Shown here: positions 1 to 64,000 of the stretch, piece after piece
Numbering within the stretch: position 1 is the stretch's first letter
Layout: each line of letters starts with the position of its first letter
Assembly (NCBI GenBank): GCA_017999915.1
Contig: JAGNKX010000001.1
Location: 248,001-312,000 of the forward strand
DNA length: 64,000 bases
Source: Spirochaetota bacterium
GTDB taxonomy: Bacteria > Spirochaetota > UBA4802 > UBA5550
Reading direction: 5' to 3'
Program-made: the position numbers and the translations under genes
Notes under the pieces: generated by a model
What the model was told of the DNA's origin: nothing
The model's input: the letters and a program-made list of their open reading frames with translations, nothing else
Database searches by the model: none

Positions 1-2030
1 GATATGGTCATGCCGTCGATGCCGGAGGCAAGGTAGTCGCCGGAGCTGTCATACACGTCAATGGTCACATCCTCCGTGCCGGGGCCCAGTCCGTTCCCGA
101 TATAGCGCTGGCCTATGCATCCGAAGGATATGAAGCGCCGCCACCCCTTCATGTACGCGTCCATGAGAAGCGAGGCGTCGCTCCCCTCGCCCTCCGGAGG
201 GAACCCGGAGGCGTTGATCGCCAGGACCGTTTCGTGGCGCGCCGGGGCCCGCAGGGTATGGCGGGTGTCGAGGTCAATCAATCGATAACCGATTTCAGCT
301 GCGGCGCCGCCGTCATCAAGGCGGGGAAATCCCTTGAAGATTCCCGTGAGCTCGCTTCGCACGATGTGGAGGATATGGCTCCGCTTTTTCCCGCCCGTCG
401 GATACCGCCGGTCATTGAGCAGGGTCAGGGCCCTGATCGCGATCTCGGCCGTGGCCGTGTCCTTGATCCCGCCGGTGATCATCCTGAGAACGGCCCGCAG
501 GTCGTCATAGGTCCAACCGGGAATGCCGTCGCGGACATAGCTGAAGAGATCGTACCCGCCGTTCTCCATGAGGCGCCTGATGTCGCTTTCCACGGACGCG
601 GCCATGGCATGGCTGAGATAGGCCTCGGAGGTGAAATCGCACGGTTCAGTGTCCCTGGGCATGGCAACGGGCTTCCCGAACTTATCCGTGCAGGAAAGCC
701 TTAGCCTCCCCTCGGAATTTTTCGCGATATTAAATATGAAGGCGCCGCCGTCGGTGTGGCTTCCGCCCCGGGCGTTCCAGTAGCGGTCGGCCACCGGGCA
801 TATCCGGGGATCGTCATTGGAAAGGCTGAGGAGCGTCGCGTCGATGGCCTGCTTTTCCGATCCGATGAGACCCACCTGAACCTCGCCGTCGCAGAAGGCG
901 AACACCTGGGGGCGAAGCATGGCGGTATCGGTGATGCCGAGGAGCTGGAACTGCTTCCGGACCGCGTCGTTCCGCGCTATGATGAAGAACCAGGGCCCGT
1001 CCGGCGAGCCGTGTATGTGCGTGGCCTGAATGGCCCGGTAGACGCCCTGTTTATCCTCAGGGAGCCGGTCGAAGTCGAGCTCCGTCGTGGGGGCCATGGC
1101 CTCGATGATGTATTCAAGAGGATAGCGGTAGGTGCGGTTCAGCAGGTCGAAGAGCAGGACCGATACCTCGGTGTCGGTGAGGAACTGGGGACGGATGTTC
1201 CTCTGCAGCAGGTGCTCGGAAACGGAATGGTAATTGGCGAAGTCCCCGTTGTGCACCAGGGCAACGTTCACTCCCGTGAAGGGGTGGGCCCCGGCGGGGT
1301 GCCAGACGCGGCCCTTGGTAGGGAAGCGCTGGTGGGCGATCCAGACATGGGCGCGGAGGTCCTCGATCATGTAATACTGGGTCACCGCCTCAGCGTATCC
1401 GACAACCTTCAGGATCATCATGTTCCTGCCGTTGGATAGGACGAAGGCCTGCTTGTCCCCCAGGGAGGCGTAAAAGGTCTGGTTGAGCCTGAAGCTGTTC
1501 TGGTTCAGGAATTCCTCTTCCCCTTCGCGGCGGTCCAGATCGAGGAGTTTATTTTCATTAATAAAAGAATCAAGCACCGCCGGTTTGACACGCACGAAAT
1601 AGCGGCACACGTCCGGCGGCCTCACTTCCAGGCCGGGGACCTTTTTCCAGTCATCGACCGTATCGAGCATCGCCCTGTGGGCTATGTCAAAGAAAGGATC
1701 GATGAATTGTTTTTCCACCTCGGGCTGCGACGCCGGGTCCAGATAGGCCACGTGGACCATGTAGCAGTCGTCGAGGATTTCCCTGGTCACGCCGAGCTCT
1801 TCCGGCACGAATCCCACCGCCGCTATGCCGCCGCCCTTGCCGTTGCCGCGGTTGTGCATCTGCTTGGAGGGCTCGTGAATGTGCTTGCCCGGGACAGGCT
1901 CGGAGCAGCAGAAACCGACGACGCCGCAGCCACCCTCCTCTTCGCATTTCCCGGCCTTCGCCGGCAACCCGAATTCCGCGACGAGCCTTTTCCTGGAATC
2001 GATGATGTGTTCTATCAGGTTGTTCTTCAC
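1..2030 (-). CDS. Glutamate synthase-type class II glutamine amidotransferase fused to GXGXG domain (partial, runs off left edge)
   Basis: This gene starts at a GTG whose last two bases overlap the stop of the upstream FMN subunit (GTGA overlap), so the two are translationally coupled. About 676 codons are in the window and the C-terminus lies beyond base 1. The N-terminus carries GGCGVVGF, giving a probable nucleophile Cys35 exposed after propeptide cleavage, as in class II (Ntn) amidotransferases that release ammonia from glutamine. The middle keeps amidotransferase landmarks such as RFPTKG and HNGDF. From about residue 640 the sequence YIGNGLGPG...SSGDYLASG is the start of the GltB GXGXG beta-helix domain. 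The FMN/3Fe-4S synthase domain is absent here and encoded separately just upstream, so this is a split glutamate synthase. Exact substrate is not proven: glutamate synthase or a related N-methylglutamate synthase-like enzyme are both possible. Confidence 0.85.
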   Translation of the reverse strand, partial: MKNNLIEHIIDSRKRLVAEFGLPAKAGKCEEEGGCGVVGFCCSEPVPGKHIHEPSKQMHNRGNGKGGGIAAVGFVPEELGVTREILDDCYMVHVAYLDPASQPEVEKQFIDPFFDIAHRAMLDTVDDWKKVPGLEVRPPDVCRYFVRVKPAVLDSFINENKLLDLDRREGEEEFLNQNSFRLNQTFYASLGDKQAFVLSNGRNMMILKVVGYAEAVTQYYMIEDLRAHVWIAHQRFPTKGRVWHPAGAHPFTGVNVALVHNGDFANYHSVSEHLLQRNIRPQFLTDTEVSVLLFDLLNRTYRYPLEYIIEAMAPTTELDFDRLPEDKQGVYRAIQATHIHGSPDGPWFFIIARNDAVRKQFQLLGITDTAMLRPQVFAFCDGEVQVGLIGSEKQAIDATLLSLSNDDPRICPVADRYWNARGGSHTDGGAFIFNIAKNSEGRLRLSCTDKFGKPVAMPRDTEPCDFTSEAYLSHAMAASVESDIRRLMENGGYDLFSYVRDGIPGWTYDDLRAVLRMITGGIKDTATAEIAIRALTLLNDRRYPTGGKKRSHILHIVRSELTGIFKGFPRLDDGGAAAEIGYRLIDLDTRHTLRAPARHETVLAINASGFPPEGEGSDASLLMDAYMKGWRRFISFGCIGQRYIGNGLGPGTEDVTIDVYDSSGDYLASGIDGMTI

Positions 2031-3610
2031 GCCTTGCGCTCCACGTCATTAGTATAGTCTAGATGCATCAGCAGATCCGAACGGCCCCGCAGCTTCTTGA
2101 TGCTGTCGAGGCCCAGCCGCCGGAGGATCCTCATGAGCTCGTTCCTCCAGGCATTGTAAGTGTTGATAAGCCGCTGGGTTCCCCATTCCAGATCGATCTT
2201 CCGCACCAGCTTCTTGTCGGTGGTAGCGATGCAGCGGGGGCATCCGCGGCCGGCAGAGCAGCGCCCGCACCGAACGCACCCGAGGGCGACCATTTCCATG
2301 GTGCCGACGATGACCCCGTCCGCTCCCATGGCGATGGCCTTGGCCACGTCGTAGGGATTGCGTATGCCGCCGCTGGCCATGAGCGTGACGTGTTCCCGCA
2401 CACCTTCGGCCACAAGGAAATTATGGACCTTGGGGATGGCGTATTCGATGGGCATGGCGATGTTCTTCTTGGCGATATCCGGGGCCGCGCCGGTGCCGCC
2501 GTACCCGCCGTCGATGTGCACGATGTGGGTGCCGGCGAAATAGCTCCCCACCGCCACCATGTCCACGTCGGTCGGTGTTGAAACCTTCGTCGAAACGAGG
2601 CAGCGGCGGTTCATGTGCTTGATCCAGTCGAGGTGCTTCATGTGGTCTTCTATGGAGTAGACGCTGTGGAAGGGGAAAGGGGAAAAGAGCGATATCCCCA
2701 CCACTGTTTCCCGCATCCGCGCCACGGCCGGGGTGTTCTTGTCCCCCAGGAGGTGTCCGCCGAGGCCCGGCTTCGCTCCCTGGGCGTATTTGAACTCGAC
2801 GATGGGGACCCGCTGGATTGTCTCCTCGCGCACGCCGAAAAGGCCGGTGGCGACCTGGGTGATCACGTGATCGTCATAGGGCCTCATCCGCTCCATGTAT
2901 CCGCCCTCGCCGGTGCAGGTGAAGGTGTTCCACGCCACGGCGGCCCGGGCCTTGGAAAGCTGCGTCGTATTGCTGACCGAGCCAAAGGACATCCCGCCTC
3001 CGTACCAGGGGACGTCAATCCTGATTTTCGCGCGGCCGTCATTGCGGCGGTTCAGCTCTATGCCGATATCGATGTCTTCAAGTTTTACCCGAACCGGGGG
3101 CGTTTCCGGAAACCTGAACCGGATGCGGTCAAAACCGCCGCCGGAGTTCCCGGTCTCAAAATCAAATTCGTAATCCTCGTTCGGGACCTCGCCGGTCTCG
3201 GCCATTTTCCACGTGGCCAGGATCATGTTCGCGGTCCACCGGTAGTCCCCGAGGGCCTTCATCATCGGATTTTCCTCTATCGTCAGGGCTCCCCGGGGGC
3301 AGGCGGTGATGCAGTAGCGTCCCTTTTTTTCGCACCGGGGTCCGATGCAGAGATGGCTCCTGGGCGCGGCGAAATACTTGTATCCCGGCTTCAGGACATG
3401 GACGCCCTGGGGACAGGTCGCTGCGCAGGCGCCGCAGAGGGCGCATTTCTCCTCGTCCCGGTAAATGACGTATTTGGCGAATTCATTGCGATAGCGCGGC
3501 GGCGCGTGACGGATCGTGCGCTCCTGCTTGAACTGAGGAGTCCGCGTCTTGAGGGTTTTTTCCGGAATGATGTCCTCAAGCCTGCAGTCGAGTTCCAAAA
3601 AGTTTGCCAA
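2027..3610 (-). CDS. Ferredoxin-FMN glutamate synthase core protein (split GltB synthase domain)
   Basis: A 527-residue protein if it starts at TTG 3610, the start I chose because AGGAGG lies just upstream of it at suitable spacing; it overlaps the preceding gene by 35 bp. The N-terminus holds two 4Fe-4S motifs (CALCGAC...C near residues 56-66 and a second set near 88-104). The rest is the FMN-binding TIM barrel of glutamate synthase: MSFGSVS, TGEGG, AQGAKPGLGG, SPFPFHSVYSIED and GGYGGTGAAP are all recognisable. A 3Fe-4S-type cysteine cluster (CVRCGRCSAGRGCP) sits near residue 443. In archaeal and some bacterial split glutamate synthases such a subunit makes glutamate from 2-oxoglutarate and channelled ammonia, with ferredoxin-type electrons. 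The amidotransferase/GXGXG partner is encoded immediately downstream. Confidence 0.88.
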   Translation of the reverse strand: MANFLELDCRLEDIIPEKTLKTRTPQFKQERTIRHAPPRYRNEFAKYVIYRDEEKCALCGACAATCPQGVHVLKPGYKYFAAPRSHLCIGPRCEKKGRYCITACPRGALTIEENPMMKALGDYRWTANMILATWKMAETGEVPNEDYEFDFETGNSGGGFDRIRFRFPETPPVRVKLEDIDIGIELNRRNDGRAKIRIDVPWYGGGMSFGSVSNTTQLSKARAAVAWNTFTCTGEGGYMERMRPYDDHVITQVATGLFGVREETIQRVPIVEFKYAQGAKPGLGGHLLGDKNTPAVARMRETVVGISLFSPFPFHSVYSIEDHMKHLDWIKHMNRRCLVSTKVSTPTDVDMVAVGSYFAGTHIVHIDGGYGGTGAAPDIAKKNIAMPIEYAIPKVHNFLVAEGVREHVTLMASGGIRNPYDVAKAIAMGADGVIVGTMEMVALGCVRCGRCSAGRGCPRCIATTDKKLVRKIDLEWGTQRLINTYNAWRNELMRILRRLGLDSIKKLRGRSDLLMHLDYTNDVERKA

Positions 3611-4982
3611 AGGTCTCCTCCTCAAGTTGTTCGAAAAACATCGCCCTGCCCACGTCTCCCCGGAGGCGGCGGGCGTCGCGCATCCCCATGGCTCCCATGA
3701 GCTCGATCAGCTGGTTGTGCCAGGCGCTGATCAGGTTCGTCATCCGGCCCACGGCATATTCCATGGTCACGTCCCGTATCTTGGCCGGGCATAGGTGACC
3801 CGCACTGCACCTGTCGCAAAGATGGCATTCCAGGGCTATGAGCAGCGGCAGCTCCACTGAAACCAAATCGGCGCCGCAGATGATGCCCTTGGCCATGTGC
3901 TCGGGAAGGGCGATGCCGCCGCCCGCCACCACCGTGACCTCGTCGCGGATTCCCTTCCGGATCAGCGCCGTGTGGATGGTCCTGATCATGTCCTTGATGA
4001 ACCTGGGTTTGGCCGCGCCTATCTCGCTGCCGTTGGTGTCAGCCACCACATGGATGACCTCGACGCCGCCGGCGGCCAGCTCCTCGGCGCGGCCGATGCC
4101 GTCGGCGTCCATGTTGATCCGCACCGACACGATGATGTTCCTGTTTATCCGTTTGAATTCCTCAATCCGTTCCCTGACATTCCCGCCATAGGGAATCTCG
4201 ACGAGCCTTGTTTTTGCCACTATGTCGGAAGGGAGCATCTTCGCGTCATGATCGAAGAAGAAGGCCAGATGGGGAAGATACAGTTCCGGATTGTTCATCG
4301 CCACAGGCCATTTGCCGGAATCGATGATTGCAATGAGGTCGGTCCTGAAGGCCGTTTCGGCGATAAAGGATTCAAGGACCGGCAATGAATAGTTCGACGG
4401 TATCATGTCTATTAAAAGCGGCATGGGAAGGGAGAGCAGGGGAGGAAGATCGGCACCCACCTGCGCGTCGCCGAAGGAAAGGTACGAGTTCTTTGACCCG
4501 ACATCCACCGCGGTGCTGATATACTCGCGGCCGTGGATCCCGTCCCTGGTGGGCCTCACGATCTCCGACATATCGGTCCACATCGAATCGAAGCCGTGGC
4601 CGGAAAATCTCCCCCCGTACCCGGCGCCGGACACTGGAATCTTGGCGGTCTCGGCCTGGAGCCACGTGGTATGGATGATCTCCGGCCTCCAGTAGCCGTT
4701 GCCGAGGTTCTCATAGGCCGGGTTAATGGAAAGGCGCAGCAGGTTCTTCGTGCATTCCTGCACGCAGGAGAGGCAGCCCATGCAGTCGAAGAAAAGGGCG
4801 TCCACGTCCTCGAGGTTCCTGATGTATTTCATCTCGTCCCTGTGGCGGTCGTATACGCACGCTTTTTTCACGCAGTTATGGCACCGCGCGCAATCCTCGC
4901 GCCAGTCGACGATGCCGTATTTTCCGACGCGGGGCCGGCGCGGCGGCACCGGTTTCGTTTCGATATGATATTTCTTGGGCAT
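3576..4982 (-). CDS. Divergent ferredoxin-FMN protein, glutamate synthase-like, lacking substrate motifs
   Basis: A 468-residue paralogue of the neighbouring FMN subunit. ATG 4982 is chosen because it starts right before the ferredoxin domain, with a GGGGAG element about 10 bases upstream. Two 4Fe-4S motifs are clean (Cys31/34/37/42 and 67/70/73/77). The C-terminal half retains a barrel ending in VVAGGGI...GADLVSVELPLL and a terminal cluster CHLCDRCSAGHLCP. The glutamate-synthase signatures TGEGG, AQGAKPG and the SIED loop are missing. I infer a redox or electron-transfer subunit rather than a second glutamate-forming enzyme. It lies 22 bp after metF and overlaps the next gene, so it belongs to the same operon. 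Function is not established. Confidence 0.75.
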   Translation of the reverse strand: MPKKYHIETKPVPPRRPRVGKYGIVDWREDCARCHNCVKKACVYDRHRDEMKYIRNLEDVDALFFDCMGCLSCVQECTKNLLRLSINPAYENLGNGYWRPEIIHTTWLQAETAKIPVSGAGYGGRFSGHGFDSMWTDMSEIVRPTRDGIHGREYISTAVDVGSKNSYLSFGDAQVGADLPPLLSLPMPLLIDMIPSNYSLPVLESFIAETAFRTDLIAIIDSGKWPVAMNNPELYLPHLAFFFDHDAKMLPSDIVAKTRLVEIPYGGNVRERIEEFKRINRNIIVSVRINMDADGIGRAEELAAGGVEVIHVVADTNGSEIGAAKPRFIKDMIRTIHTALIRKGIRDEVTVVAGGGIALPEHMAKGIICGADLVSVELPLLIALECHLCDRCSAGHLCPAKIRDVTMEYAVGRMTNLISAWHNQLIELMGAMGMRDARRLRGDVGRAMFFEQLEEETFGKLFGTRLQA

Positions 4983-5004
4983 GGCGTCACATCTCCCCTT
5001 CCAT

Positions 5005-5922
5005 TTAGTCTTTGACGGATAGGCCCGATTCCCCCAGGAGCCGCGGTATGATTTCTTCCTTGCCGCCCGAGAGAACATGGATTCCCCGGACGCCCTTCAT
5101 GTTCTTCAGGGCCTGGATGGTTTCGACGCAGATGGCAAGGCCTTCCTTTTTCTGGGCCGCCCCGTCTCCGGCCGATCGCAGCCGCTCCACCACGCTGTCG
5201 GGGATCTGGAACTCGGTGTAGGCATTCCGGAGACGCTCGGCCTCTTCGGCGCTCTCCAGGGGAAGGACCCCGGCAAGGATCGCCGTGGTCGCGCCAATGC
5301 CCGCCTGCTGCGCCGCCGCAAGCCACTGTCCGAATTCTTCGACATTAAAAACTGCCTGGGTCTGTATGAAAGCGGCGCCGCTTTCGGCCTTTTGGGCAAG
5401 GCGCAGCATGTTCAACTCGATGGGTTTCAGGGAGGGATTTGCCACCGCCCCTGCGGTCATGGAAAAAGAGCCGCCGATCCTGGCCCCGTTCAGGAGTTCT
5501 CCCTTGTGCGTCATGGCCTTGACCATGGCCAGGAGCTGGGTCGAATCGATGTCATAGACATTGGCCGACTCGGCGCTGTCCGTCAGGCTCTGGTGGTAGC
5601 CGGAAAGGCAGAGCAGGTTCCTGATCCCCAGCGTCGCGGCGCCCAGCAGGTCTGACTGGAGGGCTATGCGGTTCCTGTCGCGGGTGACGACCTGGAATAT
5701 CGGCTCTATCCCGGACTGGGCCAGCAATACCGAGGCCGCAAGGCTCGACTGGGCGACCCCGAAGGGATTATCGGACACGTTGACGGCCGAGGGCACCGCC
5801 TGCAGCGCCTGGAGGGCGCTTTTCATCGACGCGCCGTCGGTTTCAGCCTTCGGCAGGTATTCGGCGGTGACGATGAAATCCCCGTTCTGTATCTGATCGC
5901 TGAGCGTTTTTCCTGTTTTCAT
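5005..5922 (-). CDS. metF: Methylenetetrahydrofolate reductase (MetF family)
   Basis: A 305-residue protein starting at ATG 5922; a TTG two codons earlier is less likely. It reduces 5,10-methylene-tetrahydrofolate to 5-methyl-tetrahydrofolate with a bound flavin. The opening DFIVTAEYLPKAETDG matches the MetF start with its catalytic glutamate, and VSDNPFG, the ILAGVLPL segment, GAAFIQTQAVF and a C-terminal GIHVLSGG are all typical. It is a short MetF of the kind that often works with iron-sulfur partners rather than with NADH directly. The genes on both sides encode iron-sulfur proteins (MvhD-like upstream, ferredoxin-FMN downstream), which supports a non-NADH electron donor. No cobalamin-dependent methionine synthase is nearby. 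Confidence 0.9.
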   Translation of the reverse strand: MKTGKTLSDQIQNGDFIVTAEYLPKAETDGASMKSALQALQAVPSAVNVSDNPFGVAQSSLAASVLLAQSGIEPIFQVVTRDRNRIALQSDLLGAATLGIRNLLCLSGYHQSLTDSAESANVYDIDSTQLLAMVKAMTHKGELLNGARIGGSFSMTAGAVANPSLKPIELNMLRLAQKAESGAAFIQTQAVFNVEEFGQWLAAAQQAGIGATTAILAGVLPLESAEEAERLRNAYTEFQIPDSVVERLRSAGDGAAQKKEGLAICVETIQALKNMKGVRGIHVLSGGKEEIIPRLLGESGLSVKD

Positions 5923-5991
5923 GTTCAATTCCAGTCTATAAAAATATCTTTATTTATTGCCGCACCGGAGGCCGGACAGGGTCCCACGGGG

Positions 5992-6402
5992 TCAGGCTGT
6001 CAGAGCTGCCATGTTCTTGATGGAATCGCTAAATTCATGCAGCCGCGACAGGACCGGCTCGAGCCCCTGACCATTCACTGTTAATACCGCCATGCGGTCT
6101 TTTCCCATCCCAATTTCTTCAAGCAACGAATTGACTTCCTCGACCCGCTTGGGCGACCTGAGGTTTCCTTCAAGATAGTGGCATTTATTTTTCTCGCAGG
6201 TGATCATCAGGAGACCGTCGGCGCCCTTTTCGAAGGCCTTGATGAGATAGAGCAGATTGGCCTTGCCCGAACAGGGGAGGCTGATGATCCGGTATTCGAT
6301 TTCTTCATCGGCATGTACCGCGCGGTTCAATTCATCGCCATCCAGGCTGTTGGCGCAATAAAAGATGTATAATTTAACCTGCTTCTTTGTCGTACTATTC
6401 AC
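5992..6402 (-). CDS. MvhD/FlpD-type hydrogenase/heterodisulfide reductase iron-sulfur subunit
   Basis: A 136-residue protein starting at GTG 6402, preceded by AGGGG. The family (MvhD, FlpD) carries a 2Fe-2S cluster and passes electrons between hydrogenase or formate dehydrogenase and heterodisulfide reductase-like complexes. Four cysteines are well placed (Cys16, 44, 69, 74), and the blocks LIKAFEKGADGLLMITC and CHYLEGN match the family. The usual N-terminal WC pair is reduced to one cysteine. It is the first gene of the leftward operon, 69 bp before metF. In acetogens and related anaerobes MvhD is found with MetF and HdrABC; here HdrABC and MetV are not visible and glutamate synthase-like FMN proteins take their place. 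Confidence 0.82.
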   Translation of the reverse strand: MNSTTKKQVKLYIFYCANSLDGDELNRAVHADEEIEYRIISLPCSGKANLLYLIKAFEKGADGLLMITCEKNKCHYLEGNLRSPKRVEEVNSLLEEIGMGKDRMAVLTVNGQGLEPVLSRLHEFSDSIKNMAALTA

Positions 6403-6581
6403 AAGGCCCCTCTGACGAGTAGAGTATGAATCTTACCGAAGACGCATCACATGGTGCAGACGAAAAATTTTTCACTGCACAAATTTTGAAAACACTTTTC
6501 AGAGTGATAACTTTATCGTCAAGAAGAACTCTCATCAACAAATACGATTGAAAGCATTAATCTGAAAATTTTATTTTCATG

Positions 6582-6616
6582 TAACATTAATTTTAGCATT
6601 GCTAAACTTAATGTTA
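6582..6616. promoter_or_regulatory. 17-bp-arm inverted repeat, probable operator between the two glutamate synthase operons
   Basis: Arms at 6582-6598 and 6600-6616 pair around one central base with a single mismatch; the core reads TTTAGCA/TGCTAAA. Four copies of ATGTAA or its complement lie around it (6579-6584, 6631-6636, 6639-6644, 6685-6690), two of them forming the palindrome TTACATAAATGTAA at 6631-6644. The region is AT-rich, non-coding and lies between divergent operons, so a shared regulator site is likely. The regulator is unknown. Confidence 0.6.
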
Positions 6617-6629
6617 GAATAAATAAAAT

Positions 6630-6659
6630 TTTACATAAATGTAATGTGAAATTTATTAT
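6630..6659 (+). promoter_or_regulatory. Candidate sigma-70-type promoter of gltBD
   Basis: TTTACA at 6630-6635 and TATTAT at 6654-6659 are separated by 18 bp, each one mismatch from consensus. The -35 box overlaps the TTACAT/ATGTAA palindrome, so a protein bound there would affect initiation. The 353-bp gap 6403-6755 holds no gene. Confidence 0.45.
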
Positions 6660-6755
6660 AGTTATAGTATATTATTTCTGAGATTTACATAACGACTTGT
6701 TGCGATTCAGGCAGTTGATTTTTCATTTAAGATTCAATTCAGGAGAACTTGTTTC

Positions 6756-9700
6756 ATGTCAGACTCGTTGCCACCTCAGGAAGGACTCTACAACAGCGCC
6801 CACGAACACGATTCATGCGGCATCGGTTTCGTCGCTCACATAAAAGGAAAACGCTCCCACGAGATAATCGAGCGCGGCCTTGAAGTTCTTGAGCGCATGG
6901 AACACCGCGGAGCCGAAAGCGCGGACAACAAGACCGGCGACGGGGCCGGCATTCTCATGCAGATACCCCACGATCTGTACCGGGATGATATGGCCGCGCT
7001 CCCCGGTCCGGGAGAGTACGGCACCGGCATCGTATTCCTTCCCCGGAAGAAGAGCGAGGCCGAATCGTGCATGGCGGAACTGGAGCGCGTCGTCGGCGAG
7101 GAGGGCCTGTCCGTCATAGGATGGCGGGACATAGCCGTCGATAACTCGGTCCTGGGAACAATTTCAAAGGCTTCCGAACCGGCCATGAAGCAGATCTTCG
7201 TTTCCGGCGACGTCCCGATAGACAGGGACCTCCTCGAACGGAAGCTGTACGTCATACGGAAAATGACAGAGGACGCCATCAGGAATTCCTCCCACAGGGA
7301 AAAGCACCTCTTTTATATACCCTCCCTGTCGGGCAGGACCATCGTGTACAAGGGGATGCTCATGCCCGCGCAGGTGCGCCATTATTACCGCGACCTCAGG
7401 GACCCCCGCGCGGCCAGCGCCGTGGCCCTGGTCCACTCGCGTTTCAGCACAAACACCTTTCCGTCCTGGGACCTGGCCCAGCCCTTCCGGATGCTCGCCC
7501 ATAACGGCGAGATCAACACCGTCAAGGGAAACCGGTTCTGGATGTCGGCCCGCGAATCCACCTTCGCGTCATCCGTGTTCGGAGACGAGCTGAAAAAAAC
7601 AATGCCGGTCATCGAGCCGGGCAAAAGCGATTCGGCATCCTTTGACAACGTCCTGGAAATGCTCTACTACAACGGCCGGTCCCTTCCCCACGCCCTCATG
7701 ATGCTCATACCGGAATCATGGAACGAGAAAAACCCCATACCGGAAGAGCTGAAATATTTCTACGAGTTCCACTCCACCTTCATGGAGCCGTGGGACGGTC
7801 CCGCCTCCATGGTCTTCTGCGACGGACGCTACGTGGGGGGCACCCTGGACCGGAACGGACTGCGGCCGTCCCGCTACGTGATCACACGGGACGATCTCAT
7901 CGTCATGGGATCGGAGGTGGGCGTCCAGACCTTCCCCCCGGAGGCGATCATCTACAAGGGGCGTCTCATGCCGGGCAAGCTGCTCCTCGTTGACATGGAA
8001 CAGGGCCGCATCATCCCGGACGACGAGATCAAGCGCTCCATTTACACCCGAAAGCCCTATCAGCTCTGGGTCCAGCTCAACCGTATCAACCTGGAGGACC
8101 TTGACATGAAGGGTGACGCGCCGGTGGCGGTCGAATCGGAAGCGCTCCACGACCTACACCTCCTCCACGGATACACCCGCGAAGACGTCGAGGACATCAT
8201 CGTTCCCATGGCGGAGACGGCCCAGGAGCCGACCGGGTCCATGGGGACCGACACTCCCCTGGCGGTCTTTTCGGACAGGCCCCAGCGCCTTTTCAATTAC
8301 TTCAAGCAGTGCTTCGCCCAGGTGACGAACCCGCCCATAGACCCGATCCGGGAGGAGCTGGTCATGACCCTTACCAGCTACATCGGCGCGCAGAAGAACC
8401 TCCTGGACGAGACGCCCGAGCACTGCCGCATGATCAAGTTCAAGAGCCCCATATTCACCAACCGGAACATCGAGACCATCCGGCAGAACACGGATCCCGC
8501 GTTCAAGAGCATCACCCTGCCCATGACCTTCCCGGTCAGGACCGCGCCGGGCAGCATGAAGCGTGCCCTCGACAACCTCTGCATGAGCGTTGAGGAAAAA
8601 ATCGACCAGGGCTATTCCTACATAATACTGTCGGACCGGGGAGCCGACCGGGAGAACGCCCCCATACCATCGCTCCTCGCCTGCGCCGGCGTCCATCACT
8701 ACCTGATACGGACGAAGAAGCGCACGCGCATCGGACTCATCATAGAAACCGCCGAGGCCCGGGAGGTGATGCATTTCGCCCTCCTCTTCGGGTACGGGGC
8801 AAGCGCCGTGAATCCCTACGGCGCCTTCGCCACCATCCATGACCTGGTGCAGAAAGAGGAGCTCAAGAACCTGCGTTACATGAAGGCCGAGGACAATTAC
8901 ATCAAGGCCGTCAACAAGGGGCTTTTGAAAGTATTGTCAAAAATGGGAACCTCCACGCTGCGGAGCTACCGCGGGTCCCAGATCTTCGAGGCAGTCGGCC
9001 TCGGCGGGGACCTGATAGAAACCTATTTTACGGGAACGGATTCGCGCATCGGCGGCATCGGCATCGCCGAGGTGGAGCGCGAAGCGCTGATGCATCACGA
9101 TACCGCCTTCGTGAGAAGGCCGAGGCTCCTCGAGTCCCAGGGCGTATACCAGTTCCGCAAGGAGGGTGAGCGACACGCATGGAACCCGGAGTCGATTCAT
9201 CTTCTGCAGTGGGCCACCCGGTCCGGCGATTACGCCATTTACAAGAAATTCTCCGACCTGATAAACGGCCTGAACCGGCGTCCCCATTTCATCCGGGGAC
9301 TCTTCGACTTCAGGAAACAGACGCCCATACCGATAGACGAGGTCGAGAGCGAGAAGAACATCCTGAAGCGCCTCACCACCGGCGCCATGTCCTTCGGGTC
9401 CATATCGAAGGAGGCCCACGAGACCATTGCCGCGGCCATGAACGCCATCAGCGGCCGCAGCAATTCCGGCGAGGGGGGCGAAGACCCGGAGCGCTTCACG
9501 GCGCACCCGGACGGCGTCTCCACCCGGAGCGCCATCAAGCAGGTCGCCTCGGGAAGGTTCGGCGTCACCAGCAACTACCTGGCCAACGCGGACGAGCTCC
9601 AGATCAAGATAGCCCAGGGCGCGAAGCCGGGCGAAGGGGGACAGCTCCCCGGGTACAAGGTCGACAGGACCATCGCAAAGACCAGGCACTCGACCCCGGG

Positions 9701-11300
9701 GGTCACCCTCATATCGCCGCCGCCGCACCACGACATCTACTCCATCGAAGACCTGGCGCAGCTCATCTTTGACCTTAAGAACGCCAACCCGAAGGCGCGG
9801 GTGAGCGTCAAGCTCGTGTCGGAGAGCGGCGTGGGCACCGTCGCTGCCGGCGTCGCCAAGGCCCACGCGGACAACATCCTCATCAGCGGCTTCGAGGGAG
9901 GCACCGGCGCGAGCCCCATCAGCTCCATCAAGCACGCGGGGCTTCCCTGGGAGATCGGTCTCGCCGAGACCCACCAGACCCTGGTCATGAACGACCTGCG
10001 CGGCCGGGTGCGGCTCCAGACCGACGGCCAGATCAAGACCGGCCGCGAGATCGTGATCGTCGCGCTGCTGGGTGCGGAGGAGTTCGGCTTCGGCACCTCC
10101 ACCCTCATCGTGCTGGGATGCGTGATGATGCGCAAGTGCCACCAGAACACCTGCCCCGTGGGCGTCGCCACCCAGGACCCTGAGCTCCGGAAGAAATTCA
10201 CCGGCAGGCCGGAGCACCTCATCAACTTCTTCACCTTCATGGTGCGGGAGGTGCGGGAGATCATGGCGGAGCTGGGCGTCAGGAAGTTCGACGACCTGGT
10301 CGGCCGGAGGGACCTCCTTACCGTGCGTGCCATCGACCACTGGAAGGCGAAAACCGTGGACCCGTCTCCCCTTCTCCACATCCCGAAGGAGGCGTCGGTG
10401 AACGCAACGCACTGCGTGCAGTCGCAGATACATAAAATTGACGATGTCCTTGACCGAACCCTGATCGAGCGGTCGAGCCCGGCACTGGAGCGCTACGGCC
10501 GCATGCCGGTCCAGATCGCGCTCCCCGTCAACAACACCGACCGGGCCGTCGGCACCATGCTCTCCTACGAGGTGTCGAGCCGCTTCGGCGAGGAGGGCCT
10601 GCCGGACGACACCATATCGTGCAGTTTCCGGGGCCACGCGGGGCAGAGCTTCGGCGCCTTCCTGGCGCGGGGAATCACCTTTCGCCTCGAGGGAGACGCC
10701 AACGACTACCTGGGCAAGGGCCTCTCCGGCGGACGCATCGTCGTGATACCGCCGGCGGGCTGCGCCTTCGTGCCGGAGGAGAGCATCATCATCGGGAATA
10801 CGGTCCTCTACGGCGCCACCGCGGGCGAGGCCTACATCCGCGGCATAGCCGGGGAGCGCTTCGCCGTGCGCAACAGCGGCGCCGCCGCGGTGGTGGAAGG
10901 CACAGGCGACCACTGCGCCGAGTACATGACCGGCGGGCGCATCATCGTCCTCGGGAGGGTGGGCCGTAACTTCGCGGCCGGCATGAGCGGCGGCATCGCC
11001 TACGTCCTCGACCGCGACGGGGTGTTCGAGTATTTCTGCAACAGGGGGATGGTGAACCTTTCGACGGTGCGCGAATACGAGGACCAGGAGTTCATCATCG
11101 AGCACCTCGAAAAGCACGTCAAGTACACCGGGAGCACCGTCGCCCGGGACATCCTCCACGGCTGGCACGAGGTCCTGCCGAAGTTCGTGAAGGTGCTGCC
11201 GCTCGAGTACAAGCGCGCCATGGACGAGATGAAGCTGTCCATGATCGACGAAAAGCTCGCCCGGATACGGGAAGAAGAACAGCTGGGAGTGACATACTGA
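6756..11300 (+). CDS. gltB: Glutamate synthase large subunit (NADPH-type, full length)
   Basis: A complete 1514-residue GltB, the normal length. It starts at ATG 6756 with AGGAGA nine bases upstream. Domains in order: class II amidotransferase with Cys21 in HDSCGIGF (short propeptide before it), central domain, FMN synthase domain (MSFGSIS, GEGGEDPERF, AQGAKPGEGG, PPPHHDIYSIED), the 3Fe-4S cluster CVMMRKCHQNTCP near residues 1122-1134, and the C-terminal GXGXG domain. It makes two glutamates from glutamine and 2-oxoglutarate in the cytoplasm, with electrons delivered by GltD. gltD follows after one base. A second, split glutamate synthase is divergently transcribed from the same regulatory region. 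Confidence 0.97.
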   Translation: MSDSLPPQEGLYNSAHEHDSCGIGFVAHIKGKRSHEIIERGLEVLERMEHRGAESADNKTGDGAGILMQIPHDLYRDDMAALPGPGEYGTGIVFLPRKKSEAESCMAELERVVGEEGLSVIGWRDIAVDNSVLGTISKASEPAMKQIFVSGDVPIDRDLLERKLYVIRKMTEDAIRNSSHREKHLFYIPSLSGRTIVYKGMLMPAQVRHYYRDLRDPRAASAVALVHSRFSTNTFPSWDLAQPFRMLAHNGEINTVKGNRFWMSARESTFASSVFGDELKKTMPVIEPGKSDSASFDNVLEMLYYNGRSLPHALMMLIPESWNEKNPIPEELKYFYEFHSTFMEPWDGPASMVFCDGRYVGGTLDRNGLRPSRYVITRDDLIVMGSEVGVQTFPPEAIIYKGRLMPGKLLLVDMEQGRIIPDDEIKRSIYTRKPYQLWVQLNRINLEDLDMKGDAPVAVESEALHDLHLLHGYTREDVEDIIVPMAETAQEPTGSMGTDTPLAVFSDRPQRLFNYFKQCFAQVTNPPIDPIREELVMTLTSYIGAQKNLLDETPEHCRMIKFKSPIFTNRNIETIRQNTDPAFKSITLPMTFPVRTAPGSMKRALDNLCMSVEEKIDQGYSYIILSDRGADRENAPIPSLLACAGVHHYLIRTKKRTRIGLIIETAEAREVMHFALLFGYGASAVNPYGAFATIHDLVQKEELKNLRYMKAEDNYIKAVNKGLLKVLSKMGTSTLRSYRGSQIFEAVGLGGDLIETYFTGTDSRIGGIGIAEVEREALMHHDTAFVRRPRLLESQGVYQFRKEGERHAWNPESIHLLQWATRSGDYAIYKKFSDLINGLNRRPHFIRGLFDFRKQTPIPIDEVESEKNILKRLTTGAMSFGSISKEAHETIAAAMNAISGRSNSGEGGEDPERFTAHPDGVSTRSAIKQVASGRFGVTSNYLANADELQIKIAQGAKPGEGGQLPGYKVDRTIAKTRHSTPGVTLISPPPHHDIYSIEDLAQLIFDLKNANPKARVSVKLVSESGVGTVAAGVAKAHADNILISGFEGGTGASPISSIKHAGLPWEIGLAETHQTLVMNDLRGRVRLQTDGQIKTGREIVIVALLGAEEFGFGTSTLIVLGCVMMRKCHQNTCPVGVATQDPELRKKFTGRPEHLINFFTFMVREVREIMAELGVRKFDDLVGRRDLLTVRAIDHWKAKTVDPSPLLHIPKEASVNATHCVQSQIHKIDDVLDRTLIERSSPALERYGRMPVQIALPVNNTDRAVGTMLSYEVSSRFGEEGLPDDTISCSFRGHAGQSFGAFLARGITFRLEGDANDYLGKGLSGGRIVVIPPAGCAFVPEESIIIGNTVLYGATAGEAYIRGIAGERFAVRNSGAAAVVEGTGDHCAEYMTGGRIIVLGRVGRNFAAGMSGGIAYVLDRDGVFEYFCNRGMVNLSTVREYEDQEFIIEHLEKHVKYTGSTVARDILHGWHEVLPKFVKVLPLEYKRAMDEMKLSMIDEKLARIREEEQLGVTY

Positions 11301-11301
11301 C

Positions 11302-12720
11302 ATGGGAGATCCGAAAGGCTTTATGCATACACGGCGCCAGGAAGCCGGCTACCGGCCGGTGGAAGAGCGCGTCAACGACTACAGCGAAGTGGAGAAGCAC
11401 CTGCCCGACGACGCCCGCCGGCTCCAGGCCTCGCGCTGCATGGACTGCGGCGTCCCTTTCTGCCACTGGGCATGCCCGGTGTCCAACATCATGCCGGAGT
11501 GGCAGGACCGCGTGTACCGGGGTGACTGGAAGGGCGCCTACGAGATCCTCCAGGAGACGAACAACTTTCCCGAGTTCACCGGCAGGGTCTGCCCGGCCCT
11601 GTGCGAGGCCTCCTGCGTGCTGTCCATCGGCGACGACGCCGTCACCATCCGCCAGAACGAGCTGGCGGTCATCGAAAAGGCCTGGTCCCTCGGCCTGGTG
11701 AAGGCGCAGCCGCCAGAGAGCCGTACCGGGAAAAAGGTCGCCGTCATCGGCGGCGGCCCGGCGGGCCTGGCCTGCGCCGATCTCCTGAACAGGGCCGGCC
11801 ACAGCGTGACGCTTTTCGAGTCGGCGGACGGCGTGGGGGGATATCTCCGCTACGGCATCCCCGACTTCAAGCTGAACAAGTACATCATCGACCGGCGCGT
11901 GAACCTGATGGTCGAGGAAGGGCTTGTCATTAAAACCGGCGTCACCGTCGGGAAAGATCTGCCTGCCTCTTCGCTGCGGAAGGATTTTGACGCGATCTGC
12001 ATCGCCATCGGCTCCCGGGAGGCGCGGGACCTTCCGATCGAGGGGAGAAACCTCGGGGGCATACACCCGGCCCTGGACTACCTTATTCAGCAGAATCGGG
12101 TCGTAAAGGGAGACGCCATTCCGGAGAGCGAGATTATCCGCGCCTATGACAAGAACGTGGTGGTCATCGGCGGCGGCGACACCGGCGCGGACTGCGTGGG
12201 CACCGCCAACCGCCAGGGCGCCCGGTCCATCACCCAGCTTGAACTCCTGCCGAAACCGCCGGAGCACCGCACCGCGAAGGAGCCCTGGCCTCTCTGGCCG
12301 AAGCTCCTCAAAACCTCCAGCTCCCACGAGGAGGGGTGCGAGAGAATGTGGAACGTGTCCACGGTGAAATTTTCCGGCGTTGATGGCCGGGTAAAACAGA
12401 TAGTTGCAAAGAAGGTCGAGTGGACCGCCGGCCCCGGCGGGAACCCGGTCATGACAGAGGTGCCGGGATCTGAATTCACCCTGGACGCGGAGCTGGTGCT
12501 CCTTGCCATGGGTTTCATTCACCCGGTCCATACCGGCCTGGTCCGTGAACTGGGCCTTGAATTGGACGGACGGGGCAACATCAGGATCGACGAGAATTCC
12601 ATGACCAGCGTTGAGGGCGTGTTCTCGGCCGGCGATTCGTCCCGGGGCGCCTCCCTCGTGGTGTATGCCATACAGGACGGGAGGAGGGCTGCGGCTTCCA
12701 TAGACCGGTACCTGTCATAA
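11302..12720 (+). CDS. gltD: Glutamate synthase small subunit
   Basis: 472 residues, the usual length. ATG 11302 lies one base after the gltB stop, implying coupled translation. The N-terminal cysteine-rich region (CMDCGVPFCHWACP, then CPALCEASC) binds 4Fe-4S clusters; IGGGPAGLACADLL is the FAD-binding motif and VIGGGDTGADCVGTA the NADPH site. The C-terminus GVFSAGDSSRGASLVVYAI is the conserved FAD loop. It oxidises NADPH and passes electrons to the FMN of GltB. Confidence 0.97.
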   Translation: MGDPKGFMHTRRQEAGYRPVEERVNDYSEVEKHLPDDARRLQASRCMDCGVPFCHWACPVSNIMPEWQDRVYRGDWKGAYEILQETNNFPEFTGRVCPALCEASCVLSIGDDAVTIRQNELAVIEKAWSLGLVKAQPPESRTGKKVAVIGGGPAGLACADLLNRAGHSVTLFESADGVGGYLRYGIPDFKLNKYIIDRRVNLMVEEGLVIKTGVTVGKDLPASSLRKDFDAICIAIGSREARDLPIEGRNLGGIHPALDYLIQQNRVVKGDAIPESEIIRAYDKNVVVIGGGDTGADCVGTANRQGARSITQLELLPKPPEHRTAKEPWPLWPKLLKTSSSHEEGCERMWNVSTVKFSGVDGRVKQIVAKKVEWTAGPGGNPVMTEVPGSEFTLDAELVLLAMGFIHPVHTGLVRELGLELDGRGNIRIDENSMTSVEGVFSAGDSSRGASLVVYAIQDGRRAAASIDRYLS

Positions 12721-12893
12721 GCAGCGGAGCGATTTACCCCCAACCCCAAATTATTTGGACAAACGGTAATATTTTACTTGAAAAGGCCCTTTTGCTGTCA
12801 CAGTATCACACCTGGAGGTTCCCTCAACAAAGGGATACCCTGTCTGGCGATCATTGAATCCTTTACAATAATTATACCGGTTCTCTTAAGATC

Positions 12894-13319
12894 ATGACCG
12901 TGGAATACAGGAACCCGGCCCCGACCGTGGACATCATCATTGAAATTGAGAACGATCCTCCTTCGTCCTCCCCCGCCGGGATCGTGCTCATCAAGCGTAA
13001 AAATCCACCCTACGGATGGGCGATCCCAGGGGGATTCGTCGATTACGGCGAGACCCTTGAATCAGCCGCTGTCAGGGAGGCCCGCGAGGAGACCGGCCTG
13101 GCCGTTACCCTGGTCAGGCAGTTCCATACCTATTCCGATCCGTCCCGGGACCCCCGGAAGCACACCATCACAACCGTATACATTGCGACGGCCCGGGGCA
13201 CGCCGGTGGGGGCCGATGACGCGGCCGAAGCGCGGATATTCCCCCTTGACGCCCCGCCGGAGGAGATGGCCTTCGACCATGGCGACATTCTCAGGGACTA
13301 CCGGGAGAGAAAGTATTGA
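12894..13319 (+). CDS. Nudix hydrolase (ADP-ribose pyrophosphatase-like)
   Basis: A 141-residue single-domain protein. The Nudix box is intact at residues 47-69 (glycine 47, Glu53, then REAREETGL), which binds the catalytic metal and cleaves nucleoside-diphosphate-linked substrates. Local similarity ([11 protein letters not shown]) is to the ADP-ribose/NADH pyrophosphatase group, but the exact substrate cannot be read from sequence. It begins 173 bp after gltD and is followed after 58 bp by the acyltransferase fusion gene in the same direction. No strong Shine-Dalgarno is seen before ATG 12894. Confidence 0.85.
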
Positions 13320-13377
13320 CCGTGCACCCGGTGCGGATACGCGCCGGACATAGAACCATATCTTCAGGAGATGCCCG

Positions 13378-15564
13378 ATGAACATTTCCAATACCCTTCT
13401 GACGACCCTCGAAATCACCCTCGATACCATTTTCAAGGCTTCCGGCACGGACCTACGCGTCCACGGCCTTGAAAACGTGCCGGACCAGCCGGTGCTCTAT
13501 GTCGTGAACCATTTCACGCGAATGGAAACCTTCCTGATGCCCTATATCATAAAAAAGAAGCTCCGCAAATACCCCATATCCCTGGCCGACAGATCCTTCT
13601 TCAGCGGCAAGATGGGCGAGTTCATGGACAGGGTCGGCGCCGTTTCAACGGCGGACCAGAACCGGAACGCCATCCTCATCGGCTCGCTCCTCACGGACAG
13701 GCACCCGGTCATCATATTTCCGGAAGGCCAGATGATCAAGGACAAGAAGATTGTCGAAAAGGGCAAATTCATGGTGTACAACACCGGCATCCGGCGGCCC
13801 CCCCATACCGGCGCGGCCCGCATCGCCCTCCTATCTCAGTTCATGCGGGAGAAGATCCGCCGCTTCCATGAAAAGAGCGACATGGGCAGGCTTGAACAGA
13901 TTGCCGCCGCCTACGGCTTCGACCTCCAGGACCTGGGCGGCATTCTCAAAAAAGAAACGTGCATCGTGCCGGTGAACCTGACCTATTACCCGGTCAGGGC
14001 CCGGGACAACGCCATAAACAAGCTGGTGGGAAGGTTCGTCAAGGACATGTCCGCCCGCTTCAAGGAGGAGCTCGAGGTCGAGGGCACCATGGTCATGGAA
14101 GGCGTTGACATAGACATCAATTTCGGGAAGCCGATCTATGCGAGGGAATACCTTCAATCGAACAGCCAGGTCATGGAGATGCTGGCCGATGATTCCCTCT
14201 ACCTCTCACCGGATGATTCGAAGAGGCTCTCCGCCCTTGCTCCCCTGGACCTCGCCGTGATGCTCCAGTACATGAACGCGATCTACGGCATGACCACGGT
14301 GAACCACGATCACCTGCTTTCATACATCCTTACCCATTACAAGAAAGGATGGATCAGCGAAGATGACCTTAAAAACCGCGCCTTCCTGGCCATGGACAGG
14401 ATCCGTGCGAGCGGCCTCACCAACTATCACACCGCGCTCCAGAAGAAGCAGTTCTATCTCCTCACGGACGATTTTCATGACAAGTACGCGAATTTCATCG
14501 AATCGGCCCTGTCCGACGGCCTCATCTCCCTGAAGGACGGCATCATCCGCAAAAACCGTGGCCGTTTCACCAAGCTCTATGACTTCCACACCATCAGGAA
14601 GGACAACATCATGGAGGTGCTCACGAACGAGATCGAGCCCCTCACCGCCCTTACCGCGGCCCTGGACCGCCTGTGCTTCATGCCGGCCTGGTGGATCAGG
14701 AGAACGATCCGGAACCGCTTCATCGAGCTGGACAGGAAGCTCTTCGATGAGGATTACATGAAATACGGCATCACGGGCGAAAGCAAGCCGAGGGAGATCG
14801 GGCAGCCCTTTTTCCTGAAGCGCCTCTTCAGCCGGAAGGGGATCATTCTGGTCCACGGCTACATGGCAGCGCCCGAGGAGATCAGGCCCCTGGCGGACTT
14901 CCTCCACGGGAAGGGATACAACGTCTACGGCGCCCGCCTGCGCGGCCACGGCACAGCGCCGGAAGACCTGGCGACGCGCAACTGGGAGAAGTGGTACGAC
15001 TCGGTGGGAAGGGCCTACATCATCATGAAAAACTCGATGAAGACCCTGGCCATCGGCGGCTTCTCCACCGGCGCGGGCATCGCCCTGCTGCAGGCGGCGA
15101 ATAAGCCGGGCAGGTTCCGCGGCGTCATTTCCATCAACGCGCCCCTGAAGCTGCAGAACATATCGTCGCGGCTCTCGTCGGCCGTTGTCATGTGGAACAA
15201 TTTCCTCACGAGGATCCACGTGAACAAGGGGAAAATGGATTTTGTCACCAACACCCCGGAAAATCCCCATATCAACTATTTCCGCAATCCCGTCGCCGGG
15301 GTCAGCGAACTGGGCAGGCTCATGAAGGTCGTGGAAGAGCGCCTTCCCCTCGTCAGGGACCCCGCCCTGATCATTCAGGGCTCCGACGACCCGGTGGTCA
15401 ACCCGGTAAGCGGCCTGGAGATTTTCGACCGCCTCGGCACTGAGCGGAAACAGCTCATCAGGATTTTCGCGAAGCGCCATGGCATCGTTCGCGGCAGGGA
15501 ATCTGAAGAGGTGAAGGCAAGGGTCCTGGAGTTCCTGGGCAAGGTCTTCAGCGGCAAGGCCTGA
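13378..15564 (+). CDS. PlsC-type acyltransferase fused to an alpha/beta hydrolase
   Basis: A 728-residue two-enzyme protein, with AGGAG just before ATG 13378. Residues about 30-290 form a lysophospholipid acyltransferase domain: NHFTRME at 44-50 is the HX4D/E catalytic motif (here with Glu) and FPEG near 114-117 is the second motif. Residues about 290-480 are a helical linker of unknown role. From about 485 a hydrolase domain follows: ILVHGYMA, RLRGHGTAPED, nucleophile elbow GFSTG with Ser563, acid Asp670 or 671 in GSDDPV, and His701 in KRHG. The hydrolase resembles monoacylglycerol lipases and carboxylesterases. One polypeptide could therefore both remove and add acyl chains on membrane lipids. 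It converges with the phosphatase gene only 7 bp away. Confidence 0.85.
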   Translation: MNISNTLLTTLEITLDTIFKASGTDLRVHGLENVPDQPVLYVVNHFTRMETFLMPYIIKKKLRKYPISLADRSFFSGKMGEFMDRVGAVSTADQNRNAILIGSLLTDRHPVIIFPEGQMIKDKKIVEKGKFMVYNTGIRRPPHTGAARIALLSQFMREKIRRFHEKSDMGRLEQIAAAYGFDLQDLGGILKKETCIVPVNLTYYPVRARDNAINKLVGRFVKDMSARFKEELEVEGTMVMEGVDIDINFGKPIYAREYLQSNSQVMEMLADDSLYLSPDDSKRLSALAPLDLAVMLQYMNAIYGMTTVNHDHLLSYILTHYKKGWISEDDLKNRAFLAMDRIRASGLTNYHTALQKKQFYLLTDDFHDKYANFIESALSDGLISLKDGIIRKNRGRFTKLYDFHTIRKDNIMEVLTNEIEPLTALTAALDRLCFMPAWWIRRTIRNRFIELDRKLFDEDYMKYGITGESKPREIGQPFFLKRLFSRKGIILVHGYMAAPEEIRPLADFLHGKGYNVYGARLRGHGTAPEDLATRNWEKWYDSVGRAYIIMKNSMKTLAIGGFSTGAGIALLQAANKPGRFRGVISINAPLKLQNISSRLSSAVVMWNNFLTRIHVNKGKMDFVTNTPENPHINYFRNPVAGVSELGRLMKVVEERLPLVRDPALIIQGSDDPVVNPVSGLEIFDRLGTERKQLIRIFAKRHGIVRGRESEEVKARVLEFLGKVFSGKA

Positions 15565-15571
15565 GGCGGGA

Positions 15572-17338
15572 CTACTGCACCTCGATGCCGATAAGGATGA
15601 TGTCATCCACGAGGGGCGCGCCCTTCCTGAAACGCGTGACCGTATCGATGATACAGTCCAGCTTTCCGCTAATGGTGCGCCGCTCCGGATCTCGAAAAAG
15701 GTTCAGAAAATTCTCGTTGTCTGAATCGAGCATCTCCCGCTCTTCGTTGATCGTGTCCGGAATGCCGTCGGTATAGAGAAAAATGCGGTCGCCCGGCCGC
15801 AGCTCCACCGAGGCTTCGCCGTAGGAGTTATTCTCGTTCCAGCCCAGCAGGTTACCCCTGGCCTTGATGTACTCGGCTGAATCGCTCTCGCGGCGATACA
15901 CTATCGGGAAGGGATGGCCGCCCCGGGCGAAGGTGAAGGTAACCCCGCCCTCATGGCGGCTGAAAAGACCGTAGAGGGCCGTCATATAGTAATCGGGCAT
16001 GTCCCGGTACACCTCGTAATTGATCATCTCGATGTACCGGGAGGGACTGGTGCCGCACTTTCGGCAGGCATGGTTGGATATGGTCCGCACGAGGGAGAGG
16101 AACAGCGCCGCGGGAACGCCGTGGCCGGTCACGTCGCCGATGAAGATCCCCAGGCCGCCCTCGGCAAGGATCGTAAAAGAAAAAAAATCGCCGCCCACCG
16201 CCTCGAGGGGCAGATACCGGTAATCGATGGCAAGGGGAGGATAGACCGGGACCTCCTTCGGCATGAGGGCCTTCTGGATGATGCGGGCGCTCTCCAGCTC
16301 TTTATCCAGTATTTCATTGCGGGCCCTGAGACTGTTTTCGCTGTTCCGCAGCTCGTTCTCGACCTGCTTCCGCTCGATGATCTCCCGGATCAGCTGCTTG
16401 TTGATGCCCTTGAGCTCCGCGGTGCGCTCCTGCACGATCATCTCGAGCTTTTCATGGTGGCGCCGCAGCTCCTCTTCCATCTGCTTGCGGTCGCTTATCT
16501 CCCGCCCGATCCCCTGCACCGCGTAGGGCTTCCGGTTGCGGTACATGAGAAACGACTTTGTTTCAACGAACACGCATCCGCCCTCCTTTGTGTAGAGGAT
16601 GAATTCCGTGGGGTTTTTCTGGGCGCCGGTTTCCTTGAGCTCCCTGACCAGCTCTTCCACCATCGGCATCTGGTCGTCGCCGAGGACGTCCCGCAGCGTC
16701 AGGGCGGGGATTTCCTCCTTCGAATAGCCGAGGGCGTTGATCCCGGCGCTGTTGACATCGATGAAACGGCCCTTGAAATCATGGATGAATACTATGTCCA
16801 GGGAGCGCTCAAAGAGAGAGCGATACCGCTCCTCGCTCTCCTCCAGGGCCATGCGCGCCATCTTCCTGCCCCGGATGTCCCTGGTGCTCCCCTGAATACC
16901 GATGGGCTCACCTTTATCGTCAAGGATCCACGACATCGTCGTCTCGATATCTATCACGGAGCCGTCCTTCCCGTACTGCTGCAGCTCCATGGTCCTGATG
17001 TTCGCGCGCTCCCCGGCCGGTTTCCGCAGCTCCCGGGCAAGCTCCCCGGAGACGAAGGACACACACTCCGGGAGGAGATACTTCTGCATAGGGATTTCCA
17101 TGGCTTCTTCGGGGGTGTAGCCGGTCATGGCCGTGACCGACGGGCTGACGTAGGTAAAACGGCCGTCAAGGGTCATGGCCCATATCACGTCGGAGGAATT
17201 CTCAGCCAGAAGCCGGTACAGCTCCTCGCTTTTATACAGGTCGGCAATGGTTTTCCTGAAGACCGCCTCCGTCTCCTCAAGCGTTGTTATGCGCCGTCGC
17301 AGCTCCTCGATTGTCGGGTCTTTTGGTTCTTCATCCAT
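15572..17338 (-). CDS. PAS-PAS sensor with SpoIIE/PP2C serine phosphatase output
   Basis: 588 residues, no signal peptide or membrane segment. A short coiled coil is followed by two PAS domains (about 40-155 and 165-285; each has the S.DVI/S.DIVFIHD start and a PAC end), then a coiled coil rich in Glu/Arg (about 285-355), then a SpoIIE-type phosphatase (about 365-588) with metal-binding VGGDFF, GDVTGHGV and YTDGI. Such proteins dephosphorylate STAS anti-sigma-antagonists in partner-switching signalling. The gene lies 48 bp after the PD40-OmpA gene on the same strand, so the two may be co-transcribed. A STAS protein that could be a substrate is encoded at 46084-46404, though the pairing is only a guess. 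Confidence 0.92.
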   Translation of the reverse strand: MDEEPKDPTIEELRRRITTLEETEAVFRKTIADLYKSEELYRLLAENSSDVIWAMTLDGRFTYVSPSVTAMTGYTPEEAMEIPMQKYLLPECVSFVSGELARELRKPAGERANIRTMELQQYGKDGSVIDIETTMSWILDDKGEPIGIQGSTRDIRGRKMARMALEESEERYRSLFERSLDIVFIHDFKGRFIDVNSAGINALGYSKEEIPALTLRDVLGDDQMPMVEELVRELKETGAQKNPTEFILYTKEGGCVFVETKSFLMYRNRKPYAVQGIGREISDRKQMEEELRRHHEKLEMIVQERTAELKGINKQLIREIIERKQVENELRNSENSLRARNEILDKELESARIIQKALMPKEVPVYPPLAIDYRYLPLEAVGGDFFSFTILAEGGLGIFIGDVTGHGVPAALFLSLVRTISNHACRKCGTSPSRYIEMINYEVYRDMPDYYMTALYGLFSRHEGGVTFTFARGGHPFPIVYRRESDSAEYIKARGNLLGWNENNSYGEASVELRPGDRIFLYTDGIPDTINEEREMLDSDNENFLNLFRDPERRTISGKLDCIIDTVTRFRKGAPLVDDIILIGIEVQ

Positions 17339-17386
17339 TGCGTGCCGGATCCTGGCTCAGGGTGAGCTCCAGTCCATCCATCGGGC

Positions 17387-18889
17387 CTATATGGCAAGGA
17401 CCTCGATCTCGACGCGGCGATTCTCCTTCCGCCCCTCGTCGGACTTGTTGGTCGCTATGGGCTTCTTTTTGCCGTATCCCTTGCTCACCAGCCTGTTCTT
17501 GCCGATCCCCTTGTTGATCAGGTAGTCCACGACGGTCTTGGCCCGCTGCATGGAAAGCTTGTTGTTAGCGGTCTCGGACCCGATATTATCGGTGTGGCCG
17601 CTGATCTCCACCTTCATGGTGGGATTTTCCTTCATCAGCTGGATAATCCGGTTCAGCTCGTACTTTGACTCCCTGAGGAGCTTGAAGCTCCTGAACTCAA
17701 AATACATGTTATTGAGGACGATATTCGCCCCCACCACGATCGGCTCAAGGAGTATGTCCTCGTTGATCTCCTTGTACTGCTGGAGCCCGGTGAGGTCTAT
17801 CTTCCGCGAATAGAACATGTAGCCCGGACTCTTGACGGAAAAATCGCATATCTTTCCCTTGTTGAGGATGACGATATACTTCCCGTCATCCTTATTGCTG
17901 TGAATGGTAATGGTGCGGTCGTCATGTTTTATGTCCGTGATGTTCAACTCCGCGAACAGTGTCTTGTCAGTGTCCCTTTTATCCCGCACCGTTCCCTTCA
18001 CGACAACGACCTTGGTCTGCTGGAGGTTTTCGGGAATGGGCACGGAAAAGATCCTCCGGGCGCTTTCCCGTCCGCCCTCGTCCCTGCCCAGGGACTTGGT
18101 GTAGTACATGATGTCACCCGACGCGGGAATGGCGATCAGGCTGTCTTCCCCCTTGGTGTTGATGAAGTTCCCCAGGTTGACGGGCTTGCTCCATCCGCCG
18201 CTTTCGGTCCTTTCGGTTTTGTAAAGATCGTACCCGCCGGATCCTCCGGGCCTCGTGGAGCTGAAAATGAGGGTCAGGTTGTCCGCCAGGATGACGGGGC
18301 CGAACTCGCAGTATTCCGTGTTTATCGGATTGGGCATTTTTCTCGGCTGGCCCCAGGTGTCATCTTTCTTTTCCGCGTAAAAGATGCCCAGCTTGTCCTT
18401 GCAGCCGGTCTTCTCCGGGCATTCGCGCACGAAGAACAGGGTGTTGCCGTCAGGCGAAAGGGAAGCAAAGCCTTCGTAGCCGGGCGAATTGACGGGAGCG
18501 CCCATGTTCACCGGGGTGGACCAGCGGTCGCCCTTGCGCTGCGATATCCAGAGGTCGCAGTTCCCCAGCCCCCCTTTCCGATCCGACGTGAAAAGAAGCG
18601 AGTTCTGGTCGTAGGTGATGAAGCATCCGCCGTCGGCATATCCCGAGTTGATGCTGTCCAGGGCCACCGGCCTGCTCCACTTGTCAAATATCTTCTGCTT
18701 CGCGTAAATCTTGTATTTCCTCGGCTCATCGATATCGGCCTGGTATATCATGGTGCGCCCGTCGGCCGATATGGTCGGGCTGTATTCTGAATATTCGTGT
18801 CTGGAAAACGCGCTGGTGACCGCCGAGACCGCCACCAGGAGAAAAACGGCAATCAGCGCCACTCTTGACAATGTACTATATTTTCCCAT
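17387..18889 (-). CDS. PD40 beta-propeller / OmpA-family outer-membrane-associated protein
   Basis: 500 residues. A signal peptide (hydrophobic VALIAVFLLVAVSAVTSAF near residues 9-27) is followed by PD40-type repeats (about 35-290; SPTISADGRTM, LLFTSDRKGG, SLSPDGNTLFF, LIFSSTRPGG), a carboxypeptidase-regulatory-like segment (about 300-385), and an OmpA C-terminal domain (about 390-500; FEFRSFKLL, ISGHTDNIGSE, NRRVEIEV) that binds peptidoglycan. It probably sits in the periplasm, tethering the outer membrane or a complex to the wall, with the propeller as a binding platform. A good promoter lies 78 bp upstream. Confidence 0.92.
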   Translation of the reverse strand: MGKYSTLSRVALIAVFLLVAVSAVTSAFSRHEYSEYSPTISADGRTMIYQADIDEPRKYKIYAKQKIFDKWSRPVALDSINSGYADGGCFITYDQNSLLFTSDRKGGLGNCDLWISQRKGDRWSTPVNMGAPVNSPGYEGFASLSPDGNTLFFVRECPEKTGCKDKLGIFYAEKKDDTWGQPRKMPNPINTEYCEFGPVILADNLTLIFSSTRPGGSGGYDLYKTERTESGGWSKPVNLGNFINTKGEDSLIAIPASGDIMYYTKSLGRDEGGRESARRIFSVPIPENLQQTKVVVVKGTVRDKRDTDKTLFAELNITDIKHDDRTITIHSNKDDGKYIVILNKGKICDFSVKSPGYMFYSRKIDLTGLQQYKEINEDILLEPIVVGANIVLNNMYFEFRSFKLLRESKYELNRIIQLMKENPTMKVEISGHTDNIGSETANNKLSMQRAKTVVDYLINKGIGKNRLVSKGYGKKKPIATNKSDEGRKENRRVEIEVLAI

Positions 18890-18966
18890 AGCTCAGCCCC
18901 TTATTATTCTTCTGTGACATGCTGCGATATTGATATACACCATTCAAGATACAACAGACGATAATA

Positions 18967-18995
18967 TTTTTAATAGACGGTAAATTCTCTGTCAA
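18967..18995 (-). promoter_or_regulatory. Sigma-70-type promoter of the PD40-OmpA gene
   Basis: On the minus strand TTGACA (18990-18995) is perfect, followed by a 17-bp spacer and TAAAAA (18967-18972). The predicted start leaves roughly 70 bases of leader before ATG 18889. Confidence 0.55.
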
Positions 18996-19065
18996 GTAAC
19001 AAATAGATGCGGATCCCGGATGGAACGAAGCTTCGGTTCATGACGATGTCTGCGGGCCGACATGA

Positions 19066-20253
19066 TCATTCATTAAGGAACAGGATCAGCAAAACGAAAG
19101 CGACGATTGAAAAGGCGGCTGAACAGTAAAAGACCCCGTCCATGCCCCATCCCTGGAAGGCAATGCCGGTGAGGACCGGTCCCACCGTCTGCCCCAGGCG
19201 GAGCACCATGGAGTTGACGGACATGAAGGCGCCGCGGAATTCCATCGGGGCGCTCCCGGAAATATGGGTCTGTATGCTGGGAATATTGAGACCATTGGCA
19301 AGGCCGTATAACAACACGGGGATGGTCATCATCCAGATGTTGTCCGCGAGAAGCACCAGCATGATGGCGGCGGCATAGGCGATAAAGGAAACCGTGATGA
19401 TGGTCTTGGGCCTGAAGCGCCGTGAGATCCAGCCGAGGTTAAAGGCGCCGATGATCGTGGTGACCGAGGTCGCCGCCAGCATCAGGCCGATGGTCGACGA
19501 CGAAGCGTTAAATCTTTGATGCATGAGGAAGGGAAAGTAAGCGAGGAGCGCCCCGTACAGGAGGATAAAGGTCGCCAGCGTCGCCAGGTACGCAGGCATC
19601 ACTTCCCTGTCCGCGGCGGAGCGCAGGGCCCCGCCCAGGTACTGGCGCAGAGGCGGCATCGCGGCCGGCTCCGGATTCCTGAGCCCATACAAAACGATAA
19701 TGCCCATCGGCAGTGCCAGAGCCGACAGTAAAAAGGGATAGTTCCATCCCAGCAGGGCCAGGGCCCCGCCCAGGGCCGGATAGATCATGGTGCCGACGCC
19801 GAGCACCGACGCGTTGTACCCGAGCGCCTCGGTCCGGTCCTTGCCGGCAAACATGTCGGTAATGACGGTCTGGCCCAGCCCCCCAAGGGCCGACGCGCCC
19901 ACGCCGTTGATAAAGCGCAGGACCAGGAGAACGGGATACTCGGTGGCAAAGGCGCATGCACCGCCGGCTACGCCGAAGAGCAGCAGGGAGGGAACGATCA
20001 CTTTTTTTCTTCCGAAGCGGTCGGCAAGAATACCCATGACCGGCGCCAGGATGATGCCGGGGAAGGTGAAGACCGTGATGAGCATGACCACCTCCCCCTC
20101 CGTGAGGCCCAGGTCCTTCGCCATGGAGGGGAATGCCGGCGCTATGGAGGTAACGCCGATGGCCGAGATCAGCGTTATCCCGAAAACGATCTGGAGATCG
20201 CGGCCGAGCAGTATGCGCCAGTCCCGCTTAATCCTCACCGTGACCGCTTGCAC
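19066..20253 (-). CDS. Major facilitator superfamily transporter (drug/metabolite exporter-like)
   Basis: 395 residues with about 12 hydrophobic segments, the standard MFS size. The motif between helices 2 and 3, GILADRFGRKK, is the classic motif A, and the family resembles drug:proton antiporters of the DHA1 type. The frame opens at GTG 20253; a second GTG at 20238 is equally possible. Either way it overlaps the end of the methyltransferase/ATP-grasp gene (stop at 20228), so translation is probably coupled. That context suggests export of the product of the upstream enzyme. Substrate is unknown. Confidence 0.9.
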   Translation of the reverse strand: MQAVTVRIKRDWRILLGRDLQIVFGITLISAIGVTSIAPAFPSMAKDLGLTEGEVVMLITVFTFPGIILAPVMGILADRFGRKKVIVPSLLLFGVAGGACAFATEYPVLLVLRFINGVGASALGGLGQTVITDMFAGKDRTEALGYNASVLGVGTMIYPALGGALALLGWNYPFLLSALALPMGIIVLYGLRNPEPAAMPPLRQYLGGALRSAADREVMPAYLATLATFILLYGALLAYFPFLMHQRFNASSSTIGLMLAATSVTTIIGAFNLGWISRRFRPKTIITVSFIAYAAAIMLVLLADNIWMMTIPVLLYGLANGLNIPSIQTHISGSAPMEFRGAFMSVNSMVLRLGQTVGPVLTGIAFQGWGMDGVFYCSAAFSIVAFVLLILFLNE

Positions 20254-22180
20254 CGTTCATGCCGACCAGCCCGATCCGATGCTCGGCGGCCTGCAGGATC
20301 TCACCCATCATCTCCCCATAGGACAGTCCCTCTATGGCGGCCATCTTCGCCATGTGGCCGTCCCAGCACCATCCGGGATTGGGATTCACCTCGAGGAGCT
20401 TCGGCTTTCCTTTCGCGTCCAGGCGCCAGTCGAAGCGGCAGTAGTCGCGGCATTCCAGCCGTTCGAACAGCTTCAGGCAGCATTCGATGATCAGCTTGCG
20501 GATGTCGTCGGAGATGGCCGCCGGTATGGGGCGCACGGTCCGGTAGGGCGATTCCCGGACCCATTTCGCCTCGTATCCGCATATCTTCGGAAGGTCCGCC
20601 GGCAGGAACGAATAATCCTCCTCGATGACCGGCAGCACGCGGTACGACTCCGGAGGATTGCCGATGATGCCGACGCTCAGGTCCTTGCCGGGAAGAAACT
20701 CCTCTACCAGGATCGGCTTCTCGTAGCCCAGGCGGTCCCTGATCTCCGAAATGGCGTTCACCAGCTCCTCGATGCCGTTGCAGACACACCGCTGGGTGAT
20801 GCCGAGGCTGCAGTCGCCGATGTTGGGCTTGCAGATGACCGGAAAGGCGAAGGGGAGATCGAAGGTATTGTCCTCCGCCTTGATGAAGAAGGCCTTGGCC
20901 ACCGGTATCCCCATTTCCTTGGCAATGCCGCGCACGAGGGACTTGTCGTAGCAGTAGGCCAGGCACTGCGGCCCCGATCCCGTGTAGTTGACGTCCATCA
21001 TCTCCAGGAGCGAGGGCACGTGGAGCTCCCGGCGGGCGTCGTTGTTGTATCCGTCGTCGCACAGGTTGAAGGCGAAATCGGTGTTCTTCTTGAGCCGCGC
21101 CAGGTCGTTGATCAGCGAATCGTGGCTGCTGACGTAGGTGAAATTATAGTCCCGGAGGTCTTTCAGGGCGTCCTTCATCTGGTCGATATCGTACCGCTCG
21201 GTGTCCTCGCATAACGGGAAGCGCGCGGGATCCTTTTTCATCGGGTCGCCCAGGACGACCGTCACGTTCTTGATGTCCGTCTTACGCTGGCGGACCGGCG
21301 ACCAGTCCTTCTTGACCAGGGCGGTCATGACGATATGCTTTTCCGCCATTCCCTGTTCCTGCCCGCGCGGGAAGTCGGCGCAGTCATGGAGCGTGATATC
21401 GCTGAAGCCGGCGGCGTTCAGAAGCTCCTGCATGCTGTCGCTGTTGTAGAGCCGCTCCGCGTAGAACTGATCGGCGATGACGCCCTTTTCCACGTGAGTG
21501 ACTAACTCGCGGGATATGAGACGCTGCTTGTCCACGGAAATCGAGCGCTCCCGGCAGACAAAATGATTCTTGTCGATCCATTCCCACGACCGGGGCTGAA
21601 AATGCCTGCGCAGGTGATCGCCGTCGTTCACGTCGACCAGGAGCCGGCCCCACGGCTTCAGCACCCTGAAGACCTCCCGGAGAACGCGCAGGTCGTCATT
21701 GACCGTTTCAAAGTAGCCGAAGCTGTTGCCGAGGATGAATATGGCGTCGAAGGTATCGGGCCGGTAGGGGAGCATGCGGGCCTCGCCCTCGCGGAATTTC
21801 ACGTAGAGGCACTCCTTTTTCGCCTGCACCTTGGCCCTCTGTATGAGGTACCGCGACCGGTCCAGGCCCTCCACGAACTTGAATCCGCGGCGGGCCAACT
21901 CGAGGGAATGACGTCCCTGGCCGCAGGAAAGGTCGAGGATTCGATCATCGTGAAGCACGTGGGCGATGCCGGTGAAGAAGTCCACCTCCCGGGCCGTTGT
22001 CTGGTGGTCTTCCCCCAGGTCCGGATCGGTTTTCAGATAGAGAGAATTGAAGATTGTATTCCACCAGTCGGGATTGACATATTCTTCCAGGTTTGCCACG
22101 GGGCCTAAAGATTTCCTGGCGTGCACCCCCTTCGGCCTGGCCGATACCGGATTATTATTGATTGCTGCTTTCATCGTCAC
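20228..22180 (-). CDS. SAM methyltransferase / D-Ala-D-Ala ligase-like ATP-grasp fusion
   Basis: 650 residues with two enzyme domains. Residues about 30-295 are a class I methyltransferase: motif I ILDLSCGQGRHSLELA, then FDAIFILGNSFGYF and LKPWGRLLVDVND. Residues about 305-640 resemble D-alanine-D-alanine ligase: VPSLLEMMDVNYTGSGP, KSLVRGIAKEMGIP, ICKPNIGDCSLG (ATP-binding lysine), LVEEFLPGKDLSVGI, and LLEVNPNPG (metal-binding Glu and Asn). ATP-grasp ligases of this kind join a carboxylate to an amine, so the fusion may ligate and methylate an amino-acid-derived product. It overlaps an MFS exporter gene. The upstream region is long and gene-poor, so it is probably the first gene of its transcript. 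The substrate cannot be named. Confidence 0.88.
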   Translation of the reverse strand: MTMKAAINNNPVSARPKGVHARKSLGPVANLEEYVNPDWWNTIFNSLYLKTDPDLGEDHQTTAREVDFFTGIAHVLHDDRILDLSCGQGRHSLELARRGFKFVEGLDRSRYLIQRAKVQAKKECLYVKFREGEARMLPYRPDTFDAIFILGNSFGYFETVNDDLRVLREVFRVLKPWGRLLVDVNDGDHLRRHFQPRSWEWIDKNHFVCRERSISVDKQRLISRELVTHVEKGVIADQFYAERLYNSDSMQELLNAAGFSDITLHDCADFPRGQEQGMAEKHIVMTALVKKDWSPVRQRKTDIKNVTVVLGDPMKKDPARFPLCEDTERYDIDQMKDALKDLRDYNFTYVSSHDSLINDLARLKKNTDFAFNLCDDGYNNDARRELHVPSLLEMMDVNYTGSGPQCLAYCYDKSLVRGIAKEMGIPVAKAFFIKAEDNTFDLPFAFPVICKPNIGDCSLGITQRCVCNGIEELVNAISEIRDRLGYEKPILVEEFLPGKDLSVGIIGNPPESYRVLPVIEEDYSFLPADLPKICGYEAKWVRESPYRTVRPIPAAISDDIRKLIIECCLKLFERLECRDYCRFDWRLDAKGKPKLLEVNPNPGWCWDGHMAKMAAIEGLSYGEMMGEILQAAEHRIGLVGMNGASGHGED

Positions 22181-23216
22181 CCCTTACCTCCCCGTTATAA
22201 ACATTATGTCTCATGCTGTCATATATCTTCACTGCTGCACAGATCGATATCGCCCGAAGTCAGCGCTGCCTGCCACCTGCCTCATACATGCGGTACCATT
22301 CCCGGCGGTCCGGAAAAGACCATTATAGCGGTCCACTGGCCGGTTGTTTTTTTCTCCCGCCTATGATAAGGCGTACTATGACAGTGAGTATGAATATCAG
22401 GCATGATGAAATAACTCGGCAGGCAGGATGAGCCGTCTTTGGCGCCGCAGAAAGAAGAAAAAGGTTGCCGGGTTATGCCGTTGTCTTTGGTGACCGCATA
22501 TCGTGGTGGAACCGGGGGGCTCCCCTTCACCGGTTCCCGCCTCTGTCCTTCCTTCGTCCCGGTCATGAAGCCACCCGGAACAGGCGGGAATGATGTTTGC
22601 TTGATTCCAATTCTGTTTACCTGTGACAATCCTTGCAAAATTCAAACAGGGATAGAGAACCAATACAATTTATTATACTTTGAAAACAAGATAATACATT
22701 ACAAAAAAAATTCAATAAAAAAAAGAAAAAACCGCACCATTCATCATGGCTACAATGGGCGACCGGTACGCCTGTCCGAAAATGATAAAAGGGTTGATGC
22801 CGGGACGATTATCGGATCACGGGTAGGGGCGCATGGTATTGAAAATCTGTTTTATGAGCAACCGCTCATTAATCCCAATTGATTAATAAAATTTATATTG
22901 ATTTTTAAAATCCACCATATTAGCGTGGCAGGCGTGATTAAACATATACAGAGATATACAAAATCGGAGGCTTACCTATGAATAATAACATACATCTGCA
23001 TCATTAACCGACAATCCCCATACTGGATAAGCTCATGATGCCCCGCCATCGCCATAGTTGCGCCACCATGATTGCGGGAAATCACCGCGTGCAATTTCAT
23101 TGTCTCCTGGACATCGACATTGCACTGGGTATACCGCTCTATTGCCGCACACAGTCTATGGTGCGGGAATACGATGCGCAGCACCAAAAATATTCACAAA
23201 CAACAGGGAGAAATCA
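22181..23216. other. Gene-poor kilobase between divergent transcription units
   Basis: About 1 kb without a convincing gene. The part from about 22640 to 22960 is AT-rich with long A tracts (22710-22730), unlike the flanking genes, and includes a small inverted repeat TTAATC/GATTAA at 22868-22885. Open frames present here have no family resemblance or good start signals, except one nine-codon ORF listed separately. It must hold promoters for the leftward ligase gene and the rightward LolA-like gene, but I could not assign clear -35/-10 pairs. Confidence 0.5.
22978..23007 (+). other. Tiny ORF with strong ribosome binding site (possible leader peptide)
   Basis: The peptide is MNNNIHLHH. A strong GGAGG (22966-22970) sits seven bases before the ATG, better than most real genes here. 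It ends 210 bp before the LolA-like gene. Three of nine residues are histidine, recalling attenuation leaders, but the following gene is not a histidine gene and no clear antiterminator pair is visible. It may be a regulatory leader, a remnant or chance. Confidence 0.3.
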
Positions 23217-24062
23217 ATGAAGCGTTTCAGAATTCTTGCAACAATAGCGTTTATATTCTGTTGTGCGGTTGCCTTTTCAGAATCGCCGGCGGAAATGGGA
23301 ACCCGGCTCATGAAGTCGAACGACGACCGCCCCGTCTTCGAAAAAGTCAAGGCCAAGGGAACCCTTATCATTTACGACAGCAGCGGAAAGATCAAGTTCA
23401 CCAAATCCCTCATCATGGGGACCTATACCGTCGGCATGGGATCTGCGGCGACCTTCGCCGAGAAATATCTCGCCTACATGATGTCCCCCGCCGACGACCA
23501 GGGCAACTCCTATCTCATGTACCATTACAAAATACGGGACGACGTCAAATGGGTGTACCTGAAGGGGATCCGCAAGGCCAAGAAAGTCACCGGGGCGGAC
23601 AAAAAACTGAGCTTTTTCGGCAGCGACTTCACCAACGCCGAGGCGAGCAAGCCGAACTTCCTCGAATGGAACTACAAGTACATTGGAGACGAAAAGGTTG
23701 AATTCAAGGGAAAGGTCTTTGACTGCTACATGGTCGAATCGACTCCCAAAACCAAGACCATCATGAGCGACCAGGGATGCGGCCGCAGGGTATCGTTCCT
23801 GGAGAAAAAGTCGCTCCTCACGCTGCGGCTCGATCTTTATGATGAAAACATGATAAAAGTCAAGGAACTGAGACTTCTTTCCTTTACGACAAAAAATAAT
23901 GTCAGGGGCCAAAAAGTTAATTACGAAACCGGACTGGAGATGAAAAATGTCAAGACCGGCTCAAAAAGCCACCTGCTCTTTTCAGATTTAAAAACCGAGG
24001 AAGAATCTAACCTGCGGACGGACGTTTTTACCGAGCAATACCTGACGCAGAAATGGTGGTAG
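23217..24062 (+). CDS. LolA-like outer membrane lipoprotein-sorting protein
   Basis: 281 residues. ATG 23217 is chosen over an upstream in-frame start because it has AGGGAG before it and begins a signal peptide (MKRFRILATIAFIFCCAVAFS). The mature part resembles the outer-membrane lipoprotein-sorting family (LolA_like): KAKGTLIIYDSSGK, DDVKWVYLKGIRKAKKV, and SFFGSDFTNAE match its conserved strands. Such proteins are periplasmic carriers for lipidic cargo, often found with RND or FtsX-type exporters and beta-barrels. It forms a pair with the beta-barrel gene 36 bp downstream. Confidence 0.82.
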   Translation: MKRFRILATIAFIFCCAVAFSESPAEMGTRLMKSNDDRPVFEKVKAKGTLIIYDSSGKIKFTKSLIMGTYTVGMGSAATFAEKYLAYMMSPADDQGNSYLMYHYKIRDDVKWVYLKGIRKAKKVTGADKKLSFFGSDFTNAEASKPNFLEWNYKYIGDEKVEFKGKVFDCYMVESTPKTKTIMSDQGCGRRVSFLEKKSLLTLRLDLYDENMIKVKELRLLSFTTKNNVRGQKVNYETGLEMKNVKTGSKSHLLFSDLKTEEESNLRTDVFTEQYLTQKWW

Positions 24063-24098
24063 GATCGATCCGTACCCGATTAAAAAATGGAGGAATAC

Positions 24099-25607
24099 AT
24101 GAGATCTTTAATAACGGCGTTTTTCGTCGCTCTCGTTCTCTTTTCAGCAAGCTTATCCCATGGCCAGATAGAGGACCTCTCAGAGGGAAAGGATAAGCAT
24201 GGTGACACAAAGACACAGGGAGAGAGCGGGAAGGATGTTACCTTTGCACTTCATGGATACGCGCAGGCCAACTTTGTCGTATCGAGAAATGACATGGGGG
24301 TCGGCGGCAACCGGTGGATCAACTCAAAATACCAGTTTCCCCGGGTGGGCGCCACGCTTCAGCTGGAGCTGGAAGGAAATGCCTATGATATCGCCCATTT
24401 CTTTTCAGCGGTGCAGATTGAATACAACGCGGCAGGGGAAAAGACGAACTTCCCGAAGTTCTATTACCCGAACACTTTTTTACAGTACACCTATTATCAA
24501 TCCATTGCCGATTTCAAGCGGGATGAGATAAGCAAGGCCCCTACCGTCAACGTCCGTGAAACCTATGTGGACCTGTACGGAAAACACGTAACCTTCAGGG
24601 CGGGACAGCAGATCATCTCCTGGGGCGAGATCGAAGGGATCGAGGCGCCGTCGGACGTGGTGATACCGTGGGATTTCACCACCATGAGCAACTATTTTGA
24701 ATTCTCCCGCATCGGCGTTGTCGCCGCGAATCTCACCTTCCATTTCGCCAATCAGCAGCTTCAGTTCATCTGGATGCCGATATTCCAGCCTGGCAAGCTT
24801 CCCGAAGAGTCACTGTACCGGAGGGGCGTCACCAGCATCAAGCGCCCCGCCTTTGAGGTCCGCAACGGGGAATACGCAGTCAGGCTGTCAGGGGGGATCG
24901 GAAACCAGTTCCGCTACGGCCTCGGGTTCCTCTACGGCTTTGACGACACGCCGGACACAAAGATCACGATGGTGCCAAGCGTTTTTGCGACGCCCTTCGG
25001 CTCCCTCATCGTGCCCCAGGCGGTCTTCACCGAGATGTACTACAACCGGGTCATGGTGCCCACCTTTGACATGAACATCGGCTTCGGCGAAGTGCTGTCG
25101 TGGAAGGTTTCGGCCAACGCCAATTTCACCAAGGACTTCTACGGTAAAATGGACCTGGTAAAAAATTCCACGGTCACCTATTTGACCGGTCCGGAATCGT
25201 CGAACCTCTTCTGGAAAATCTACGCGGGTATCTACCTGGGCCAGCAGTGGACCATCAACTACACGAAGCCGGCTCCTGATACGGATATGATCAACATGGT
25301 CTCGAAAATGCAATTGGGGGCAATGCCCAACGGCCAGATCATCGAAGGCTACGGCCAGCAATATCCCTATAAGTGGATGCTCACGGCCAACCTTCAAAGG
25401 AATTTTCTTGAAAGTGATGCCCTTGAAATACAGGCCCGGATTGCCCTGTACGCGGATCCGAAGCTGAGAAAGTGGGATTATGTCATCTATCCCTATATGA
25501 TGTACAAGTTCACCAACGGGGTCAGCACCGCCCTCGGCTTTGTATTCGCCAAACGGATGGGAGAAAACCGGAACATGATCATTTCAGAAACGCGTTACTC
25601 CTTCTGA
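24099..25607 (+). CDS. Outer-membrane beta-barrel protein (DUF1302-like)
   Basis: 502 residues. ATG 24099 is preferred to ATG 24087 because GGAGG (24089-24093) lies five bases before it; it begins a signal peptide ending near SLSHG. The rest has many alternating amphipathic strands with aromatic girdles and the segment VNVRETYVDLYGKHVTFRAGQQIISWGE, which is characteristic of the DUF1302-type barrels. It ends in a terminal phenylalanine (TRYSF), a BAM recognition signal. With the LolA-like neighbour it likely takes part in moving hydrophobic cargo across or into the outer membrane. A terminator follows. Confidence 0.8.
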   Translation: MRSLITAFFVALVLFSASLSHGQIEDLSEGKDKHGDTKTQGESGKDVTFALHGYAQANFVVSRNDMGVGGNRWINSKYQFPRVGATLQLELEGNAYDIAHFFSAVQIEYNAAGEKTNFPKFYYPNTFLQYTYYQSIADFKRDEISKAPTVNVRETYVDLYGKHVTFRAGQQIISWGEIEGIEAPSDVVIPWDFTTMSNYFEFSRIGVVAANLTFHFANQQLQFIWMPIFQPGKLPEESLYRRGVTSIKRPAFEVRNGEYAVRLSGGIGNQFRYGLGFLYGFDDTPDTKITMVPSVFATPFGSLIVPQAVFTEMYYNRVMVPTFDMNIGFGEVLSWKVSANANFTKDFYGKMDLVKNSTVTYLTGPESSNLFWKIYAGIYLGQQWTINYTKPAPDTDMINMVSKMQLGAMPNGQIIEGYGQQYPYKWMLTANLQRNFLESDALEIQARIALYADPKLRKWDYVIYPYMMYKFTNGVSTALGFVFAKRMGENRNMIISETRYSF

Positions 25608-25640
25608 TAATTCACCAGTAACATGCATGACAACACTGTC

Positions 25641-25669
25641 AAAGACAGCCCCACGGGCTGTCTTTTTTT
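25641..25669 (+). terminator. Rho-independent terminator after the beta-barrel gene
   Basis: An 11-bp perfect stem (25641-25651 with 25655-25665), a three-base loop, and a run of seven T. It ends the LolA-like/beta-barrel transcript. Confidence 0.9.
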
Positions 25670-25902
25670 CGGCATATTCCACCCCCCCCCGAGGCTCCTG
25701 CATGTTCGGACATGAAAATCCCGCAATACAATGCGGCGCGGTAATCCGCGGGGCAAAGTGTCCCATGATGCTCTTCGATCTCTCATTGCCGAAGCAGGAC
25801 CATCGGGCTTTCACGCGGCGCCTTAAAATGCATTATCAAAAAAATATAGTTGTAAAAAATAAGCTGTGCAGAGTTTGATGCCTGAAGGCCCGGGCATTTA
25901 CC

Positions 25903-26550
25903 ATGGAACAGCTGATAAACGACATAATCACGTATCTTCTCCCCAAAAATGACTTTTTTTTGTACTTGTTTCTCTTCATATGCGCCATCATTGAAAATTT
26001 ATTACCACCCATTCCGGGCGATACCATTACGGTATTGGGCGCCTTCCTGGTCGGCACCGGGAGGCTTTCATTTCTTCTGGTTTATGCCTCCACCACGATA
26101 GGCAGCGTGGCGGGATTCATGATTCTCGTGTTTCTTGGCCGCTTCCTGGAACGCGAATTTTTCATGAAAAAAAATTATCGCTTTTTCCCCGCCTCAAGCA
26201 TCATTGCGGCTGAACGCTGGTTCGCCCGCTACGGCTATTTTGTGGTCCTGGCGAACAGGTTTCTCCCCGGTGTGAGGTCGGTCATATCGCTGGTATCAGG
26301 CATAACCAGGCTGAACATGTTGAAAGTATTGCTCCTTTCCGTGATAAGCGCCGCCGTATGGAACCTGATCTGGATCAAGATCGGCTTTATGCTGGGGAAC
26401 AACTGGCAGACCGTCAGGGAAAAAGCGGGAAGCCTCATCGAGGGATACAATATCGTTGCAGGAGCCATCATAGCTCTGATCGTAATCTGTTTAATAATAT
26501 ATAAACTCATTAAAAAACGAGGGGATAAGAAAGATACCTCTTCTGAATAA
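25903..26550 (+). CDS. DedA family membrane protein
   Basis: 215 residues. The family motif E-N-LLPPIPGDTI near residues 30-40 and the later conserved FARYGYFVVLANRFLPGVRS are both clear, with about five hydrophobic segments and a lysine-rich C-terminus. DedA proteins flip or scramble lipids such as phosphatidylethanolamine or undecaprenyl phosphate at the inner membrane. It stands alone, about 295 bp after the previous gene; that gap holds a nine-C run at 25682-25690 and no gene. Confidence 0.9.
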   Translation: MEQLINDIITYLLPKNDFFLYLFLFICAIIENLLPPIPGDTITVLGAFLVGTGRLSFLLVYASTTIGSVAGFMILVFLGRFLEREFFMKKNYRFFPASSIIAAERWFARYGYFVVLANRFLPGVRSVISLVSGITRLNMLKVLLLSVISAAVWNLIWIKIGFMLGNNWQTVREKAGSLIEGYNIVAGAIIALIVICLIIYKLIKKRGDKKDTSSE

Positions 26551-26687
26551 AATAAACATCTTTCGGCACATCCGCTCATTTCTCGTTGACCGACTCCGGG
26601 TAAATCGATTCCCTGTGCAGGAATAAACCCCCATTTCTAAAAAATACATCCAAAAAATACTTGTTTTTTTATTATACCCTTTGGTAA

Positions 26688-26716
26688 TTGGTATTAAGTT
26701 GAACTTTGCATATAGT
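26688..26716 (+). promoter_or_regulatory. Candidate promoter of the IMP cyclohydrolase gene
   Basis: TTGGTA (26688-26693) and TATAGT (26711-26716) are 17 bp apart in an AT-rich stretch, leaving a leader of about 38 bases before ATG 26761. Confidence 0.5.
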
Positions 26717-26760
26717 ATGGACATGCCCATATTAAATTCTGTTAAGCTCGGCCAATCCCT

Positions 26761-27399
26761 ATGGCAAAAATTAAGAAGGCTCTTCTCAGCGTGTCCGATA
26801 AATCCGGCATTGTTGAATTTGCCAGGGAGCTCGAAACATACGATGTCCAGTTTATATCGACGGGAGGGACCGCGCGGATACTTCGTCAGAATGGGCTGGA
26901 GATTATGGATGTGGCGGATTATACCGGCTATCCCGAGATGATGGACGGCAGAGTAAAGACCCTGCATCCGAAGATACACGGGGGCCTGTTTGGCGTCAGG
27001 TCCAATCCCGAACACCTTCATGATATGAATGAATATAACATTGAAGGGATCGACATGATCGTGGTCAACGTGAAGCCGGTGGATTCAGCCATGATCAGCC
27101 AGAACAGCACGATTGACGACGCGATGAACAGGATTGATATCGGAGGCATTGCGCTTCTCAGGTCTGCGGCCAAGAATTTTAACAGCGTCACGGCCGTCAT
27201 TGACTCTGGAGATTACGAGTCGGTAATAGGTGAGATGCGGAACAATAACGGCGCCGTGTCTCCTGAATTGAATCTGCAGCTCGCTATCAAGGTGTTTGAA
27301 ACGACATCCAGATATGACAGCCTGATTTCCGAGTACTTGCGGCAGAAGGCATTACGCGGTTTTTCAGAAAAAAAATATATTGAGATTCCCCGGTATTAA
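26761..27399 (+). CDS. Stand-alone IMP cyclohydrolase (PurH N-terminal domain only)
   Basis: 212 residues covering only the MGS-like cyclohydrolase domain of PurH, which closes the ring of FAICAR to give IMP. Conserved blocks are ALLSVSDKSGIVEFAREL, STGGTARILR, MMDGRVKTLHPKIHGGL and DIGGIALLRSAAKNF. The AICAR transformylase half, normally another 300 residues, is missing, and the following 80 bp show no remnant of it. The frame ends cleanly, so this looks like a true split rather than a frameshift. A separate formyl-transfer enzyme is then expected elsewhere. No purine gene is adjacent. Confidence 0.88.
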   Translation: MAKIKKALLSVSDKSGIVEFARELETYDVQFISTGGTARILRQNGLEIMDVADYTGYPEMMDGRVKTLHPKIHGGLFGVRSNPEHLHDMNEYNIEGIDMIVVNVKPVDSAMISQNSTIDDAMNRIDIGGIALLRSAAKNFNSVTAVIDSGDYESVIGEMRNNNGAVSPELNLQLAIKVFETTSRYDSLISEYLRQKALRGFSEKKYIEIPRY

Positions 27400-27478
27400 T
27401 CAGTCGTGGTATTATAGGCAAACCGGCGAAGACCAATAACAAATATAACAATAATAACAATTTAATCGGAGGTAGTAC

Positions 27479-29464
27479 ATGGCTGAAGTTACTCTTAAAG
27501 AGATTTATCCAGTGCCCGAAAGTTTCAAGAAAAAGGCATACATCAAAAGCCGCGCTGACTACGAAAAAATGTGGAAAGAGTCCCTTGCTGATTCAGACGC
27601 CTTCTGGGCAAAGATAGCCGAGGAGTATGTGACCTGGTTTAAGAAATGGGACAAAGTCAACGGCAGCAATTATGCCAAGGACATGAAAGATTTTAAAATC
27701 GAGTGGTACAAGGGCGGCAAGCTGAACGTGTCCTACAACTGCCTTGACAGGCACCTGGAAAAAAGAGGGAACCAGTTGGCCCTCATCTGGGAAGGAAACG
27801 ATCCCAGCGAAACGAGGAAGTTCACCTACAAACAGCTCCATGAAGAAGTCTGCAAATTCGCCAACGTTCTCAAGAAAAACGGCGTTAAGAAAGGCGACCG
27901 TGTCACTTTCTATCTGCCGATGATCCCCGAGCTGATGATCGGTATCCTGGCCTCTTCCCGCATCGGCGCCGTTCACTGCGTCGTATTCGGCGGCTTCTCA
28001 GCTGAAGCGCTCCGCGACCGCGTCAACGACAGCGGCTCTGAAGTGCTCGTCTCCTGCGACGGCACCTTCCGCGGCGCCAAGGCCGTTCCCCAGAAAGACA
28101 ACGCCGACAAGGCCCTGACGGAATGCCCGGGCGTCAAGAACCACATCGTCGTGAAACGGGTCGGCGACCAGATCAAGTGCACATGGAACAGCAAGACCGA
28201 CAAGTGGTGGCATGAAGAAATGGCTTCTGTCGACGCGAAATGCGAACCGGAACAGATTGAAGCGACAGACCCCCTGTTCATCCTCTACACCTCCGGATCG
28301 ACCGGAAAGCCGAAAGGCGCCATGCACTCAACCGGCGGATACCTTGTATTCACCGCCTTCACCCACAAGATGATCTTCGACTACCATGACGGCGACATCT
28401 ACTGGTGTACCGCTGACATCGGCTGGGTAACCGGACACTCCTACATCTGCTACGGTCCTCTCTGCAACGGCGCAACGACCGTCATGTTCGAAGGCGTTCC
28501 CAACTATCCGGATCCGGGCCGTTTCTGGGCAGTCGTCGAGAAGCACAAAGTCAACATATTCTACACCGCTCCGACCGCCATCCGCGCCATCGCGAAAGAA
28601 GGCGACAGCTGGGTAGACAAGCACAACATCAAGACCCTCCAGCTCCTCGGATCAGTGGGCGAGCCCCTGAACCCGGAAGCATGGAACTGGTACTATCAGA
28701 AGATCGGCCGCGGCGAGTGCCCGATCGTCGACACCTGGTGGCAAACCGAGACCGGCGGCATCCTCATCACCCCGCTTCCCGGCGCCATTGACATCAAACC
28801 CGCCATGGCTACGGTTCCCTTCTTCGGCGTCGAGCCCAGCATCGTCGACGATGAAGGCAAGGTGCTCGAGGGCGTCTGCACCGGCAACCTTTGCATCAAT
28901 CGTTCATGGCCTGGCCAGATGATAGGCGTGTACGGAGATCCCAAGCGGATGTTCGACACCTATTTCGCGCAGTTCCCGGGCAAATACTTCACCGGTGACG
29001 GCTGCAAACGCGACAAAGACGGCTACTATCAGATCACCGGCCGCGTTGACGACGTTATCAACGTATCCGGACACCGGATGGGCACCGCCGAGGTCGAATC
29101 GGCCCTCGTATCCAACAAGAACGTGGCCGAGTCCGCCGTTGTCGGTTATCCGCACCCGATCAAGGGCCAGTCGATCTACGCGTTCGTAACGCTGAAATCC
29201 GGCATCGCCAAGACCGATGACCTCAAGAAAGAGCTTATCGCGACCGTCCGCAAGGAGATCGGCCCCATCGCAACACCGGATATCATCCAGTGGGCGGACG
29301 TTCTTCCCAAGACCCGTTCCGGCAAGATCATGCGCCGGATCCTCAAGAAGATCGCGGCCAGCGACTTCGACAAGAGCGGCATGGGCGACACCTCGACCCT
29401 CGCCGACCCGACCGTCGTCGATACGCTGATCGCGGGCGCCAAGGAAGCTCAGGGCAAGAAGTAA
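27479..29464 (+). CDS. acs: Acetyl-CoA synthetase (AMP-forming)
   Basis: 661 residues, normal length, with GGAGG eight bases before ATG 27479. It activates acetate to acetyl-CoA through acetyl-AMP. Motifs: ATP-binding [23 protein letters not shown], the hinge region [20 protein letters not shown], and the C-terminal [10 protein letters not shown] whose lysine is the usual acetylation site. The codon choice is rather uniform and C-ending, as for a highly expressed gene. It is followed by a strong terminator and appears monocistronic. Confidence 0.97.
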
Positions 29465-29484
29465 GTCGCTTGTAACGAAAACAG

Positions 29485-29517
29485 AAAAAGCGGCGATGAA
29501 AATCGCCGCTTTTTTTT
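29485..29517 (+). terminator. Rho-independent terminator after acs
   Basis: Stem of about 13 bp (29485-29497 with 29502-29514), loop GAAA, followed by a T tract to 29517. Confidence 0.92.
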
Positions 29518-29626
29518 GCCTTTAGCGCCGGGCAAAATGCACATTATGCATTAATGGACTTGACTTGCCTGTTATAACATTTCTTGATATATACAAAAAT
29601 GACGATCAATGACAGGTGATTTCACT

Positions 29627-30085
29627 ATGCACAAAGTGTTGGCGCAGATACTGGCGGTTCTAGTGTCATTGGCTGCATCCTGCACACCATCTTCACGGGA
29701 GGGAATTGCCGGCGACCCCGTTTCTTCATCAGCATCATCCCAAAAAATGATATTGCAGGAAGACGGCCACTGCCATCAGCGCGAATTCCCGGAAGGAAGT
29801 AACTGCTATTTGAGCAGTCTCAGGGAGCAACACTGCAGTGACTGCGGGACAAGGGAAAAGCTCTACGCCCTCGGATACCGGGTCGGCACAGGCCCACGCC
29901 CATGGGGATTCAGGCTCGGCATTGTCCGTATTCCCGCCGGCAGGGCTGCCGAATTCGAGGCTTTTGCGACAAGGAATTACCCGGCAAAATGCTCGGGCAC
30001 CATCATCCTTCCTCCATGCAATCCCGACGCAACGAGCATGAATGTCGACATAATATGGCCTTCCTGGGTCAGATTTGAGCAATAA
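29627..30085 (+). CDS. Hypothetical cysteine-rich lipoprotein
   Basis: 152 residues from ATG 29627, preferred to ATG 29609 because AGGTGA lies seven bases ahead. A lipoprotein signal ends with the lipobox LAASC (Cys19). The mature part has about eight further cysteines (DGHCHQ, SNCYLSS, HCSDCG, KCSG, PPCNP), consistent with disulfides in an exported protein. I recognise no family. It starts a co-directional series of small unassigned genes. Confidence 0.65.
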   Translation: MHKVLAQILAVLVSLAASCTPSSREGIAGDPVSSSASSQKMILQEDGHCHQREFPEGSNCYLSSLREQHCSDCGTREKLYALGYRVGTGPRPWGFRLGIVRIPAGRAAEFEAFATRNYPAKCSGTIILPPCNPDATSMNVDIIWPSWVRFEQ

Positions 30086-30225
30086 TCAACCAGTCAACCC
30101 GACCTGGAAAAACATCTATCTGCTTGACTTTTCGCTGAATGATACATATTTTATGGTGTTGTTCCAGAAACGGAAATTTTCAATCCCCGCGAAAGGCGCC
30201 AGTCGCGGATCGAGGTCCCGTCAGC

Positions 30226-30867
30226 ATGAAACATTTCGATACGGCATTGAGAGTCATCATCGCACTGCTGCTGATCGGCGGCTATATCGTCATGGCCGTC
30301 TCCAGGGACCTCTTTCTGATCCAGACAGCCTACTGGAAAAGGCTCATGGCTGTGTGCGGCCTGGTTTTCTACATCGTCGCCCTCGGCGCCATCCTGATAT
30401 CCCACAGGAACAGCGCGCGGCCTCTATGGGAGCTGCCCCTGGCCTTCATGGCTCCCTATCTTCTTTACGCTATCCTCTTTCTCTCCTTTGATCCGTCCTC
30501 GAAGGAGCTGTGGCGCTTCACCGGGGCTTTCCAGTTCATATCGATCTCCGGCGGATTTTTCCTGGGCATCGTCCTCTCCCCCCTGATAGCGGTCGCCATC
30601 GGGTCATACACCGGCAGGGAGGCCCTCGATTTCACCGTCCTGGGCTTTCGTTTCATCGACAGAATAGGCCTCAGAGCCTTCGGTATCGTGCTGGGCGCGG
30701 GCCTCCTGACTGCCCTTATGTACGTTACCTGGCTCCTTGTCGCGGAGATCCGTGAAATCAGCATCATGAAAAAAATCTTTTTTTTCCTGGTCCTCCTTGG
30801 CAACACGTCCCTGTTCGCGTACTACTCCTACACGCTGACGAGATTCGGCGCCGGCGTTAAGATGTGA
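30226..30867 (+). CDS. Hypothetical integral membrane protein (about six segments)
   Basis: 213 residues from ATG 30226, which has GAGGT about ten bases upstream and begins right before the first membrane segment; an earlier in-frame start adds an unlikely basic, cysteine-containing tail. About six hydrophobic segments are visible (near residues 8-26, 40-58, 70-86, 100-125, 145-170, 187-205). No motif is recognised. Its TGA overlaps the ATG of the next gene, so the two are translationally coupled. Confidence 0.7.
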   Translation: MKHFDTALRVIIALLLIGGYIVMAVSRDLFLIQTAYWKRLMAVCGLVFYIVALGAILISHRNSARPLWELPLAFMAPYLLYAILFLSFDPSSKELWRFTGAFQFISISGGFFLGIVLSPLIAVAIGSYTGREALDFTVLGFRFIDRIGLRAFGIVLGAGLLTALMYVTWLLVAEIREISIMKKIFFFLVLLGNTSLFAYYSYTLTRFGAGVKM

Positions 30868-31547
30868 TGGCCGCCGTGATGACCGACTATCCGGACATAA
30901 GGCATTCCGGCACGAATAAAACCTTTGACAAGGATACGGGCTGGACCGAGACAGCGGTTTCCATCGAGCAGGACGGAGGCGCCGTGACCGTCACAGAGAT
31001 CACAAACGAAAACGGCGCCGAAATCGCCCGAAAAACCGGCACGGGACTCATCAGCGCGGTCTACCCCGCGTTGCACCTGGTCCGGATAACCATGGAGGAC
31101 GGGACACGCAGGTATTTCAACACGGCGAAAAATGAATTCGACAATTCGGCTGAGCTCATCTTCAGGCGTTCCTCATTGAAAGGCTTCGATTACAGGAACG
31201 TGGACCACCTTCTGATCATACGACGCCATCTCCACGCCATAGCCTCGGTGTTTCTACAGATGCCTCCCCTCGTCGACGATGCCCGCCTGGAATGGTCGCG
31301 GAGCGGCCCGGTCGAGGAGGGCCGCCTCGGCGATTTGATGACTATTCGCGCAACCCTTCAGGACGACGGCGCGGGCGCCGACTGGTTCGGCGCCTGGATC
31401 ACCCTGTGCGGCACCCCTCCGGGCTACAGCGTCCGCACCTATTTCCGCCGCGAGGGTAGCGAGAACTGGGACATCGTCGTCACCTGCCCTCCGGAATGGC
31501 ATCCGAAGGTGAACGGCGTTATCGACGGTATTTTAAAGAACCATTGA
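30867..31547 (+). CDS. Hypothetical soluble protein, coupled to the preceding membrane protein
   Basis: 226 residues from ATG 30867 (TGATG overlap); a GTG at 30864 is an alternative. There is no signal peptide. The first half is predicted beta-rich (ETAVSIEQDGG, VTVTEITNENG, VRITMEDGTRRYF), and the second half holds RIEWSRSGP-like strands and a GYSVRTYFRREGSENW segment. I recognise no family. Coupling to the membrane protein suggests the two act together. Confidence 0.65.
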   Translation: MAAVMTDYPDIRHSGTNKTFDKDTGWTETAVSIEQDGGAVTVTEITNENGAEIARKTGTGLISAVYPALHLVRITMEDGTRRYFNTAKNEFDNSAELIFRRSSLKGFDYRNVDHLLIIRRHLHAIASVFLQMPPLVDDARLEWSRSGPVEEGRLGDLMTIRATLQDDGAGADWFGAWITLCGTPPGYSVRTYFRREGSENWDIVVTCPPEWHPKVNGVIDGILKNH

Positions 31548-31560
31548 GAGGATTCGACCC

Positions 31561-31887
31561 ATGGATGATCGGCCGCGGCAGATCCCGGTTTCAGAATGCA
31601 GGATATGCAAAAACCTGAAAGACCTTGAGACATCGTTCGTGAAGTTCGGCTGGGATGAAGGCAACATGTATCTCCCGGACGCCGCAAAAGAGCTGGTCCC
31701 GGCTCAGGACCTCAGGGCGCCGGGCTGTGAAAATCATCACGTCAAACAATGTCCCCTCTGCGGCCGCCTGTACCGATATGACATGACCCATGATTATTAT
31801 ATCAACGGAAGCGAGGACGAAGAGACCCTCAGGCGTCTCACGCCGGAGGAAATACGGCTTTTTCTATTGTCCCGGAAGGAACCATGA
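31561..31887 (+). CDS. Small zinc-ribbon-like hypothetical protein
   Basis: 108 residues. CRIC near residues 13-16 and CPLC near 63-66, plus a nearby C-E-N-H-H, could bind zinc. The remainder is acidic and helical, ending LTPEEIRLFLLSRKEP. It starts 13 bp after the preceding gene with GAGAGG upstream. No family or function is recognised. Confidence 0.6.
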   Translation: MDDRPRQIPVSECRICKNLKDLETSFVKFGWDEGNMYLPDAAKELVPAQDLRAPGCENHHVKQCPLCGRLYRYDMTHDYYINGSEDEETLRRLTPEEIRLFLLSRKEP

Positions 31888-31916
31888 CCCGGCTGAAATG
31901 ACAGGAGGTAACGGCA

Positions 31917-32591
31917 ATGACCATCGAACGTCTCATCAAGGTCTTTGACACGAAACGCGACCCCTACATGGAATGGCACGACGGCCCCAGCCTCCAGGAA
32001 GTCGACTCTGCCATGGCTGGCCTGGCCCAGGAAGAACGCGTTGCAGCGTCGCGCATCGTGGCGGAGCGCATACGGTGCGGCTATGATCCCTACCTCGGCA
32101 GGGCCGCGGAGCTCCTCGGCACGGAGGAATGCCGGAAGGCCCTGGAAGAGGCCCTGGCGTCAGGGCCGGGAACGATCGGCACGGGAAACATCGCCAGGAA
32201 CATACTGACCATGGGCCGAAGCGATGATGCCGTCGCCGCCCTGCGGTCCATCGTGGCAAACCGGTCCCTCGGATGGTCGGACCGGATCAACGCCCTGGTG
32301 AACCTGAAGATCGCCATCGGCGCCTCCGGCGCAGACCGGCCGATATCGGATTTCATAACCCCTGAGTTCGAATCGGTTATATTCGAAGCCGTGACGGACA
32401 ATGACTACCTGGTGCGCTACCACGCAGCGGAGGCTCTTCTGAAGGCAGCCGGCGATAAAATGGAATTGTCCGCTCACAAGGAACTCTTCGGTTATATCTG
32501 CGGAAAACACGCCGTTGACGGCTCGCCCGACAGTGAGGACCGCGAAGGCTTCCTGAGGGCCGCAGAGATGCTGCGAAGGATGTTACGTTAA
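31917..32591 (+). CDS. HEAT-repeat-like hypothetical protein
   Basis: 224 residues with AGGAGGT nine bases before ATG 31917. Several repeated helical units resemble HEAT/armadillo repeats (AVAALRSIVANRSLGWSDR, then VRYHAAEALLKAAGD). Such scaffolds usually bind other proteins. It is the last of the co-directional unassigned series and faces the TPR gene across 49 bp. Confidence 0.6.
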   Translation: MTIERLIKVFDTKRDPYMEWHDGPSLQEVDSAMAGLAQEERVAASRIVAERIRCGYDPYLGRAAELLGTEECRKALEEALASGPGTIGTGNIARNILTMGRSDDAVAALRSIVANRSLGWSDRINALVNLKIAIGASGADRPISDFITPEFESVIFEAVTDNDYLVRYHAAEALLKAAGDKMELSAHKELFGYICGKHAVDGSPDSEDREGFLRAAEMLRRMLR

Positions 32592-32640
32592 TAATTCATT
32601 GTGCAACAGGACGCCTTCACAACCGGCGCCCATCGCCATC

Positions 32641-33621
32641 CTACTTCTTTTTGCTGAAGTATTCCTGGAAAAGCTCGCGGTTCATGTTCAGGAGGCGGTC
32701 CCGTATCTGGGTTATGTTCTCGAAGTTGTAGCTCTGGATGCTGTAGTAGTCCAGGAGCCAGAGGTACTTGGTGATGAGGCGGGGCATTATGTTCGATGCC
32801 TCGACCTGGCCCTTGTTCATCTTCTGAAAGGTGAGCTCCAGGTTGTAGATGTCCTTCTGTATCCCTTCCACCTGGTGGGCGCTCAGGTTGCGCTTCACGT
32901 AAAACACGTCGTGGATAAAGCCGTAAATAGGGATCCACTCCGCGATATCCTTGAAATCGGCCCGCTCCTTTTTGACGATCTCCACTAGCTCCGTGATCGG
33001 CTTCGCCCTGAGCACGGTCAGGTCGATCTCGGCCGGGTCGATGAAGAAAGCCTCGCGGAAGGAGAGAAGGCTCTTTGTCGTGTCCCCTACGTGGAAATAG
33101 GCCTCTCCCAGGATCGCCATGAGCCTCGCGTTGCTCTTGTAGGAGCCCTTGGCGTACTCCAGCGTCTCGATGGCGTGCTTGTATTCCTCCAGCCGCAGAA
33201 AGCATTCTCCCAGGTTCAGGAGGAACTGGAAATTGCTGGACGTGTCCTGCTGCTCCCTGAAGGCAAACTTGTAATTGTCGGCTGCCTTGAAAAAAATATA
33301 CCTCATTGCGAACTTGAATGCCGACGAGGAGACCATGTTCTTGCTCTCCGCGTACTCGTTGAACACCTCCCACTGTCCCATCAGGTACTCGGCGGTGTCC
33401 TTCCCCTCTTCAAGGGTCTTCATCTCCTTTTCACGGTTGTTCCAGAATTTCGCAACCCGGTACGCTTCGATGAGGCCGGGATAATCAGCGTCGATGTCCA
33501 TCAGCTCGTCGACTTTGGCGACGGCGGCCGCGAATTCTCCCTTTTCGAGATGCTGATACACTTCGTTGATTCCGTTCAGGATCGGGTCATCGGAAAATGT
33601 TAGTTGGCCGTTCTTGTCCAT
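32641..33621 (-). CDS. TPR-like helical-repeat protein
   Basis: 326 residues, soluble. Tetratricopeptide-like units are visible: GEFAAAVAKVDELMDIDADYPG, LLNLGECFLRLEEYKHAIETL and LMAILGEAYFHVGDTTKSLLSF. The C-terminus (about 240-326) is aromatic-rich and unlike TPR. ATG 33621 lies six bases after the stop of the YhaN-like ATPase gene, so it is the third gene of that operon and probably a partner or adaptor of the ATPase and phosphoesterase. Confidence 0.75.
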   Translation of the reverse strand: MDKNGQLTFSDDPILNGINEVYQHLEKGEFAAAVAKVDELMDIDADYPGLIEAYRVAKFWNNREKEMKTLEEGKDTAEYLMGQWEVFNEYAESKNMVSSSAFKFAMRYIFFKAADNYKFAFREQQDTSSNFQFLLNLGECFLRLEEYKHAIETLEYAKGSYKSNARLMAILGEAYFHVGDTTKSLLSFREAFFIDPAEIDLTVLRAKPITELVEIVKKERADFKDIAEWIPIYGFIHDVFYVKRNLSAHQVEGIQKDIYNLELTFQKMNKGQVEASNIMPRLITKYLWLLDYYSIQSYNFENITQIRDRLLNMNRELFQEYFSKKK

Positions 33622-33627
33622 CGTCTC

Positions 33628-35784
33628 TTATAGCTCTACGAAGTTTCCCCAGTTCCGCTTGTCGCTCTGGTGGGTGAAGATGATCACCTGCCGCCTGTTC
33701 GAAATATAGGACACCAGATCCCTGAAGCGATTGCATCGATCATCATCCATAAACTGGAACGGTTCGTCAATCAATAATGGGAGCGCCGTATCCTCGTTTA
33801 TGAGAAAATCGGAGAGGGTGCATTTGATGGACAGCAGGAGCGCGTGGATGACCGGCGGCGTCATTTCCTCGATCATCTTGTTTTCGGTTATCATCTGAAG
33901 CACGGCGGCGTCGTCGATCTTGGTTATGTACTGGTTCCCGGTCAGGTGGTTGAACTTTTCCAGGGTACCGTCCAGCAGCTTCCGCAGCTGCTTTTCCTCG
34001 CTGCGCTCGACGGCCCGGGTCAGCATGCGCGTAATGAATTCCATCGAGTTGCGGTTGACCTTCCATTTCTTCAGCGTGCGGTCAATGGCGTTCTTTTCCT
34101 CGATGAGGGCGTTCATGGCGCCGCTGTTACCCGATGCCTGGAGAAATTCGCTGTCGATCTGCTGTAAAATCCTCTCCTTGGTCTCTATCTTTTCTTTTAT
34201 GATGGCCAGCTCCGTGCCGATATTCCGGATCAGATCCTCGATCTTGCTTGTTTCGTTCTCGATATCGTCGACGATATTCAGGGTATCGATGCTGTTGTGA
34301 ATCTCGTTTTTGATGATCTCCTCTTCCCGTTTCAGTTCGTCCAGCTTTTTCTGTATCTTGACCATGTACTCTTCTTCCTTTAAAGAGCTCTTGATCATCG
34401 CCAGGTCTTTTTTCCGCTCCGTGTAATTGACGTAATCTTCGAAATACTGGAGAAGAAGCTCGTAAATTTCAGTGAGCTTGTAGTCTTCCAGCAAGACCTT
34501 GCTCTTCTCCATGAGGACCGTGATCCGTTCCTTGAACTGCTTTTTTTCCTCTTCCAGCTTTTCCAATTCCTTGTCGTTCCTGAAAACCAGCATGCTTATG
34601 GCGATGGCGGCATTGGCTATCACGGCAGCTCCGAGAATAGCGATCAGCAGATAGAGATCCTTGGCAGGGTTCCCGCCGTTCTTTATCAGGATGCCCGCCA
34701 GTGCCGAGAGGGCAACGGCGGAAACGACGACGGCCGTCTTCTTGAGCCTCCTGCGCTTGCGTTCTTTTCTAAAGAAGAAATTATCGATCTTTTCATTGAG
34801 ATTCCTGACATCGTTGAACACTTCCTGGAGACGGTCAAGGTTCGTGCTGTCGTTTATGTCGATCCCGCTGAACTGCGGGAACATGGCGTCAAGCTCGGTC
34901 TTCATTTCTGTCATTGATTCAATCTTTTGCTGCTCCTTCTGGATCTCATCCTTGATGCCCTCGAATTCATCCTTGAGCTCCTCGACCTTGTGCAGGTTCT
35001 CGATGATCTTGTTCAGTATCTCCCTCTGGCTGTTGAGTGAATTGAGTGAATTATTCAGCTCATCCACCTCGCTCTGTATCGTGTTTTTCTCCCTCCGCAG
35101 CTTGTCATGGCGCGAACCGCTTATGTCCATGATCTGTATCTTCTTCTCAAGGTCCCGCTTGGCGTCCTCCAGGCGTGAAACCTCCGGGGGAAGACCCGGG
35201 TTGGCGCGGATGCCGCTCTCGAAGGTATTGATCATATTGAGATAATGATTGTAAAAACCGGTGTTTTCATCAAGGATGATCCGTTTCAACACTGATAGAT
35301 CGATGGTGCTGTCTTTGGCGATATCGGATGATGCCGGCATGAAGGATGAATTGACAAAGGCGGCGCAGTCGATCCTGTTCAGGAACTGCCGCAACATCCT
35401 GCTTTCGAAATCATCATCGCTGAAGCTCTGATTTTTGTTTCCCGCGGTGCCGTCCGACTTCACCTCGGAATAGATTATCTTCTCCGCGTTGTTGTGGATA
35501 AACTGTATCCGGTAACTCTTGTCGCTGGTCGTGCAGATGCGGTAGTACCCGTTGTCCGTGAGCGAAAAAAAGAGGTCCAGATACAGGGAGTTCCATACGT
35601 CATCCCCCAGGAACTTGCGATCCGTGAACTTGCCCCACATCACATCGATCATGCCGCGCGCCAGGAGACTCTTACCCGAGCCGTTCCTGCCGTAGACGAT
35701 GTTCAACCGGTCGCTGAAATTGATCACGCGGTTATCGAAGAGCCCGTGTTTGTACACCATGCATTTTATATACTGCACAGCCAT
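33628..35784 (-). CDS. Rad50/YhaN-like coiled-coil ATPase with membrane segments
   Basis: 718 residues. Walker A GRNGSGKS is at 32-39, and Walker B LLIDEP lies near 670-675, followed by a VIIFTHQ switch histidine. Between them are long Glu/Lys-rich coiled coils (about 215-345 and 400-600). Two hydrophobic segments (about 349-366 and 377-400) sit where Rad50 would have its hinge. That layout matches the Bacillus YhaN type rather than SbcC; a clear LSGGE signature is not seen. The start overlaps the phosphoesterase gene by 19 bp, the same pairing as SbcCD, Mre11-Rad50 and YhaO-YhaN. Probably an inner-membrane-anchored DNA-processing ATPase. Confidence 0.82.
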   Translation of the reverse strand: MAVQYIKCMVYKHGLFDNRVINFSDRLNIVYGRNGSGKSLLARGMIDVMWGKFTDRKFLGDDVWNSLYLDLFFSLTDNGYYRICTTSDKSYRIQFIHNNAEKIIYSEVKSDGTAGNKNQSFSDDDFESRMLRQFLNRIDCAAFVNSSFMPASSDIAKDSTIDLSVLKRIILDENTGFYNHYLNMINTFESGIRANPGLPPEVSRLEDAKRDLEKKIQIMDISGSRHDKLRREKNTIQSEVDELNNSLNSLNSQREILNKIIENLHKVEELKDEFEGIKDEIQKEQQKIESMTEMKTELDAMFPQFSGIDINDSTNLDRLQEVFNDVRNLNEKIDNFFFRKERKRRRLKKTAVVVSAVALSALAGILIKNGGNPAKDLYLLIAILGAAVIANAAIAISMLVFRNDKELEKLEEEKKQFKERITVLMEKSKVLLEDYKLTEIYELLLQYFEDYVNYTERKKDLAMIKSSLKEEEYMVKIQKKLDELKREEEIIKNEIHNSIDTLNIVDDIENETSKIEDLIRNIGTELAIIKEKIETKERILQQIDSEFLQASGNSGAMNALIEEKNAIDRTLKKWKVNRNSMEFITRMLTRAVERSEEKQLRKLLDGTLEKFNHLTGNQYITKIDDAAVLQMITENKMIEEMTPPVIHALLLSIKCTLSDFLINEDTALPLLIDEPFQFMDDDRCNRFRDLVSYISNRRQVIIFTHQSDKRNWGNFVEL

Positions 35785-36893
35785 TCCTCCAGGTTTGTAA
35801 ACCCGTCCCGGGTAATTTTGTTCAGTGATGCGGCGAGATCGCTTTTATCTATATCGTGGGGCAGGCCGCCCTGGTCAATCTGCTCCTTGATTATTTTATA
35901 GAATTCACCGCGCAGGGAATTCTCATACTGGTACTCCTCGATGAGGGAGTCAATGGTGGGCTCGCTCTTGTCAACAAGGTCCAGCTTGAAAAACTCATTT
36001 TTGTATTTCTGGAGCTCATACTGGCGGAGGACAAAATCGCGCTTCCCGGTCATTATGATCTGCTGTATCGTTTTCTTTGACTTGTTGTTTTCCAGCAGCT
36101 CCTTGATGGGCCCCATGGTCAACAGGTCGGAGCACGCCACGAGGTTCCGGTACAGCTTCATGGAATTCACGGTGAGACGCTTTATCTGGTAGAGCCTGTT
36201 TTCCTTTATGACGATGGAAATGACATAGCGGTCGCCCATCTCGTCGAACGACGTCGCCTCCGGTGTGCCGGGGCATACTCCGATGATCCGGTCCATGATC
36301 TTGAACATCTTGAAGCTGTGGCAGAAGCCGAAGGCGTAGAAGTCAAGCCCCAGGGCCTTGATGTCGTTTTTCTGAAGGCGGTATACCAGGAAATCGTTCT
36401 TTTCGTTGTCAAAATCAAAATCGACATGGAACAGGCCTATATGGAATCCCTCGTCGGAGATCTTTTTTATCTTCGAGATATCGTACCCCATGGTTCCGGA
36501 CAGGCCGTACACGTACACCTTCTGTCCGTTCTTCATATACAGGTAGGGAGCCGGGGCCGTGGTGCTCGAAAAAAGGCACGAGGCGTTGAAATCAAGGACG
36601 AAGGGCATGACCGTGTCCTTGTTGTTCAGCTCGCCCCTTCCCGGGGTGTACACGATTTCGGTCCCCGCGCTCCGGAGGCCCCTGAACTCGTTCTTGATCA
36701 GGTCGATGGTGTCGTTCCCGACGGTCCCGCCGTCGATGAGATCCCCGCCGATGAGGAACAGGTCGTGGCCCCGCGCTATGGCCGCAATGCGCTTGAATGT
36801 GTTCACCCGGGCGTAATCGGGAATATGGATCTCATTGTTCCTGATCCCCAGGTGAATATCCGACATGAAAAGAATCTTTATTTCGCTATCCAT
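35766..36893 (-). CDS. Mre11/SbcD-like metallophosphoesterase with degenerate metal site
   Basis: 375 residues from ATG 36893 (GGAA upstream); ATG 36929 is an alternative adding 12 residues. The first metal motifs are intact (FMSDIHLG and IGGDLID), but the usual GNHD/E appears as GRGE and the GHxH motif as GFCH, so several metal ligands are lost. The C-terminal 120 residues are helical and charged, like the Rad50-binding region of Mre11. With the coupled ATPase it forms an Mre11-Rad50-like pair; nuclease activity is doubtful on sequence. Confidence 0.78.
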   Translation of the reverse strand: MDSEIKILFMSDIHLGIRNNEIHIPDYARVNTFKRIAAIARGHDLFLIGGDLIDGGTVGNDTIDLIKNEFRGLRSAGTEIVYTPGRGELNNKDTVMPFVLDFNASCLFSSTTAPAPYLYMKNGQKVYVYGLSGTMGYDISKIKKISDEGFHIGLFHVDFDFDNEKNDFLVYRLQKNDIKALGLDFYAFGFCHSFKMFKIMDRIIGVCPGTPEATSFDEMGDRYVISIVIKENRLYQIKRLTVNSMKLYRNLVACSDLLTMGPIKELLENNKSKKTIQQIIMTGKRDFVLRQYELQKYKNEFFKLDLVDKSEPTIDSLIEEYQYENSLRGEFYKIIKEQIDQGGLPHDIDKSDLAASLNKITRDGFTNLEEWLCSI

Positions 36894-37048
36894 AGGAACG
36901 TTCCATTGAATGGTGGAAAAAATACGCATCAGACGTGCTATCTATATTGTCGTTTAAAAACGCGCAATTCTAAAGTTTTTATATACAAACTAAATATCGA
37001 CTATCGGACAACCACCTATCGGGTATCTTAATCTCCCGATGTAATCCC

Positions 37049-37192
37049 CATCCCCTCGGTCCATCTCTATCGAACCTCACCCCGCCTCCGGCGCGCCCTC
37101 TCCCATTGAGAATGGATAAAAGGAGAGGGCTCCTCTTCAAATCCCCTTCTCCGTTCTTCTAATTCTCAATGGGAGTAGGGGCTGGGGGATGA
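37049..37192. repeat. Intergenic inverted-repeat element
   Basis: A perfect 14-bp inverted repeat (37100-37113 with 37162-37175) lies inside outer CATCCCC/GGGGATG repeats (about 37049-37055 and 37185-37191). A second hairpin-forming CCCTCTCC/GGAGAGGG pair is nested inside. It occupies part of the 487-bp gap 36894-37380, which otherwise shows no gene. It may be a MITE-like or REP-like element. Confidence 0.55.
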
Positions 37193-37380
37193 TGGCATAA
37201 AGCATGAACAGAGCATGGGTGAGGTGTAAATTTTTTAATTGACAAATACCCATTCAACGACAAAAAGACTCATCTATATCCCCGGTCGGGTTCATCGCTA
37301 TCAATGATCCTGACAAGACATAATGTTTGACGGCTTCATAGTAAGCCGATGGCGCTAATACAGGTTCAGAGAGTTATACA

Positions 37381-38394
37381 ATGACAGATAAAGGCACATC
37401 CCGCGAAGAGAAATTCAGGTATTTCGGCCATATCGGCCGTATAGCGGTCATATTTTTCATCGGCTTTTCGATCTTTCTGGTCGTTTCAACGATCATGCTG
37501 ATATTCCTGACCAAACCCGAGCGGGAGGTCATCGTCCCCGACGTTGAAGGCAAACAGTTCACCGAGGTCTACAACAGCCTCATCCGGAAAGGGATCAAGC
37601 CGGAAATCAAATTCAAGGACATCGCCGATATCGACGACGGCACGGTCCTCTCCCAGTACCCGAAAAAAGGAAAGGTCGTTCCGGAGAACAGCAGGATCAA
37701 GCTGCTGGTGAGCAGGTCGGAATACTACATCGAGGTGCCGGCCCTTGCCGGCAAGGAGCTTCCTCTGGCCCTGAGCACGCTGAGGAACATACATCGCCAC
37801 GACAAGACCCTGTCCCTCGGCACCGGCGTCATATCCTACATTCCGTCGAATACCACTGCGGACAACATCGTGATAGACCAGAGCCCCCGGCCCGGCGAAA
37901 AGGTCACGCCGGACCGGAAGATAAACCTCCTTGTATCGACAGGGAAAATCGCCCCTGACGCGACCATGCCAGGCGTCGTCGGCCAATCCATCGAGCTCTG
38001 CTACGATCTCCTTCGCGCCAAGGGGCTCACGGTCACCGAAGAGATCGTGGCGACGGACGACATGGCTAAAAGCGGCCTGGTCGTTTCGCAGACCCCGGCG
38101 ATGGGAGCCGCTATTCAAAAGGGCGACAACTGCACGGTCCAGGTCAGCCACTGCAAGCTCGAGAAGCACCCCTATGCCGCCTACGAAAAGATAGAATACC
38201 AGATACCCAATGACGAAAAGCAGGGTGTCTATGAAGCATATATCGAGGACGGACATTCAAAAAGGATCCGCTTCTCGAAGAAAGCGGGCCCGGGCCAGAA
38301 GATATCCTTTGTATTCAGGCGCGAGGGGAACGCGATCATAACGTTCCGCTGCGATAAAAAACAGATAGATGATATGGCCATCAATGTCGATTGA
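37381..38394 (+). CDS. Membrane-anchored PASTA-domain protein
   Basis: 337 residues. A single membrane helix (about 21-44) is followed by three PASTA repeats (about 48-112, 115-185, 188-252; VPDVEGKQF, VPALAGKEL, MPGVVGQSI), then a unique C-terminal 80-residue segment. No kinase domain is attached. PASTA domains bind peptidoglycan fragments, so it probably monitors or contacts the wall. The gene overlaps the start of rpe, an arrangement I associate with Leptospira-like spirochaetes. Confidence 0.88.
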   Translation: MTDKGTSREEKFRYFGHIGRIAVIFFIGFSIFLVVSTIMLIFLTKPEREVIVPDVEGKQFTEVYNSLIRKGIKPEIKFKDIADIDDGTVLSQYPKKGKVVPENSRIKLLVSRSEYYIEVPALAGKELPLALSTLRNIHRHDKTLSLGTGVISYIPSNTTADNIVIDQSPRPGEKVTPDRKINLLVSTGKIAPDATMPGVVGQSIELCYDLLRAKGLTVTEEIVATDDMAKSGLVVSQTPAMGAAIQKGDNCTVQVSHCKLEKHPYAAYEKIEYQIPNDEKQGVYEAYIEDGHSKRIRFSKKAGPGQKISFVFRREGNAIITFRCDKKQIDDMAINVD

Positions 38395-39067
38395 CGGAAA
38401 AAAAATACTCATTTCCCCCTCCATCATAGCGTCCGACCTGACGACCATGGGCATGCGGGTGAAGACCTTCGACAGCGGTCTCGTGGACCTGCTCCACCTC
38501 GACGTGATGGACGGTAACTTTGTCCCCAACCTGACCTTCGGCCCGGGCTACATCAGGGATCTGAAAAAGCAGAGCTCCATCCCCCTGGACGTGCACCTGA
38601 TGATAGAGCGGCCGGAGCGCTCCATCCAGGAGTATATCGACATTGCTCCCTGGGCCATAACCATCCACTACGAGAGCACGCGCTTCCCTGCAAGGGTCCT
38701 CCAGCAGTTACGGAAGGCAGGCATTATAGCGGGTATCGCCGTCAATCCCGCAACGCCGGTGGAATCGATCTTCGACCTGGTCTCCTATGCGGACATGGTC
38801 CTCATCATGTCGGTGGATCCCGGCTTCTACGGCCAGGCCTTCATGGAGCCCGCCATCGGCAGGATACAAAAGCTCTCGAAATTTCTCGCCTCGCTACCTG
38901 AACGGAAGATGATGATCCAGGTGGACGGCGGCATCGGCCCGGATAACATCGCCCGTGTCGTTTCAGCCGGCGCCACGGTCATCGTCGCCGGCAACTCCGC
39001 CTTCAAGGGAGGAGATGTCAATAATAACGTCAGGGAGCTGATCGAACGCGCACATACAGGCTTGTAA
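38384..39067 (+). CDS. rpe: Ribulose-phosphate 3-epimerase
   Basis: 227 residues from ATG 38384; ATG 38369 is possible but gives an atypical extension. It interconverts ribulose 5-phosphate and xylulose 5-phosphate in the pentose phosphate pathway. Motifs: LISPSIIASDL, LHLDVMDGNFVPNLTFGP (metal-binding His and Asp), LDVHLMIERPE, VLIMSVDPGFYGQAF and VDGGIGPDNI. It overlaps the PASTA gene by 11 bp. Confidence 0.95.
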   Translation: MSIDGKKILISPSIIASDLTTMGMRVKTFDSGLVDLLHLDVMDGNFVPNLTFGPGYIRDLKKQSSIPLDVHLMIERPERSIQEYIDIAPWAITIHYESTRFPARVLQQLRKAGIIAGIAVNPATPVESIFDLVSYADMVLIMSVDPGFYGQAFMEPAIGRIQKLSKFLASLPERKMMIQVDGGIGPDNIARVVSAGATVIVAGNSAFKGGDVNNNVRELIERAHTGL

Positions 39068-39302
39068 ATAGACAATAGCATTCATTGTACGATCCGCCCT
39101 GTCCTCATCCCTGTCTATAATGTCCCTGTTACGCGGATAGAATTAATTTCAGATAACACCGATGCATCGCTTTGAACGGATCCGATGAGAGAGCACCTTC
39201 CTGGTCAGTATAGAGCATGATTCATCGTAGCCCCGACTGGGCCCGTAGACAGGGTATGGGTGGAAATAAACTGATTAATTTCCCCTTTTTGGCTATTTTC
39301 TA
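39068..39302 (+). other. Non-coding leader region before rpsP with long-range inverted repeat
   Basis: No gene is seen. CCCTGTCTA (39109-39117) and TAGACAGGG (39246-39254) are perfect complements 128 bp apart, which could close a folded RNA or be chance. It precedes the ribosomal-protein operon. Confidence 0.3.
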
Positions 39303-39332
39303 TTGACAAAAAAAGAGGGGTAAAAATAAATA
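39303..39332 (+). promoter_or_regulatory. Candidate promoter of the rpsP-trmD-rplS operon
   Basis: A perfect TTGACA (39303-39308) with an 18-bp spacer and a weaker TAAATA (39327-39332), in an AT-rich stretch 29 bp before the rpsP start. Confidence 0.5.
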
Positions 39333-39360
39333 AATTCCTAATCATTACAGGAGGACTGTT

Positions 39361-39624
39361 GTGACTGTCAAGATACGCTTACAGAGAGTGGGAACGAAAA
39401 AGAAGCCATTTTATCGCATCATAGCCGTTGACGGCAGGGAAAAAAGGGACGGCAAGTGCATCGATCAGCTGGGACGCTATCAGCCGATCGTAGAGGGCGA
39501 GCAATTCACCATCGACGAGACGAAGTTATTCCACTGGCTTGGAAAAGGCGCGGAACCGACTCATACCATCATGCAACTTTTAAAAAAGAAGGGGTTGTGG
39601 CAAAAGTTTAAAAGCGCCAAATAA
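39361..39624 (+). CDS. rpsP: Ribosomal protein S16
   Basis: 87 residues. GTG 39361 has AGGAGG (39349-39354) seven bases upstream. Standard S16 sequence from the start: [19 protein letters not shown], then [13 protein letters not shown]. Component of the 30S subunit and first gene of the rpsP-khpA-rimM-trmD-rplS operon. Confidence 0.97.
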
Positions 39625-39641
39625 TTCAACAGGAGGCGGAA

Positions 39642-39878
39642 ATGAACTACAAAGAACTCGTTGATTACATGGTGAAGTCCCTTGTTGATCATCCCGACCA
39701 GGTGGAAATACGAGAGGTTGAAGGAGAAAAGTCGACAATCCTCGAGCTGCGGGTAACGAAAGAAGATATAGGAAAGGTGATCGGAAAACACGGCAGAATA
39801 GCACGGGCGATACGGACCATCATTAACGCTTCCGCGACAAAATCTGGAAAACGGGTGGTGCTGGAAATACTCGATTAA
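39642..39878 (+). CDS. khpA: KH-domain RNA-binding protein KhpA
   Basis: 78 residues, AGGAGG before ATG 39642. One KH domain with the GXXG loop as [13 protein letters not shown] near residues 47-59. KhpA binds RNA and is regularly encoded between rpsP and rimM. Its stop shares a base with the rimM start (TAATG). Confidence 0.95.
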
Positions 39879-40405
39879 TGACAGATGATTATATCCGCAT
39901 AGCTGTTGTCACCGGGGCCCACGGCCTGAACGGCCGCCTGAAGGTCCTGGTGATCTCTGATATCAGGGAACGTTTTAACGCAGGCAGATCCGTATTCATA
40001 AAGACCAAGACCGATATCCGGGAATTCAAGATACTGAATTTTATCGAGCAGAAGGGGAAAACCGGACTCCTGGAGCTCGAGGGCATACATGACCGGGACG
40101 CCGTCCAATCGCTGAAAGGCTCGGAAATCTGCATCGATAAGGCCGAAGCCGAACGAACGCGAAGCGACCTGGAAGAGGACAGTTTTTATTATTACGATGT
40201 TATCGGATGTTCCGTGTATTACAACGATGCTCCTTTCGGCACCGTGACGGACATCCTTGAAGCCGGGTCAGGAGAAATACTGATCATTTCGAACGAGGCG
40301 GGAAGGCAGTTCATGGTCCCCTTCGTGGAATCGATGGTGGACACGACGAACATACGGGACGGAAGACTGGATATTCATCCTGTTGAGGGACTCTTTGAAG
40401 TTTAA
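39878..40405 (+). CDS. rimM: 16S rRNA processing protein RimM
   Basis: 175 residues. IAVVTGAHGLNGRLKVLV is the conserved N-terminus, and the C-terminal PRC-barrel has FYYYDVIGCSVY...GTVTDILEAGSGEILII and MVPFVESMVDT. It helps 30S maturation, binding S19. It begins on the khpA stop codon and overlaps the trmD start region. Confidence 0.95.
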   Translation: MTDDYIRIAVVTGAHGLNGRLKVLVISDIRERFNAGRSVFIKTKTDIREFKILNFIEQKGKTGLLELEGIHDRDAVQSLKGSEICIDKAEAERTRSDLEEDSFYYYDVIGCSVYYNDAPFGTVTDILEAGSGEILIISNEAGRQFMVPFVESMVDTTNIRDGRLDIHPVEGLFEV

Positions 40406-41093
40406 GATTGTAACCCTGTTCCCCGATTTTTTCTCTTCCCCGCTCCGAACGGGGCTCCTCGGGAAGGCGGTCGCATCGGGGACCATCGGCGTTACGATAA
40501 CCGATATACGCGATTTTTCGACGGACCGGTACCGCAGCTGCGACGATTATCCCTACGGCGGCGGGTCCGGAATGGTGCTCATGCCGGGCCCCCTGGACGG
40601 GGCTATTGAAAGCGTGAAGGAATCGGGCACCAAGGTGGTGCTCACCTCCGCGTCAGGGACGCTTCTCACCCAGGACCTGGTCAAGGAGCTTCACGGGCAC
40701 CGCGATCTCTGCCTCGTATGCGGCCACTACGAGGGCGTGGACCAGCGGGTGATCGACCGGCACGTTGATTACGAGATCTCCATCGGCGATTACGTACTCT
40801 CCGGCGGAGAGTACGCGGCCCTGGCGATCATCGACGCGGTGTCCCGGTACGTGCCGGGTTTCATGTCCAACAGCGGATCCCTGACGGAGGAAAGCTTCGA
40901 GCTGGACCTGCTGGAATATCCTCATTACACGCGGCCCGAGGATTTTTCAGGCATGAAGGTGCCGGCGGTGCTGACGGGCGGCAATCACGCGCTGATACGG
41001 GAATGGCGGCGCGGTGAAAGCATCGAGAAGACTAAACGGGTTCGTCCGGATCTATACAGGAAACATCTTATCAGAAAAATATCAGGAGAATGA
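40395..41093 (+). CDS. trmD: tRNA (guanine-N1)-methyltransferase
   Basis: 232 residues. TTG 40395 is chosen because it precedes the family start KFKIVTLFPDFF and has GAGGGA five bases upstream; an in-frame TTG at 40383 is less likely. It methylates G37 of tRNAs using SAM, with a trefoil knot visible in DLCLVCGHYEGVDQRV and ISIGDYVLSGGE. It overlaps rimM by 11 bp. Confidence 0.96.
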   Translation: MKFKIVTLFPDFFSSPLRTGLLGKAVASGTIGVTITDIRDFSTDRYRSCDDYPYGGGSGMVLMPGPLDGAIESVKESGTKVVLTSASGTLLTQDLVKELHGHRDLCLVCGHYEGVDQRVIDRHVDYEISIGDYVLSGGEYAALAIIDAVSRYVPGFMSNSGSLTEESFELDLLEYPHYTRPEDFSGMKVPAVLTGGNHALIREWRRGESIEKTKRVRPDLYRKHLIRKISGE

Positions 41094-41096
41094 GCG

Positions 41097-41540
41097 ATGG
41101 ATATCATGCAGGAAATTGAAAAGAAAATAAAGCCGGTTGAAAGGACCATAAACTTCGAAATCGGCGACACGGTTCGCGTCCACTACCGCATCGTTGAGGG
41201 AAACCGCGAGCGGATCCAGGTCTACGAGGGGATCGTGATCGCCATTGACAACAAGGGCATGAGCAAGACCTTCACGGTCCGGAAGCTTTCCTTTGACGTG
41301 GGCGTCGAGCGTATTTTCCCGGTCTATTCAACGCGGATCGCCAAGATCGATGTGATCCGGAAGGGAAAAACCCGCCGCGCCAAGCTCTACTATTTACGGG
41401 AACGGACAGGTAAATCCGCCAAGCTGCGCGAGAAGACGGCAAAGGGCGGCAAGAAGCACTCGGCAGCGGCCACTGACGTTCCGGGAACACACGCCGCTCC
41501 GGAGGCAACGGCCGAAGGAACGACCCCGCAGGAATCATAA
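41097..41540 (+). CDS. rplS: Ribosomal protein L19 with a C-terminal extension
   Basis: 147 residues; ATG 41097 follows AGGAGA by seven bases. The L19 core ([54 protein letters not shown]) covers about 115 residues, the usual full length. The remaining tail of about 30 residues is rich in Ala, Thr, Gly and Pro and looks disordered. Last ribosomal gene of the operon. Confidence 0.95.
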
Positions 41541-41561
41541 TATCCCGGACGAGGGAACACG

Positions 41562-42275
41562 GTGGAATCCCTCCACAAAACGTACGGCAAGACTGCAAAA
41601 AAAAAGGCGGGCGATGAGTCCGCCTTTTCACATGGACCCACCTTCGCCATTGAAAAAATTCTCCTTGAAGACGGTTTATCCCTCATCGCGGGCGTCGATG
41701 AAGTGGGTAGAGGCGCCCTGGCCGGGCCCCTCTGCGTCGGCATGGTCATCTACGACGCAGCCCTCATCCTTTCCGAAGACGGCCCCATCCACGGCATCAA
41801 TGACTCGAAAAAACTGAGCCCGCGGCAGCGCAGGACCGGCCTTGACCTCATAGGCGCCCGGGCACTCCATACGTCATCCATCCTGGTATCGCACCGCACC
41901 GTAGACCGGCTTAATATAAATGGCGCCACTGAATTTGCACTAAACAGGCTTTTAGCGAGTATATCTATCAGGCCTGACATAATTCTCCTGGATGGAAATT
42001 TTTCTTTTCATTCCGCGGTTCCCATTCGTTCTATACTTAAAGGCGACGCGAAATCGATATCCATCGCGTCTGCCTCCATTGTGGCGAAAGTACGGCGCGA
42101 CACGGTCATGGAACGGTTCGATGACATATATCCGGGCTATTCGTTCCGGAGAAACAAGGGCTACGGCACGGTGCAGCATATGGAAGCTCTCTCCGGCCTG
42201 GGCCTCTCTCCGATCCACCGGAGAAGCTACGAGCCGGCCCGTACCATGGCGGCATCCATCGGGATTCCCGGATGA
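41562..42275 (+). CDS. rnhB: Ribonuclease HII
   Basis: 237 residues. It starts at GTG 41562 with GAGGG six bases upstream; there is no other usable start before the conserved core, so a 40-residue lysine-rich leader is encoded. IAGVDEVGRGALAGPL holds the catalytic Asp and Glu, DSKKLSPRQR and LLDGNF add the other acidic residues, and the C-terminal NKGYGTVQHMEAL is typical. It removes ribonucleotides from DNA. A terminator-like hairpin lies within its first codons. Confidence 0.94.
   Translation: MESLHKTYGKTAKKKAGDESAFSHGPTFAIEKILLEDGLSLIAGVDEVGRGALAGPLCVGMVIYDAALILSEDGPIHGINDSKKLSPRQRRTGLDLIGARALHTSSILVSHRTVDRLNINGATEFALNRLLASISIRPDIILLDGNFSFHSAVPIRSILKGDAKSISIASASIVAKVRRDTVMERFDDIYPGYSFRRNKGYGTVQHMEALSGLGLSPIHRRSYEPARTMAASIGIPG
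41602..41628 (+). other. Terminator-like hairpin inside the start of rnhB
   Basis: AAAAGGCGG (41602-41610) pairs perfectly with CCGCCTTTT (41620-41628) around a nine-base loop, with an A run before and four T after. If rnhB starts at GTG 41562, this is intragenic and could reduce read-through from the ribosomal operon; it may also be simple lysine-codon chance. Confidence 0.4.
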
Positions 42276-43336
42276 GAATTGAATCGACCAGCACCATCAG
42301 GGTCTCCGGAAGAAGCGGGACCGTTGACCACCTTGCCGGTCTCCAGAAAGGAGCGGAGATAACCGCGCGGATCGTTGATCGCAAAAGCGGCCGCGATGCG
42401 ATCCTTGAAATCGGCGGGAAACGGATCCATGCCGAATTTCAGAAGGGGATACCGGCCGGCGCCATGATAACCCTGAAGCTCGATGAGATTAAGGACGGCT
42501 CGCTCTTATTCAAGATGGTCGACCCCGGAGGAAGGGACGCCCTGGCGAGGCGCTTTCTTGAGGCGACAATTGCCGACATGGGCCTGATACAGAAGAACAT
42601 GGGGAGCGCCCTGGCAAAGCACCCGGCGGGGATTTTCGAGTTGAACGCCCTCCTCCTGGGCCTTACGCCCAAGTCGGATAAAAAAGAGGACGGCCTGACC
42701 CGTTTCCTCGGCCGGCTTTTGAAGCTGGGCGTTGACAGAGGGGCGGTCACGGACCTGTCCATCCTCCTTTCAGGCGCCCGTTTTGACTCGAAAGCGCTCC
42801 ACTCTCTTTTTTTGCTGCTCGGTTTTGACGGGGAGCGGATCCGTAAGTGGACCAGGGGAAAACCCGGCAATCATGATTCTATGATCGGCGCCATTATGAA
42901 CGAGATTGACCGCCTGGAAGAGGGCGAAACAAAAGAAACGGTACTGCGACAACTCATCGGTTATGCGACACAGGCCGCTGAAATGCCGGCCGGGTATGTT
43001 ACGGGGGAGCTTCCCTTCCATGATGGTGACGACCTGCGTCCGGTGCGCTTCCTGGGAAAGGGTGACGCCTGGGTCTTCAGTGTCGATTTTTCAGGCCTGG
43101 GCCGCGTCGAGGTTCTCGCGCGGACCATCGGGGACGAATACCCGGTGACCGTATTCTGCGAAACCAGGGAAGCACTGGAGGCCCTGAAGGGATCAGCCGA
43201 GATGCTTGCGAAAAACATGAAAAATATAGGTTCGGGTATTCATGTAAATTTCTACAATACCGATCAGGCCATAAATAAAATAGTTGAAATTTATTCATAT
43301 TACTCTCTTAATAGTGTATTTGATATACGGGTATAG
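42272..43336 (+). CDS. YlqG/FliK-like protein of the rnhB-flhB' cluster
   Basis: 354 residues; the ATG overlaps the rnhB stop (ATGA). The N-terminal 75 residues form a small beta domain (LQKGAEITARIVDRKSGRDAILEIGGKRI), the middle is helical, and the C-terminus has a FliK-like domain (RPVRFLGKGDAWVFSVDFSGLGRVEVLARTIG). Bacillus has the same order rnhB-ylqG-ylqH, where YlqH is the FlhB-like protein. FliK sets flagellar hook length by acting on the FlhB C-terminal domain, so these two small neighbours may be an accessory version. Assignment to FliK is by context and weak similarity. Confidence 0.7.
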   Translation: MRIESTSTIRVSGRSGTVDHLAGLQKGAEITARIVDRKSGRDAILEIGGKRIHAEFQKGIPAGAMITLKLDEIKDGSLLFKMVDPGGRDALARRFLEATIADMGLIQKNMGSALAKHPAGIFELNALLLGLTPKSDKKEDGLTRFLGRLLKLGVDRGAVTDLSILLSGARFDSKALHSLFLLLGFDGERIRKWTRGKPGNHDSMIGAIMNEIDRLEEGETKETVLRQLIGYATQAAEMPAGYVTGELPFHDGDDLRPVRFLGKGDAWVFSVDFSGLGRVEVLARTIGDEYPVTVFCETREALEALKGSAEMLAKNMKNIGSGIHVNFYNTDQAINKIVEIYSYYSLNSVFDIRV

Positions 43337-43337
43337 G

Positions 43338-43619
43338 ATGAAAGACGATAGAGCAGGGGCGGCGCTGGAATATTCCGGTGATGTCCCTAAAATACTCGCC
43401 GTTGCCAGGGGGATACTGGTCGAACGTCTGATACAGATCGCCAGGGAGCACAATATTACCATCTATCGCGATTCGGATCTCGTCCAGGTGCTTGCGCAAC
43501 TACCGGTGGGCAGCGAAATACCGGAAACCTTGTTCAAGGCCGTCTCCGAAGTACTCGCATACTGCTATCGGATCAATTCGGAGTTTAAAGCAAAACTGGA
43601 CGGCATGGGATTAGTATAA
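43338..43619 (+). CDS. FlhB C-terminal-domain-like protein (YlqH type)
   Basis: 93 residues from ATG 43338, one base after the preceding stop. It matches only the cytoplasmic domain of FlhB/YscU: YSGDVPKILAVARG, LVERLIQIAREHNITIYRDSDLVQVL, and PETLFKAVSEVLAYCYRI. There are no membrane helices and no NPTH autocleavage motif. Such stand-alone FlhB-C proteins can replace cleaved FlhB function in some bacteria. It shares its stop with the next start (TAATG). Confidence 0.92.
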   Translation: MKDDRAGAALEYSGDVPKILAVARGILVERLIQIAREHNITIYRDSDLVQVLAQLPVGSEIPETLFKAVSEVLAYCYRINSEFKAKLDGMGLV

Positions 43620-44842
43620 TGGCCAAGATGAGAAAAATATCCGTGGAGGAGCTGAGGCCCGGGATGGTGTACGACAAGCCCATCTACGTGGACAGCAACA
43701 ACATGCTCATCACCGCCAACTCCCCCATCCGTGAAGCAGACATCAAAAAGCTCATGACCTGGGGGATCACCGAAGTCGAGACGTCGGGCATCCTGGTCAA
43801 GCGCATGGAAGTGGGCGAAGAAAAAGCCCCTGCCGCCGACAATGGCGGCGCCGCAGAGGCCGCCCCCGCGAAGCCCTCGGACATCGATAATGAAAAGAAA
43901 ATCGTCAGCGATTACAACGATCTGCTGAAGAAGCGCAAGAGCCTCATCGAAGTGCACAACCGGGCGCGGAACGCCGTTGAAGCCGCCTACAAGGCGGTCC
44001 GCAACAACATTCCATTTGAGACGCGCGACCTCGAAGACACGGTCCAGAGCATCATAAAGCTCCTGAAAGACAACAGCAATATTTTTCTATTCCTGTACGG
44101 CCTCGACGAGGGCAAGGATTATACCCTGACACATTCGGTCAACGTGACCTTTTACTCCCTGATCATCGGCACCGCCCTGAAGTACAACCCTGTCAAGCTG
44201 AACGACCTGGGCCTGGGGACCCTCCTCATCGACGCGGGCATGATCAAGCTCCCGGTGTACATCATCCACAAGCAGTCGAACCTGACGGATCAGGAATTCA
44301 ACCAGATAAAGACGCACCCCCTCCTCGGCTACAAGGCGCTGAAGGACCTCGGCAAGATCAAGGAGACCTCGGCGATCATATCGCTCCAGCACCATGAGCA
44401 GTTCGACGGCAAGGGCTATCCACGGGGTCTCCGGGGCAACGATATAGACGAGTTCGCCCGCATCGCCGCCATCGCCGACAGTTACGAGGCGCAGATATCA
44501 AACCGGAGCTACCGGAAAAAGGTCTATTTCTATCACGCGATGCGTAATCTCCTGTCGAGCGGCGTCAACAAGTTCGACCCGGTCATTCTGCGCATATTTC
44601 TCTCCCGCATGTCCGTCTACCCCATCGGCTCCCTCGTGGAGCTGAACGACGGCGCCATCGGCATCATCATCGGTTCGGTGCCGGAAAAGCCACTCCGCCC
44701 GATCATCAAGGTCATTTTCGACAAGGACCGCCGGCGGATAGAGGACACCACCATCATAAGCCTCCTGACGGAATCCTCGCTCTATATCGTCAGGGCCCTG
44801 GACGAGGCCGAAGTGGGCATCAACATCTTCGACGTGCTGTAG
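43619..44842 (+). CDS. HD-GYP-type signalling protein with altered HD motif
   Basis: 407 residues. The N-terminal domain (MRKISVEELRPGMVYDKPIYVD...) is the DUF3391-like part often found before HD-GYP domains. After an Ala/Pro linker (about 70-90), the HD-GYP domain spans about 150-340: HSVNVTFYSLIIG, then GTLLIDAGMIKLP in place of the usual LHDIGKI, then HHEQFDGKGYP intact. The first histidine of the HD pair is therefore Ile. Normally these enzymes hydrolyse cyclic di-GMP; activity here is uncertain. It overlaps the FlhB-like gene, suggesting a link to motility control. Confidence 0.88.
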   Translation: MAKMRKISVEELRPGMVYDKPIYVDSNNMLITANSPIREADIKKLMTWGITEVETSGILVKRMEVGEEKAPAADNGGAAEAAPAKPSDIDNEKKIVSDYNDLLKKRKSLIEVHNRARNAVEAAYKAVRNNIPFETRDLEDTVQSIIKLLKDNSNIFLFLYGLDEGKDYTLTHSVNVTFYSLIIGTALKYNPVKLNDLGLGTLLIDAGMIKLPVYIIHKQSNLTDQEFNQIKTHPLLGYKALKDLGKIKETSAIISLQHHEQFDGKGYPRGLRGNDIDEFARIAAIADSYEAQISNRSYRKKVYFYHAMRNLLSSGVNKFDPVILRIFLSRMSVYPIGSLVELNDGAIGIIIGSVPEKPLRPIIKVIFDKDRRRIEDTTIISLLTESSLYIVRALDEAEVGINIFDVL

Positions 44843-44848
44843 GCGGCG

Positions 44849-45214
44849 GTGCCGGGGAACCTCCATAACCGTAATCTCGGGACCGACGGCGAAGAGCGCG
44901 CCGCGGCCTTTCTCGAGGAAAACCGGTTCAGCATCATCGCGCGCAATTACCGCTTCGGCAAATACGGGGAGATCGACATCATCGCCCGCAATGGAGACCT
45001 CGTCATCTTCGCTGAAGTTAAAAGCCGGGGCACCGAGCGCTACGGCGGTGCCCTCTATTCCATCAGCTCCAGGAAAAAGAGCTCTCTCAAGACCGCCGCC
45101 CGGGCGTTCATCGCAGCGACGCCTGAAGTCAACCTGCCCGCCATCACCTTTCGCTTTGACCTGATATCGATACGGAATGATTCCATTGAATGGATCGAGG
45201 ACATGTTCCGGTAG
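44849..45214 (+). CDS. yraN: YraN/UPF0102 endonuclease-like protein
   Basis: 121 residues from GTG 44849. The restriction-endonuclease-like core GEIDIIARNGDLVIFAEVKSR gives the Glu/Asp...Glu-X-Lys active-site pattern, and LGTDGEERAAAFLEEN is the family start. YraN is usually near rnhB and is predicted to act on nucleic acid; its role is poorly known. It lies six bases after the HD-GYP gene. Confidence 0.92.
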   Translation: MPGNLHNRNLGTDGEERAAAFLEENRFSIIARNYRFGKYGEIDIIARNGDLVIFAEVKSRGTERYGGALYSISSRKKSSLKTAARAFIAATPEVNLPAITFRFDLISIRNDSIEWIEDMFR

Positions 45215-45235
45215 GGGGCGCGGCCGCCCGGCCAA

Positions 45236-46084
45236 TCATCCCCTGAGGGTACGGTATTCGCGCACCATCTTCCTGTTGATCATGGTCATGACGAAGGGGA
45301 AGAGCCTGTTGATCCACCAGAGCGCTTTCGCGTGAAAGGGGAATATTATCAACGCCCTGTTCCTGGCCACGCCTTTAAGGATGATCTCCGCCGCGCGCTC
45401 CGGCGAGATGAGGCGCCGGGGCATCCGCTTCATGTAGGTGTCATGGTCCGTCCCGATGATCTCGAGTGCGTCATAGAAGGAGGTCCTCACGATCCCCGGG
45501 CATACCAGGGTCATGCGCACACCCAGGTCCGAGGTCTCGTGGCGCAGTGCCTGGGTGAGGCCCACCACGCCGTACTTGGCCGCGGTGTAGGGCGCGTTGA
45601 TCGAAAAGGGGGCGAACCCGGCCATGGACGCGATGTTGACGATATGGCCGCTCCCACGGCGCGCCATGACCGCGTAGGCGGCCATGGTGCCGTAAAGCAC
45701 GCCGAAAAGGTTCACGTCGAAGATCTTCCGCCACTGGGGGATGGTCAGGTCCCGGGCGTCCGCCGAAATGCCGATGCCGGCGTTGTTGAAAAAGAAATCC
45801 AGGGACCCGAATTCGACGGCCGCGTCCTCAACGACCCTGAACACGGCGCTTTCATCCGCCACATCGAGGGCCACGGCGCGGGCATGGAATCCCAGGGACG
45901 AGATCTCCGAGGCAGTGCGCTCCGCCTCCTCGCCGTTTATATCTGCGACCACGACCCTGGCGCCCAGCGCAGCCAGGCCGCGGCAGAGTGCCCTCCCCAT
46001 GCCGGAGGCCCCGCCCGTGACAATGGCGACTTTGCCTGTATATGCCTGTACCATATTATTATCAGAACACCTTTGAATGTTCAT
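45236..46084 (-). CDS. Short-chain dehydrogenase/reductase
   Basis: 282 residues. ATG 46084 overlaps the STAS gene stop (TGATG), which favours coupled translation; ATG 46054, just before the family core, is the alternative. The NAD(P)-binding TGGASGMGRAL, NNAGIG and active-site YTAAKYG with an upstream Ser are intact. The C-terminal segment contains hydrophobic patches (LWWINRLFPFVMTMI) and may contact membrane. Substrate is unknown; classic SDR of the 250-residue type with an extension. Confidence 0.88.
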   Translation of the reverse strand: MNIQRCSDNNMVQAYTGKVAIVTGGASGMGRALCRGLAALGARVVVADINGEEAERTASEISSLGFHARAVALDVADESAVFRVVEDAAVEFGSLDFFFNNAGIGISADARDLTIPQWRKIFDVNLFGVLYGTMAAYAVMARRGSGHIVNIASMAGFAPFSINAPYTAAKYGVVGLTQALRHETSDLGVRMTLVCPGIVRTSFYDALEIIGTDHDTYMKRMPRRLISPERAAEIILKGVARNRALIIFPFHAKALWWINRLFPFVMTMINRKMVREYRTLRG

Positions 46085-46404
46085 CAGGAAGGAAAGGCTT
46101 TCTTGGCTTTCAATTTAAAAAAACTAGTCAGCTTCAGCATTGTTAAAACCTTCATGATCTCCGGATCGACATGGGTCATGGTGATGGTCCGTTTCGAGCC
46201 TGAAAGGTGCTGAACGAACTTTACAAAGGTCGCGATGGCGGTTGAATCAATGGACGTGACCGCATCCATGTTAAATTCGATGTCCTTGGTGCTGGACTCA
46301 GCGGCTTTTTTAAGCTTCTCCAGCATGTCCCCGGCATTAACGATGCCGAGATTGGAATCGGTGAAACAGATCTCCAGAACATCACTATCATGTACCTGTA
46401 TCAT
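46084..46404 (-). CDS. STAS-domain anti-sigma factor antagonist
   Basis: 106 residues, a single STAS domain. AVTSIDSTAIATFVKFVQ contains the phosphorylatable Ser54 in the standard position. Such proteins bind anti-sigma kinases when dephosphorylated by PP2C/SpoIIE phosphatases. It is translationally coupled to the SDR gene, an unusual partner. The phosphatase at 15572-17338 is one possible regulator. Confidence 0.92.
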   Translation of the reverse strand: MIQVHDSDVLEICFTDSNLGIVNAGDMLEKLKKAAESSTKDIEFNMDAVTSIDSTAIATFVKFVQHLSGSKRTITMTHVDPEIMKVLTMLKLTSFFKLKAKKAFPS

Positions 46405-46636
46405 GGTGTCCTACACTATCATCCGAGTGATTTTTTTTACCGGTGATATCATATAATCAATATGGATGGAAAATTTTACAACAAAATATTTTTTTCCGCT
46501 TCAGCTTCACTGCATTTATTGCGCAAAATATCACGACCGTTAAACAGGGGTCTCTTTCAGCGTTAATAATGATTGACACATCCGGAGAGCATTCTTACCG
46601 TTTCGGCCGATCAAGGGAATAAGAGGAATACAACAA

Positions 46637-47815
46637 ATGAATAAAAATGGACTGTTCAATACCGGGAAGATTGGCTCCATCACACTCAGAAACAGGACCA
46701 TTCGGTCCGCGGGTTTCGAAGGCATGTGCCCCGGCGGCATCCCCTCGGAATCGCTCATCAACTACCATCGCTCCGTGGCAGCCGGCGGGATCGGCATGAC
46801 CACCGTGGCTTATGTGTCGGTGACCAACGGCGGGCGAACCTTCAGCCACCAGGCGTGGATGCGGCCCGAGGCCGTTCCCCACTTTAAAAAGCTCACCGAC
46901 GCCGTTCACCGCGAGGGAGCGGCGGCCTCGGTCCAGCTGGGTCACGCAGGCAATATGGGAGACCGCAAGGTTTCCGGTGAGCGGGCGATTTCCCCGTCGG
47001 GACGGTTCTGCCTCTTCGGCATCACCCTTCCCAGAAAAATGACCGAATCCGATATCGAGGAAATGGCCCGGGCCCACGGCAGGGCCGCGGCGCTGGCGCG
47101 GGAAGCGGGCTTTGACGCGGTGGAGATACACGCGGGCCACGGTTATCTCATAAGCCAGTTCCTTTCGCCCTTTACCAACCACCGCGGGGACAAATTCGGC
47201 GGCCCCCTCGAAAACCGCGCACGGTTCCTCAGGATGGTCATGGCGGAGGTGAAAAAGGCGGCGGGAAATAAAATCGCCGTGCTGGTGAAAACGAACCTTG
47301 ACGACGGCTTTTCGGGCGGGATGGGAGTCGATGAGGGGATCGCCGTGGCGAAAATCCTGGAGGAAGAAGGGGCCGACGCCCTGGTCCTCTCCGGCGGCTT
47401 CGTGAGCAAGACCCCCTTTTACATGATGCGCGGCCTTACTCCCCACCGGGAGCTCATCAGCTACCAGTCTGATCCTTTAATAAAGCTGGGAATGATGGCC
47501 TTTTCACGCGTCATGATCAAGGACTATCCGTACACCGAGGCCTACTTCCTCGAAGACGCCCTGAAGGTGAGAAAGGCGGTGAAGCTCCCCCTGGTCTATG
47601 TTGGCGGCCTCGTATCCCGGAAAAAAATAGAAGAGGTCATGGCACAGGGCTTCGATTACGTGGCCCTGGCCCGGGCCCTGGTGGCCGATCCCGGCTTCGT
47701 GAACGAGATTCGCAAGGACCCGGCCCATGTGTCAAAGTGCCTGCGCTGCGGCCCCTGCAACAGCTGCGTGGCCACCATGTACATGGGCGAGATGCGCTGC
47801 ACCTTCGAGGGGTGA
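46637..47815 (+). CDS. NADH:flavin oxidoreductase (old yellow enzyme family), short form
   Basis: 392 residues. FMN-binding barrel: GSITLRNRTIRSAGFEG, VQLGHAGNMG, and EIHAGHGYLISQFLSPFTNHRGDKFGG with the substrate-binding histidine region. The C-terminus has a cysteine cluster (CLRCGPCNSC, then RC) resembling the 4Fe-4S site of 2,4-dienoyl-CoA reductases, but the FAD/NADPH domain that should follow is missing and the protein ends eight residues later. It may use an external electron donor. Convergent with the membrane protein gene. Confidence 0.85.
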   Translation: MNKNGLFNTGKIGSITLRNRTIRSAGFEGMCPGGIPSESLINYHRSVAAGGIGMTTVAYVSVTNGGRTFSHQAWMRPEAVPHFKKLTDAVHREGAAASVQLGHAGNMGDRKVSGERAISPSGRFCLFGITLPRKMTESDIEEMARAHGRAAALAREAGFDAVEIHAGHGYLISQFLSPFTNHRGDKFGGPLENRARFLRMVMAEVKKAAGNKIAVLVKTNLDDGFSGGMGVDEGIAVAKILEEEGADALVLSGGFVSKTPFYMMRGLTPHRELISYQSDPLIKLGMMAFSRVMIKDYPYTEAYFLEDALKVRKAVKLPLVYVGGLVSRKKIEEVMAQGFDYVALARALVADPGFVNEIRKDPAHVSKCLRCGPCNSCVATMYMGEMRCTFEG

Positions 47816-47832
47816 GGATATAGACATTTCAT

Positions 47833-47987
47833 AAATAGTATTTCCCCTCCCTTGATGCCAGGGAATTGGGGAGAGGCAATCATAAGCGGCGTCGCCTTTC
47901 AGCGAACAGGCAGCCAGGATGGCTGCCGGAGCCGCTAGGACAGGATGTACTATTTGCGGCGGAGTGAGCGAAAGGTGCGCCGCTTAT
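47833..47987. repeat. Palindromic intergenic element between convergent genes
   Basis: The inverted repeats are nested: ATAAGCGGCG (47882-47891) with CGCCGCTTAT (47978-47987), extended by CCTTTC/GAAAGG; AAATAGTA (47833-47840) with TACTATTT (47948-47955); and a perfect hairpin GGCAGCCA/TGGCTGCC (47909-47916, 47920-47927). Non-coding; it may end both transcripts or be a mobile-type repeat. Confidence 0.55.
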
Positions 47988-48016
47988 ATCATTAAATCAC
48001 CATAACTTCTGTTGAA

Positions 48017-48859
48017 TCACTCGCCCGGCTCCCTGACGTAGAGCTGCCTCGCGATCCAGTGCATAGGCATTTTCCTCCGGAACAGCAGAAAGTACGCCGC
48101 CGCTGAAAAGGCCGGTATGCCGATACAGTACGCCGCTAGAAGGCTCCCGGTGAGCTCCCTGATCCCCATGACCGCCAGGGCCGCCAGGATCGCCAGGCCG
48201 AGGCAAACAACCCACTGAGTTCCCAGGTATAAGGCAAGGATCTTCGGGGCGCCCGGTACATTGTCCGAGGGGATGGTCCTGTCCATCCGGGCCCCCTCAC
48301 GGGTGAATGCGACAAAGCCGTACACGAGCATGGGGGCGAAGCATAGGCCCATGAACACCAGGGTCCACCACACCCTGCTGGCGTAAAAGAACGAAACTCC
48401 CATGAGCTTCCCCGGTTCCCAGAGGGCGCCGTCATTCACGCTCATGTCATAGAGAAACCGCTGGTACCCGGTACAGTCCCAGCCGCACACGAGGATGAAC
48501 CAGAAAATGATCCACGCCACCATCCAGTTGGCGTGTGCCCCATAGTAGTTCTTCTTCTTGACCAGCAGGAAGGTTGTCCAGTAGCCCAGGATCCCCTGGG
48601 TGATATTGGTAATGGCGAAGATGGTCACCAGCCAGGCCGGAATGTCGCTGAACTTCGTGGCCACCTGCATGGTTTCCCACTGGGTGTGCTCCCAGAGCAG
48701 ATACAGGCCCGAGGGCGCGAAGAATATTGAAAGAAATAGAAGGATGAATATATACCATTTATTATTAAAGGGTTTTACCTCCTTTTCAAGCTGCCGCGCG
48801 GCGGCCGCCGCGAAGGTCGCGCCAAAGGCGTACGACCATACCACATCAACTTGTACCAT
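48017..48859 (-). CDS. Hypothetical multi-spanning membrane protein
   Basis: 280 residues from ATG 48859, which has GGAGG upstream; an in-frame start ten codons earlier lacks one. About six hydrophobic segments are present (near 8-24, 35-55, 78-100, 112-130, 160-185, 215-265), with many tryptophans (LLWEHTQWETM, IIFWFILVCGWDC). I recognise no family. Confidence 0.65.
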   Translation of the reverse strand: MVQVDVVWSYAFGATFAAAAARQLEKEVKPFNNKWYIFILLFLSIFFAPSGLYLLWEHTQWETMQVATKFSDIPAWLVTIFAITNITQGILGYWTTFLLVKKKNYYGAHANWMVAWIIFWFILVCGWDCTGYQRFLYDMSVNDGALWEPGKLMGVSFFYASRVWWTLVFMGLCFAPMLVYGFVAFTREGARMDRTIPSDNVPGAPKILALYLGTQWVVCLGLAILAALAVMGIRELTGSLLAAYCIGIPAFSAAAYFLLFRRKMPMHWIARQLYVREPGE

Positions 48860-48966
48860 GAAAGACCTCCATTTTGTTATATAAGGCACCGGCGCCGACT
48901 GCGCCGGGTTCCCCTGCTTCGCAAAGCAAAGTCCGGCCTTGCCAAGAAGGCCGATCCGAACCGCCC

Positions 48967-49962
48967 CTATTGGTGCTTCGCTATAAGACTTTCCACGGAA
49001 ATGCCGGCGGCCCCGCAGTCGGTCACGATCATATCTATTATCTCTTCAACGAGCCTGCTGTTTTTCTTCAGCTTCTCCACCGCCCCTTTATCCGGAACCG
49101 TCTTGTCCAGGTAGGTGAAGTAAAACTGCAATGACGCCTTTTCAATACTCTCATAGGACGCGCCGGCACTGAGGACGTTTCTTATATTATTCTTATCGTT
49201 ATTGATGATCCCCAGTAGGATTCCTTTGTCCTTAACGAACTTCGCGAGCCTGGTTGCCAGTATTCTCCGGATGTAAGCATCGCTCTTGGTCCGCGTATCG
49301 ATGGCGCGCTCCTCCTCCGTTCCCCTGGCGGCGTTGCTGTACTTTCTGTCAGGCGCCACGGTCCGCAGCCTTTTCAGGGTATCATAAGGATAGCTCTTCA
49401 TGACCGCGTAGGCCACCTTTTTGGGGATGTTCCCGGCCGGGTCCACCAGGAGCTTGTAAATGAACTTCGTCCTGTTCCTGCCCAGGAACTCCATGTCGAA
49501 AAGACCGTTCATCACCGTCACCCGGACACAGCCCCTTTTAAGAGGAACATTGATTTCATCGGTGGCGGCGAATGAGATGGCGGCCCTGCCTCTATCCCAC
49601 TCATACACTGTTTTGTCCTTCAACGCCACGTCCCGTTCCTGGATGATGGGGGGCTTCAATCCCAGGTATATGGCCATGGTGTTGCGATCGTATCTCTTTT
49701 CCACCCGGGCAACGGTGCAGTCCGCGATCCAGTTGGGATAGGCCGGCACATCCCGGAGGACCTCGCCGATGACCTCCATCTTCTCATCGATGGCGGTGAC
49801 CGCCATGTATTCCATCAAATCGGTTCCCATGACCGAACGCTCGTAGACTTTTATGCCGCCGCTGCTTTTCACCAGCGACCACCCCCCGGCGGCACCGGCC
49901 TGTGATACATTCAAGACACCTGCCCAAAGAAAGATGACCAGAATTCCATGAAACCTCTTCAT
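48967..49962 (-). CDS. Secreted START-domain lipid-binding protein
   Basis: 331 residues from ATG 49962, with GGAGG six bases ahead, giving a clean signal peptide (FHGILVIFLWAGVLNVSQAGA). Residues about 30-210 match the START fold: GWSLVKSSGGIKVYERSV, then AYPNWIADCTVARVEK and IQERDVALKD. The C-terminal 110 residues are charged and helical. START domains bind lipids or sterol-like ligands, so a periplasmic lipid-handling role is likely. It is 107 bp upstream of the membrane protein gene on the same strand. Confidence 0.82.
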   Translation of the reverse strand: MKRFHGILVIFLWAGVLNVSQAGAAGGWSLVKSSGGIKVYERSVMGTDLMEYMAVTAIDEKMEVIGEVLRDVPAYPNWIADCTVARVEKRYDRNTMAIYLGLKPPIIQERDVALKDKTVYEWDRGRAAISFAATDEINVPLKRGCVRVTVMNGLFDMEFLGRNRTKFIYKLLVDPAGNIPKKVAYAVMKSYPYDTLKRLRTVAPDRKYSNAARGTEEERAIDTRTKSDAYIRRILATRLAKFVKDKGILLGIINNDKNNIRNVLSAGASYESIEKASLQFYFTYLDKTVPDKGAVEKLKKNSRLVEEIIDMIVTDCGAAGISVESLIAKHQ

Positions 49963-50136
49963 AGCACCTCCATATGACATTCTTTGTATCTGTCAAAGCT
50001 CCATCTGTCAGATATATAATGCAGGAAACGTGCCAGAGAAAAAAATCACCCCCTCCCGCCCCTCGATAATCCGGAAATCGGGAGAATTAATGCAAAGTGC
50101 CGCGGCCGAGCATTCGATTTCCTTATTTATCTTCTC

Positions 50137-50173
50137 CTGACCACCCTCATCTTGTGAAGGAGAGGGGGGTCAG
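50137..50173. repeat. Hairpin repeat in the 49963-50429 gap
   Basis: CTGACCACCC (50137-50146) pairs with GGGGGGTCAG (50164-50173) with one mismatch, flanked by CCTCATC and GATGAGG. Similar CT-rich/GA-rich hairpins occur near 37.1 kb. Non-coding. Confidence 0.45.
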
Positions 50174-50311
50174 GGGATGAGGTCTAGCCGGCAGAGGCAT
50201 TGAAGCCAGGATGATCTGTCCCACAATGGAATCATCTGTCCCGGTTTTCGGACAAATATGCAGTAACTTTACCCAGTTGGAATTGAGATAAACACTGACC
50301 TGTTGCAAAAC

Positions 50312-50414
50312 TGTCATTTCAGCGAATCCCGGTATTCCGGGATGAGGAGAAATCTTATCAAGGAAACCCCACATTTTAGATTTCTCACCCCCGCAAGCGG
50401 GGTTCAAAACGACA
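50312..50414. repeat. MITE-like 103-bp inverted-repeat element
   Basis: It begins TGTC and ends GACA. Inner arms GAGAAATCT (50347-50355) and AGATTTCTC (50378-50386) are perfect, outer arms are imperfect, and a perfect ATCCCGG/CCGGGAT hairpin (50326-50343) lies in the left arm with a CCCCGC/GCGGGG hairpin in the right. This form resembles the short TGTCATT...AATGACA repeats common in many bacterial genomes. It abuts the 3' end of the sigma-54 regulator gene. Confidence 0.7.
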
Positions 50415-50429
50415 AATTCAGGAAAACAG

Positions 50430-52556
50430 TTATTCGGAGATTCTATATTTCTGGAGCTTGTTGAAAAGGGTTGATTTGGGAAGACCGGTTATTTCAGCCG
50501 TTTTCCTTACATTGCCCCCGGTCTGCCTGAATGCGGCTGAAAGAAATTCCCGCTCGATGCGCTCCATATCAGCCGCGACATCGCAGCCGTTTCGGATCGC
50601 CTCCTCAATATAACCCTTCAGGGAGGAGTAAAAATCCATCATCCGCGACGTGTCGGAGGTGGTGCAGATCGCCTCAAGGTCTTTTTCGGATATGCTGTTC
50701 TTGTCCGTCATGACCAGCATGCGATGGACCAGGTTCTCCAGCTCCCGCACGTTGCCCCGCCACTCCTGCGACGTGAGGAAGCGCATGGCGGACACGGTGA
50801 ACTCGATGTTCCGGGCGCCGGTATAATCATACTTTTTGATGAAGTGCTCCACCAGCGGGGGAATATCCTCACGCCGCTCCCGGAGGGGGGGCACGTATAT
50901 CGGGAGACCGTTTATCCGGTAGAAGAGGTCCTCGCGGAATTCTCCCTCCTGGATCTTTTCCTCCAGGTTCTGGTTCGTCGCGGTGATGACCCGCACGTCA
51001 ACCCTGATGGAAGACTCGCCGCCGATGCGCTGAAACTCCCCCTCCTGGAGCACCCGGAGGAGCTTCGTCTGGAGTCTCGGGCTCATGTCCCCGATCTCGT
51101 CGAGGAAGATGGTGCCCCCGCCGGCGAGCTCGAACTTTCCCCGGCGCTGGCGGTCCGCGCCGGTGAAGGAGCCCCGCTCGTGGCCGAAGAGCTCGCTCTC
51201 CAGGAGCTCCGCGGGAATGGCCGAACAGTTCAGCTTGATGAAGGGCTTGTCCCGCCGCGGACCCAGGGCGTACAGGGCGTCGGCGATGAGCTCCTTGCCG
51301 GTGCCGCTTTCGCCCCTGATGATGACGGGGATGGTGGACCTCGCCGCCTTTTCTATGATGCCGTAGATCTCCTTCATGGCGCCGCTCTGGCCGATGATGT
51401 TCTGAAAGCGCGATGAGTAATCGAGCTCTTCGTGAAGGTATACGCTCTCGTTCTTCAGCTGTTCCAGCAGCCGGGAATTCTTTATCGAAATGGCCGCCTG
51501 CTCCGACAGGACCCCGAGAAGGGTCCGGTCATGCTCGGAAAAGACCCTCTCCTCGCTGCCGGCAGACACCAGGGCGCCCGCGGCGGCGCCGTCCACAGTC
51601 ACGGGGAGGCCATAGAGGCTCCGGATGGGGCCGTTCTTCATGGCGGCAGCGCGGCCCCGGATTCCGGTCATACTTTCGGGAGGCGCCGCCAGGACCGCGG
51701 CCGTGTCGATAATCTTTTTCCCGATCCTCCACTCCATGGCATCTTCAGTAGAACAGCCGGCTGCCCCTGATTCCGTAACCACTTCCATCATGCCCGATCG
51801 GGCGTTTTTCAGAACGATAAAGCTCCGGTCGCACTGGAGGAGCTTGTTTGTTTCAGCCACGATGTTGGCGAGGGTCTTTGCGAGCTCCTCGCGGGACGAG
51901 ATCTTCCGCCCGATCTCCATCAGCGACGAAATCTCCCGAACGTGCTTCTCGCCCATCTGGTACCAGGCCAGGATGTAATCGCCCAGCATCCGGGAAAAGG
52001 CGAGGCCCATCACCGATATCAGGAAAAAAAACGCCAGCCGGTCCATCAGCAAAATGTAATCAAGGGGAATCCCGTGGTAGGTGCGGTCGAACCAGGAGAG
52101 CATGACGATCACCGGCACGCACAGTACAATGCTGAAGATGGCATACCGGGTCCGGTACCTGATGCCGCCGCTGAAGCCAATAAGGTAATAGATGATGACC
52201 AGGGGATCCTGCATGAGGCCGACATGGTGCATCGTATAAAAGGAAAGGGTCACGATGCTGACCGTCACGAAGGCGGTGTCCAGTAAGACGGTCGCAAAGC
52301 CGACCCAGGACCGGTAGAACCCTCTCATCAGGGCAATGTATATGCCCGCGGCTGCCGCAGACATGACGATCCACTTGCCGATGCTGAGGAGCCAGTAGGA
52401 AGGAAGGAGATACCCCAGAAGGAAGCGGAGGGCGAATATCAGGGGAATAAAAGCCAGGAGAATGACCAGCCTGAACCTGCCCACCAGGAGCTCGCCGCTC
52501 CTCCACTTATCCTCGAAAATTTCCTCGATTGAGTTCAGGCGTTTTTGCCGTGCCAT
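50430..52556 (-). CDS. Membrane-anchored GAF-domain sigma-54 activator
   Basis: 708 residues. The N-terminal 200 residues have about six hydrophobic segments (RLVILLAFIPLIFALRFLL onward); a GAF domain follows (about 215-370). The sigma-54 AAA+ domain spans about 380-615 with Walker A GESGTGKE (about 413-420), the sigma-contact loop as GSFTGA instead of GAFTGA, Walker B TIFLDEIGD, and the R-finger region. A Fis-type helix-turn-helix is at 665-708 (NVRKTAEITGLPKSTLF). There is no receiver domain, so it probably senses a membrane or GAF signal directly. Its targets are unknown. Confidence 0.93.
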   Translation of the reverse strand: MARQKRLNSIEEIFEDKWRSGELLVGRFRLVILLAFIPLIFALRFLLGYLLPSYWLLSIGKWIVMSAAAAGIYIALMRGFYRSWVGFATVLLDTAFVTVSIVTLSFYTMHHVGLMQDPLVIIYYLIGFSGGIRYRTRYAIFSIVLCVPVIVMLSWFDRTYHGIPLDYILLMDRLAFFFLISVMGLAFSRMLGDYILAWYQMGEKHVREISSLMEIGRKISSREELAKTLANIVAETNKLLQCDRSFIVLKNARSGMMEVVTESGAAGCSTEDAMEWRIGKKIIDTAAVLAAPPESMTGIRGRAAAMKNGPIRSLYGLPVTVDGAAAGALVSAGSEERVFSEHDRTLLGVLSEQAAISIKNSRLLEQLKNESVYLHEELDYSSRFQNIIGQSGAMKEIYGIIEKAARSTIPVIIRGESGTGKELIADALYALGPRRDKPFIKLNCSAIPAELLESELFGHERGSFTGADRQRRGKFELAGGGTIFLDEIGDMSPRLQTKLLRVLQEGEFQRIGGESSIRVDVRVITATNQNLEEKIQEGEFREDLFYRINGLPIYVPPLRERREDIPPLVEHFIKKYDYTGARNIEFTVSAMRFLTSQEWRGNVRELENLVHRMLVMTDKNSISEKDLEAICTTSDTSRMMDFYSSLKGYIEEAIRNGCDVAADMERIEREFLSAAFRQTGGNVRKTAEITGLPKSTLFNKLQKYRISE

Positions 52557-52779
52557 GGCAAAGAGCCTATGGGACTACAATTATTTTTCAAATGTTTTTT
52601 ACCCATTTACAGAAATATATTTTCCATCCCGGGGGATATGCCCCATCTGAATTAATAAAAAAATTTTTCTTGTATATACGGGGACCGGTTTCATAATTAT
52701 CCAATCATGGCTCGGCTATGAACGTTCTATTTTTGGATATAGCCATTCATTACAATATACTTTACAGAAGGAGTCCCGT

Positions 52780-53565
52780 ATGAACGTTAAAGAACTGTTT
52801 GATCTCAAGGGAAAGAAAGCGATCGTTACCGGCGGAGGACGCGGATTGGGGAGCTTTATCGCAACTGGACTGGCGGAGGCCGGAGCGGATCTCGTGATCG
52901 CGTCGCGGAAGATGCAGAACCTCGAAAAAGAGGCGAAAGAGCTCCAGTCCCTCGGCGTGAAGGCCATCCCCGTGAAATGCGACATGGAATCCAAGGATGA
53001 CATAGACAACCTGGTCAAAACGGCTGTGCAGGAATTCGGCACCGTCGATATCCTTGTAAACAACGCCGGCATCACCTGGGGCGCGCCCACCCTTGACTTC
53101 CCCCTTGACAAGTGGGACAAGATCTTCAATGTCAACGTGCGGGGGCTCTGGATCCTCACCCAGCAGGTGGCCAACATCATGAAAGCTAAGGGAGGGGGAA
53201 AGATAATAAGCATATCCTCGGTCTTCGGCTCCCGCGGCTCCCTCGAAATAGCCCACCCTGCAGTAGCCTACAACTCATCCAAGGCAGCGGTGGAGATACT
53301 GACCAAGAACCTGGCCATCAAGCTGGCCCAGCATAAGATATACGTCAACGCCATCGCGCCGGGATTCTTCCATACGGACATGATGGAGTATATCTTCAAG
53401 CCTGAGATGAAGCCGATCCTGGACGCCATGGTCGGCCAGATACCCTTGATGAAAGTGGGCGAAGAGAACGAGATAAAGGGCCTGGCCCTGTTCCTCGCGT
53501 CAAAAGCGTCGGATTACATCACCGGCGCCGTGATACCGGTCGACGGCGGTCTCGGGGCGAAATAA
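52780..53565 (+). CDS. SDR-family oxidoreductase
   Basis: 261 residues with AGGAG before ATG 52780. NAD(P)-binding TGGGRGLGSFIA, NNAGITWG, active-site YNSSKAA, and the C-terminal DYITGAVIPVDGG are all intact. Closest in pattern to the FabG/gluconate dehydrogenase group, but the substrate cannot be told. It stands alone, divergent from the regulator gene, and ends with a terminator. Confidence 0.92.
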   Translation: MNVKELFDLKGKKAIVTGGGRGLGSFIATGLAEAGADLVIASRKMQNLEKEAKELQSLGVKAIPVKCDMESKDDIDNLVKTAVQEFGTVDILVNNAGITWGAPTLDFPLDKWDKIFNVNVRGLWILTQQVANIMKAKGGGKIISISSVFGSRGSLEIAHPAVAYNSSKAAVEILTKNLAIKLAQHKIYVNAIAPGFFHTDMMEYIFKPEMKPILDAMVGQIPLMKVGEENEIKGLALFLASKASDYITGAVIPVDGGLGAK

Positions 53566-53595
53566 GCAAACCTCTCACATCACCGGCAATGAAAT

Positions 53596-53621
53596 ACCCG
53601 GCACCAGGCCGGGTTTTTCTT
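53596..53621 (+). terminator. Rho-independent terminator after the SDR gene
   Basis: A seven-base-pair stem ACCCGGC/GCCGGGT (53596-53602, 53608-53614) with a five-base loop and a T run. Confidence 0.88.
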
Positions 53622-53675
53622 TGTCATAACCCGCGGGAATGCCCGTGCGTGACATAGGGGTCTCACAACTTTTTC

Positions 53676-53704
53676 TTGACCGGCGGGAAAAACAGGGTTA
53701 TCCT
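53676..53704 (+). promoter_or_regulatory. Candidate promoter of the small membrane protein gene
   Basis: TTGACC (53676-53681), 17-bp spacer, TATCCT (53699-53704), then a 32-bp leader with GGAGG before ATG 53737. The -10 match is moderate. Confidence 0.4.
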
Positions 53705-53736
53705 GCCGGATATAAATAATTTTACTGGAGGATGCT

Positions 53737-54135
53737 ATGAATATAAAACGTTATATTATCGCAAGCGTTGTTGTTTTTGTCGTACTGCAGGCAATAGACT
53801 GGCTCGTCCACGGCGTGCTCCTCGCCTCCTGGTACCAGGAGATCAAGGGACTCTGGCGTCCCGATATGATGAACTACATGTGGCTCATGATGCTGGGATC
53901 CCTCTTCTTTTCTTTCATGTTCGTCTTCATCTTCACCAAAAGTTACGAGTCGCGCGGCGTGGCCGAAGGGGCCCGCTACGGCCTTCTCATCGGCCTCCTG
54001 ATGAACGTTACCGGCATGTTAGGGGCATACGCTATGTATCCGATCCCCTTCGGACTTGCTGCGATATGGCTCGTCTACGGCATCATTGAACTGGTCATCG
54101 CCGGGATGATCACCGCAGTCATTTACCGGAAATAA
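53737..54135 (+). CDS. Small four-helix membrane protein
   Basis: 132 residues, GGAGG seven bases before the ATG. Four membrane helices (about 7-30, 47-66, 80-98, 105-128) are separated by short loops; WLVHGVLL and RYGLLIGLLMNVTG recall the DUF1761-like family, but I am not certain. The stop codon lies inside a 48-bp perfect palindrome. Confidence 0.75.
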   Translation: MNIKRYIIASVVVFVVLQAIDWLVHGVLLASWYQEIKGLWRPDMMNYMWLMMLGSLFFSFMFVFIFTKSYESRGVAEGARYGLLIGLLMNVTGMLGAYAMYPIPFGLAAIWLVYGIIELVIAGMITAVIYRK

Positions 54136-54179
54136 CCGGGTGAAGGGGCACGGCATGCCGTGCCCCTTCACCCGGTTAT
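54132..54179. repeat. 48-bp perfect palindrome overlapping a stop codon
   Basis: Bases 54132-54155 are the exact reverse complement of 54156-54179, with no spacer; the centre is GGCATGCC. It includes the TAA (54133-54135) of the preceding gene. No T run follows, so it is not a standard terminator, though it would form a very stable hairpin. Confidence 0.9.
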
Positions 54180-54323
54180 AAATCCTTGACAAAAACAGCC
54201 CGCTGTTGCAGAAGGTCATCAAGAATGACTGGCGTTTTTAGATGGAAATGACCATCAGGGAATTCTTGCAGTACCGTCATGTCGCACGCCTGGGCATGCA
54301 AACAACTGCCACAGGAGTGTCCC

Positions 54324-55853
54324 ATGGAACAATCAATTATCGCATCTTACCTGGAACAAAACGGGCCTGAAGGCATCAACAGCTCCTTTCTCGCCTACCT
54401 GGCAAATCTCGAAACCATAGCCCGGGTCGCCCCCGAGGTCGCCCGGAGCGTCGTGCAGGAGCTGGCGGACCAGCGGTCGAACCTGAAGCTCATCGCGAGC
54501 GAAAACTATTCCTCCATCGCGTCGCAGCTGGCCATGGGGAATCTCCTCACGGACAAGTACGCCGAGGGATTCGCCTATCACCGATTCTACGCCGGCTGCG
54601 ACAACGTCGACCAGATCGAGAACCTGGCGGTCGAAGAGGCGAAGAAGCTCTTCGGCTGCGACCACGCCTATGTCCAGCCCCACAGCGGCGCCGACGCCAA
54701 CCTGGTCGCCTACTGGGCGATCCTGTCGACCCGCGTTGAAGCGCCGCGTCTGAACGAGCTGAAGGCGAAAAACCCCAACGAGCTGAGCGACGGCGACTGG
54801 GCGTCCCTCCGCCGCGACATGGGAAACCGGAGGCTCCTCGGCCTGGACTACTATTCCGGCGGCCACCTGACCCACGGCTACCGCATGAACGTATCCTCCC
54901 GCATGTTCGACGCCCATTCCTACACGGTGAGCCGCGAAACCGGCCTCATCGACTATGACATGATCGAATCAAAAGCTGAGGAGATTAAGCCCCTGATCCT
55001 CCTGACCGGGTACAGCGCCTACCCCCGGGCCATCAACTTCAAGAGAATGCGCGAGATCGCTGACCGCGTCGGGGCTGTGCTGATGGTCGACATGGCCCAT
55101 TTCGCGGGCCTGGTGGCCGGCGGCGTCTTCACCGGCGAGATGAACCCTGTGGCCTACGCCGACGTGGTGACCACCACGACCCACAAGACCCTGCGGGGGC
55201 CCCGGGGCGGGATGGTCCTGTGCACCAATGAGTTCGCCGACGCCGTGAACAAGGGATGCCCCCTGGTCATCGGCGGGCCCCTTCCCCACGTGATGGCCTC
55301 CAAGGCCGTGGCCTTCCGGGAAGCGAACAAGCCTGAATTCAAGGCCTATGCCGCCGCCATAGTGAAAAACGCCGGCGCCCTGGCCCGGTTCTGCATGGAG
55401 GCCGGCATGGACGTCGCCACGGGCGGCACCGACAATCACCTCCTCCTGGTGGACGTCAGGAACTTCGGCCTCACGGGGCGGCAGGCGGAAAGCGCTCTGC
55501 GCGAGTGCGGCATCACCCTGAACCGGAACTCCCTTCCCTTCGACGTGAACGGTCCCTGGTACACCAGCGGCATCCGCGTCGGCACCCCGGCGGTGACGAC
55601 CCTCGGCATGGACGTCTCCCAGATGAAGGAGATCGCCCAGATCATGCACAGGGTCCTTTCCGGCACCACGGCCCAGGTAGACCCCCAGACCCACAAAAAG
55701 AGCCTGGCCAAATACGATATCGACGCCAACGCCAGGGGCGATGCCCTGGATCGGGTCAAGGACCTGCTGTCGCGCTACCCGGTATACCCGGAGCTCGACC
55801 TTGATTTTCTCATGGATTCTTTCGTGAACAACGACATTTCCGTGGCTGTATGA
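54324..55853 (+). CDS. glyA: Serine hydroxymethyltransferase, long form
   Basis: 509 residues from ATG 54324 (AGGAGTG upstream); an in-frame ATG at 54279 lacks a Shine-Dalgarno. It is longer than the usual 415-430 residues, with insertions after the PHSGADAN region (about 130-200) and an N-terminal extension, as in Chlamydia and Treponema. The PLP lysine is Lys288 in TTTTHKTLRGPRGG; ASENYSS and KYAEG are conserved. It converts serine and tetrahydrofolate to glycine and methylene-THF, the MetF substrate. Confidence 0.95.
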   Translation: MEQSIIASYLEQNGPEGINSSFLAYLANLETIARVAPEVARSVVQELADQRSNLKLIASENYSSIASQLAMGNLLTDKYAEGFAYHRFYAGCDNVDQIENLAVEEAKKLFGCDHAYVQPHSGADANLVAYWAILSTRVEAPRLNELKAKNPNELSDGDWASLRRDMGNRRLLGLDYYSGGHLTHGYRMNVSSRMFDAHSYTVSRETGLIDYDMIESKAEEIKPLILLTGYSAYPRAINFKRMREIADRVGAVLMVDMAHFAGLVAGGVFTGEMNPVAYADVVTTTTHKTLRGPRGGMVLCTNEFADAVNKGCPLVIGGPLPHVMASKAVAFREANKPEFKAYAAAIVKNAGALARFCMEAGMDVATGGTDNHLLLVDVRNFGLTGRQAESALRECGITLNRNSLPFDVNGPWYTSGIRVGTPAVTTLGMDVSQMKEIAQIMHRVLSGTTAQVDPQTHKKSLAKYDIDANARGDALDRVKDLLSRYPVYPELDLDFLMDSFVNNDISVAV

Positions 55854-55880
55854 CGAGGCCACATTCATGGCCCACGGCAG

Positions 55881-55900
55881 GCGCGGTCACGAGACCGCGC
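55881..55900. terminator. Possible bidirectional terminator hairpin
   Basis: GCGCGGTC and GACCGCGC (55881-55888, 55893-55900) form a perfect eight-pair stem between the convergent glyA and pncB genes. No T run flanks it, so termination is only likely. Confidence 0.4.
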
Positions 55901-55953
55901 TTACTTCATGATGTGCACCCCAGGGTTCAGGGGGATCCATCCTCTGAACAGTT

Positions 55954-57402
55954 TCAGTAGTTGTTCCTGATAAGCCTGATCATATCGGTTTTGACCCTCT
56001 TCAGCTGATCTGACAGGCTTATCTTGTATATGTGGGGATTGAGGAGCCGCTTAAACGTTTTATCCAGCGCTTCGATCTCCCCGCGGCGGTACTCCCGCAC
56101 CTCCTGCAGAGACATCTCGCTGCCTGTAACCGCGCCATTGCTCATGACAGGCTCAAGGAGCTTCCTCGCCGTCGCATAATCTTTCAGAGTGAACTGCGCG
56201 TATTCCGTTGCCGGATGGTTGAAGCGGACCGGCGCCCTCCCCTTGATCGCCTCTTCCAGCTCCCTCTCCTCGTCTTCAAGGTAGATCAGGTCGGCCAACA
56301 TCTGGCCCCGGTCATTGTAGAATCGCATGATATTCTTCACGCCGGGATTCGTGATCTTTTCCGCCTGGTTCGATATCTTGATGCGGGGATCGACGCGTCC
56401 ACTCCTCTCCGTGGCAACGATCTTGTACACGCCCGTCAGGGCCGGGTCGTTCCAGCCCGTGACCAAGCGCGTTCCCACGCCCCACGCCTCGATGGGGGAG
56501 CCGCTGTCGATGAGCTGCCGCATGATCCATTCGTCAAGGTCGCTGGAGACGAATATCTTCACCTCCCGGAGGCCGCTCCCGTCGAGCATCGACCGGGCCT
56601 TCTTGCTCAGGTACTCCAGGTCTCCGCTGTCGATGCGCACCGCCATGAGGGACGGCTTTTTCTCCTTCAATTCCCTGAACACGGCGATGGCGTTAGGGAT
56701 GCCCGATTTCAGCGTGTCAAAGGTGTCCACCAGGAGCACGCACCGGTCAGGGTACAGTGCGGCGTATTTCCTGAAGGCCTCCAGCTCGCTGTCGAAGTTC
56801 ATCACCCAGCTGTGGGCCATGGTGCCGCTCACCGGGATGTCGTACATTTTTCCAGCCAGGGTGTTGGACGTGGACGACGCCCCGCCGATGAAGGCCGCCC
56901 GCGTCGCCGCCAGGGCCCCGTCGGTCCCCTGGGCGCGGCGGAGGCCGAACTCCATCACCGGCTTCTCCCCCGCGATGGAGGCGATGCGCGCCGTCTTCGT
57001 GGCGATGAGGGACTGGAAGTTTATGTAATTGAGGATCACGCTCTCTATCATCTGTGCTTCCATCAGGTTTCCCCGGACACGCAGCAGCGGCTCATTGGGA
57101 AAGACCACGGTCCCCTCCGGCACGCTGTGTATATCCCCCCGGAACCTGAACCCGGCCAGGTACCGGAGGAATTCCTTTTTGAAAACACCCCGCGAATCGA
57201 GGTAGGCGATCTCTTCCCCGGTGAAGCGCAGGCCCTCAAGGGCCCGCAGGAGCGGCCCGAGACCGGCGAAGACCGTGTATCCTCCCTGGAAGGGCTGGCG
57301 CCGGAAGAACATCTCGAACACTCCCCGGTCGTCAGGACAGTTGAAGAAGTATCCCTGCATCATGGTGAGCTCGTAAAAATCGGTGAGAAGGGAACTGGTC
57401 AT
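55954..57402 (-). CDS. pncB: Nicotinate phosphoribosyltransferase
   Basis: 482 residues from ATG 57402, the family start TSSLLTDFYELTMMQGY; an open frame extends upstream into pncA but is not needed. It makes nicotinate mononucleotide from nicotinate and PRPP. GFRFRGDIHSVPEGTVVFPNEPLL, FGLRRAQGTDGA and the later GVGTRLVTG (phosphate binding) are characteristic. It begins eight bases after pncA, whose product it uses. Confidence 0.94.
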   Translation of the reverse strand: MTSSLLTDFYELTMMQGYFFNCPDDRGVFEMFFRRQPFQGGYTVFAGLGPLLRALEGLRFTGEEIAYLDSRGVFKKEFLRYLAGFRFRGDIHSVPEGTVVFPNEPLLRVRGNLMEAQMIESVILNYINFQSLIATKTARIASIAGEKPVMEFGLRRAQGTDGALAATRAAFIGGASSTSNTLAGKMYDIPVSGTMAHSWVMNFDSELEAFRKYAALYPDRCVLLVDTFDTLKSGIPNAIAVFRELKEKKPSLMAVRIDSGDLEYLSKKARSMLDGSGLREVKIFVSSDLDEWIMRQLIDSGSPIEAWGVGTRLVTGWNDPALTGVYKIVATERSGRVDPRIKISNQAEKITNPGVKNIMRFYNDRGQMLADLIYLEDEERELEEAIKGRAPVRFNHPATEYAQFTLKDYATARKLLEPVMSNGAVTGSEMSLQEVREYRRGEIEALDKTFKRLLNPHIYKISLSDQLKRVKTDMIRLIRNNY

Positions 57403-57410
57403 GGGAGCGC

Positions 57411-58031
57411 TCACAGCTCCCCTGATTCGATCAGCCGTATTCCCCGGCTTTTCATCTCCCCGATGGACCGGTCGATGGAGCCTGCCGGGACATCGATGCC
57501 ACGGCAAGCGTCAAGGATCACCAGGGTGTCGAAGCCAAAGGAGGCGGCGTCCATGGCGCTGTAGAAGACGCAGTAATCCGTTGCGAGGCCGCAGAAAAAG
57601 ACGCGGCCGGCGTTGATCGATTTCAGGTACCCGTCGAGGCCGGTCCTGGTCTTTTTATCGTTTTCCAGAAAGGCGGAGTAGGAATCCACCGCAGGGTTGG
57701 TCCCCTTGCGCACGATGACATCGAAGCGGTCGGGGTTCAGGCCTGGATGAAAGCCGGCCCCGGCCGTGCCTGCCACGCAATGGTCGGGCCACAGGGTCTG
57801 GGGAATCCCCCCCAGTTCCACCTGGTCATAGGGCTTCTTTCCCGGGTGATTGGAGGCGAAGGACATGTGGTGCTTCGGGTGCCAGTCCTGGGTCGCCACG
57901 ATGCGGTGAAAGCGGTCGATGATGCCGTTGATGACCGGGACGATGCGGTCGCCCTCGCCGACGGCGAGGGCGCCCCCCGGGCAGAAGTCGTTCTGGACAT
58001 CGGTGACGATCAGGACGTCGCGGGTTGTCAT
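57411..58031 (-). CDS. pncA: Nicotinamidase
   Basis: 206 residues, a cysteine hydrolase that turns nicotinamide to nicotinate. Catalytic Asp in VTDVQNDFCPGG, metal-binding DWHPKHH, the lysine of VRKG and the nucleophile cysteine of GLATDYCV are all present. First gene of the pncA-pncB pair for NAD salvage. It starts 36 bp after the acyl-CoA ligase stop and may be co-transcribed with it. Confidence 0.95.
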   Translation of the reverse strand: MTTRDVLIVTDVQNDFCPGGALAVGEGDRIVPVINGIIDRFHRIVATQDWHPKHHMSFASNHPGKKPYDQVELGGIPQTLWPDHCVAGTAGAGFHPGLNPDRFDVIVRKGTNPAVDSYSAFLENDKKTRTGLDGYLKSINAGRVFFCGLATDYCVFYSAMDAASFGFDTLVILDACRGIDVPAGSIDRSIGEMKSRGIRLIESGEL

Positions 58032-58067
58032 GGCAGCCTCCCTGGCGCACGCTCCGCCACGCCACCG

Positions 58068-59735
58068 TCATTTGCCCATTTTGGCAAGCTCCATGGCGCG
58101 CAGCTCCTTGCGCAGTATCTTTCCGACCCCGCTCTTCGGCAGGGAATCGATGAACTCGATCGCGGTGGGAACCTTGTACTTGGCGAGCTTCTCCTTGCAG
58201 TACTCGATCACCTCCTCCGCGATCATGGTCTCTCCCGGCTTGAGCACCACGAAGGCCTTCACGGTCTCTCCCCGGTAGGTGTCGGGGATACCGATGGCGC
58301 AGGCTTCCAGTATCTTCGGGTGCTCGAAGAGGACCTCGTCGATATCGCGGGGGTAGATATTGTACCCGCCGGCGATGATCATGTCCTTCTTCCGGTCGAC
58401 GATGAAGAAGAATCCCTCGCTGTCCATGGTGCCGATATCCCCGGTAAAGAGCCAGCCATTTTTCACGGTCTTGTCGGTTTCGTCCGGCATCTTGTAGTAG
58501 CCGCTCGTCACCTGGGGTCCCCGGATGATGACCTCGCCGGGCTGGCCCTGGGGCATATCCTTCGACCCCTCCTCGAGATCGACGATCCTGATTTCAGTAT
58601 CAGGAAGGGGAACGCCGATGGAACCGACCTTGGTCTTCCCACCCCAGGGATTAACCGTCACCACGGGGCTCGTCTCGGAGAGGCCGTAGCCCTCGCAGAT
58701 CTGCGATCCGGTCTTTGATTCGAATTCCTTGATGACCTCCACCGGCAGCGGCGCAGCGCCGGAGAAACAACCTTTTATTGACGATATGTCGTACTTGGCC
58801 AGGTCCGGGTGGTTCAGCAGGCCCACGTATATGGTCGGCACGGCCGGGTAGAAGTTGATCTTGTGCTTGTGGATGGCCTCGAGGATCACCTTCGGCTCGG
58901 GCCGCGGGATCAGCACGTCGGTCCCGCCTTTCCATATGGTATAGTTCATGACGCAGGTCAGGCCAAATGAGTGGAAGAAGGGGAGCACGCCGAGCATGAT
59001 AATCTCGCCCTCGTTGAAATCGGGAAACCAGCTGTTGACCTGCTGCACGTTGGACATGAGGTTTCTGTACGTAAGCATGACGCCCTTGCTCACGCCGGTA
59101 GTGCCGCCGGTATACTGGAGGCTGGCGAGGCTGTCGAAGGATACGGACACCTTCGGGTCCGTGGCCGGGTATTTTTTTATGATATCCATCCACTCAAACA
59201 CGTCCGGCGTAGTCGGGATCTCCCGGTGCTTGTCCTTGGCCACGATGGGAAGGAGCTGCTTTTTCGGGAATTTCAGGTGGTCCCGGATATGGGCCACGAC
59301 GATCTTCTTCACCGGAGTCTTCGGCTTCAGCGCGATCATCCGGGGGCCCAGGAGGTCGAGGGTCACCAGGACCGTGGACTCGGAGTTGTTCAGCTGGTGT
59401 TCCAGCTCGTTGTCAGTATAGAGGGGATTATTCATGACCACGACAGCCCCGACCCGCCAGGCGCCGTAGCTCGCGATCACGATCTGCGGCACATTGGGGA
59501 GGAGCATGGCCACCTTGTCGCCGGGCTTCACGCCCATATCGATGAGGGCGTTGGCGAAGCTGTTGACCATGTCATTGAGCTGACGGTACGATATCTTCAC
59601 ATCGAGAAATATAAGAGCGGTTTTATCAGGATACTTCCGGGCGGTCCTGGCTAGAACCTCCGACATGGTAATTTCTTCATACTGCAGTGTAGGACTTACG
59701 CCTGACGCATATGACTTGATCCACGGTTTATCCAT
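58068..59735 (-). CDS. Long-chain acyl-CoA ligase (FadD-like)
   Basis: 555 residues. It activates fatty acids with ATP and CoA. The AMP-binding motif reads YTGGTTGVSKGVMLTY, later GYGLSETSP, GWLFTGDIG, VDRKKDMIIAGGYNIYP and the C-terminal KSGVGKILRKEL; together these fit FadD-type ligases. ATG 59735 has GGGGG upstream. A strong promoter with an adjoining palindrome lies about 60-115 bp ahead of the gene, suggesting repression control. Confidence 0.93.
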   Translation of the reverse strand: MDKPWIKSYASGVSPTLQYEEITMSEVLARTARKYPDKTALIFLDVKISYRQLNDMVNSFANALIDMGVKPGDKVAMLLPNVPQIVIASYGAWRVGAVVVMNNPLYTDNELEHQLNNSESTVLVTLDLLGPRMIALKPKTPVKKIVVAHIRDHLKFPKKQLLPIVAKDKHREIPTTPDVFEWMDIIKKYPATDPKVSVSFDSLASLQYTGGTTGVSKGVMLTYRNLMSNVQQVNSWFPDFNEGEIIMLGVLPFFHSFGLTCVMNYTIWKGGTDVLIPRPEPKVILEAIHKHKINFYPAVPTIYVGLLNHPDLAKYDISSIKGCFSGAAPLPVEVIKEFESKTGSQICEGYGLSETSPVVTVNPWGGKTKVGSIGVPLPDTEIRIVDLEEGSKDMPQGQPGEVIIRGPQVTSGYYKMPDETDKTVKNGWLFTGDIGTMDSEGFFFIVDRKKDMIIAGGYNIYPRDIDEVLFEHPKILEACAIGIPDTYRGETVKAFVVLKPGETMIAEEVIEYCKEKLAKYKVPTAIEFIDSLPKSGVGKILRKELRAMELAKMGK

Positions 59736-59796
59736 ATACGAAACCCCCTAAATTAATTTTTTGAAAGCACGAATATGGTGACTCTTCTTTAAAATA

Positions 59797-59825
59797 ATTA
59801 TGGACTATCATTGGACGCTTGTCAA
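59797..59825 (-). promoter_or_regulatory. Strong sigma-70-type promoter of the acyl-CoA ligase gene
   Basis: On the minus strand a perfect TTGACA (59820-59825), a 17-bp spacer, and CATAAT (59797-59802). It is the best promoter match in the window. Confidence 0.75.
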
Positions 59826-59831
59826 TACAAT

Positions 59832-59850
59832 ATTATTGTCATACAATAAT
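59832..59850. promoter_or_regulatory. Operator-like palindrome next to the ligase promoter
   Basis: Eight-base arms ATTATTGT and ACAATAAT around a three-base centre, just upstream of the -35 box. A related TTGTATT direct repeat overlaps the -35. It resembles a repressor or activator site for a fatty-acid-type regulator, which is not identified. The rest of the 341-bp gap to 60076 holds no gene. Confidence 0.6.
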
Positions 59851-60076
59851 TGATCGAGGCACAAACCGCTGAGCTCAGCTCCGGGGATGAGAGCACGCAG
59901 AACATTATCAGACAGTACACCCCGATGCATGCTGCGAGGTGTATTTTTTCCGATTGTTTAAAAAACCCGTCCGTCATCGAGGGAATATTTGTCTTCGTCC
60001 CCCAGCAATCCAGATTGAATTAGCAGTTTGCTGAAAAACAGCAAGAAGGGAGTATTTCAGGAAACTATTAGAATTA

Positions 60077-61780
60077 TTACCTGACGGAGTACCTGAAGGT
60101 CTGGAGAGATGACTGATTTCCCGCCAGGTCGCGGAGCCGCGCCGTGATCTCGTGCTTTCCCTTCGCCCATATCCTGTTATGGCGCAGGATCTCGATGCAG
60201 TGACGGTCCGGATCAAAGTCCCAGGCCACGTCATGGCCGTCCACCTTCACCTCGACCCTGCTCAGGTCTATGCCTGAGCCGATGTCCCCGACAGAGAGGC
60301 GCAGCTTATCGCCTTCCTTCACCTTCATCCCGTTCCTGAAACGGACGCGGGGCGCCGCATCGTCGCAGGCCAGGAAGAATTTTCCCATCCTCGTCACCGG
60401 CACACGGAAGGCCTTTTTCAAGACATCATACCGGTACCCGATGCAGGAAAAGTATTTTCCGTTCCTGGACAGGCGGTAGAGGCCGACCCTGCGGTAATCG
60501 GCGCCGTCATAGGGGATTATGATCTCCGCCGCCTTATCCATGCAGAGATTGGTGGGAGATACAGAATAGACCGCGCTCCGGGATGAAATGCCCGGTATCC
60601 GCACCCGGGGCTGTTCCTCGGTCGTCATTGTCACGATCTTGTCATAGAGGGCAGATCCCCGGGGAAACATGACGGAGCATTTCTTGTCGGCGCTGGCAAG
60701 CTCCAGGGAAGATCCCCTGATGAGATTCGGCGGCGATGAGACCTGATCCTTCGGCGACGCATCAGTCTTAACCTGAAAGACAAGGGTCGTTGAGTTCTCC
60801 GCCGCGTCATAGCAGACGATCCTGATCTCCATGGCCTGCCCTTCCTTCTCCGCCCTGATCGCACCCCTGGCGCTTGTCCGGTCATAGAGGAACATGGTAT
60901 AGCTGCTCAGGCTGGAATTATCGTAATCATAGTAAAGACCGATGCGGTGGCTCAGTTTCCTTTCAATCCTCTTGTACCGGATCTGGTACAGGAGTCGGTT
61001 ATCTGCGAAGCAGTCGAACCCGAAGGGCGCGACGCCGTTGCGGATGCCGATCCGGTCATAGGCATTGATAGAGATGCCGATGGTCCCCGACACCAGGGGG
61101 ACTGATGGAGCCTTCACCGCGCAGGTGTTCTTCCCGGTCGCAATGACAGGAAACTTTTTCTCCTTCGCTGATCCGTCGATCCTGGACAAACTGTTCAAAG
61201 GAACCAGCGTCACGGTGTTGATCACCGGCGGGTTTTTGTCAGCCACGGCAAGGCCGCTGATGAGCGGGTTCACCGGCTCTCCGTCGCTCTTCCGCACCTC
61301 GAAATGGAAATGCTCAAGGCCAATGCCGCTCTCGCCGGAATAGCCGATAACAGCGCCCTTTTTGACCGCGATCGCCGATCCGGAGAAATCGACCCTGAAG
61401 TCTTTCCTGTTCAGTATCTGCGGCGCCACTCCCTTTATCTTTTCATTTTTAAGGATACCATCGTCAAACCGCTCCAGGTGGCCGTACAGGGTTTTCCATC
61501 CATTGTTATGAGTGACCAATAGCGCGTACCCGATGCCCCATTGCTGATACATGACGCTGCTCACATATCCGTCGTCGGCCGCGTAAACCGCGAACCCGGT
61601 CTTTCCCGCGGTGCTGACATCGATGCCGTGATGGAAGTGGGGGCCCCGGTATTCGCCGAAGGTGCCGGTTATCATCGGCGGTCGGTCTATGGGCCAGAGG
61701 AATACGGGATCTCCCGCGTTCCCGGCCGCAGCGGAAAGAATAACTATCATTGTAACGAAAACTGTTCTGTAGAGATTCAT
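60077..61780 (-). CDS. Secreted M23-family (LytM-like) protein
   Basis: 567 residues. A signal peptide ends near SAAAGNAG. The M23 domain spans about 25-180: HFHHGIDVS (His50, Asp54 zinc ligands) and HFHFEVRKSDG are both present, so the peptidase may be active on peptidoglycan crosslinks. The remaining 380 residues are beta-rich domains (VNTVTLVPL, then Ig-like strands such as DDAAPRVRFRNGMKV and a final KHEITARLRDLAGNQSS). It is probably periplasmic or outer-membrane linked. No operon partner. Confidence 0.88.
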   Translation of the reverse strand: MNLYRTVFVTMIVILSAAAGNAGDPVFLWPIDRPPMITGTFGEYRGPHFHHGIDVSTAGKTGFAVYAADDGYVSSVMYQQWGIGYALLVTHNNGWKTLYGHLERFDDGILKNEKIKGVAPQILNRKDFRVDFSGSAIAVKKGAVIGYSGESGIGLEHFHFEVRKSDGEPVNPLISGLAVADKNPPVINTVTLVPLNSLSRIDGSAKEKKFPVIATGKNTCAVKAPSVPLVSGTIGISINAYDRIGIRNGVAPFGFDCFADNRLLYQIRYKRIERKLSHRIGLYYDYDNSSLSSYTMFLYDRTSARGAIRAEKEGQAMEIRIVCYDAAENSTTLVFQVKTDASPKDQVSSPPNLIRGSSLELASADKKCSVMFPRGSALYDKIVTMTTEEQPRVRIPGISSRSAVYSVSPTNLCMDKAAEIIIPYDGADYRRVGLYRLSRNGKYFSCIGYRYDVLKKAFRVPVTRMGKFFLACDDAAPRVRFRNGMKVKEGDKLRLSVGDIGSGIDLSRVEVKVDGHDVAWDFDPDRHCIEILRHNRIWAKGKHEITARLRDLAGNQSSLQTFRYSVR

Positions 61781-61967
61781 AATGACCCAAGGAAAGGGAG
61801 GAGTGTGATTTCTATCAAGGATAATTTCTCATTGACACAAGGGAAATGAGATAGTACGCTATTGAATGTCCTGCACCCTTTCTTTGGAAGCAGCATCGAG
61901 TAAATGAGCACTTGTACATGATTGCATAAGGAGGGGCGCAGAGGATATTACAAAGAAGGAGGCTGTC

Positions 61968-62303
61968 ATGAAGAGATCACTGGTTCTTGTCCTTTCCGTG
62001 CTTATGGCCGCAGCATTAATCGGATGCGGGAAAAAAGTTCCGCTCCCCGACGACCAGAAGGTTTTCGCCGGCAAATGGGTCGCCGATGACGGCACCTTCG
62101 TCACCATCTACCTTGACGGCGGCGGCGACCTGAAATCATCGAACTCCAGCGTGACCGGCGGCAGAACCACCATAACCGGAGACTCCCTTACCATCGGGAT
62201 GGGGCCGATTAAGAAAACCATGAAAATTACCGAAAAGCCCAAGGAAGTCCAGGGGAAAAAGATTCTTGTCCTTGACGGTATCAGCTATACCAGGCAGCAA
62301 TAA
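61968..62303 (+). CDS. Small lipoprotein upstream of the ABC permeases
   Basis: 111 residues, signal ending in lipobox LIGC (Cys20). The mature part is short and beta-rich (FAGKWVADDGTFVTIYLDGGGDLK, TTITGDSLTIGMG), like small lipocalin-like domains. AAGGAGG is seven bases before the ATG. It begins 30 bp before the permease gene and probably belongs to its operon. Confidence 0.82.
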   Translation: MKRSLVLVLSVLMAAALIGCGKKVPLPDDQKVFAGKWVADDGTFVTIYLDGGGDLKSSNSSVTGGRTTITGDSLTIGMGPIKKTMKITEKPKEVQGKKILVLDGISYTRQQ

Positions 62304-62333
62304 TATTCCGCCGAACGGCATGACGCACCCCTG

Positions 62334-63578
62334 ATGAAACCGATAGTCCCCCTCATCGAGATCACCCTCGGGTGGCGGAACCTGTGGAAGAACAGGCGGC
62401 GCACCGTCCTCACCCTGCTGACCATCATGGTCGGGTGCGCCTCCATCATATTCATGAAGGCCGCCCAGAAGGGCGCCTTCAGCCACATGATCGAGAACGC
62501 GGTCACCTCCAACAACGGCCACATCCAGATCCATGAAAAGGGGTTTTGGGAGAACATGAGCATCGACTATGCTCTCAAACCGGGCCCCATCGCCGAAAAA
62601 CTCCACCGGATTCCCTCCATAGCGGCCTATAGCCACAGGGTGCACACCGGCGGCCTCGTGTCGAGCGGCAGCACCACGGAAGGCGCGGTGATCCAGGCGG
62701 TCGATCCGGACAGGGAGCGCGCGGTGACCGACCTGCACGCCCGCATTCTTCCCGGGGGCCGGTATCTACGGAGCGACGACCGGACGAACATCGTCATGGG
62801 CTCCGTGATGGCGGAAAACCTCGGCGTCAGGGTCGGCGATACGATCTCGATGATCTCGCAGGGATTCGACGGATCAGTGGCGGCGGCGAACCTGGTCATC
62901 GTGGGGCTCTTCAAGACCGGAAATCCGGAATACGACAATTACCTGGTCATCATGCCCCTGGCCAGGGCGATGGAAACCTTCACCATGATGGACCACATCA
63001 ACGCCATCGTCATCCGCCTCAGGGACGGCATGACCATGGAGGCAACACGCGACGAGCTGCGGCGCGCCATCGGCGAGAAAGATATCGAGATCATGGGCTG
63101 GGACGATCTCATGCCGGACATGGTGCAGTTCATCGACATGAAGCACGCCGGGTCCTACATCTTCCAGTTCATACTCTTCACCATCGCGGCCTTCGGCGTG
63201 ATGAACACGATCCAGATGTCAGTGTACGAGCGGATACGGGAATTCGGCATCATGATGGCCATAGGCACCAGGCCCGGGCAGATCCGTCTCATGGTGCAGA
63301 TCGAGTCCTTCTTCATAGCCCTGCTGGGAGTATCCCTTGGATCCGCTCTGGGAAGCGCCCTGGCCTTCTATTTCACCGTCAATCCCTTTGACTATTCCAG
63401 CCTAGCCGGCCAGATGAGCGTATGGGGCATTTCAATGACCCGTTTCCCGGCACGGCTTGAGGCGACGAACGTTCTGTCGACATCGGCAATCATGCTGTTT
63501 ATAAGCGTGCTATTCACGATAGGCCCGGCACGGAGCGCCTCGCGCCTCAGGCCCGTTGAAGCGATTCGAAAATTGTAA
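62334..63578 (+). CDS. FtsX/MacB-type ABC transporter permease
   Basis: 414 residues. An N-terminal helix (TVLTLLTIMVGCASIIFMKA) is followed by a large periplasmic domain (about 50-270) and three C-terminal helices, with QMSVYERIREFGIMMAIGTRPGQI at the conserved FtsX loop. This is the layout of LolC/LolE- and MacB-type permeases, which move lipoproteins or lipids out of the inner membrane. ATG 62334 lacks a strong Shine-Dalgarno, and the gene is followed by a second permease 18 bp later. Confidence 0.9.
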   Translation: MKPIVPLIEITLGWRNLWKNRRRTVLTLLTIMVGCASIIFMKAAQKGAFSHMIENAVTSNNGHIQIHEKGFWENMSIDYALKPGPIAEKLHRIPSIAAYSHRVHTGGLVSSGSTTEGAVIQAVDPDRERAVTDLHARILPGGRYLRSDDRTNIVMGSVMAENLGVRVGDTISMISQGFDGSVAAANLVIVGLFKTGNPEYDNYLVIMPLARAMETFTMMDHINAIVIRLRDGMTMEATRDELRRAIGEKDIEIMGWDDLMPDMVQFIDMKHAGSYIFQFILFTIAAFGVMNTIQMSVYERIREFGIMMAIGTRPGQIRLMVQIESFFIALLGVSLGSALGSALAFYFTVNPFDYSSLAGQMSVWGISMTRFPARLEATNVLSTSAIMLFISVLFTIGPARSASRLRPVEAIRKL

Positions 63579-63596
63579 GAAAGAGAGGAAGCGTCT

Positions 63597-64000
63597 ATGG
63601 TCCGTCCCTCACTCGTGCGCGGTCTGGCCCCGCTCTTCCTGATCGGGTGGCGCAACCTGTGGCGCCAGAAGCGCCGCTCCCTGGTGGTCATATCCTCCAT
63701 AGCGATCGGCATATCCTCCATGATACTGCTGACGGGCTTCATCAACGGCATGACCGCGCAGATGGTGGACAACACCATCAACACGGCCCTGGGCCACGTC
63801 ACCCTGCATCGTAAGGAGTTCCACAACAGCATCAAGCTGGAATATAGCTTCATCCCGGGACAGGAAATCTATAACTCACTGAAGGGCGTTCCATCGATTA
63901 CGGCCTATGCCCCCCGTGTTGTCATAAAGGGAATGATCAGGTCGAGCGAGGCGTCCCGGGGAGTCCTTATAAAGGGGATCGACCCGGCCCTGGAAATAAA
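63597..64000 (+). CDS. Second FtsX/MacB-type permease (partial, runs off right edge)
   Basis: 134 codons are in the window, the C-terminus lies beyond base 64000. ATG 63597 follows AGAGAGG. The start GWRNLWRQKRRSLVVISSIAIGIS parallels the first permease (GWRNLWKNRRRTVLTLLTIMVG), so they are paralogues forming a heterodimer. An ATPase gene is expected just beyond. Confidence 0.88.
   Translation, partial: MVRPSLVRGLAPLFLIGWRNLWRQKRRSLVVISSIAIGISSMILLTGFINGMTAQMVDNTINTALGHVTLHRKEFHNSIKLEYSFIPGQEIYNSLKGVPSITAYAPRVVIKGMIRSSEASRGVLIKGIDPALEI

Follow-up and report, generated by a model that had tools for sequence, protein, structure and literature searches.

Genes and Features at the Locus

The window, meaning the whole 64,000-nucleotide stretch of DNA that was analyzed (C1:248001-312000), comes from a 5.46-Mb Spirochaetota genome, and its left edge cuts an operon on the reverse strand. 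The operon genes inside the window and their divergent neighbors are as follows, in window coordinates:

5992..6402, reverse strand: mvhD1, the operon's first gene, encoding an MvhD/FlpD-type iron-sulfur protein; GTG start; PF02662, 1.5e-24
5005..5928, reverse strand: metF, encoding a flavoprotein of the methylene-THF reductase (MTHFR) family; PF02219, 2e-32
3576..4982, reverse strand: FMN1, two 4Fe-4S ferredoxin motifs and a diverged glutamate-synthase FMN barrel
2027..3625, reverse strand: FMN2, ferredoxin and glutamate-synthase FMN domain; PF01645, 1e-84; TTG at 3625, start codon uncertain
1..2030, reverse strand: GATGX, a class-II glutamine amidotransferase fused to a GXGXG beta-helix; GXGXG PF01493, 7e-15, and GATase_6 PF13522, 7e-7
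6403..6755, no strand: intergenic region between the divergent mvhD1 and ordinary gltB, with a palindrome (36-nt arms) at 6563-6635
6756..11300, forward strand: ordinary, full-length gltB (1514 aa), the divergent neighbor; PF01645, 1.5e-146
11302..12720, forward strand: ordinary gltD (472 aa), downstream of gltB, assigned by sequence inspection and homology to relatives' gltD

Within the operon, 63 bp separate mvhD1 from metF and 22 bp separate metF from FMN1, while FMN1 overlaps FMN2 and FMN2 overlaps GATGX by 4 bp. GATGX has a full length of 900 aa (contig C1:247328-250030), of which the window edge leaves 676 codons inside. The five genes have the place, order and strand that the original prediction gave them, and Pfam upholds its domain assignments. 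The ordinary gltB beside the operon is probably not part of any complex encoded by it.

The original prediction also supposed that heterodisulfide reductase (Hdr)-like proteins had been replaced at this locus by glutamate-synthase-like flavoproteins. The contig sequence left of the window rules this out, since hdrC, hdrB and hdrA lie just beyond the window edge, followed by mvhD2 and metV (contig C1:240194-247292), all on the same strand, directly downstream of GATGX, and joined by short gaps or overlaps. The six subunit genes of a Met complex (MetFV-HdrABC-MvhD) thus all lie in one cluster at contig C1:240194-254402.

Conservation and Inheritance of the Cluster

A scan of named genomes (GTDB contigs) identified 324 candidate stretches encoding a relative of FMN1. 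The best 80 of these 324 were fetched, a sample biased accordingly and composed almost wholly of metagenome bins. By their titles, they include Deltaproteobacteria (in the old sense), Planctomycetes, Verrucomicrobia, Chloroflexi, Ignavibacteria, Bacteroidetes and Latescibacteria, as well as Omnitrophota, Fibrobacterota, Hydrogenedentes, Sumerlaeota, Armatimonadetes, Kiritimatiellota and others. The cluster is widespread among uncultured anaerobes. In a sample of 198 genomes of the window's own phylum, only two others encode a full-length FMN1. The FMN1 and FMN2 proteins nearest to the window's in a tree come from Syntrophaceae bins, a placement that does not settle taxonomy.

The original prediction proposed a search for the same gene order in other genomes, and the order recurs: among the best 80 of 324 loci, MvhD-MetF-FMN1-FMN2-GATGX, usually followed by HdrCBA, is found in about a dozen phyla. 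MetF-FMN1-FMN2-GATGX occur in order at 54 of the 80 fetched loci, many others being cut by contig ends, and Hdr genes stand directly behind these four at 45. In most relatives mvhD is the first gene of the module, and the median gaps within MetF-FMN1-FMN2-GATGX are 12, -59 and -4 bp. This gene order is not due to chance. FMN1 lacked an adjoining MetF call at 6 of 82 loci, for which truncated contigs, a split ORF or, at L079, an assembly gap mostly account. L079 had seemed to be a MetF-less cluster, but 100 N interrupt its assembly at the metF-FMN1 junction. Pairwise correlations between the distance matrices of MetF, FMN1, FMN2, GATGX, HdrC, HdrB and HdrA range from 0.87 to 0.96, values reached in 0 of 999 permutations for these seven subunits, and the cluster is therefore inherited as a single unit. 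The MvhD, MetF and FMN1-FMN2-GATGX genes are one conserved, co-inherited unit.

Departures from the common arrangement are of two kinds. Clusters lacking Hdr genes form a minority of the relatives (L031, L032, L095, L096, L098, L112). In distant Planctomycetes, where FMN1 is ~33% identical, FMN1-FMN2-GATGX stand alone without MetF, MvhD or Hdr, and for this reason we regard this triad as the core, to which the Met and Hdr genes are partners. Separation of the genes in relatives had been named in advance as evidence against a linked complex, and it is seen only at this distance. Openly licensed literature yielded no description of this gene combination or of a bifurcating glutamate synthase, and the cluster is apparently undescribed so far.

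The Glutamate-Synthase-Like Triad

GATGX carries a complete class-II glutaminase set. Its predicted nucleophile, Cys35 (window 1926-1928), is present in 58 of 59 sequences, with a gap in the remaining one, and Arg235, Asn261, Gly262 and Asp286 are found in 59/59. Superposition of the predicted structure places residue 35 on residue 1 (Cys1) of mature glutamate synthase, PurF and GlmS, and a short leader is therefore presumably removed from GATGX. A short leader is likewise removed from GltB. The best structural neighbors of the predicted structure are glutamate synthase large chains (Z 18-19.5 over ~570 residues).

FMN2 matches glutamate synthases in the PDB at 1.8e-45 and has the FMN (beta/alpha)8 synthase domain together with the C-terminal iron-sulfur motif Cys450/453/456/462, kept in at least 95% of sequences. 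It retains the counterparts of Synechocystis Lys972, Arg992 and Glu1013, which we take to be substrate-binding and cross-talk residues of glutamate synthase. The Gln978 counterpart is His, as in archaeal-type enzymes. Three positions that are constant in the ordinary and archaeal-type GltB sequences compared are replaced in 74/74 FMN2 proteins (Arg949 to Leu, His1006 to Phe, Asp1008 to Ser), and the FMN2 substrate may therefore be something other than 2-oxoglutarate. An enzyme that aminates a different substrate, in an N-methylglutamate-like or otherwise different amidotransferase-reductase pathway, would agree with four substitutions peculiar to FMN2 that lie close to the equivalent of the 2-oxoglutarate site and are invariant in 74 sequences and also in MetF-less forms, and with the frequent presence of an ordinary GltB in the same genomes. 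We nevertheless consider it unlikely, given the retained Lys972, Arg992 and Glu1013 counterparts and a neighborhood of ammonium, glutamine and glutamate genes (see below). Judged from these residues, glutamine-dependent reductive amination of some 2-oxo acid by the triad is likely.

FMN1 is more diverged. Pfam finds only the second half of the Glu_synthase profile (PF01645, 5e-14), and Pfam and NCBIfam alone made it look unrelated or partial; comparison of folds settled it as glutamate-synthase-like, the AlphaFold model matching the FMN barrel of the glutamate synthase large chain at Z 22.5. Across 82 sequences FMN1 has 12 conserved cysteines and keeps the second half of the barrel, while its substrate motifs are gone, and on these grounds we read it as an electron-relaying paralogue. 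FMN2 (99/99) and FMN1 (100/100) form separate supported clades apart from 18 archaeal-type rows in a tree whose deep joins carry a long-branch warning; the duplication of the FMN protein that had been predicted is borne out, each copy forming one clade.

All domains of the NADPH-dependent GltB large subunit are represented in the triad (GATase, FMN barrel with Cys motif, GXGXG). Unlike in GltB/GltD, however, the large subunit is divided among three genes, the FMN/ferredoxin protein occurs in two copies, extra ferredoxin clusters are present, substrate-site residues are altered, the partners are Hdr, MetF and MvhD, and the GltD-like domain lies within HdrA rather than in a separate small subunit. 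Archaeal-type split glutamate synthases have GATase and GXGXG as separate genes and one FMN protein. They share with the triad an FMN domain that has the GGHL motif and ferredoxin clusters at its N terminus, and are the nearest outside clade, but here GATase is fused to GXGXG and the FMN protein is duplicated into clades of its own. N-methylglutamate synthase MgsABC is likewise split into GATase, GXGXG and FMN parts. The present cluster differs from it in the GATase-GXGXG fusion and in its partners, and no methylamine genes were recognized among the identified neighbors.

The Hdr Subunits and MetF

HdrB and HdrC keep all cluster cysteines. HdrA (1496 aa) is of the Moorella thermoacetica type, with two HdrA-like halves and a GltD/NfnL-like NAD(P)H domain inserted into the first. 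Judged by the Glu/Lys bifurcation-marker criterion and HdrA architecture described for Moorella (PMC9430772), the first half retains both markers (Glu698 and Lys751, 32/32), and the second pair is less uniform (Glu1204 in 25/32, Lys1245 in 31/32). The Met complex of M. thermoacetica and Sporomusa ovata comprises the same six gene families, and the M. thermoacetica HdrA (~1490 aa) is alike in its duplicated TrxR-like halves, GltD insert and bifurcation-marker positions (PMC9430772). In contrast to that complex, the cluster described here adds FMN1, FMN2, GATGX and a second MvhD, has a MetF without the catalytic Asp, and lies in a nitrogen rather than a Wood-Ljungdahl neighborhood. In S. ovata, pull-downs showed contacts among Met-complex subunits, but neither ferredoxin nor NAD(P)+ was observed to be reduced in a coupled reaction (PMC9430772), which calls for caution over any bifurcation step. 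In ANME-1, HdrA9-11 shares the large NfnB/GltD-like insertion, and coupling of MetF to Hdr has been suggested (PMC9012536). That study reports no MetF clustered with HdrA in the ANME-1 genomes it examined, nor was a glutamate-synthase triad found described in it (PMC9012536).

MTHFR has an invariant catalytic Asp (E. coli Asp120, T. thermophilus Asp109) that is essential to the enzyme (PMC9900621). The E. coli Asp120Asn variant has 0.3% of kcat left, with the Km for methylene-THF increased >40-fold and that for NADH not raised (PMC11094777). In two independent alignments, the window MetF has Tyr111 (codon 111, window 5596-5598) at this position. Among the Hdr-containing clusters, 51 of 53 have lost the Asp, whereas 6 of 6 Hdr-less ones keep it; it is also kept in all 21 distinct non-module MetFs from the same genomes, one of which is encoded ~11 kb from acetyl-CoA synthase. 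Two folate-binding residues show another pattern: the counterpart of the catalytic E. coli Glu28 is Glu in 74 of 76 module MetFs, and Gln183 is mostly retained beside it in the Hdr-type proteins, while the Hdr-less clusters keep Asp, Glu28 and Gln183 together (6/6). The loss of the Asp fits a flavoprotein that would have abandoned folate reduction when Hdr joined the cluster, whereas the retained Glu28 and mostly retained Gln183 count against a lost folate role.

Carbon and Nitrogen Metabolism of the Carriers

A full acetyl-CoA synthase is encoded by 21 of 50 named carriers, and 29 of 50 have no full set; it is present in 3/3 carriers of the window's phylum sample. Another MTHFR match was found in 32 of 33 carriers and a full-length GltB in at least 15 of 33. 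The window genome itself has a second MTHFR, fused to homocysteine methyltransferase and adjoining a metH-like gene. One carrier, with the closed Bacteroidales chromosome CP070654.1, encodes both MetF and GltB of the ordinary kind and lacks acetyl-CoA synthase. Two general functions were rejected on these counts, namely that of a Wood-Ljungdahl enzyme (acetyl-CoA synthase incomplete in 29/50, other MTHFR in 32/33) and, for most carriers, that of the housekeeping MetF or glutamate synthase (other MTHFR in 32/33, full-length GltB in at least 15/33). The original prediction of a complex linking methylene-THF reduction to glutamate-type chemistry survives in part: MvhD and MetF are linked to glutamate-synthase-type chemistry, and methylene-THF reduction is weakened by Tyr in place of Asp and by the lack of a full acetyl-CoA synthase in about half of the carriers.

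Of 83 clusters, 28 have a core nitrogen gene (NrpR, Amt, P-II, glutamine synthetase, GdhA or GltBD) as a neighbor, compared with 0 of 20 control stretches, each 20 kb long and drawn from five carrier genomes in all. The 28 loci come from several phyla and are not all independent, and about two-thirds of loci have no nitrogen gene in the locus sequence examined. Neighbors confirmed by Pfam include NrpR, an ammonium transporter, P-II, glutamine synthetase III, glutamate dehydrogenase and NifA-like sigma-54 activators. This nitrogen-control neighborhood is new and was unforeseen by the original prediction; the 28 of 83 loci point to a role in nitrogen assimilation. Taken together with the usual loss of the folate residue in MetF, the neighborhood makes the cluster look like a new nitrogen enzyme rather than a carbon-fixing one. 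Against this stand the loci without a nitrogen gene and the ordinary GltB of many carriers, which leaves the need for a second enzyme unexplained.

Among relatives, sigma-54-like sites upstream of the first gene score at least 9/11 at nine loci, versus ~1.5 expected from shuffled sequence, with near-perfect sites at L033 and L038. The window locus has no such site upstream of its first gene, and a strict search of the whole window gave a single chance-level match, elsewhere; sigma-54 control at the window was therefore rejected, though relatives exceed shuffled sequence. The missing site also speaks against the nitrogen-assimilation reading. Electron supply to nitrogenase was also rejected: nifD exceeds the cut-off in only 7 of 53 carriers, the window genome lacks it, and because so few carriers have nitrogenase, the cluster is not regarded as its accessory.

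A Possible Energy-Coupled Route of Nitrogen Assimilation

The best explanation of these observations, and one to which we give about even weight, is a multi-subunit, glutamine-dependent, glutamate-synthase-like enzyme of nitrogen assimilation that is fed by a Met/Hdr relay and is possibly bifurcating. GATGX would free ammonia from glutamine, and FMN2 would use it for reductive amination of the glutamate-synthase type, most likely of 2-oxoglutarate. FMN1, the degenerate second FMN/ferredoxin copy, would relay electrons. MvhD, MetV and MetF may form a flavin/Fe-S input arm, or a second entry or exit arm, and in the Hdr-containing majority, including the window, electrons from NAD(P)H would also enter at the GltD domain built into HdrA. 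The Hdr-type MetF would then be an electron-carrying or NAD(P)H-oxidizing flavoprotein rather than a methylene-THF reductase. The genes themselves, their joint inheritance, the substitutions and the nitrogen genes nearby are observed, whereas complex formation, substrate, direction of flow and bifurcation are all inferred.

Because HdrA carries bifurcating-flavin residues, the exergonic transfer of electrons to the imine may power the reduction of an acceptor of low potential. The couple of glutamine/2-oxoglutarate to glutamate lies at about -120 mV, far more positive than NAD(P)H, and its reduction could therefore cover the cost of reducing ferredoxin. A bifurcating glutamate synthase proper, in which HdrA would split NAD(P)H electrons between the imine (via FMN1 and FMN2) and a ferredoxin-like carrier, with the formerly folate-dependent MetF as a flavin subunit, is a tentative proposal that we hold less probable than the general reading.

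A true methylene-THF reductase arm (or methyl-THF oxidation) might instead be coupled directly to glutamate synthesis in one complex, through which one-carbon and nitrogen metabolism would exchange electrons. MetF, MetV and MvhD do travel with the triad, and both the intact residues of the Hdr-less MetFs and the acetyl-CoA synthase of all three carriers in the window's phylum sample would suit such coupling. It is made improbable by the missing Asp in 51 of 53 Hdr-type MetFs, the window's included, by the restriction of full acetyl-CoA synthase to 21 of 50 other carriers, and by the separate MTHFR in 32 of 33. We are similarly doubtful that the operon, for co-regulation alone, brings together two separate enzymes, one a Met/Hdr complex of the Moorella type and the other a glutamate-synthase-like triad. 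An operon is no proof of a complex, Hdr-less clusters exist, and distant Planctomycetes have the triad without MetF or Hdr; yet the triad is placed between mvhD-metF and hdrCBA and not beside a complete Met operon, a second MvhD accompanies it, and residue loss in MetF tracks the presence of Hdr inside the cluster. A Wood-Ljungdahl methylene-THF reductase, for acetogenesis or acetate oxidation, with incidental glutamate-synthase genes is very improbable: the MetFV-HdrABC-MvhD gene set is the same as in Moorella and Sporomusa (PMC9430772), but the catalytic Asp of MetF is lost and 29 of 50 carriers lack a full acetyl-CoA synthase, including the closed Bacteroidales genome with its additional ordinary MetF.

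If the nitrogen-assimilation reading holds, this process would be added to the few known to use Hdr-type energy coupling, and a member of the MTHFR family would have been converted into an electron carrier. Should bifurcation also prove true, energy would be conserved in glutamate synthesis, a step that ordinarily dissipates redox energy. Since about half of the cluster's carriers lack a full acetyl-CoA synthase, MetFV-HdrABC-MvhD sets in environmental genomes should not be read as evidence of acetogenesis or of the Wood-Ljungdahl pathway.

Gene Order and Neighbors of the Module

Gene order in the module is permuted in Desulfobacteraceae-type relatives (L095, L098 and L100; L065 and L084), where it runs either MvhD-FMN1-FMN2-GATGX-MetV-MetF or GATGX-HdrCBA-MvhD-MetV-MvhD-MetF-FMN1-FMN2; the genes have thus been rearranged and the set retained. 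In five loci (L063, L067, L069, L070, L075) the module is preceded by genes for a class-I glutamine amidotransferase and for an ammonium transporter, and in some relatives a third FMN protein lies between NrpR and the module. The proteins bearing a RecA/KaiC-like domain beside the module differ in the output parts joined to it (XRE-cupin, PPDK_N or a GAF-sigma54 activator), and this looks like a sensory domain common to them. In the window, a palindrome between mvhD1, the first gene of the operon, and the glutamate synthase gene gltB is possibly an operator common to both sides.

Window 6563-6635: palindrome between mvhD1 and divergent gltB; arms 36 nt, 78% complementary, spacer 1 nt
L003:447-1718, L031:17927-19501, L045:1583-3898, L099:4775-7360: module-adjacent RecA/KaiC-like N-terminal domain, motif DNVVWxVD/DNVVWEA
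L033:6337-7926, L038:6231-7820: third FMN glutamate-synthase-like protein, 529 aa, highly divergent
L157:9379-14814, also L158 and L159: Planctomycetes FMN1-FMN2-GATGX triad without MetF
L160 (G307:C468:1-6615): 2204-aa open frame with GATGX-like and FMN2-like parts

Related Glutamate Synthase-Like Proteins

Residues 88-202 of the GATGX model (L043:12941-15616) form an insert within the glutaminase domain that resembles ACT/ferredoxin-like folds (Z about 7). The insert might bind an effector; at this score the likeness is possibly just that of a common arrangement. The 2204-aa frame is a distant glutamate-synthase-like fusion protein. Approximately 3 kb upstream of the L157 triad, etfAB lies on the opposite strand.

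Follow-up and report, generated by a model that had tools for sequence, protein, structure and literature searches.

The window analysed here is a single stretch of 64,000 nucleotides (G000:C1:248001-312000) in a genome to which, among named relatives, Spirochaetes bacterium RBG_13_51_14 and RBG_16_49_21, both MAGs, come closest. On its minus strand (-) lies a gene whose product joins a methyltransferase to an ATP-grasp ligase, and this gene overlaps that of an MFS transporter. What does such a joined enzyme make, and is its product exported by the transporter next door? The first-pass annotation had leaned towards yes on the second question, reading the pair as a compact candidate for the production and export of an unknown metabolite.

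One protein with two domains

The fusion gene (20228..22180 (-), 650 aa) starts with a GTG at 22180, and a candidate ribosome-binding site, GGGGAGGT (22186..22193 (-)), is present 5 nt before it. Pfam and NCBIfam matches divide the product into a class I SAM methyltransferase domain with a cap (residues ~38-265; 21386..22069 (-), from the PDB 9RI2 match) and a complete D-Ala-D-Ala-ligase-type ATP-grasp domain (residues ~301-636; 20273..21280 (-), from PF07478 and a structural match to Ddl). The Pfam profiles Methyltransf_25/11 cover residues 78-181 (E ~1e-17), and Dala_Dala_lig_C covers residues 421-630 (E 2e-23).

It is clear that the fusion is genuine and no annotation artefact, since the full length is kept in one frame in 64 aligned homologues and since the domains are confidently predicted by AlphaFold (mean pLDDT 82). 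These homologues are collinear over the whole length and 58-83% identical to the protein of the window, and the mean pairwise identities of the two halves, 69% and 70%, indicate about equal constraint. For some homologues in-frame stops were reported; these are probably profile overhang past the start or end, because the ORFs concerned are of full length. How the two domains sit relative to each other is uncertain in the model, given a pTM of only 0.57. When the model was used in a structure search, residues 301-641 were found to match Ddl structures with Z values up to 30.0 over 300 residues, as obtained with P. aeruginosa DdlA (rmsd 3.1). An amino-acid-ligase-like enzyme fused to a methyltransferase, as initially described, is thus confirmed by the Pfam domains, the homologues and the model.

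The DHA1-type MFS transporter gene (ORF 19066..20253 (-); PF07690 (MFS_1), E 1e-63), downstream of the fusion gene, does overlap it as had been noted, by 26 nt for the ORFs as called. Translation of the MFS gene probably begins further in, at the GTG at 20238, which would leave an overlap of ~11 nt between this GTG and the fusion stop (TAA), at 20228..20238 (-). In the sister species G003, the MFS gene starts at the GTG matching 20238 and shows the same overlap, so that the overlap is likely 11 nt in both species; at L009/L125 it is 11 nt.

The neighbours of the pair in the window are LolA-like, VTT-domain, PurH-like, OmpA/PD40, PAS-SpoIIE and acyltransferase-hydrolase genes. No murein gene adjoins it, in agreement with the earlier remark that peptidoglycan genes are absent nearby. 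Several other features of the window can be described here. The gene at 13378-15564 (+), kept in sister species, encodes a 728-aa fusion of a PlsC/GPAT-type acyltransferase with an alpha/beta hydrolase (Hydrolase_4). The PurH-like gene at 26761-27399 (+) encodes only 212 aa, namely the MGS/IMP cyclohydrolase domain and the first 66 AICARFT positions, and a short form of 211 aa is also present in G004. A ZMP/ZTP riboswitch (RF01750, 58.6 bits; 54215-54302 (+)) lies directly upstream of a serine hydroxymethyltransferase gene (54279-55853), the true start of which is probably further in, because the ORF as called overlaps the riboswitch.

The ligase half retains the catalytic residues of Ddl, with other specificity residues

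In an alignment with two ordinary Ddls, the residues serving ATP, Mg and phosphoryl transfer are intact in the fusions: K451, K539, R582, D584, E597 and N599, all invariant in 131 homologues, correspond to K144, K215, R255, D257, E270 and N272 of DdlB, in the E. coli numbering placed on the present alignment. In the omega loop, Trp540 (20561..20563 (-)) stands where DdlB has Tyr216; this residue is a Trp in 131/131 homologues, and the host's own Ddl has Tyr there. The position of DdlB Ser150 is a Ser in 125/131 homologues and a Cys in the window. Both Ser150 and Tyr216 are conserved among ligases making D-Ala-D-Ala only (PMC7691350). The GGxSxExxVS motif with Glu15 is absent from the fusions, which exhibit GDPxK at the matching first strand-loop; the N-terminal motif of the host Ddl is GGRSGEHDVS. 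Finally, a PGWCWDGHL loop replaces the PGFTSISMY-type loop of Ddl (TSHS-type), so that the signature G-W-C-W-D-G-H (603-609; 20354..20374 (-)) is found in place of a PGxTSxS-type sequence. Within this signature, C605, D607 and G608 are invariant among the 131 homologues, with W604 in 130, W606 in 126 and H609 in 128 of them.

The ligase half therefore shares with Ddl and the VanA-type D-Ala-D-Lac ligases the same three-part ATP-grasp fold and the ATP, Mg and phosphoryl residues, but is only ~20-25% identical to Ddl, from which it differs by the Trp at Tyr216, the missing Glu15 motif, and WCWDGH in place of the carboxylate-binding loop, as well as by its joined methyltransferase and its presence in archaea. 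ATP-dependent ligation by the C-terminal half is strongly supported by the fold and the invariant residues. As judged from sequence, the chemistry has probably been kept and the specificity is probably different, because the ATP and phosphoryl residues stay while Tyr216, Glu15 and the loop are replaced; substrates other than D-Ala are supported by these residue changes and by the distribution described below. One may speculate that Trp604, Trp606 and Asp607 form a pocket for a methylated ammonium group.

In one Lokiarchaeota-phylum genome, a stand-alone Ddl-like ATP-grasp gene (L161:6508-7503 (+), 331 aa) is located 368 bp upstream of the fusion. Its product resembles the ligase half (NP/NA-N-P motif, DNGYENDF) and is possibly a partner ligase.

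The methyltransferase half remotely resembles small-molecule N-methyltransferases

A SAM-binding motif together with the Methyltransf_25/11 match assigns the N-terminal half, by sequence, to the class I SAM methyltransferases; its SAM-site residues G87, G89 and D107 are invariant in the 131 homologues, and SAM-dependent methylation by this half is thus a supported prediction. The closest solved relative of the METHYLTRANSFERASE half is, as the best sequence match in the PDB, NmbA of Chlorobaculum tepidum (PDB 9RI2); the match spans residues 38-260, with the cap region included, at E 8e-22. NmbA is a small-molecule N-methyltransferase that N-methylates the cysteine of bacillithiol (PMC12719100); it is a stand-alone protein of remote identity, whereas the methyltransferase of the fusion is joined to a ligase. 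The glycine/sarcosine N-methyltransferase model NF051855 aligns with residues 57-264 and so spans most of the domain, but its score of 50 bits is far under the curated cutoff of 350. Small-molecule N-methylation is our best guess for the acceptor, and nitrogen over oxygen, sulfur or carbon is likewise a guess, because the similarities to NmbA and to glycine/sarcosine N-methyltransferase are both remote. No informative neighbours were found beside the stand-alone methyltransferase relatives (L221-L225).

A fusion scattered over bacteria and archaea

A tblastn search of species-representative genomes returned 371 relatives of some kind, not all of them shown to be fusions; the best 80 have the fusion in full or nearly so, at 59-77% identity. 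The bacterial hosts among these 80 include Planctomycetota, Atribacterota, Omnitrophota, Aminicenantes, Zixibacteria, Thermodesulfobacterium, Thermotogota, Spirochaetota and others, and the archaeal ones include Lokiarchaeota, Jordarchaeia, Methanophagales, Altiarchaeota and Methanoculleus. The 64 aligned fusions come from some 20 phyla. By targeted searches, the fusion was detected in 14/392 genomes of the window's phylum, 42/227 of the Lokiarchaeota phylum, 31/50 of the Atribacteria phylum (Atribacterota), 7/198 of the class to which a Phycisphaerales locus belongs, and 6/199 of the phylum of the Aminicenantes locus, with one copy per genome in nearly all hosts. The full-length fusion was not found in the viral_contigs, phage and plasmid sets searched.

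In the tree of the fusion, bacteria and archaea are intermixed, and many deep forks are poorly supported. Four Lokiarchaeota sequences form one clade with a support of 100, and well-supported branches break up the rows of the Methanobacteriota, the Omnitrophota and the Thermodesulfobacteriota. Transfer of the fusion between phyla is likely, and misbinned MAG contigs explain some of the cross-phylum cases. On one contig labelled Candidatus Nitrosotalea (L039), both the fusion and its neighbours are almost the same as on a Methanophagales contig (L038); L039 has, together with L038, short end branches in the tree (0.008 and 0.019) and is probably such a misbinned contig.

The neighbouring transporter and other gene context

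Within the genus of the window the two genes also occur apart. At the same locus, G004 shows the order LolA-like, MFS, OmpA/PD40 and PAS-SpoIIE with no fusion between, and in G001 (L017) the fusion is directly followed by the OmpA/PD40 gene with no MFS. Each gene therefore stands alone at this locus in a sister species. Compared with window positions 13378-29464, L230 and L017 display all three arrangements in one genus: fusion with MFS, MFS only (G004) and fusion only (G001). Over 57 relatives, an MFS orthologue is present in 17 and the fusion in 8, with both in 2; that is, MFS occurs in 2/8 genomes with the fusion versus 15/49 without it (Fisher p = 1). Some of these relatives are ~90% complete and single absences may be gaps, while the G004 and L017 cases are contiguous sequence.

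The neighbours of 134 distinct loci (<92% identity) were clustered and scanned with Pfam against a control of distant genes, and no dominant or conserved neighbour family of the fusion was found among them. At most of these loci no MFS gene lies beside the fusion. In the bacteria GBS-1 and 42_11, a DHA2-like MFS gene, of another subfamily, abuts or overlaps the fusion, and in L053 and L088 an MFS gene occurs within two genes of it, all on the same strand. MFS_1 accounts for 5 of ~190 near genes, or 6/192 when one manually added gene is counted; for the 122-gene distant control, the families shown with at least two members do not include it.

Families recurring near the fusion in more than one lineage are the CorA and CitMHS/NhaD-like transporters and AspA/AstE-like hydrolases. 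CorA Mg transporter genes adjoin it in two spirochaetes (L214, L215), Aminicenantes and Atribacteria; CitMHS/NhaD-like genes are next to it in Lokiarchaeota, one spirochaete and one Altiarchaeon; and MgtE is near it in GBS-1/42_11, MscS in Methanophagales and a TrkA_C protein gene in Aminicenantes. This weak recurrence of MFS and ion transporters could mean that the product is sometimes exported. At many Lokiarchaeota-phylum loci, the next gene encodes a proteasome-activating ATPase, with a gap of 1-42 nt. Over L138-L160, the gene after the fusion is often either a proteasome-activating AAA ATPase or a CitMHS/NhaD-like transporter, at gaps of ~1-190 nt. At L052:5780-10823, the fusion is flanked by a 7TM_transglut gene, an alpha-L-glutamate-ligase-like gene and another gene of a RimK-family ligase.

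Weighing the possible functions

That the overlapping MFS protein exports the metabolite of the fusion, the two forming a dedicated unit, would fit the overlap kept in two species, the DHA2-like gene overlapping or abutting the fusion in the unrelated GBS-1 and 42_11, the same-strand neighbours in L053 and L088, and the count of MFS_1 among near genes. Yet the swaps between G004 and G001 and the lack of co-occurrence, the outcome of looking for the pair in other genomes, lead us to reject exporter coupling as a general property. Most loci are moreover free of a nearby MFS, and the enrichment by nearness (p ~0.03) is biased, the seeds having been chosen because they lie near the fusion, so that MFS recurrence is suggestive at most. 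The production-and-export unit originally proposed is therefore not borne out and appears unlikely; the MFS gene is best explained as a lineage-specific neighbour in one bacterial genus. The product might instead stay in the cell as an osmolyte or as a solute against ion stress, in the form of a methylated zwitterionic dipeptide. Such a role would be consistent with the CorA, MgtE, CitMHS/NhaD-like, MscS and TrkA_C genes near the fusion in several lineages, and with relatives of the methyltransferase half that include the betaine-making glycine/sarcosine methyltransferase. It is nevertheless improbable in our estimate: the transporters recur weakly (p 0.02-0.08, the seeds again having been picked post hoc for nearness), none of the gene arrangements is shared throughout, and a search for Rfam riboswitches close to the gene came up empty both in the window region and at the 10 loci covered.

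Some other ATP-grasp ligases modify proteins, and the proteasome-activating ATPase following the fusion at many Lokiarchaeota-phylum loci, like the RimK-type ligases flanking it at one locus, would suit a protein or peptide as the substrate in place of a free metabolite. Against this, the fold of the ligase half is that of an entire Ddl, a group known for free amino acids, no precursor-like gene recurs nearby, and no target common to so broad a range of hosts is obvious, which makes this reading quite improbable. The idea of an ordinary cell-wall ligase making D-Ala-D-Ala or D-Ala-D-X draws on the matches to PF07478 and to the Ddl NCBIfam models and on the fold (Z 30), but every Ddl model scores far under its curated cutoff (118 bits versus 243, and 110 versus 246), the host genome has a separate canonical Ddl (366 aa, at G000:C14), the fusion occurs in archaea, and key specificity residues have been replaced. 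A canonical cell-wall Ddl identity was rejected on these grounds and is scarcely credible. No homologue was seen in a murein operon, and the earlier view that the enzyme is not one of peptidoglycan synthesis is supported by the host's own Ddl, the archaeal occurrence and the absent D-Ala specificity residues. Of the proposal as a whole, a non-peptidoglycan enzyme that plausibly makes a small molecule has stood, while the coupled export has not.

Our preferred reading, to which we give a probability of about 0.62, is that the fusion works on its own as a bifunctional enzyme, ligating common small metabolites and methylating them (probably on nitrogen), mainly for use inside the cell. In this scheme, the C-terminal half would, like Ddl, activate a carboxylate with ATP as an acyl phosphate and couple it to an amine, with substrates other than D-alanine, and the N-terminal half would transfer a methyl group from SAM to either of the substrates or to the product, most likely to a nitrogen. 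The product would be a methylated dipeptide-like metabolite derived from common precursors. Because the fusion is conserved, we infer that both steps act on one molecule or in one pathway, although fusing as such suggests coupled halves and not their sequential action on one molecule. N-methylation, the order of steps and the substrate class are likewise presumed, and mainly intracellular use is proposed because no exporter is conserved. A system that may work alike is the anserine route of animals, in which carnosine synthase, an ATP-grasp dipeptide ligase, and carnosine N-methyltransferase, a small-molecule N-methyltransferase, are separate enzymes; the ATP-grasp subfamily is a different one, and the fusion is one protein.

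Implications

No description of the fusion was found in the open-licence literature searched, including Asgard, compatible-solute and Spirochaeta contexts; each domain is of a known kind, and it is the fused family with its signature that seems undescribed there. The fusion is spread over some 20 phyla at ~60% identity, apparently requires no partner gene, and bears an invariant active-site signature unlike that of Ddl. We put forward tentatively, at somewhat less than even odds, that this single mobile gene encodes every step in making a methylated dipeptide-like metabolite not yet described, be it an osmolyte or a redox or metal-binding compound. If so, Asgard and methanogen-lineage archaea would share this metabolite with Atribacterota, with thermophilic spirochaetes and with numerous further phyla, most of them anaerobic, and one gene, the fusion, would suffice to make a metabolite apparently overlooked so far.

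Follow-up and report, generated by a model that had tools for sequence, protein, structure and literature searches.

Mre11–Rad50 has been studied as a nuclease, and the locus described here raises the question of what such a complex does once its catalytic motifs have decayed. Three tightly packed genes occupy positions 32641–36893 on the minus strand of the window, the whole 64-kb stretch of DNA under analysis, with open reading frames exactly where the first-pass annotation had placed them. A Mre11-type phosphoesterase gene is followed by a Rad50-type ATPase gene and a gene for a TPR protein (Table 1). The first two genes overlap by 19 nt, and a gap of 6 nt separates the ATPase gene from the TPR gene, a spacing that makes co-translation of the trio likely. 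A promoter and terminator scan at the trio gave a signal no higher than that of shuffled sequences. One flank carries a divergent PASTA-domain protein gene followed by rpe-, rpsP-, rimM- and trmD-like genes, and the other an acetyl-CoA synthetase-like gene, these "-like" labels being putative and read off the translations; the neighbouring genes of the trio are housekeeping genes. In several families an ~880-aa gene lies 3′ of the TPR gene; its candidacy as a long GreA was ruled out, the gene being that of valyl-tRNA synthetase (valS).

Table 1. Genes, motifs and predicted membrane segments of the trio, with positions in the window
Feature	Position	Strand	Detail
Mre11/SbcD/YhaO-fold calcineurin-like phosphoesterase, degenerate catalysis	35766..36893	-	375 aa from ATG at 36893
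Motif I, D12-x-H14, kept	36852..36860	-	42/42 and 38/42 homologues
Motif II, G50-D51, kept	36732..36746	-	42/42 and 38/42 homologues
Motif III, GRGE replacing GNHD	36630..36641	-	metal-2 Asn 0/42, catalytic His 2/42
Motif V, GFCH replacing GHxH	36318..36329	-	first His 20/42, last His (H192) 40/42
Rad50/YhaN-like coiled-coil ABC ATPase	33628..35784	-	718 aa; Rad50 profile match, fold match
Walker A, GRNGSGKS, residues 32-39	35668..35691	-	34/41 homologues; absent in 7-genome clade
Transmembrane helix 1, residues about 349-367	34684..34740	-	hydropathy 2.08
Transmembrane helix 2, residues about 379-397	34594..34650	-	hydropathy 2.42
ABC-signature position, MTPPVIH; LSCGAEE in intact relatives	33844..33864	-	alignment with intact homologues and SbcC
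Walker B region, PLLIDEPF	33757..33780	-	homologue alignment
TPR protein, Spirochaetota-wide single-copy family	32641..33621	-	326 aa; TPR matches

The phosphoesterase adopts a predicted Mre11 fold from which the nuclease motifs have been lost. Its Pfam Metallophos match is weak (2e-6), and a family profile built from 27 homologues matches Mre11 structures in the PDB at 1.2e-11 over residues 4–270. Moreover, the AF2 model (pLDDT 87) finds only Mre11 or SbcD structures among the best 50 fold matches listed. The change of GNHD to GRGE and of GHxH to GFCH, which had been read from the window protein beforehand, is correct for that protein, and across its homologues the loss at GNH is nearly general. 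Specifically, the Asn of GNH is present in none of the 42 homologues and the catalytic His in two, with no conserved replacement residue at the position of the latter; the first His of GHxH, lost in the window protein, is kept by 20 of the 42. Judged by motif, the protein is not a normal nuclease. As a control, GNH and GHxH are kept in 12 other Mre11-like proteins from genomes of the same order, as well as in two pairs from spirochaete family f27, in Listeria YhaO and in E. coli SbcD. By alignment, consistent loss of the nuclease motif across the order is a distinctive feature of the trio. The proposed separation from SbcCD is likewise borne out: the SbcD family model scores 20.9 bits on the phosphoesterase, under its cut-off of 77.65, and GNHD, GHxH, LSGG and CxxC are all missing.

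The ATPase matches Rad50 in its general architecture and carries a hydrophobic hairpin at its apex. Its family profile (22 sequences) matches Rad50 in the PDB at 3.8e-18, and AAA_27 scores 22.4 bits in the whole-genome scan (cut-off 22) and 20.2 in the protein scan. The best fold match of the AF2 model is the Mre11–Rad50–Nbs1 complex; the model has a pTM of 0.52, coiled coils depress such whole-chain scores, and the head and general architecture alone are meaningful. Two helices, called as membrane helices by hydropathy and joined by a short loop, interrupt the coiled coil at the position of the Rad50 hinge, as the first-pass annotation had noted, and are present in every one of the 41 full-length homologues. 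Positively charged residues lie just N-terminal of the first helix. A zinc-hook CxxC occurs nowhere in the 718 residues, the apex being formed by the hairpin. The description of the ATPase as membrane-embedded stands insofar as the hairpin is present, but the feature is not specific to the trio; it is inherited, since Listeria YhaN has two hydrophobic helices at the same place, and a trio-specific hairpin is ruled out both by this protein (SbcE) and by intact hairpin pairs elsewhere in the phylum.

The catalytic motifs of the ATPase have decayed to different extents. By alignment, the ABC signature is consistently lost across the order, and Walker A is lost in one clade: seven genomes, grouped with 100/100 support in the TPR tree, lack Walker A together with most of Walker B. 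Because Walker A and B remain in 34 of 41 homologues, ATP binding probably persists in those proteins. The clade devoid of both motifs still has the hairpin, the TPR protein and purifying selection.

Conservation of the set was followed in 46 genomes of the spirochaete order to which the window belongs. Each gene is found in 42 of them, with constant gene order and orientation; all three are adjacent in 41, two loci (G204 and G213) being interrupted by contig ends, and all three are missing from 3 of the 46. Most of these genomes are metagenome assemblies, so that absences are uncertain and the three genomes without a trio may be incomplete. The TPR gene is present in every intact locus, confirming its conservation with the pair, and its product shows the strongest conservation in the trio: within the order, identity to the window protein is 44–90%, compared with 21–80% (ATPase) and 25–81% (phosphoesterase). 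The TPR tree matches the families of the order with 7 changes, the minimum, and by following taxonomy it indicates vertical inheritance; conservation of the trio across the order excludes chance. On these sequence comparisons, the trio is a vertically inherited, single-copy core operon, near-universal in the order. Values of dN/dS are well below 1 for all three genes; this holds too for the clade devoid of Walker A and for family f4, whose phosphoesterases show the greatest decay. For example, the pair G186/G192, from the clade without Walker A and B, gives 0.14 for the phosphoesterase, 0.17 for the ATPase and 0.015 for the TPR gene.

Architecture that is kept, catalysis that is lost and selection that remains purifying together form the pattern expected of a scaffold. 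The reading we favour, with a probability of about 0.5, is that the trio encodes a membrane-tethered, catalytically decayed Mre11–Rad50 complex, derived from YhaO–YhaN and used as a scaffold rather than as a nuclease. Its directly legible elements are the Mre11- and Rad50-type proteins, the apical hairpin, the loss of nuclease motif and ABC signature, order-wide conservation together with the TPR protein, and purifying selection. In the proposed arrangement, the ATPase would form a dimer whose heads lie in the cytoplasm and whose apex sits in the inner membrane, and a phosphoesterase dimer would hold these heads together, perhaps binding DNA or a single metal ion but not cutting. A client-binding role would fall to the TPR protein, recruited by the scaffold.

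The wider family of the TPR protein offers a hint as to the clients. It is assigned from weak Pfam TPR matches, the best of which (6e-6) falls short of the curated cut-off, and from designed TPR structures matched by the family profile. A profile search finds a near full-length, single-copy homologue in 246 of 296 Spirochaetota genomes, at E 1e-15 or better. At 18 of 20 loci sampled outside the order (L122–L141), the homologue is encoded within one gene of either a long TPR–GreA protein or its relative; these neighbours share homology with the first 730 aa of the ~900-aa TPR–GreA protein, and 14 of the 18 match the Gre-domain profile. Those at L124 and L141 match the N-terminal region of GreA and lack a Gre domain. 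In the window genome, a 900-aa GreA is encoded on a different contig, away from the TPR gene. A paralogous relationship between the TPR protein and the GreA N-terminal region is unsupported (hhalign probability 1.8%). Literature searches returned nothing on the function of the Spirochaetota TPR protein, and nothing useful on YhaN membrane topology, BB0133/TP0018 or spirochaete GreA. Because TPR homologues elsewhere in the phylum adjoin the large TPR–GreA, the most likely clients would be chromosome- or transcription-associated proteins, held at the membrane by the scaffold. Gene neighbourhood outside the order is the basis of this step, and we put forward only tentatively the fuller proposal that a pseudo-enzyme Mre11–Rad50 holds the TPR protein, and thereby the transcription or chromosome machinery, at the inner membrane.

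Comparison with other Mre11–Rad50 pairs places the trio in a known lineage. Outside the order, the ATPase profile matches just two genomes, both of family f27, whose pairs (L151:3-3249 and L152:4276-7623, one of them cut at its start) are the closest relatives found; beyond the phylum, the searches covered control genomes, one plasmid collection and one genome-contig scan. The phosphoesterase and ATPase profiles score 1e-41 and 1e-46 on f27, and 1e-19 and 6e-18 on Listeria YhaO and YhaN. E. coli SbcD is matched at 2e-11, and E. coli SbcC is unmatched by the ATPase profile. This successive fall in score assigns the trio to the YhaO–YhaN (SbcF–SbcE) branch. Families f5 and f6 (L164, L166, L175 and L176) carry a second pair besides the trio, with a GNH-type phosphoesterase and hydrophobic mid-helices in the ATPase; since this intact pair coexists with the trio, the latter is a separate paralogue and not just a decayed copy of a sole pair. 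A further Mre11–Rad50 type occurs at L158, L161, L162, L163, L165 and L174, where an ATPase of ~800–851 aa has a CPxC hook and an FSGGE signature, and the phosphoesterase beside it reads GNHS or GNHC together with GHWH.

Searches of the window genome (G000) yielded no SbcD above the model cut-off and no SbcC. SMC, RecN and an OLD-type protein account for the other strong AAA_23 matches examined there; a further AAA_23 match, of 369 aa, has the size of RecF. The same genome encodes a 664-aa OLD-type-looking ATPase (L180:3510-5504) near an ankyrin-repeat protein. By these searches, the degenerate trio is the sole recognised Mre11/Rad50-type pair in the window genome, which lends some weight to the view that it remains a functional, membrane-tethered complex of SbcEF/SbcCD type for DNA-end sensing or repair, binding ends in an ATP-dependent manner and leaving cutting to another nuclease or to one-metal chemistry. 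The related SbcEF has been implicated in double-strand break repair (PMC6452273), and yhaON(M) is part of the Bacillus pumilus SOS set (PMC3896406). Moreover, classical SbcCD is commoner in the two clades whose trio is most decayed (8/11 versus 2/32 genomes; Fisher p 4e-5 with genomes as the unit, although only two clades are involved), as if SbcCD had relaxed the constraint. Against this view, the GNH Asn and the catalytic His are missing nearly throughout, the ABC signature is replaced, and several genomes also have an intact hairpin pair or another Mre11–Rad50 pair; a DNA-end function is less likely than the scaffold. The DNA-handling or sensing role proposed by the first-pass annotation is possible. 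Replacement of SbcCD by the trio everywhere is ruled out, many genomes of the order carrying another Mre11–Rad50 pair; the weaker form, in which decay of the trio is greatest in genomes with classical SbcCD, is a lead.

The phosphoesterase itself permits a different alternative, centred on its first metal site. The earlier statement that metal ligands are lost holds for the Asn of site 2 and for the catalytic His, but the four site-1 ligands are mostly kept: D12 in 42, H14 in 38, D51 in 38 and H192 in 40 of the 42 homologues, residues which we equate, from established Mre11 structures, with the site-1 ligands of Mre11. Site 1 thus appears mostly kept and site 2 damaged, with its Asn gone everywhere, and because the metal-1 ligands mostly persist, the protein might carry out single-metal chemistry or bind nucleotides. 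E88 and H151 are also conserved, each in at least 38 of 42. Taken further, these six residues could form the active site of a phosphodiesterase with altered chemistry that relies on metal site 1 and the new residues E88 and H151 and whose substrate would be a nucleotide or a nucleic acid. Such an enzyme is improbable, however, since family f4 has lost D51, and in some members H14 or H192, with the gene still under selection, and no conserved substitute occupies the catalytic His position.

A defence role, suggested by the first-pass annotation and conceivable in a Lamassu-like form with invading DNA sensed by the Rad50-like protein and the TPR protein serving as effector or adaptor, is very improbable: the PADLOC LmuB model does match the window ATPase at 2e-14 and 19/22 homologues, and the ATPase fold matches include structures of Lamassu and JetABC, but E. 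coli SbcC scores higher with LmuB models (1.5e-24 and 5.6e-24), making the match generic to Rad50-like proteins, no PADLOC match exists for the phosphoesterase or TPR gene, no LmuA lies beside them, and a single-copy, vertically inherited core set with housekeeping neighbours such as valS argues the other way. The SbcC control and the distribution data rule out defence as the best reading, and the trio would instead serve a housekeeping function.

Should the scaffold reading be true, an architecture held under purifying selection after motif loss would mean that the Mre11–Rad50 scaffold itself has a testable function. The trio also brings to attention a TPR protein found almost throughout Spirochaetota, its gene often adjoining that of a large TPR–GreA. 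What sets the trio apart is the order-wide loss of nuclease motif and ABC signature, the absence of Walker A from one clade and the fixed TPR partner; the hairpin was already known from YhaN.

Among characterised systems, YhaO–YhaN gives the best-scoring relatives and shares with the trio, in the Listeria genome record, adjacent Mre11-like and AAA_27/Rad50-like genes, the two hydrophobic helices of YhaN lying mid-coiled-coil at residues about 431 and 449. Listeria YhaO nevertheless keeps GNHD and GHIH, whereas the trio phosphoesterase lacks intact nuclease motifs, and YhaN is longer (907 aa versus 718 aa). The gene after Listeria yhaON, unlike that of the trio, is not a TPR gene and is presumably the YhaM nuclease of a yhaONM cluster. 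The intact pairs of f27 and of f5 and f6 have the same two-gene arrangement and one or two hydrophobic helices midway along the ATPase, but their phosphoesterases keep GNH and GHxH. Specifically, the f27 pair reads GNHD and GHFH, its ATPase has the same membrane hairpin and an LSCG signature that the trio lacks, and neither f27 pair has a TPR gene alongside. SbcC–SbcD and Rad50–Mre11 share the folds of both subunits, with nuclease motifs and LSGG signature intact in SbcCD and absent from the trio. Lamassu LmuB is likewise a Rad50-like coiled-coil ATPase, in some cases with ATP hydrolysis thought to be low or absent (PMC10586767), but Lamassu has LmuA and LmuC, and the trio has neither.
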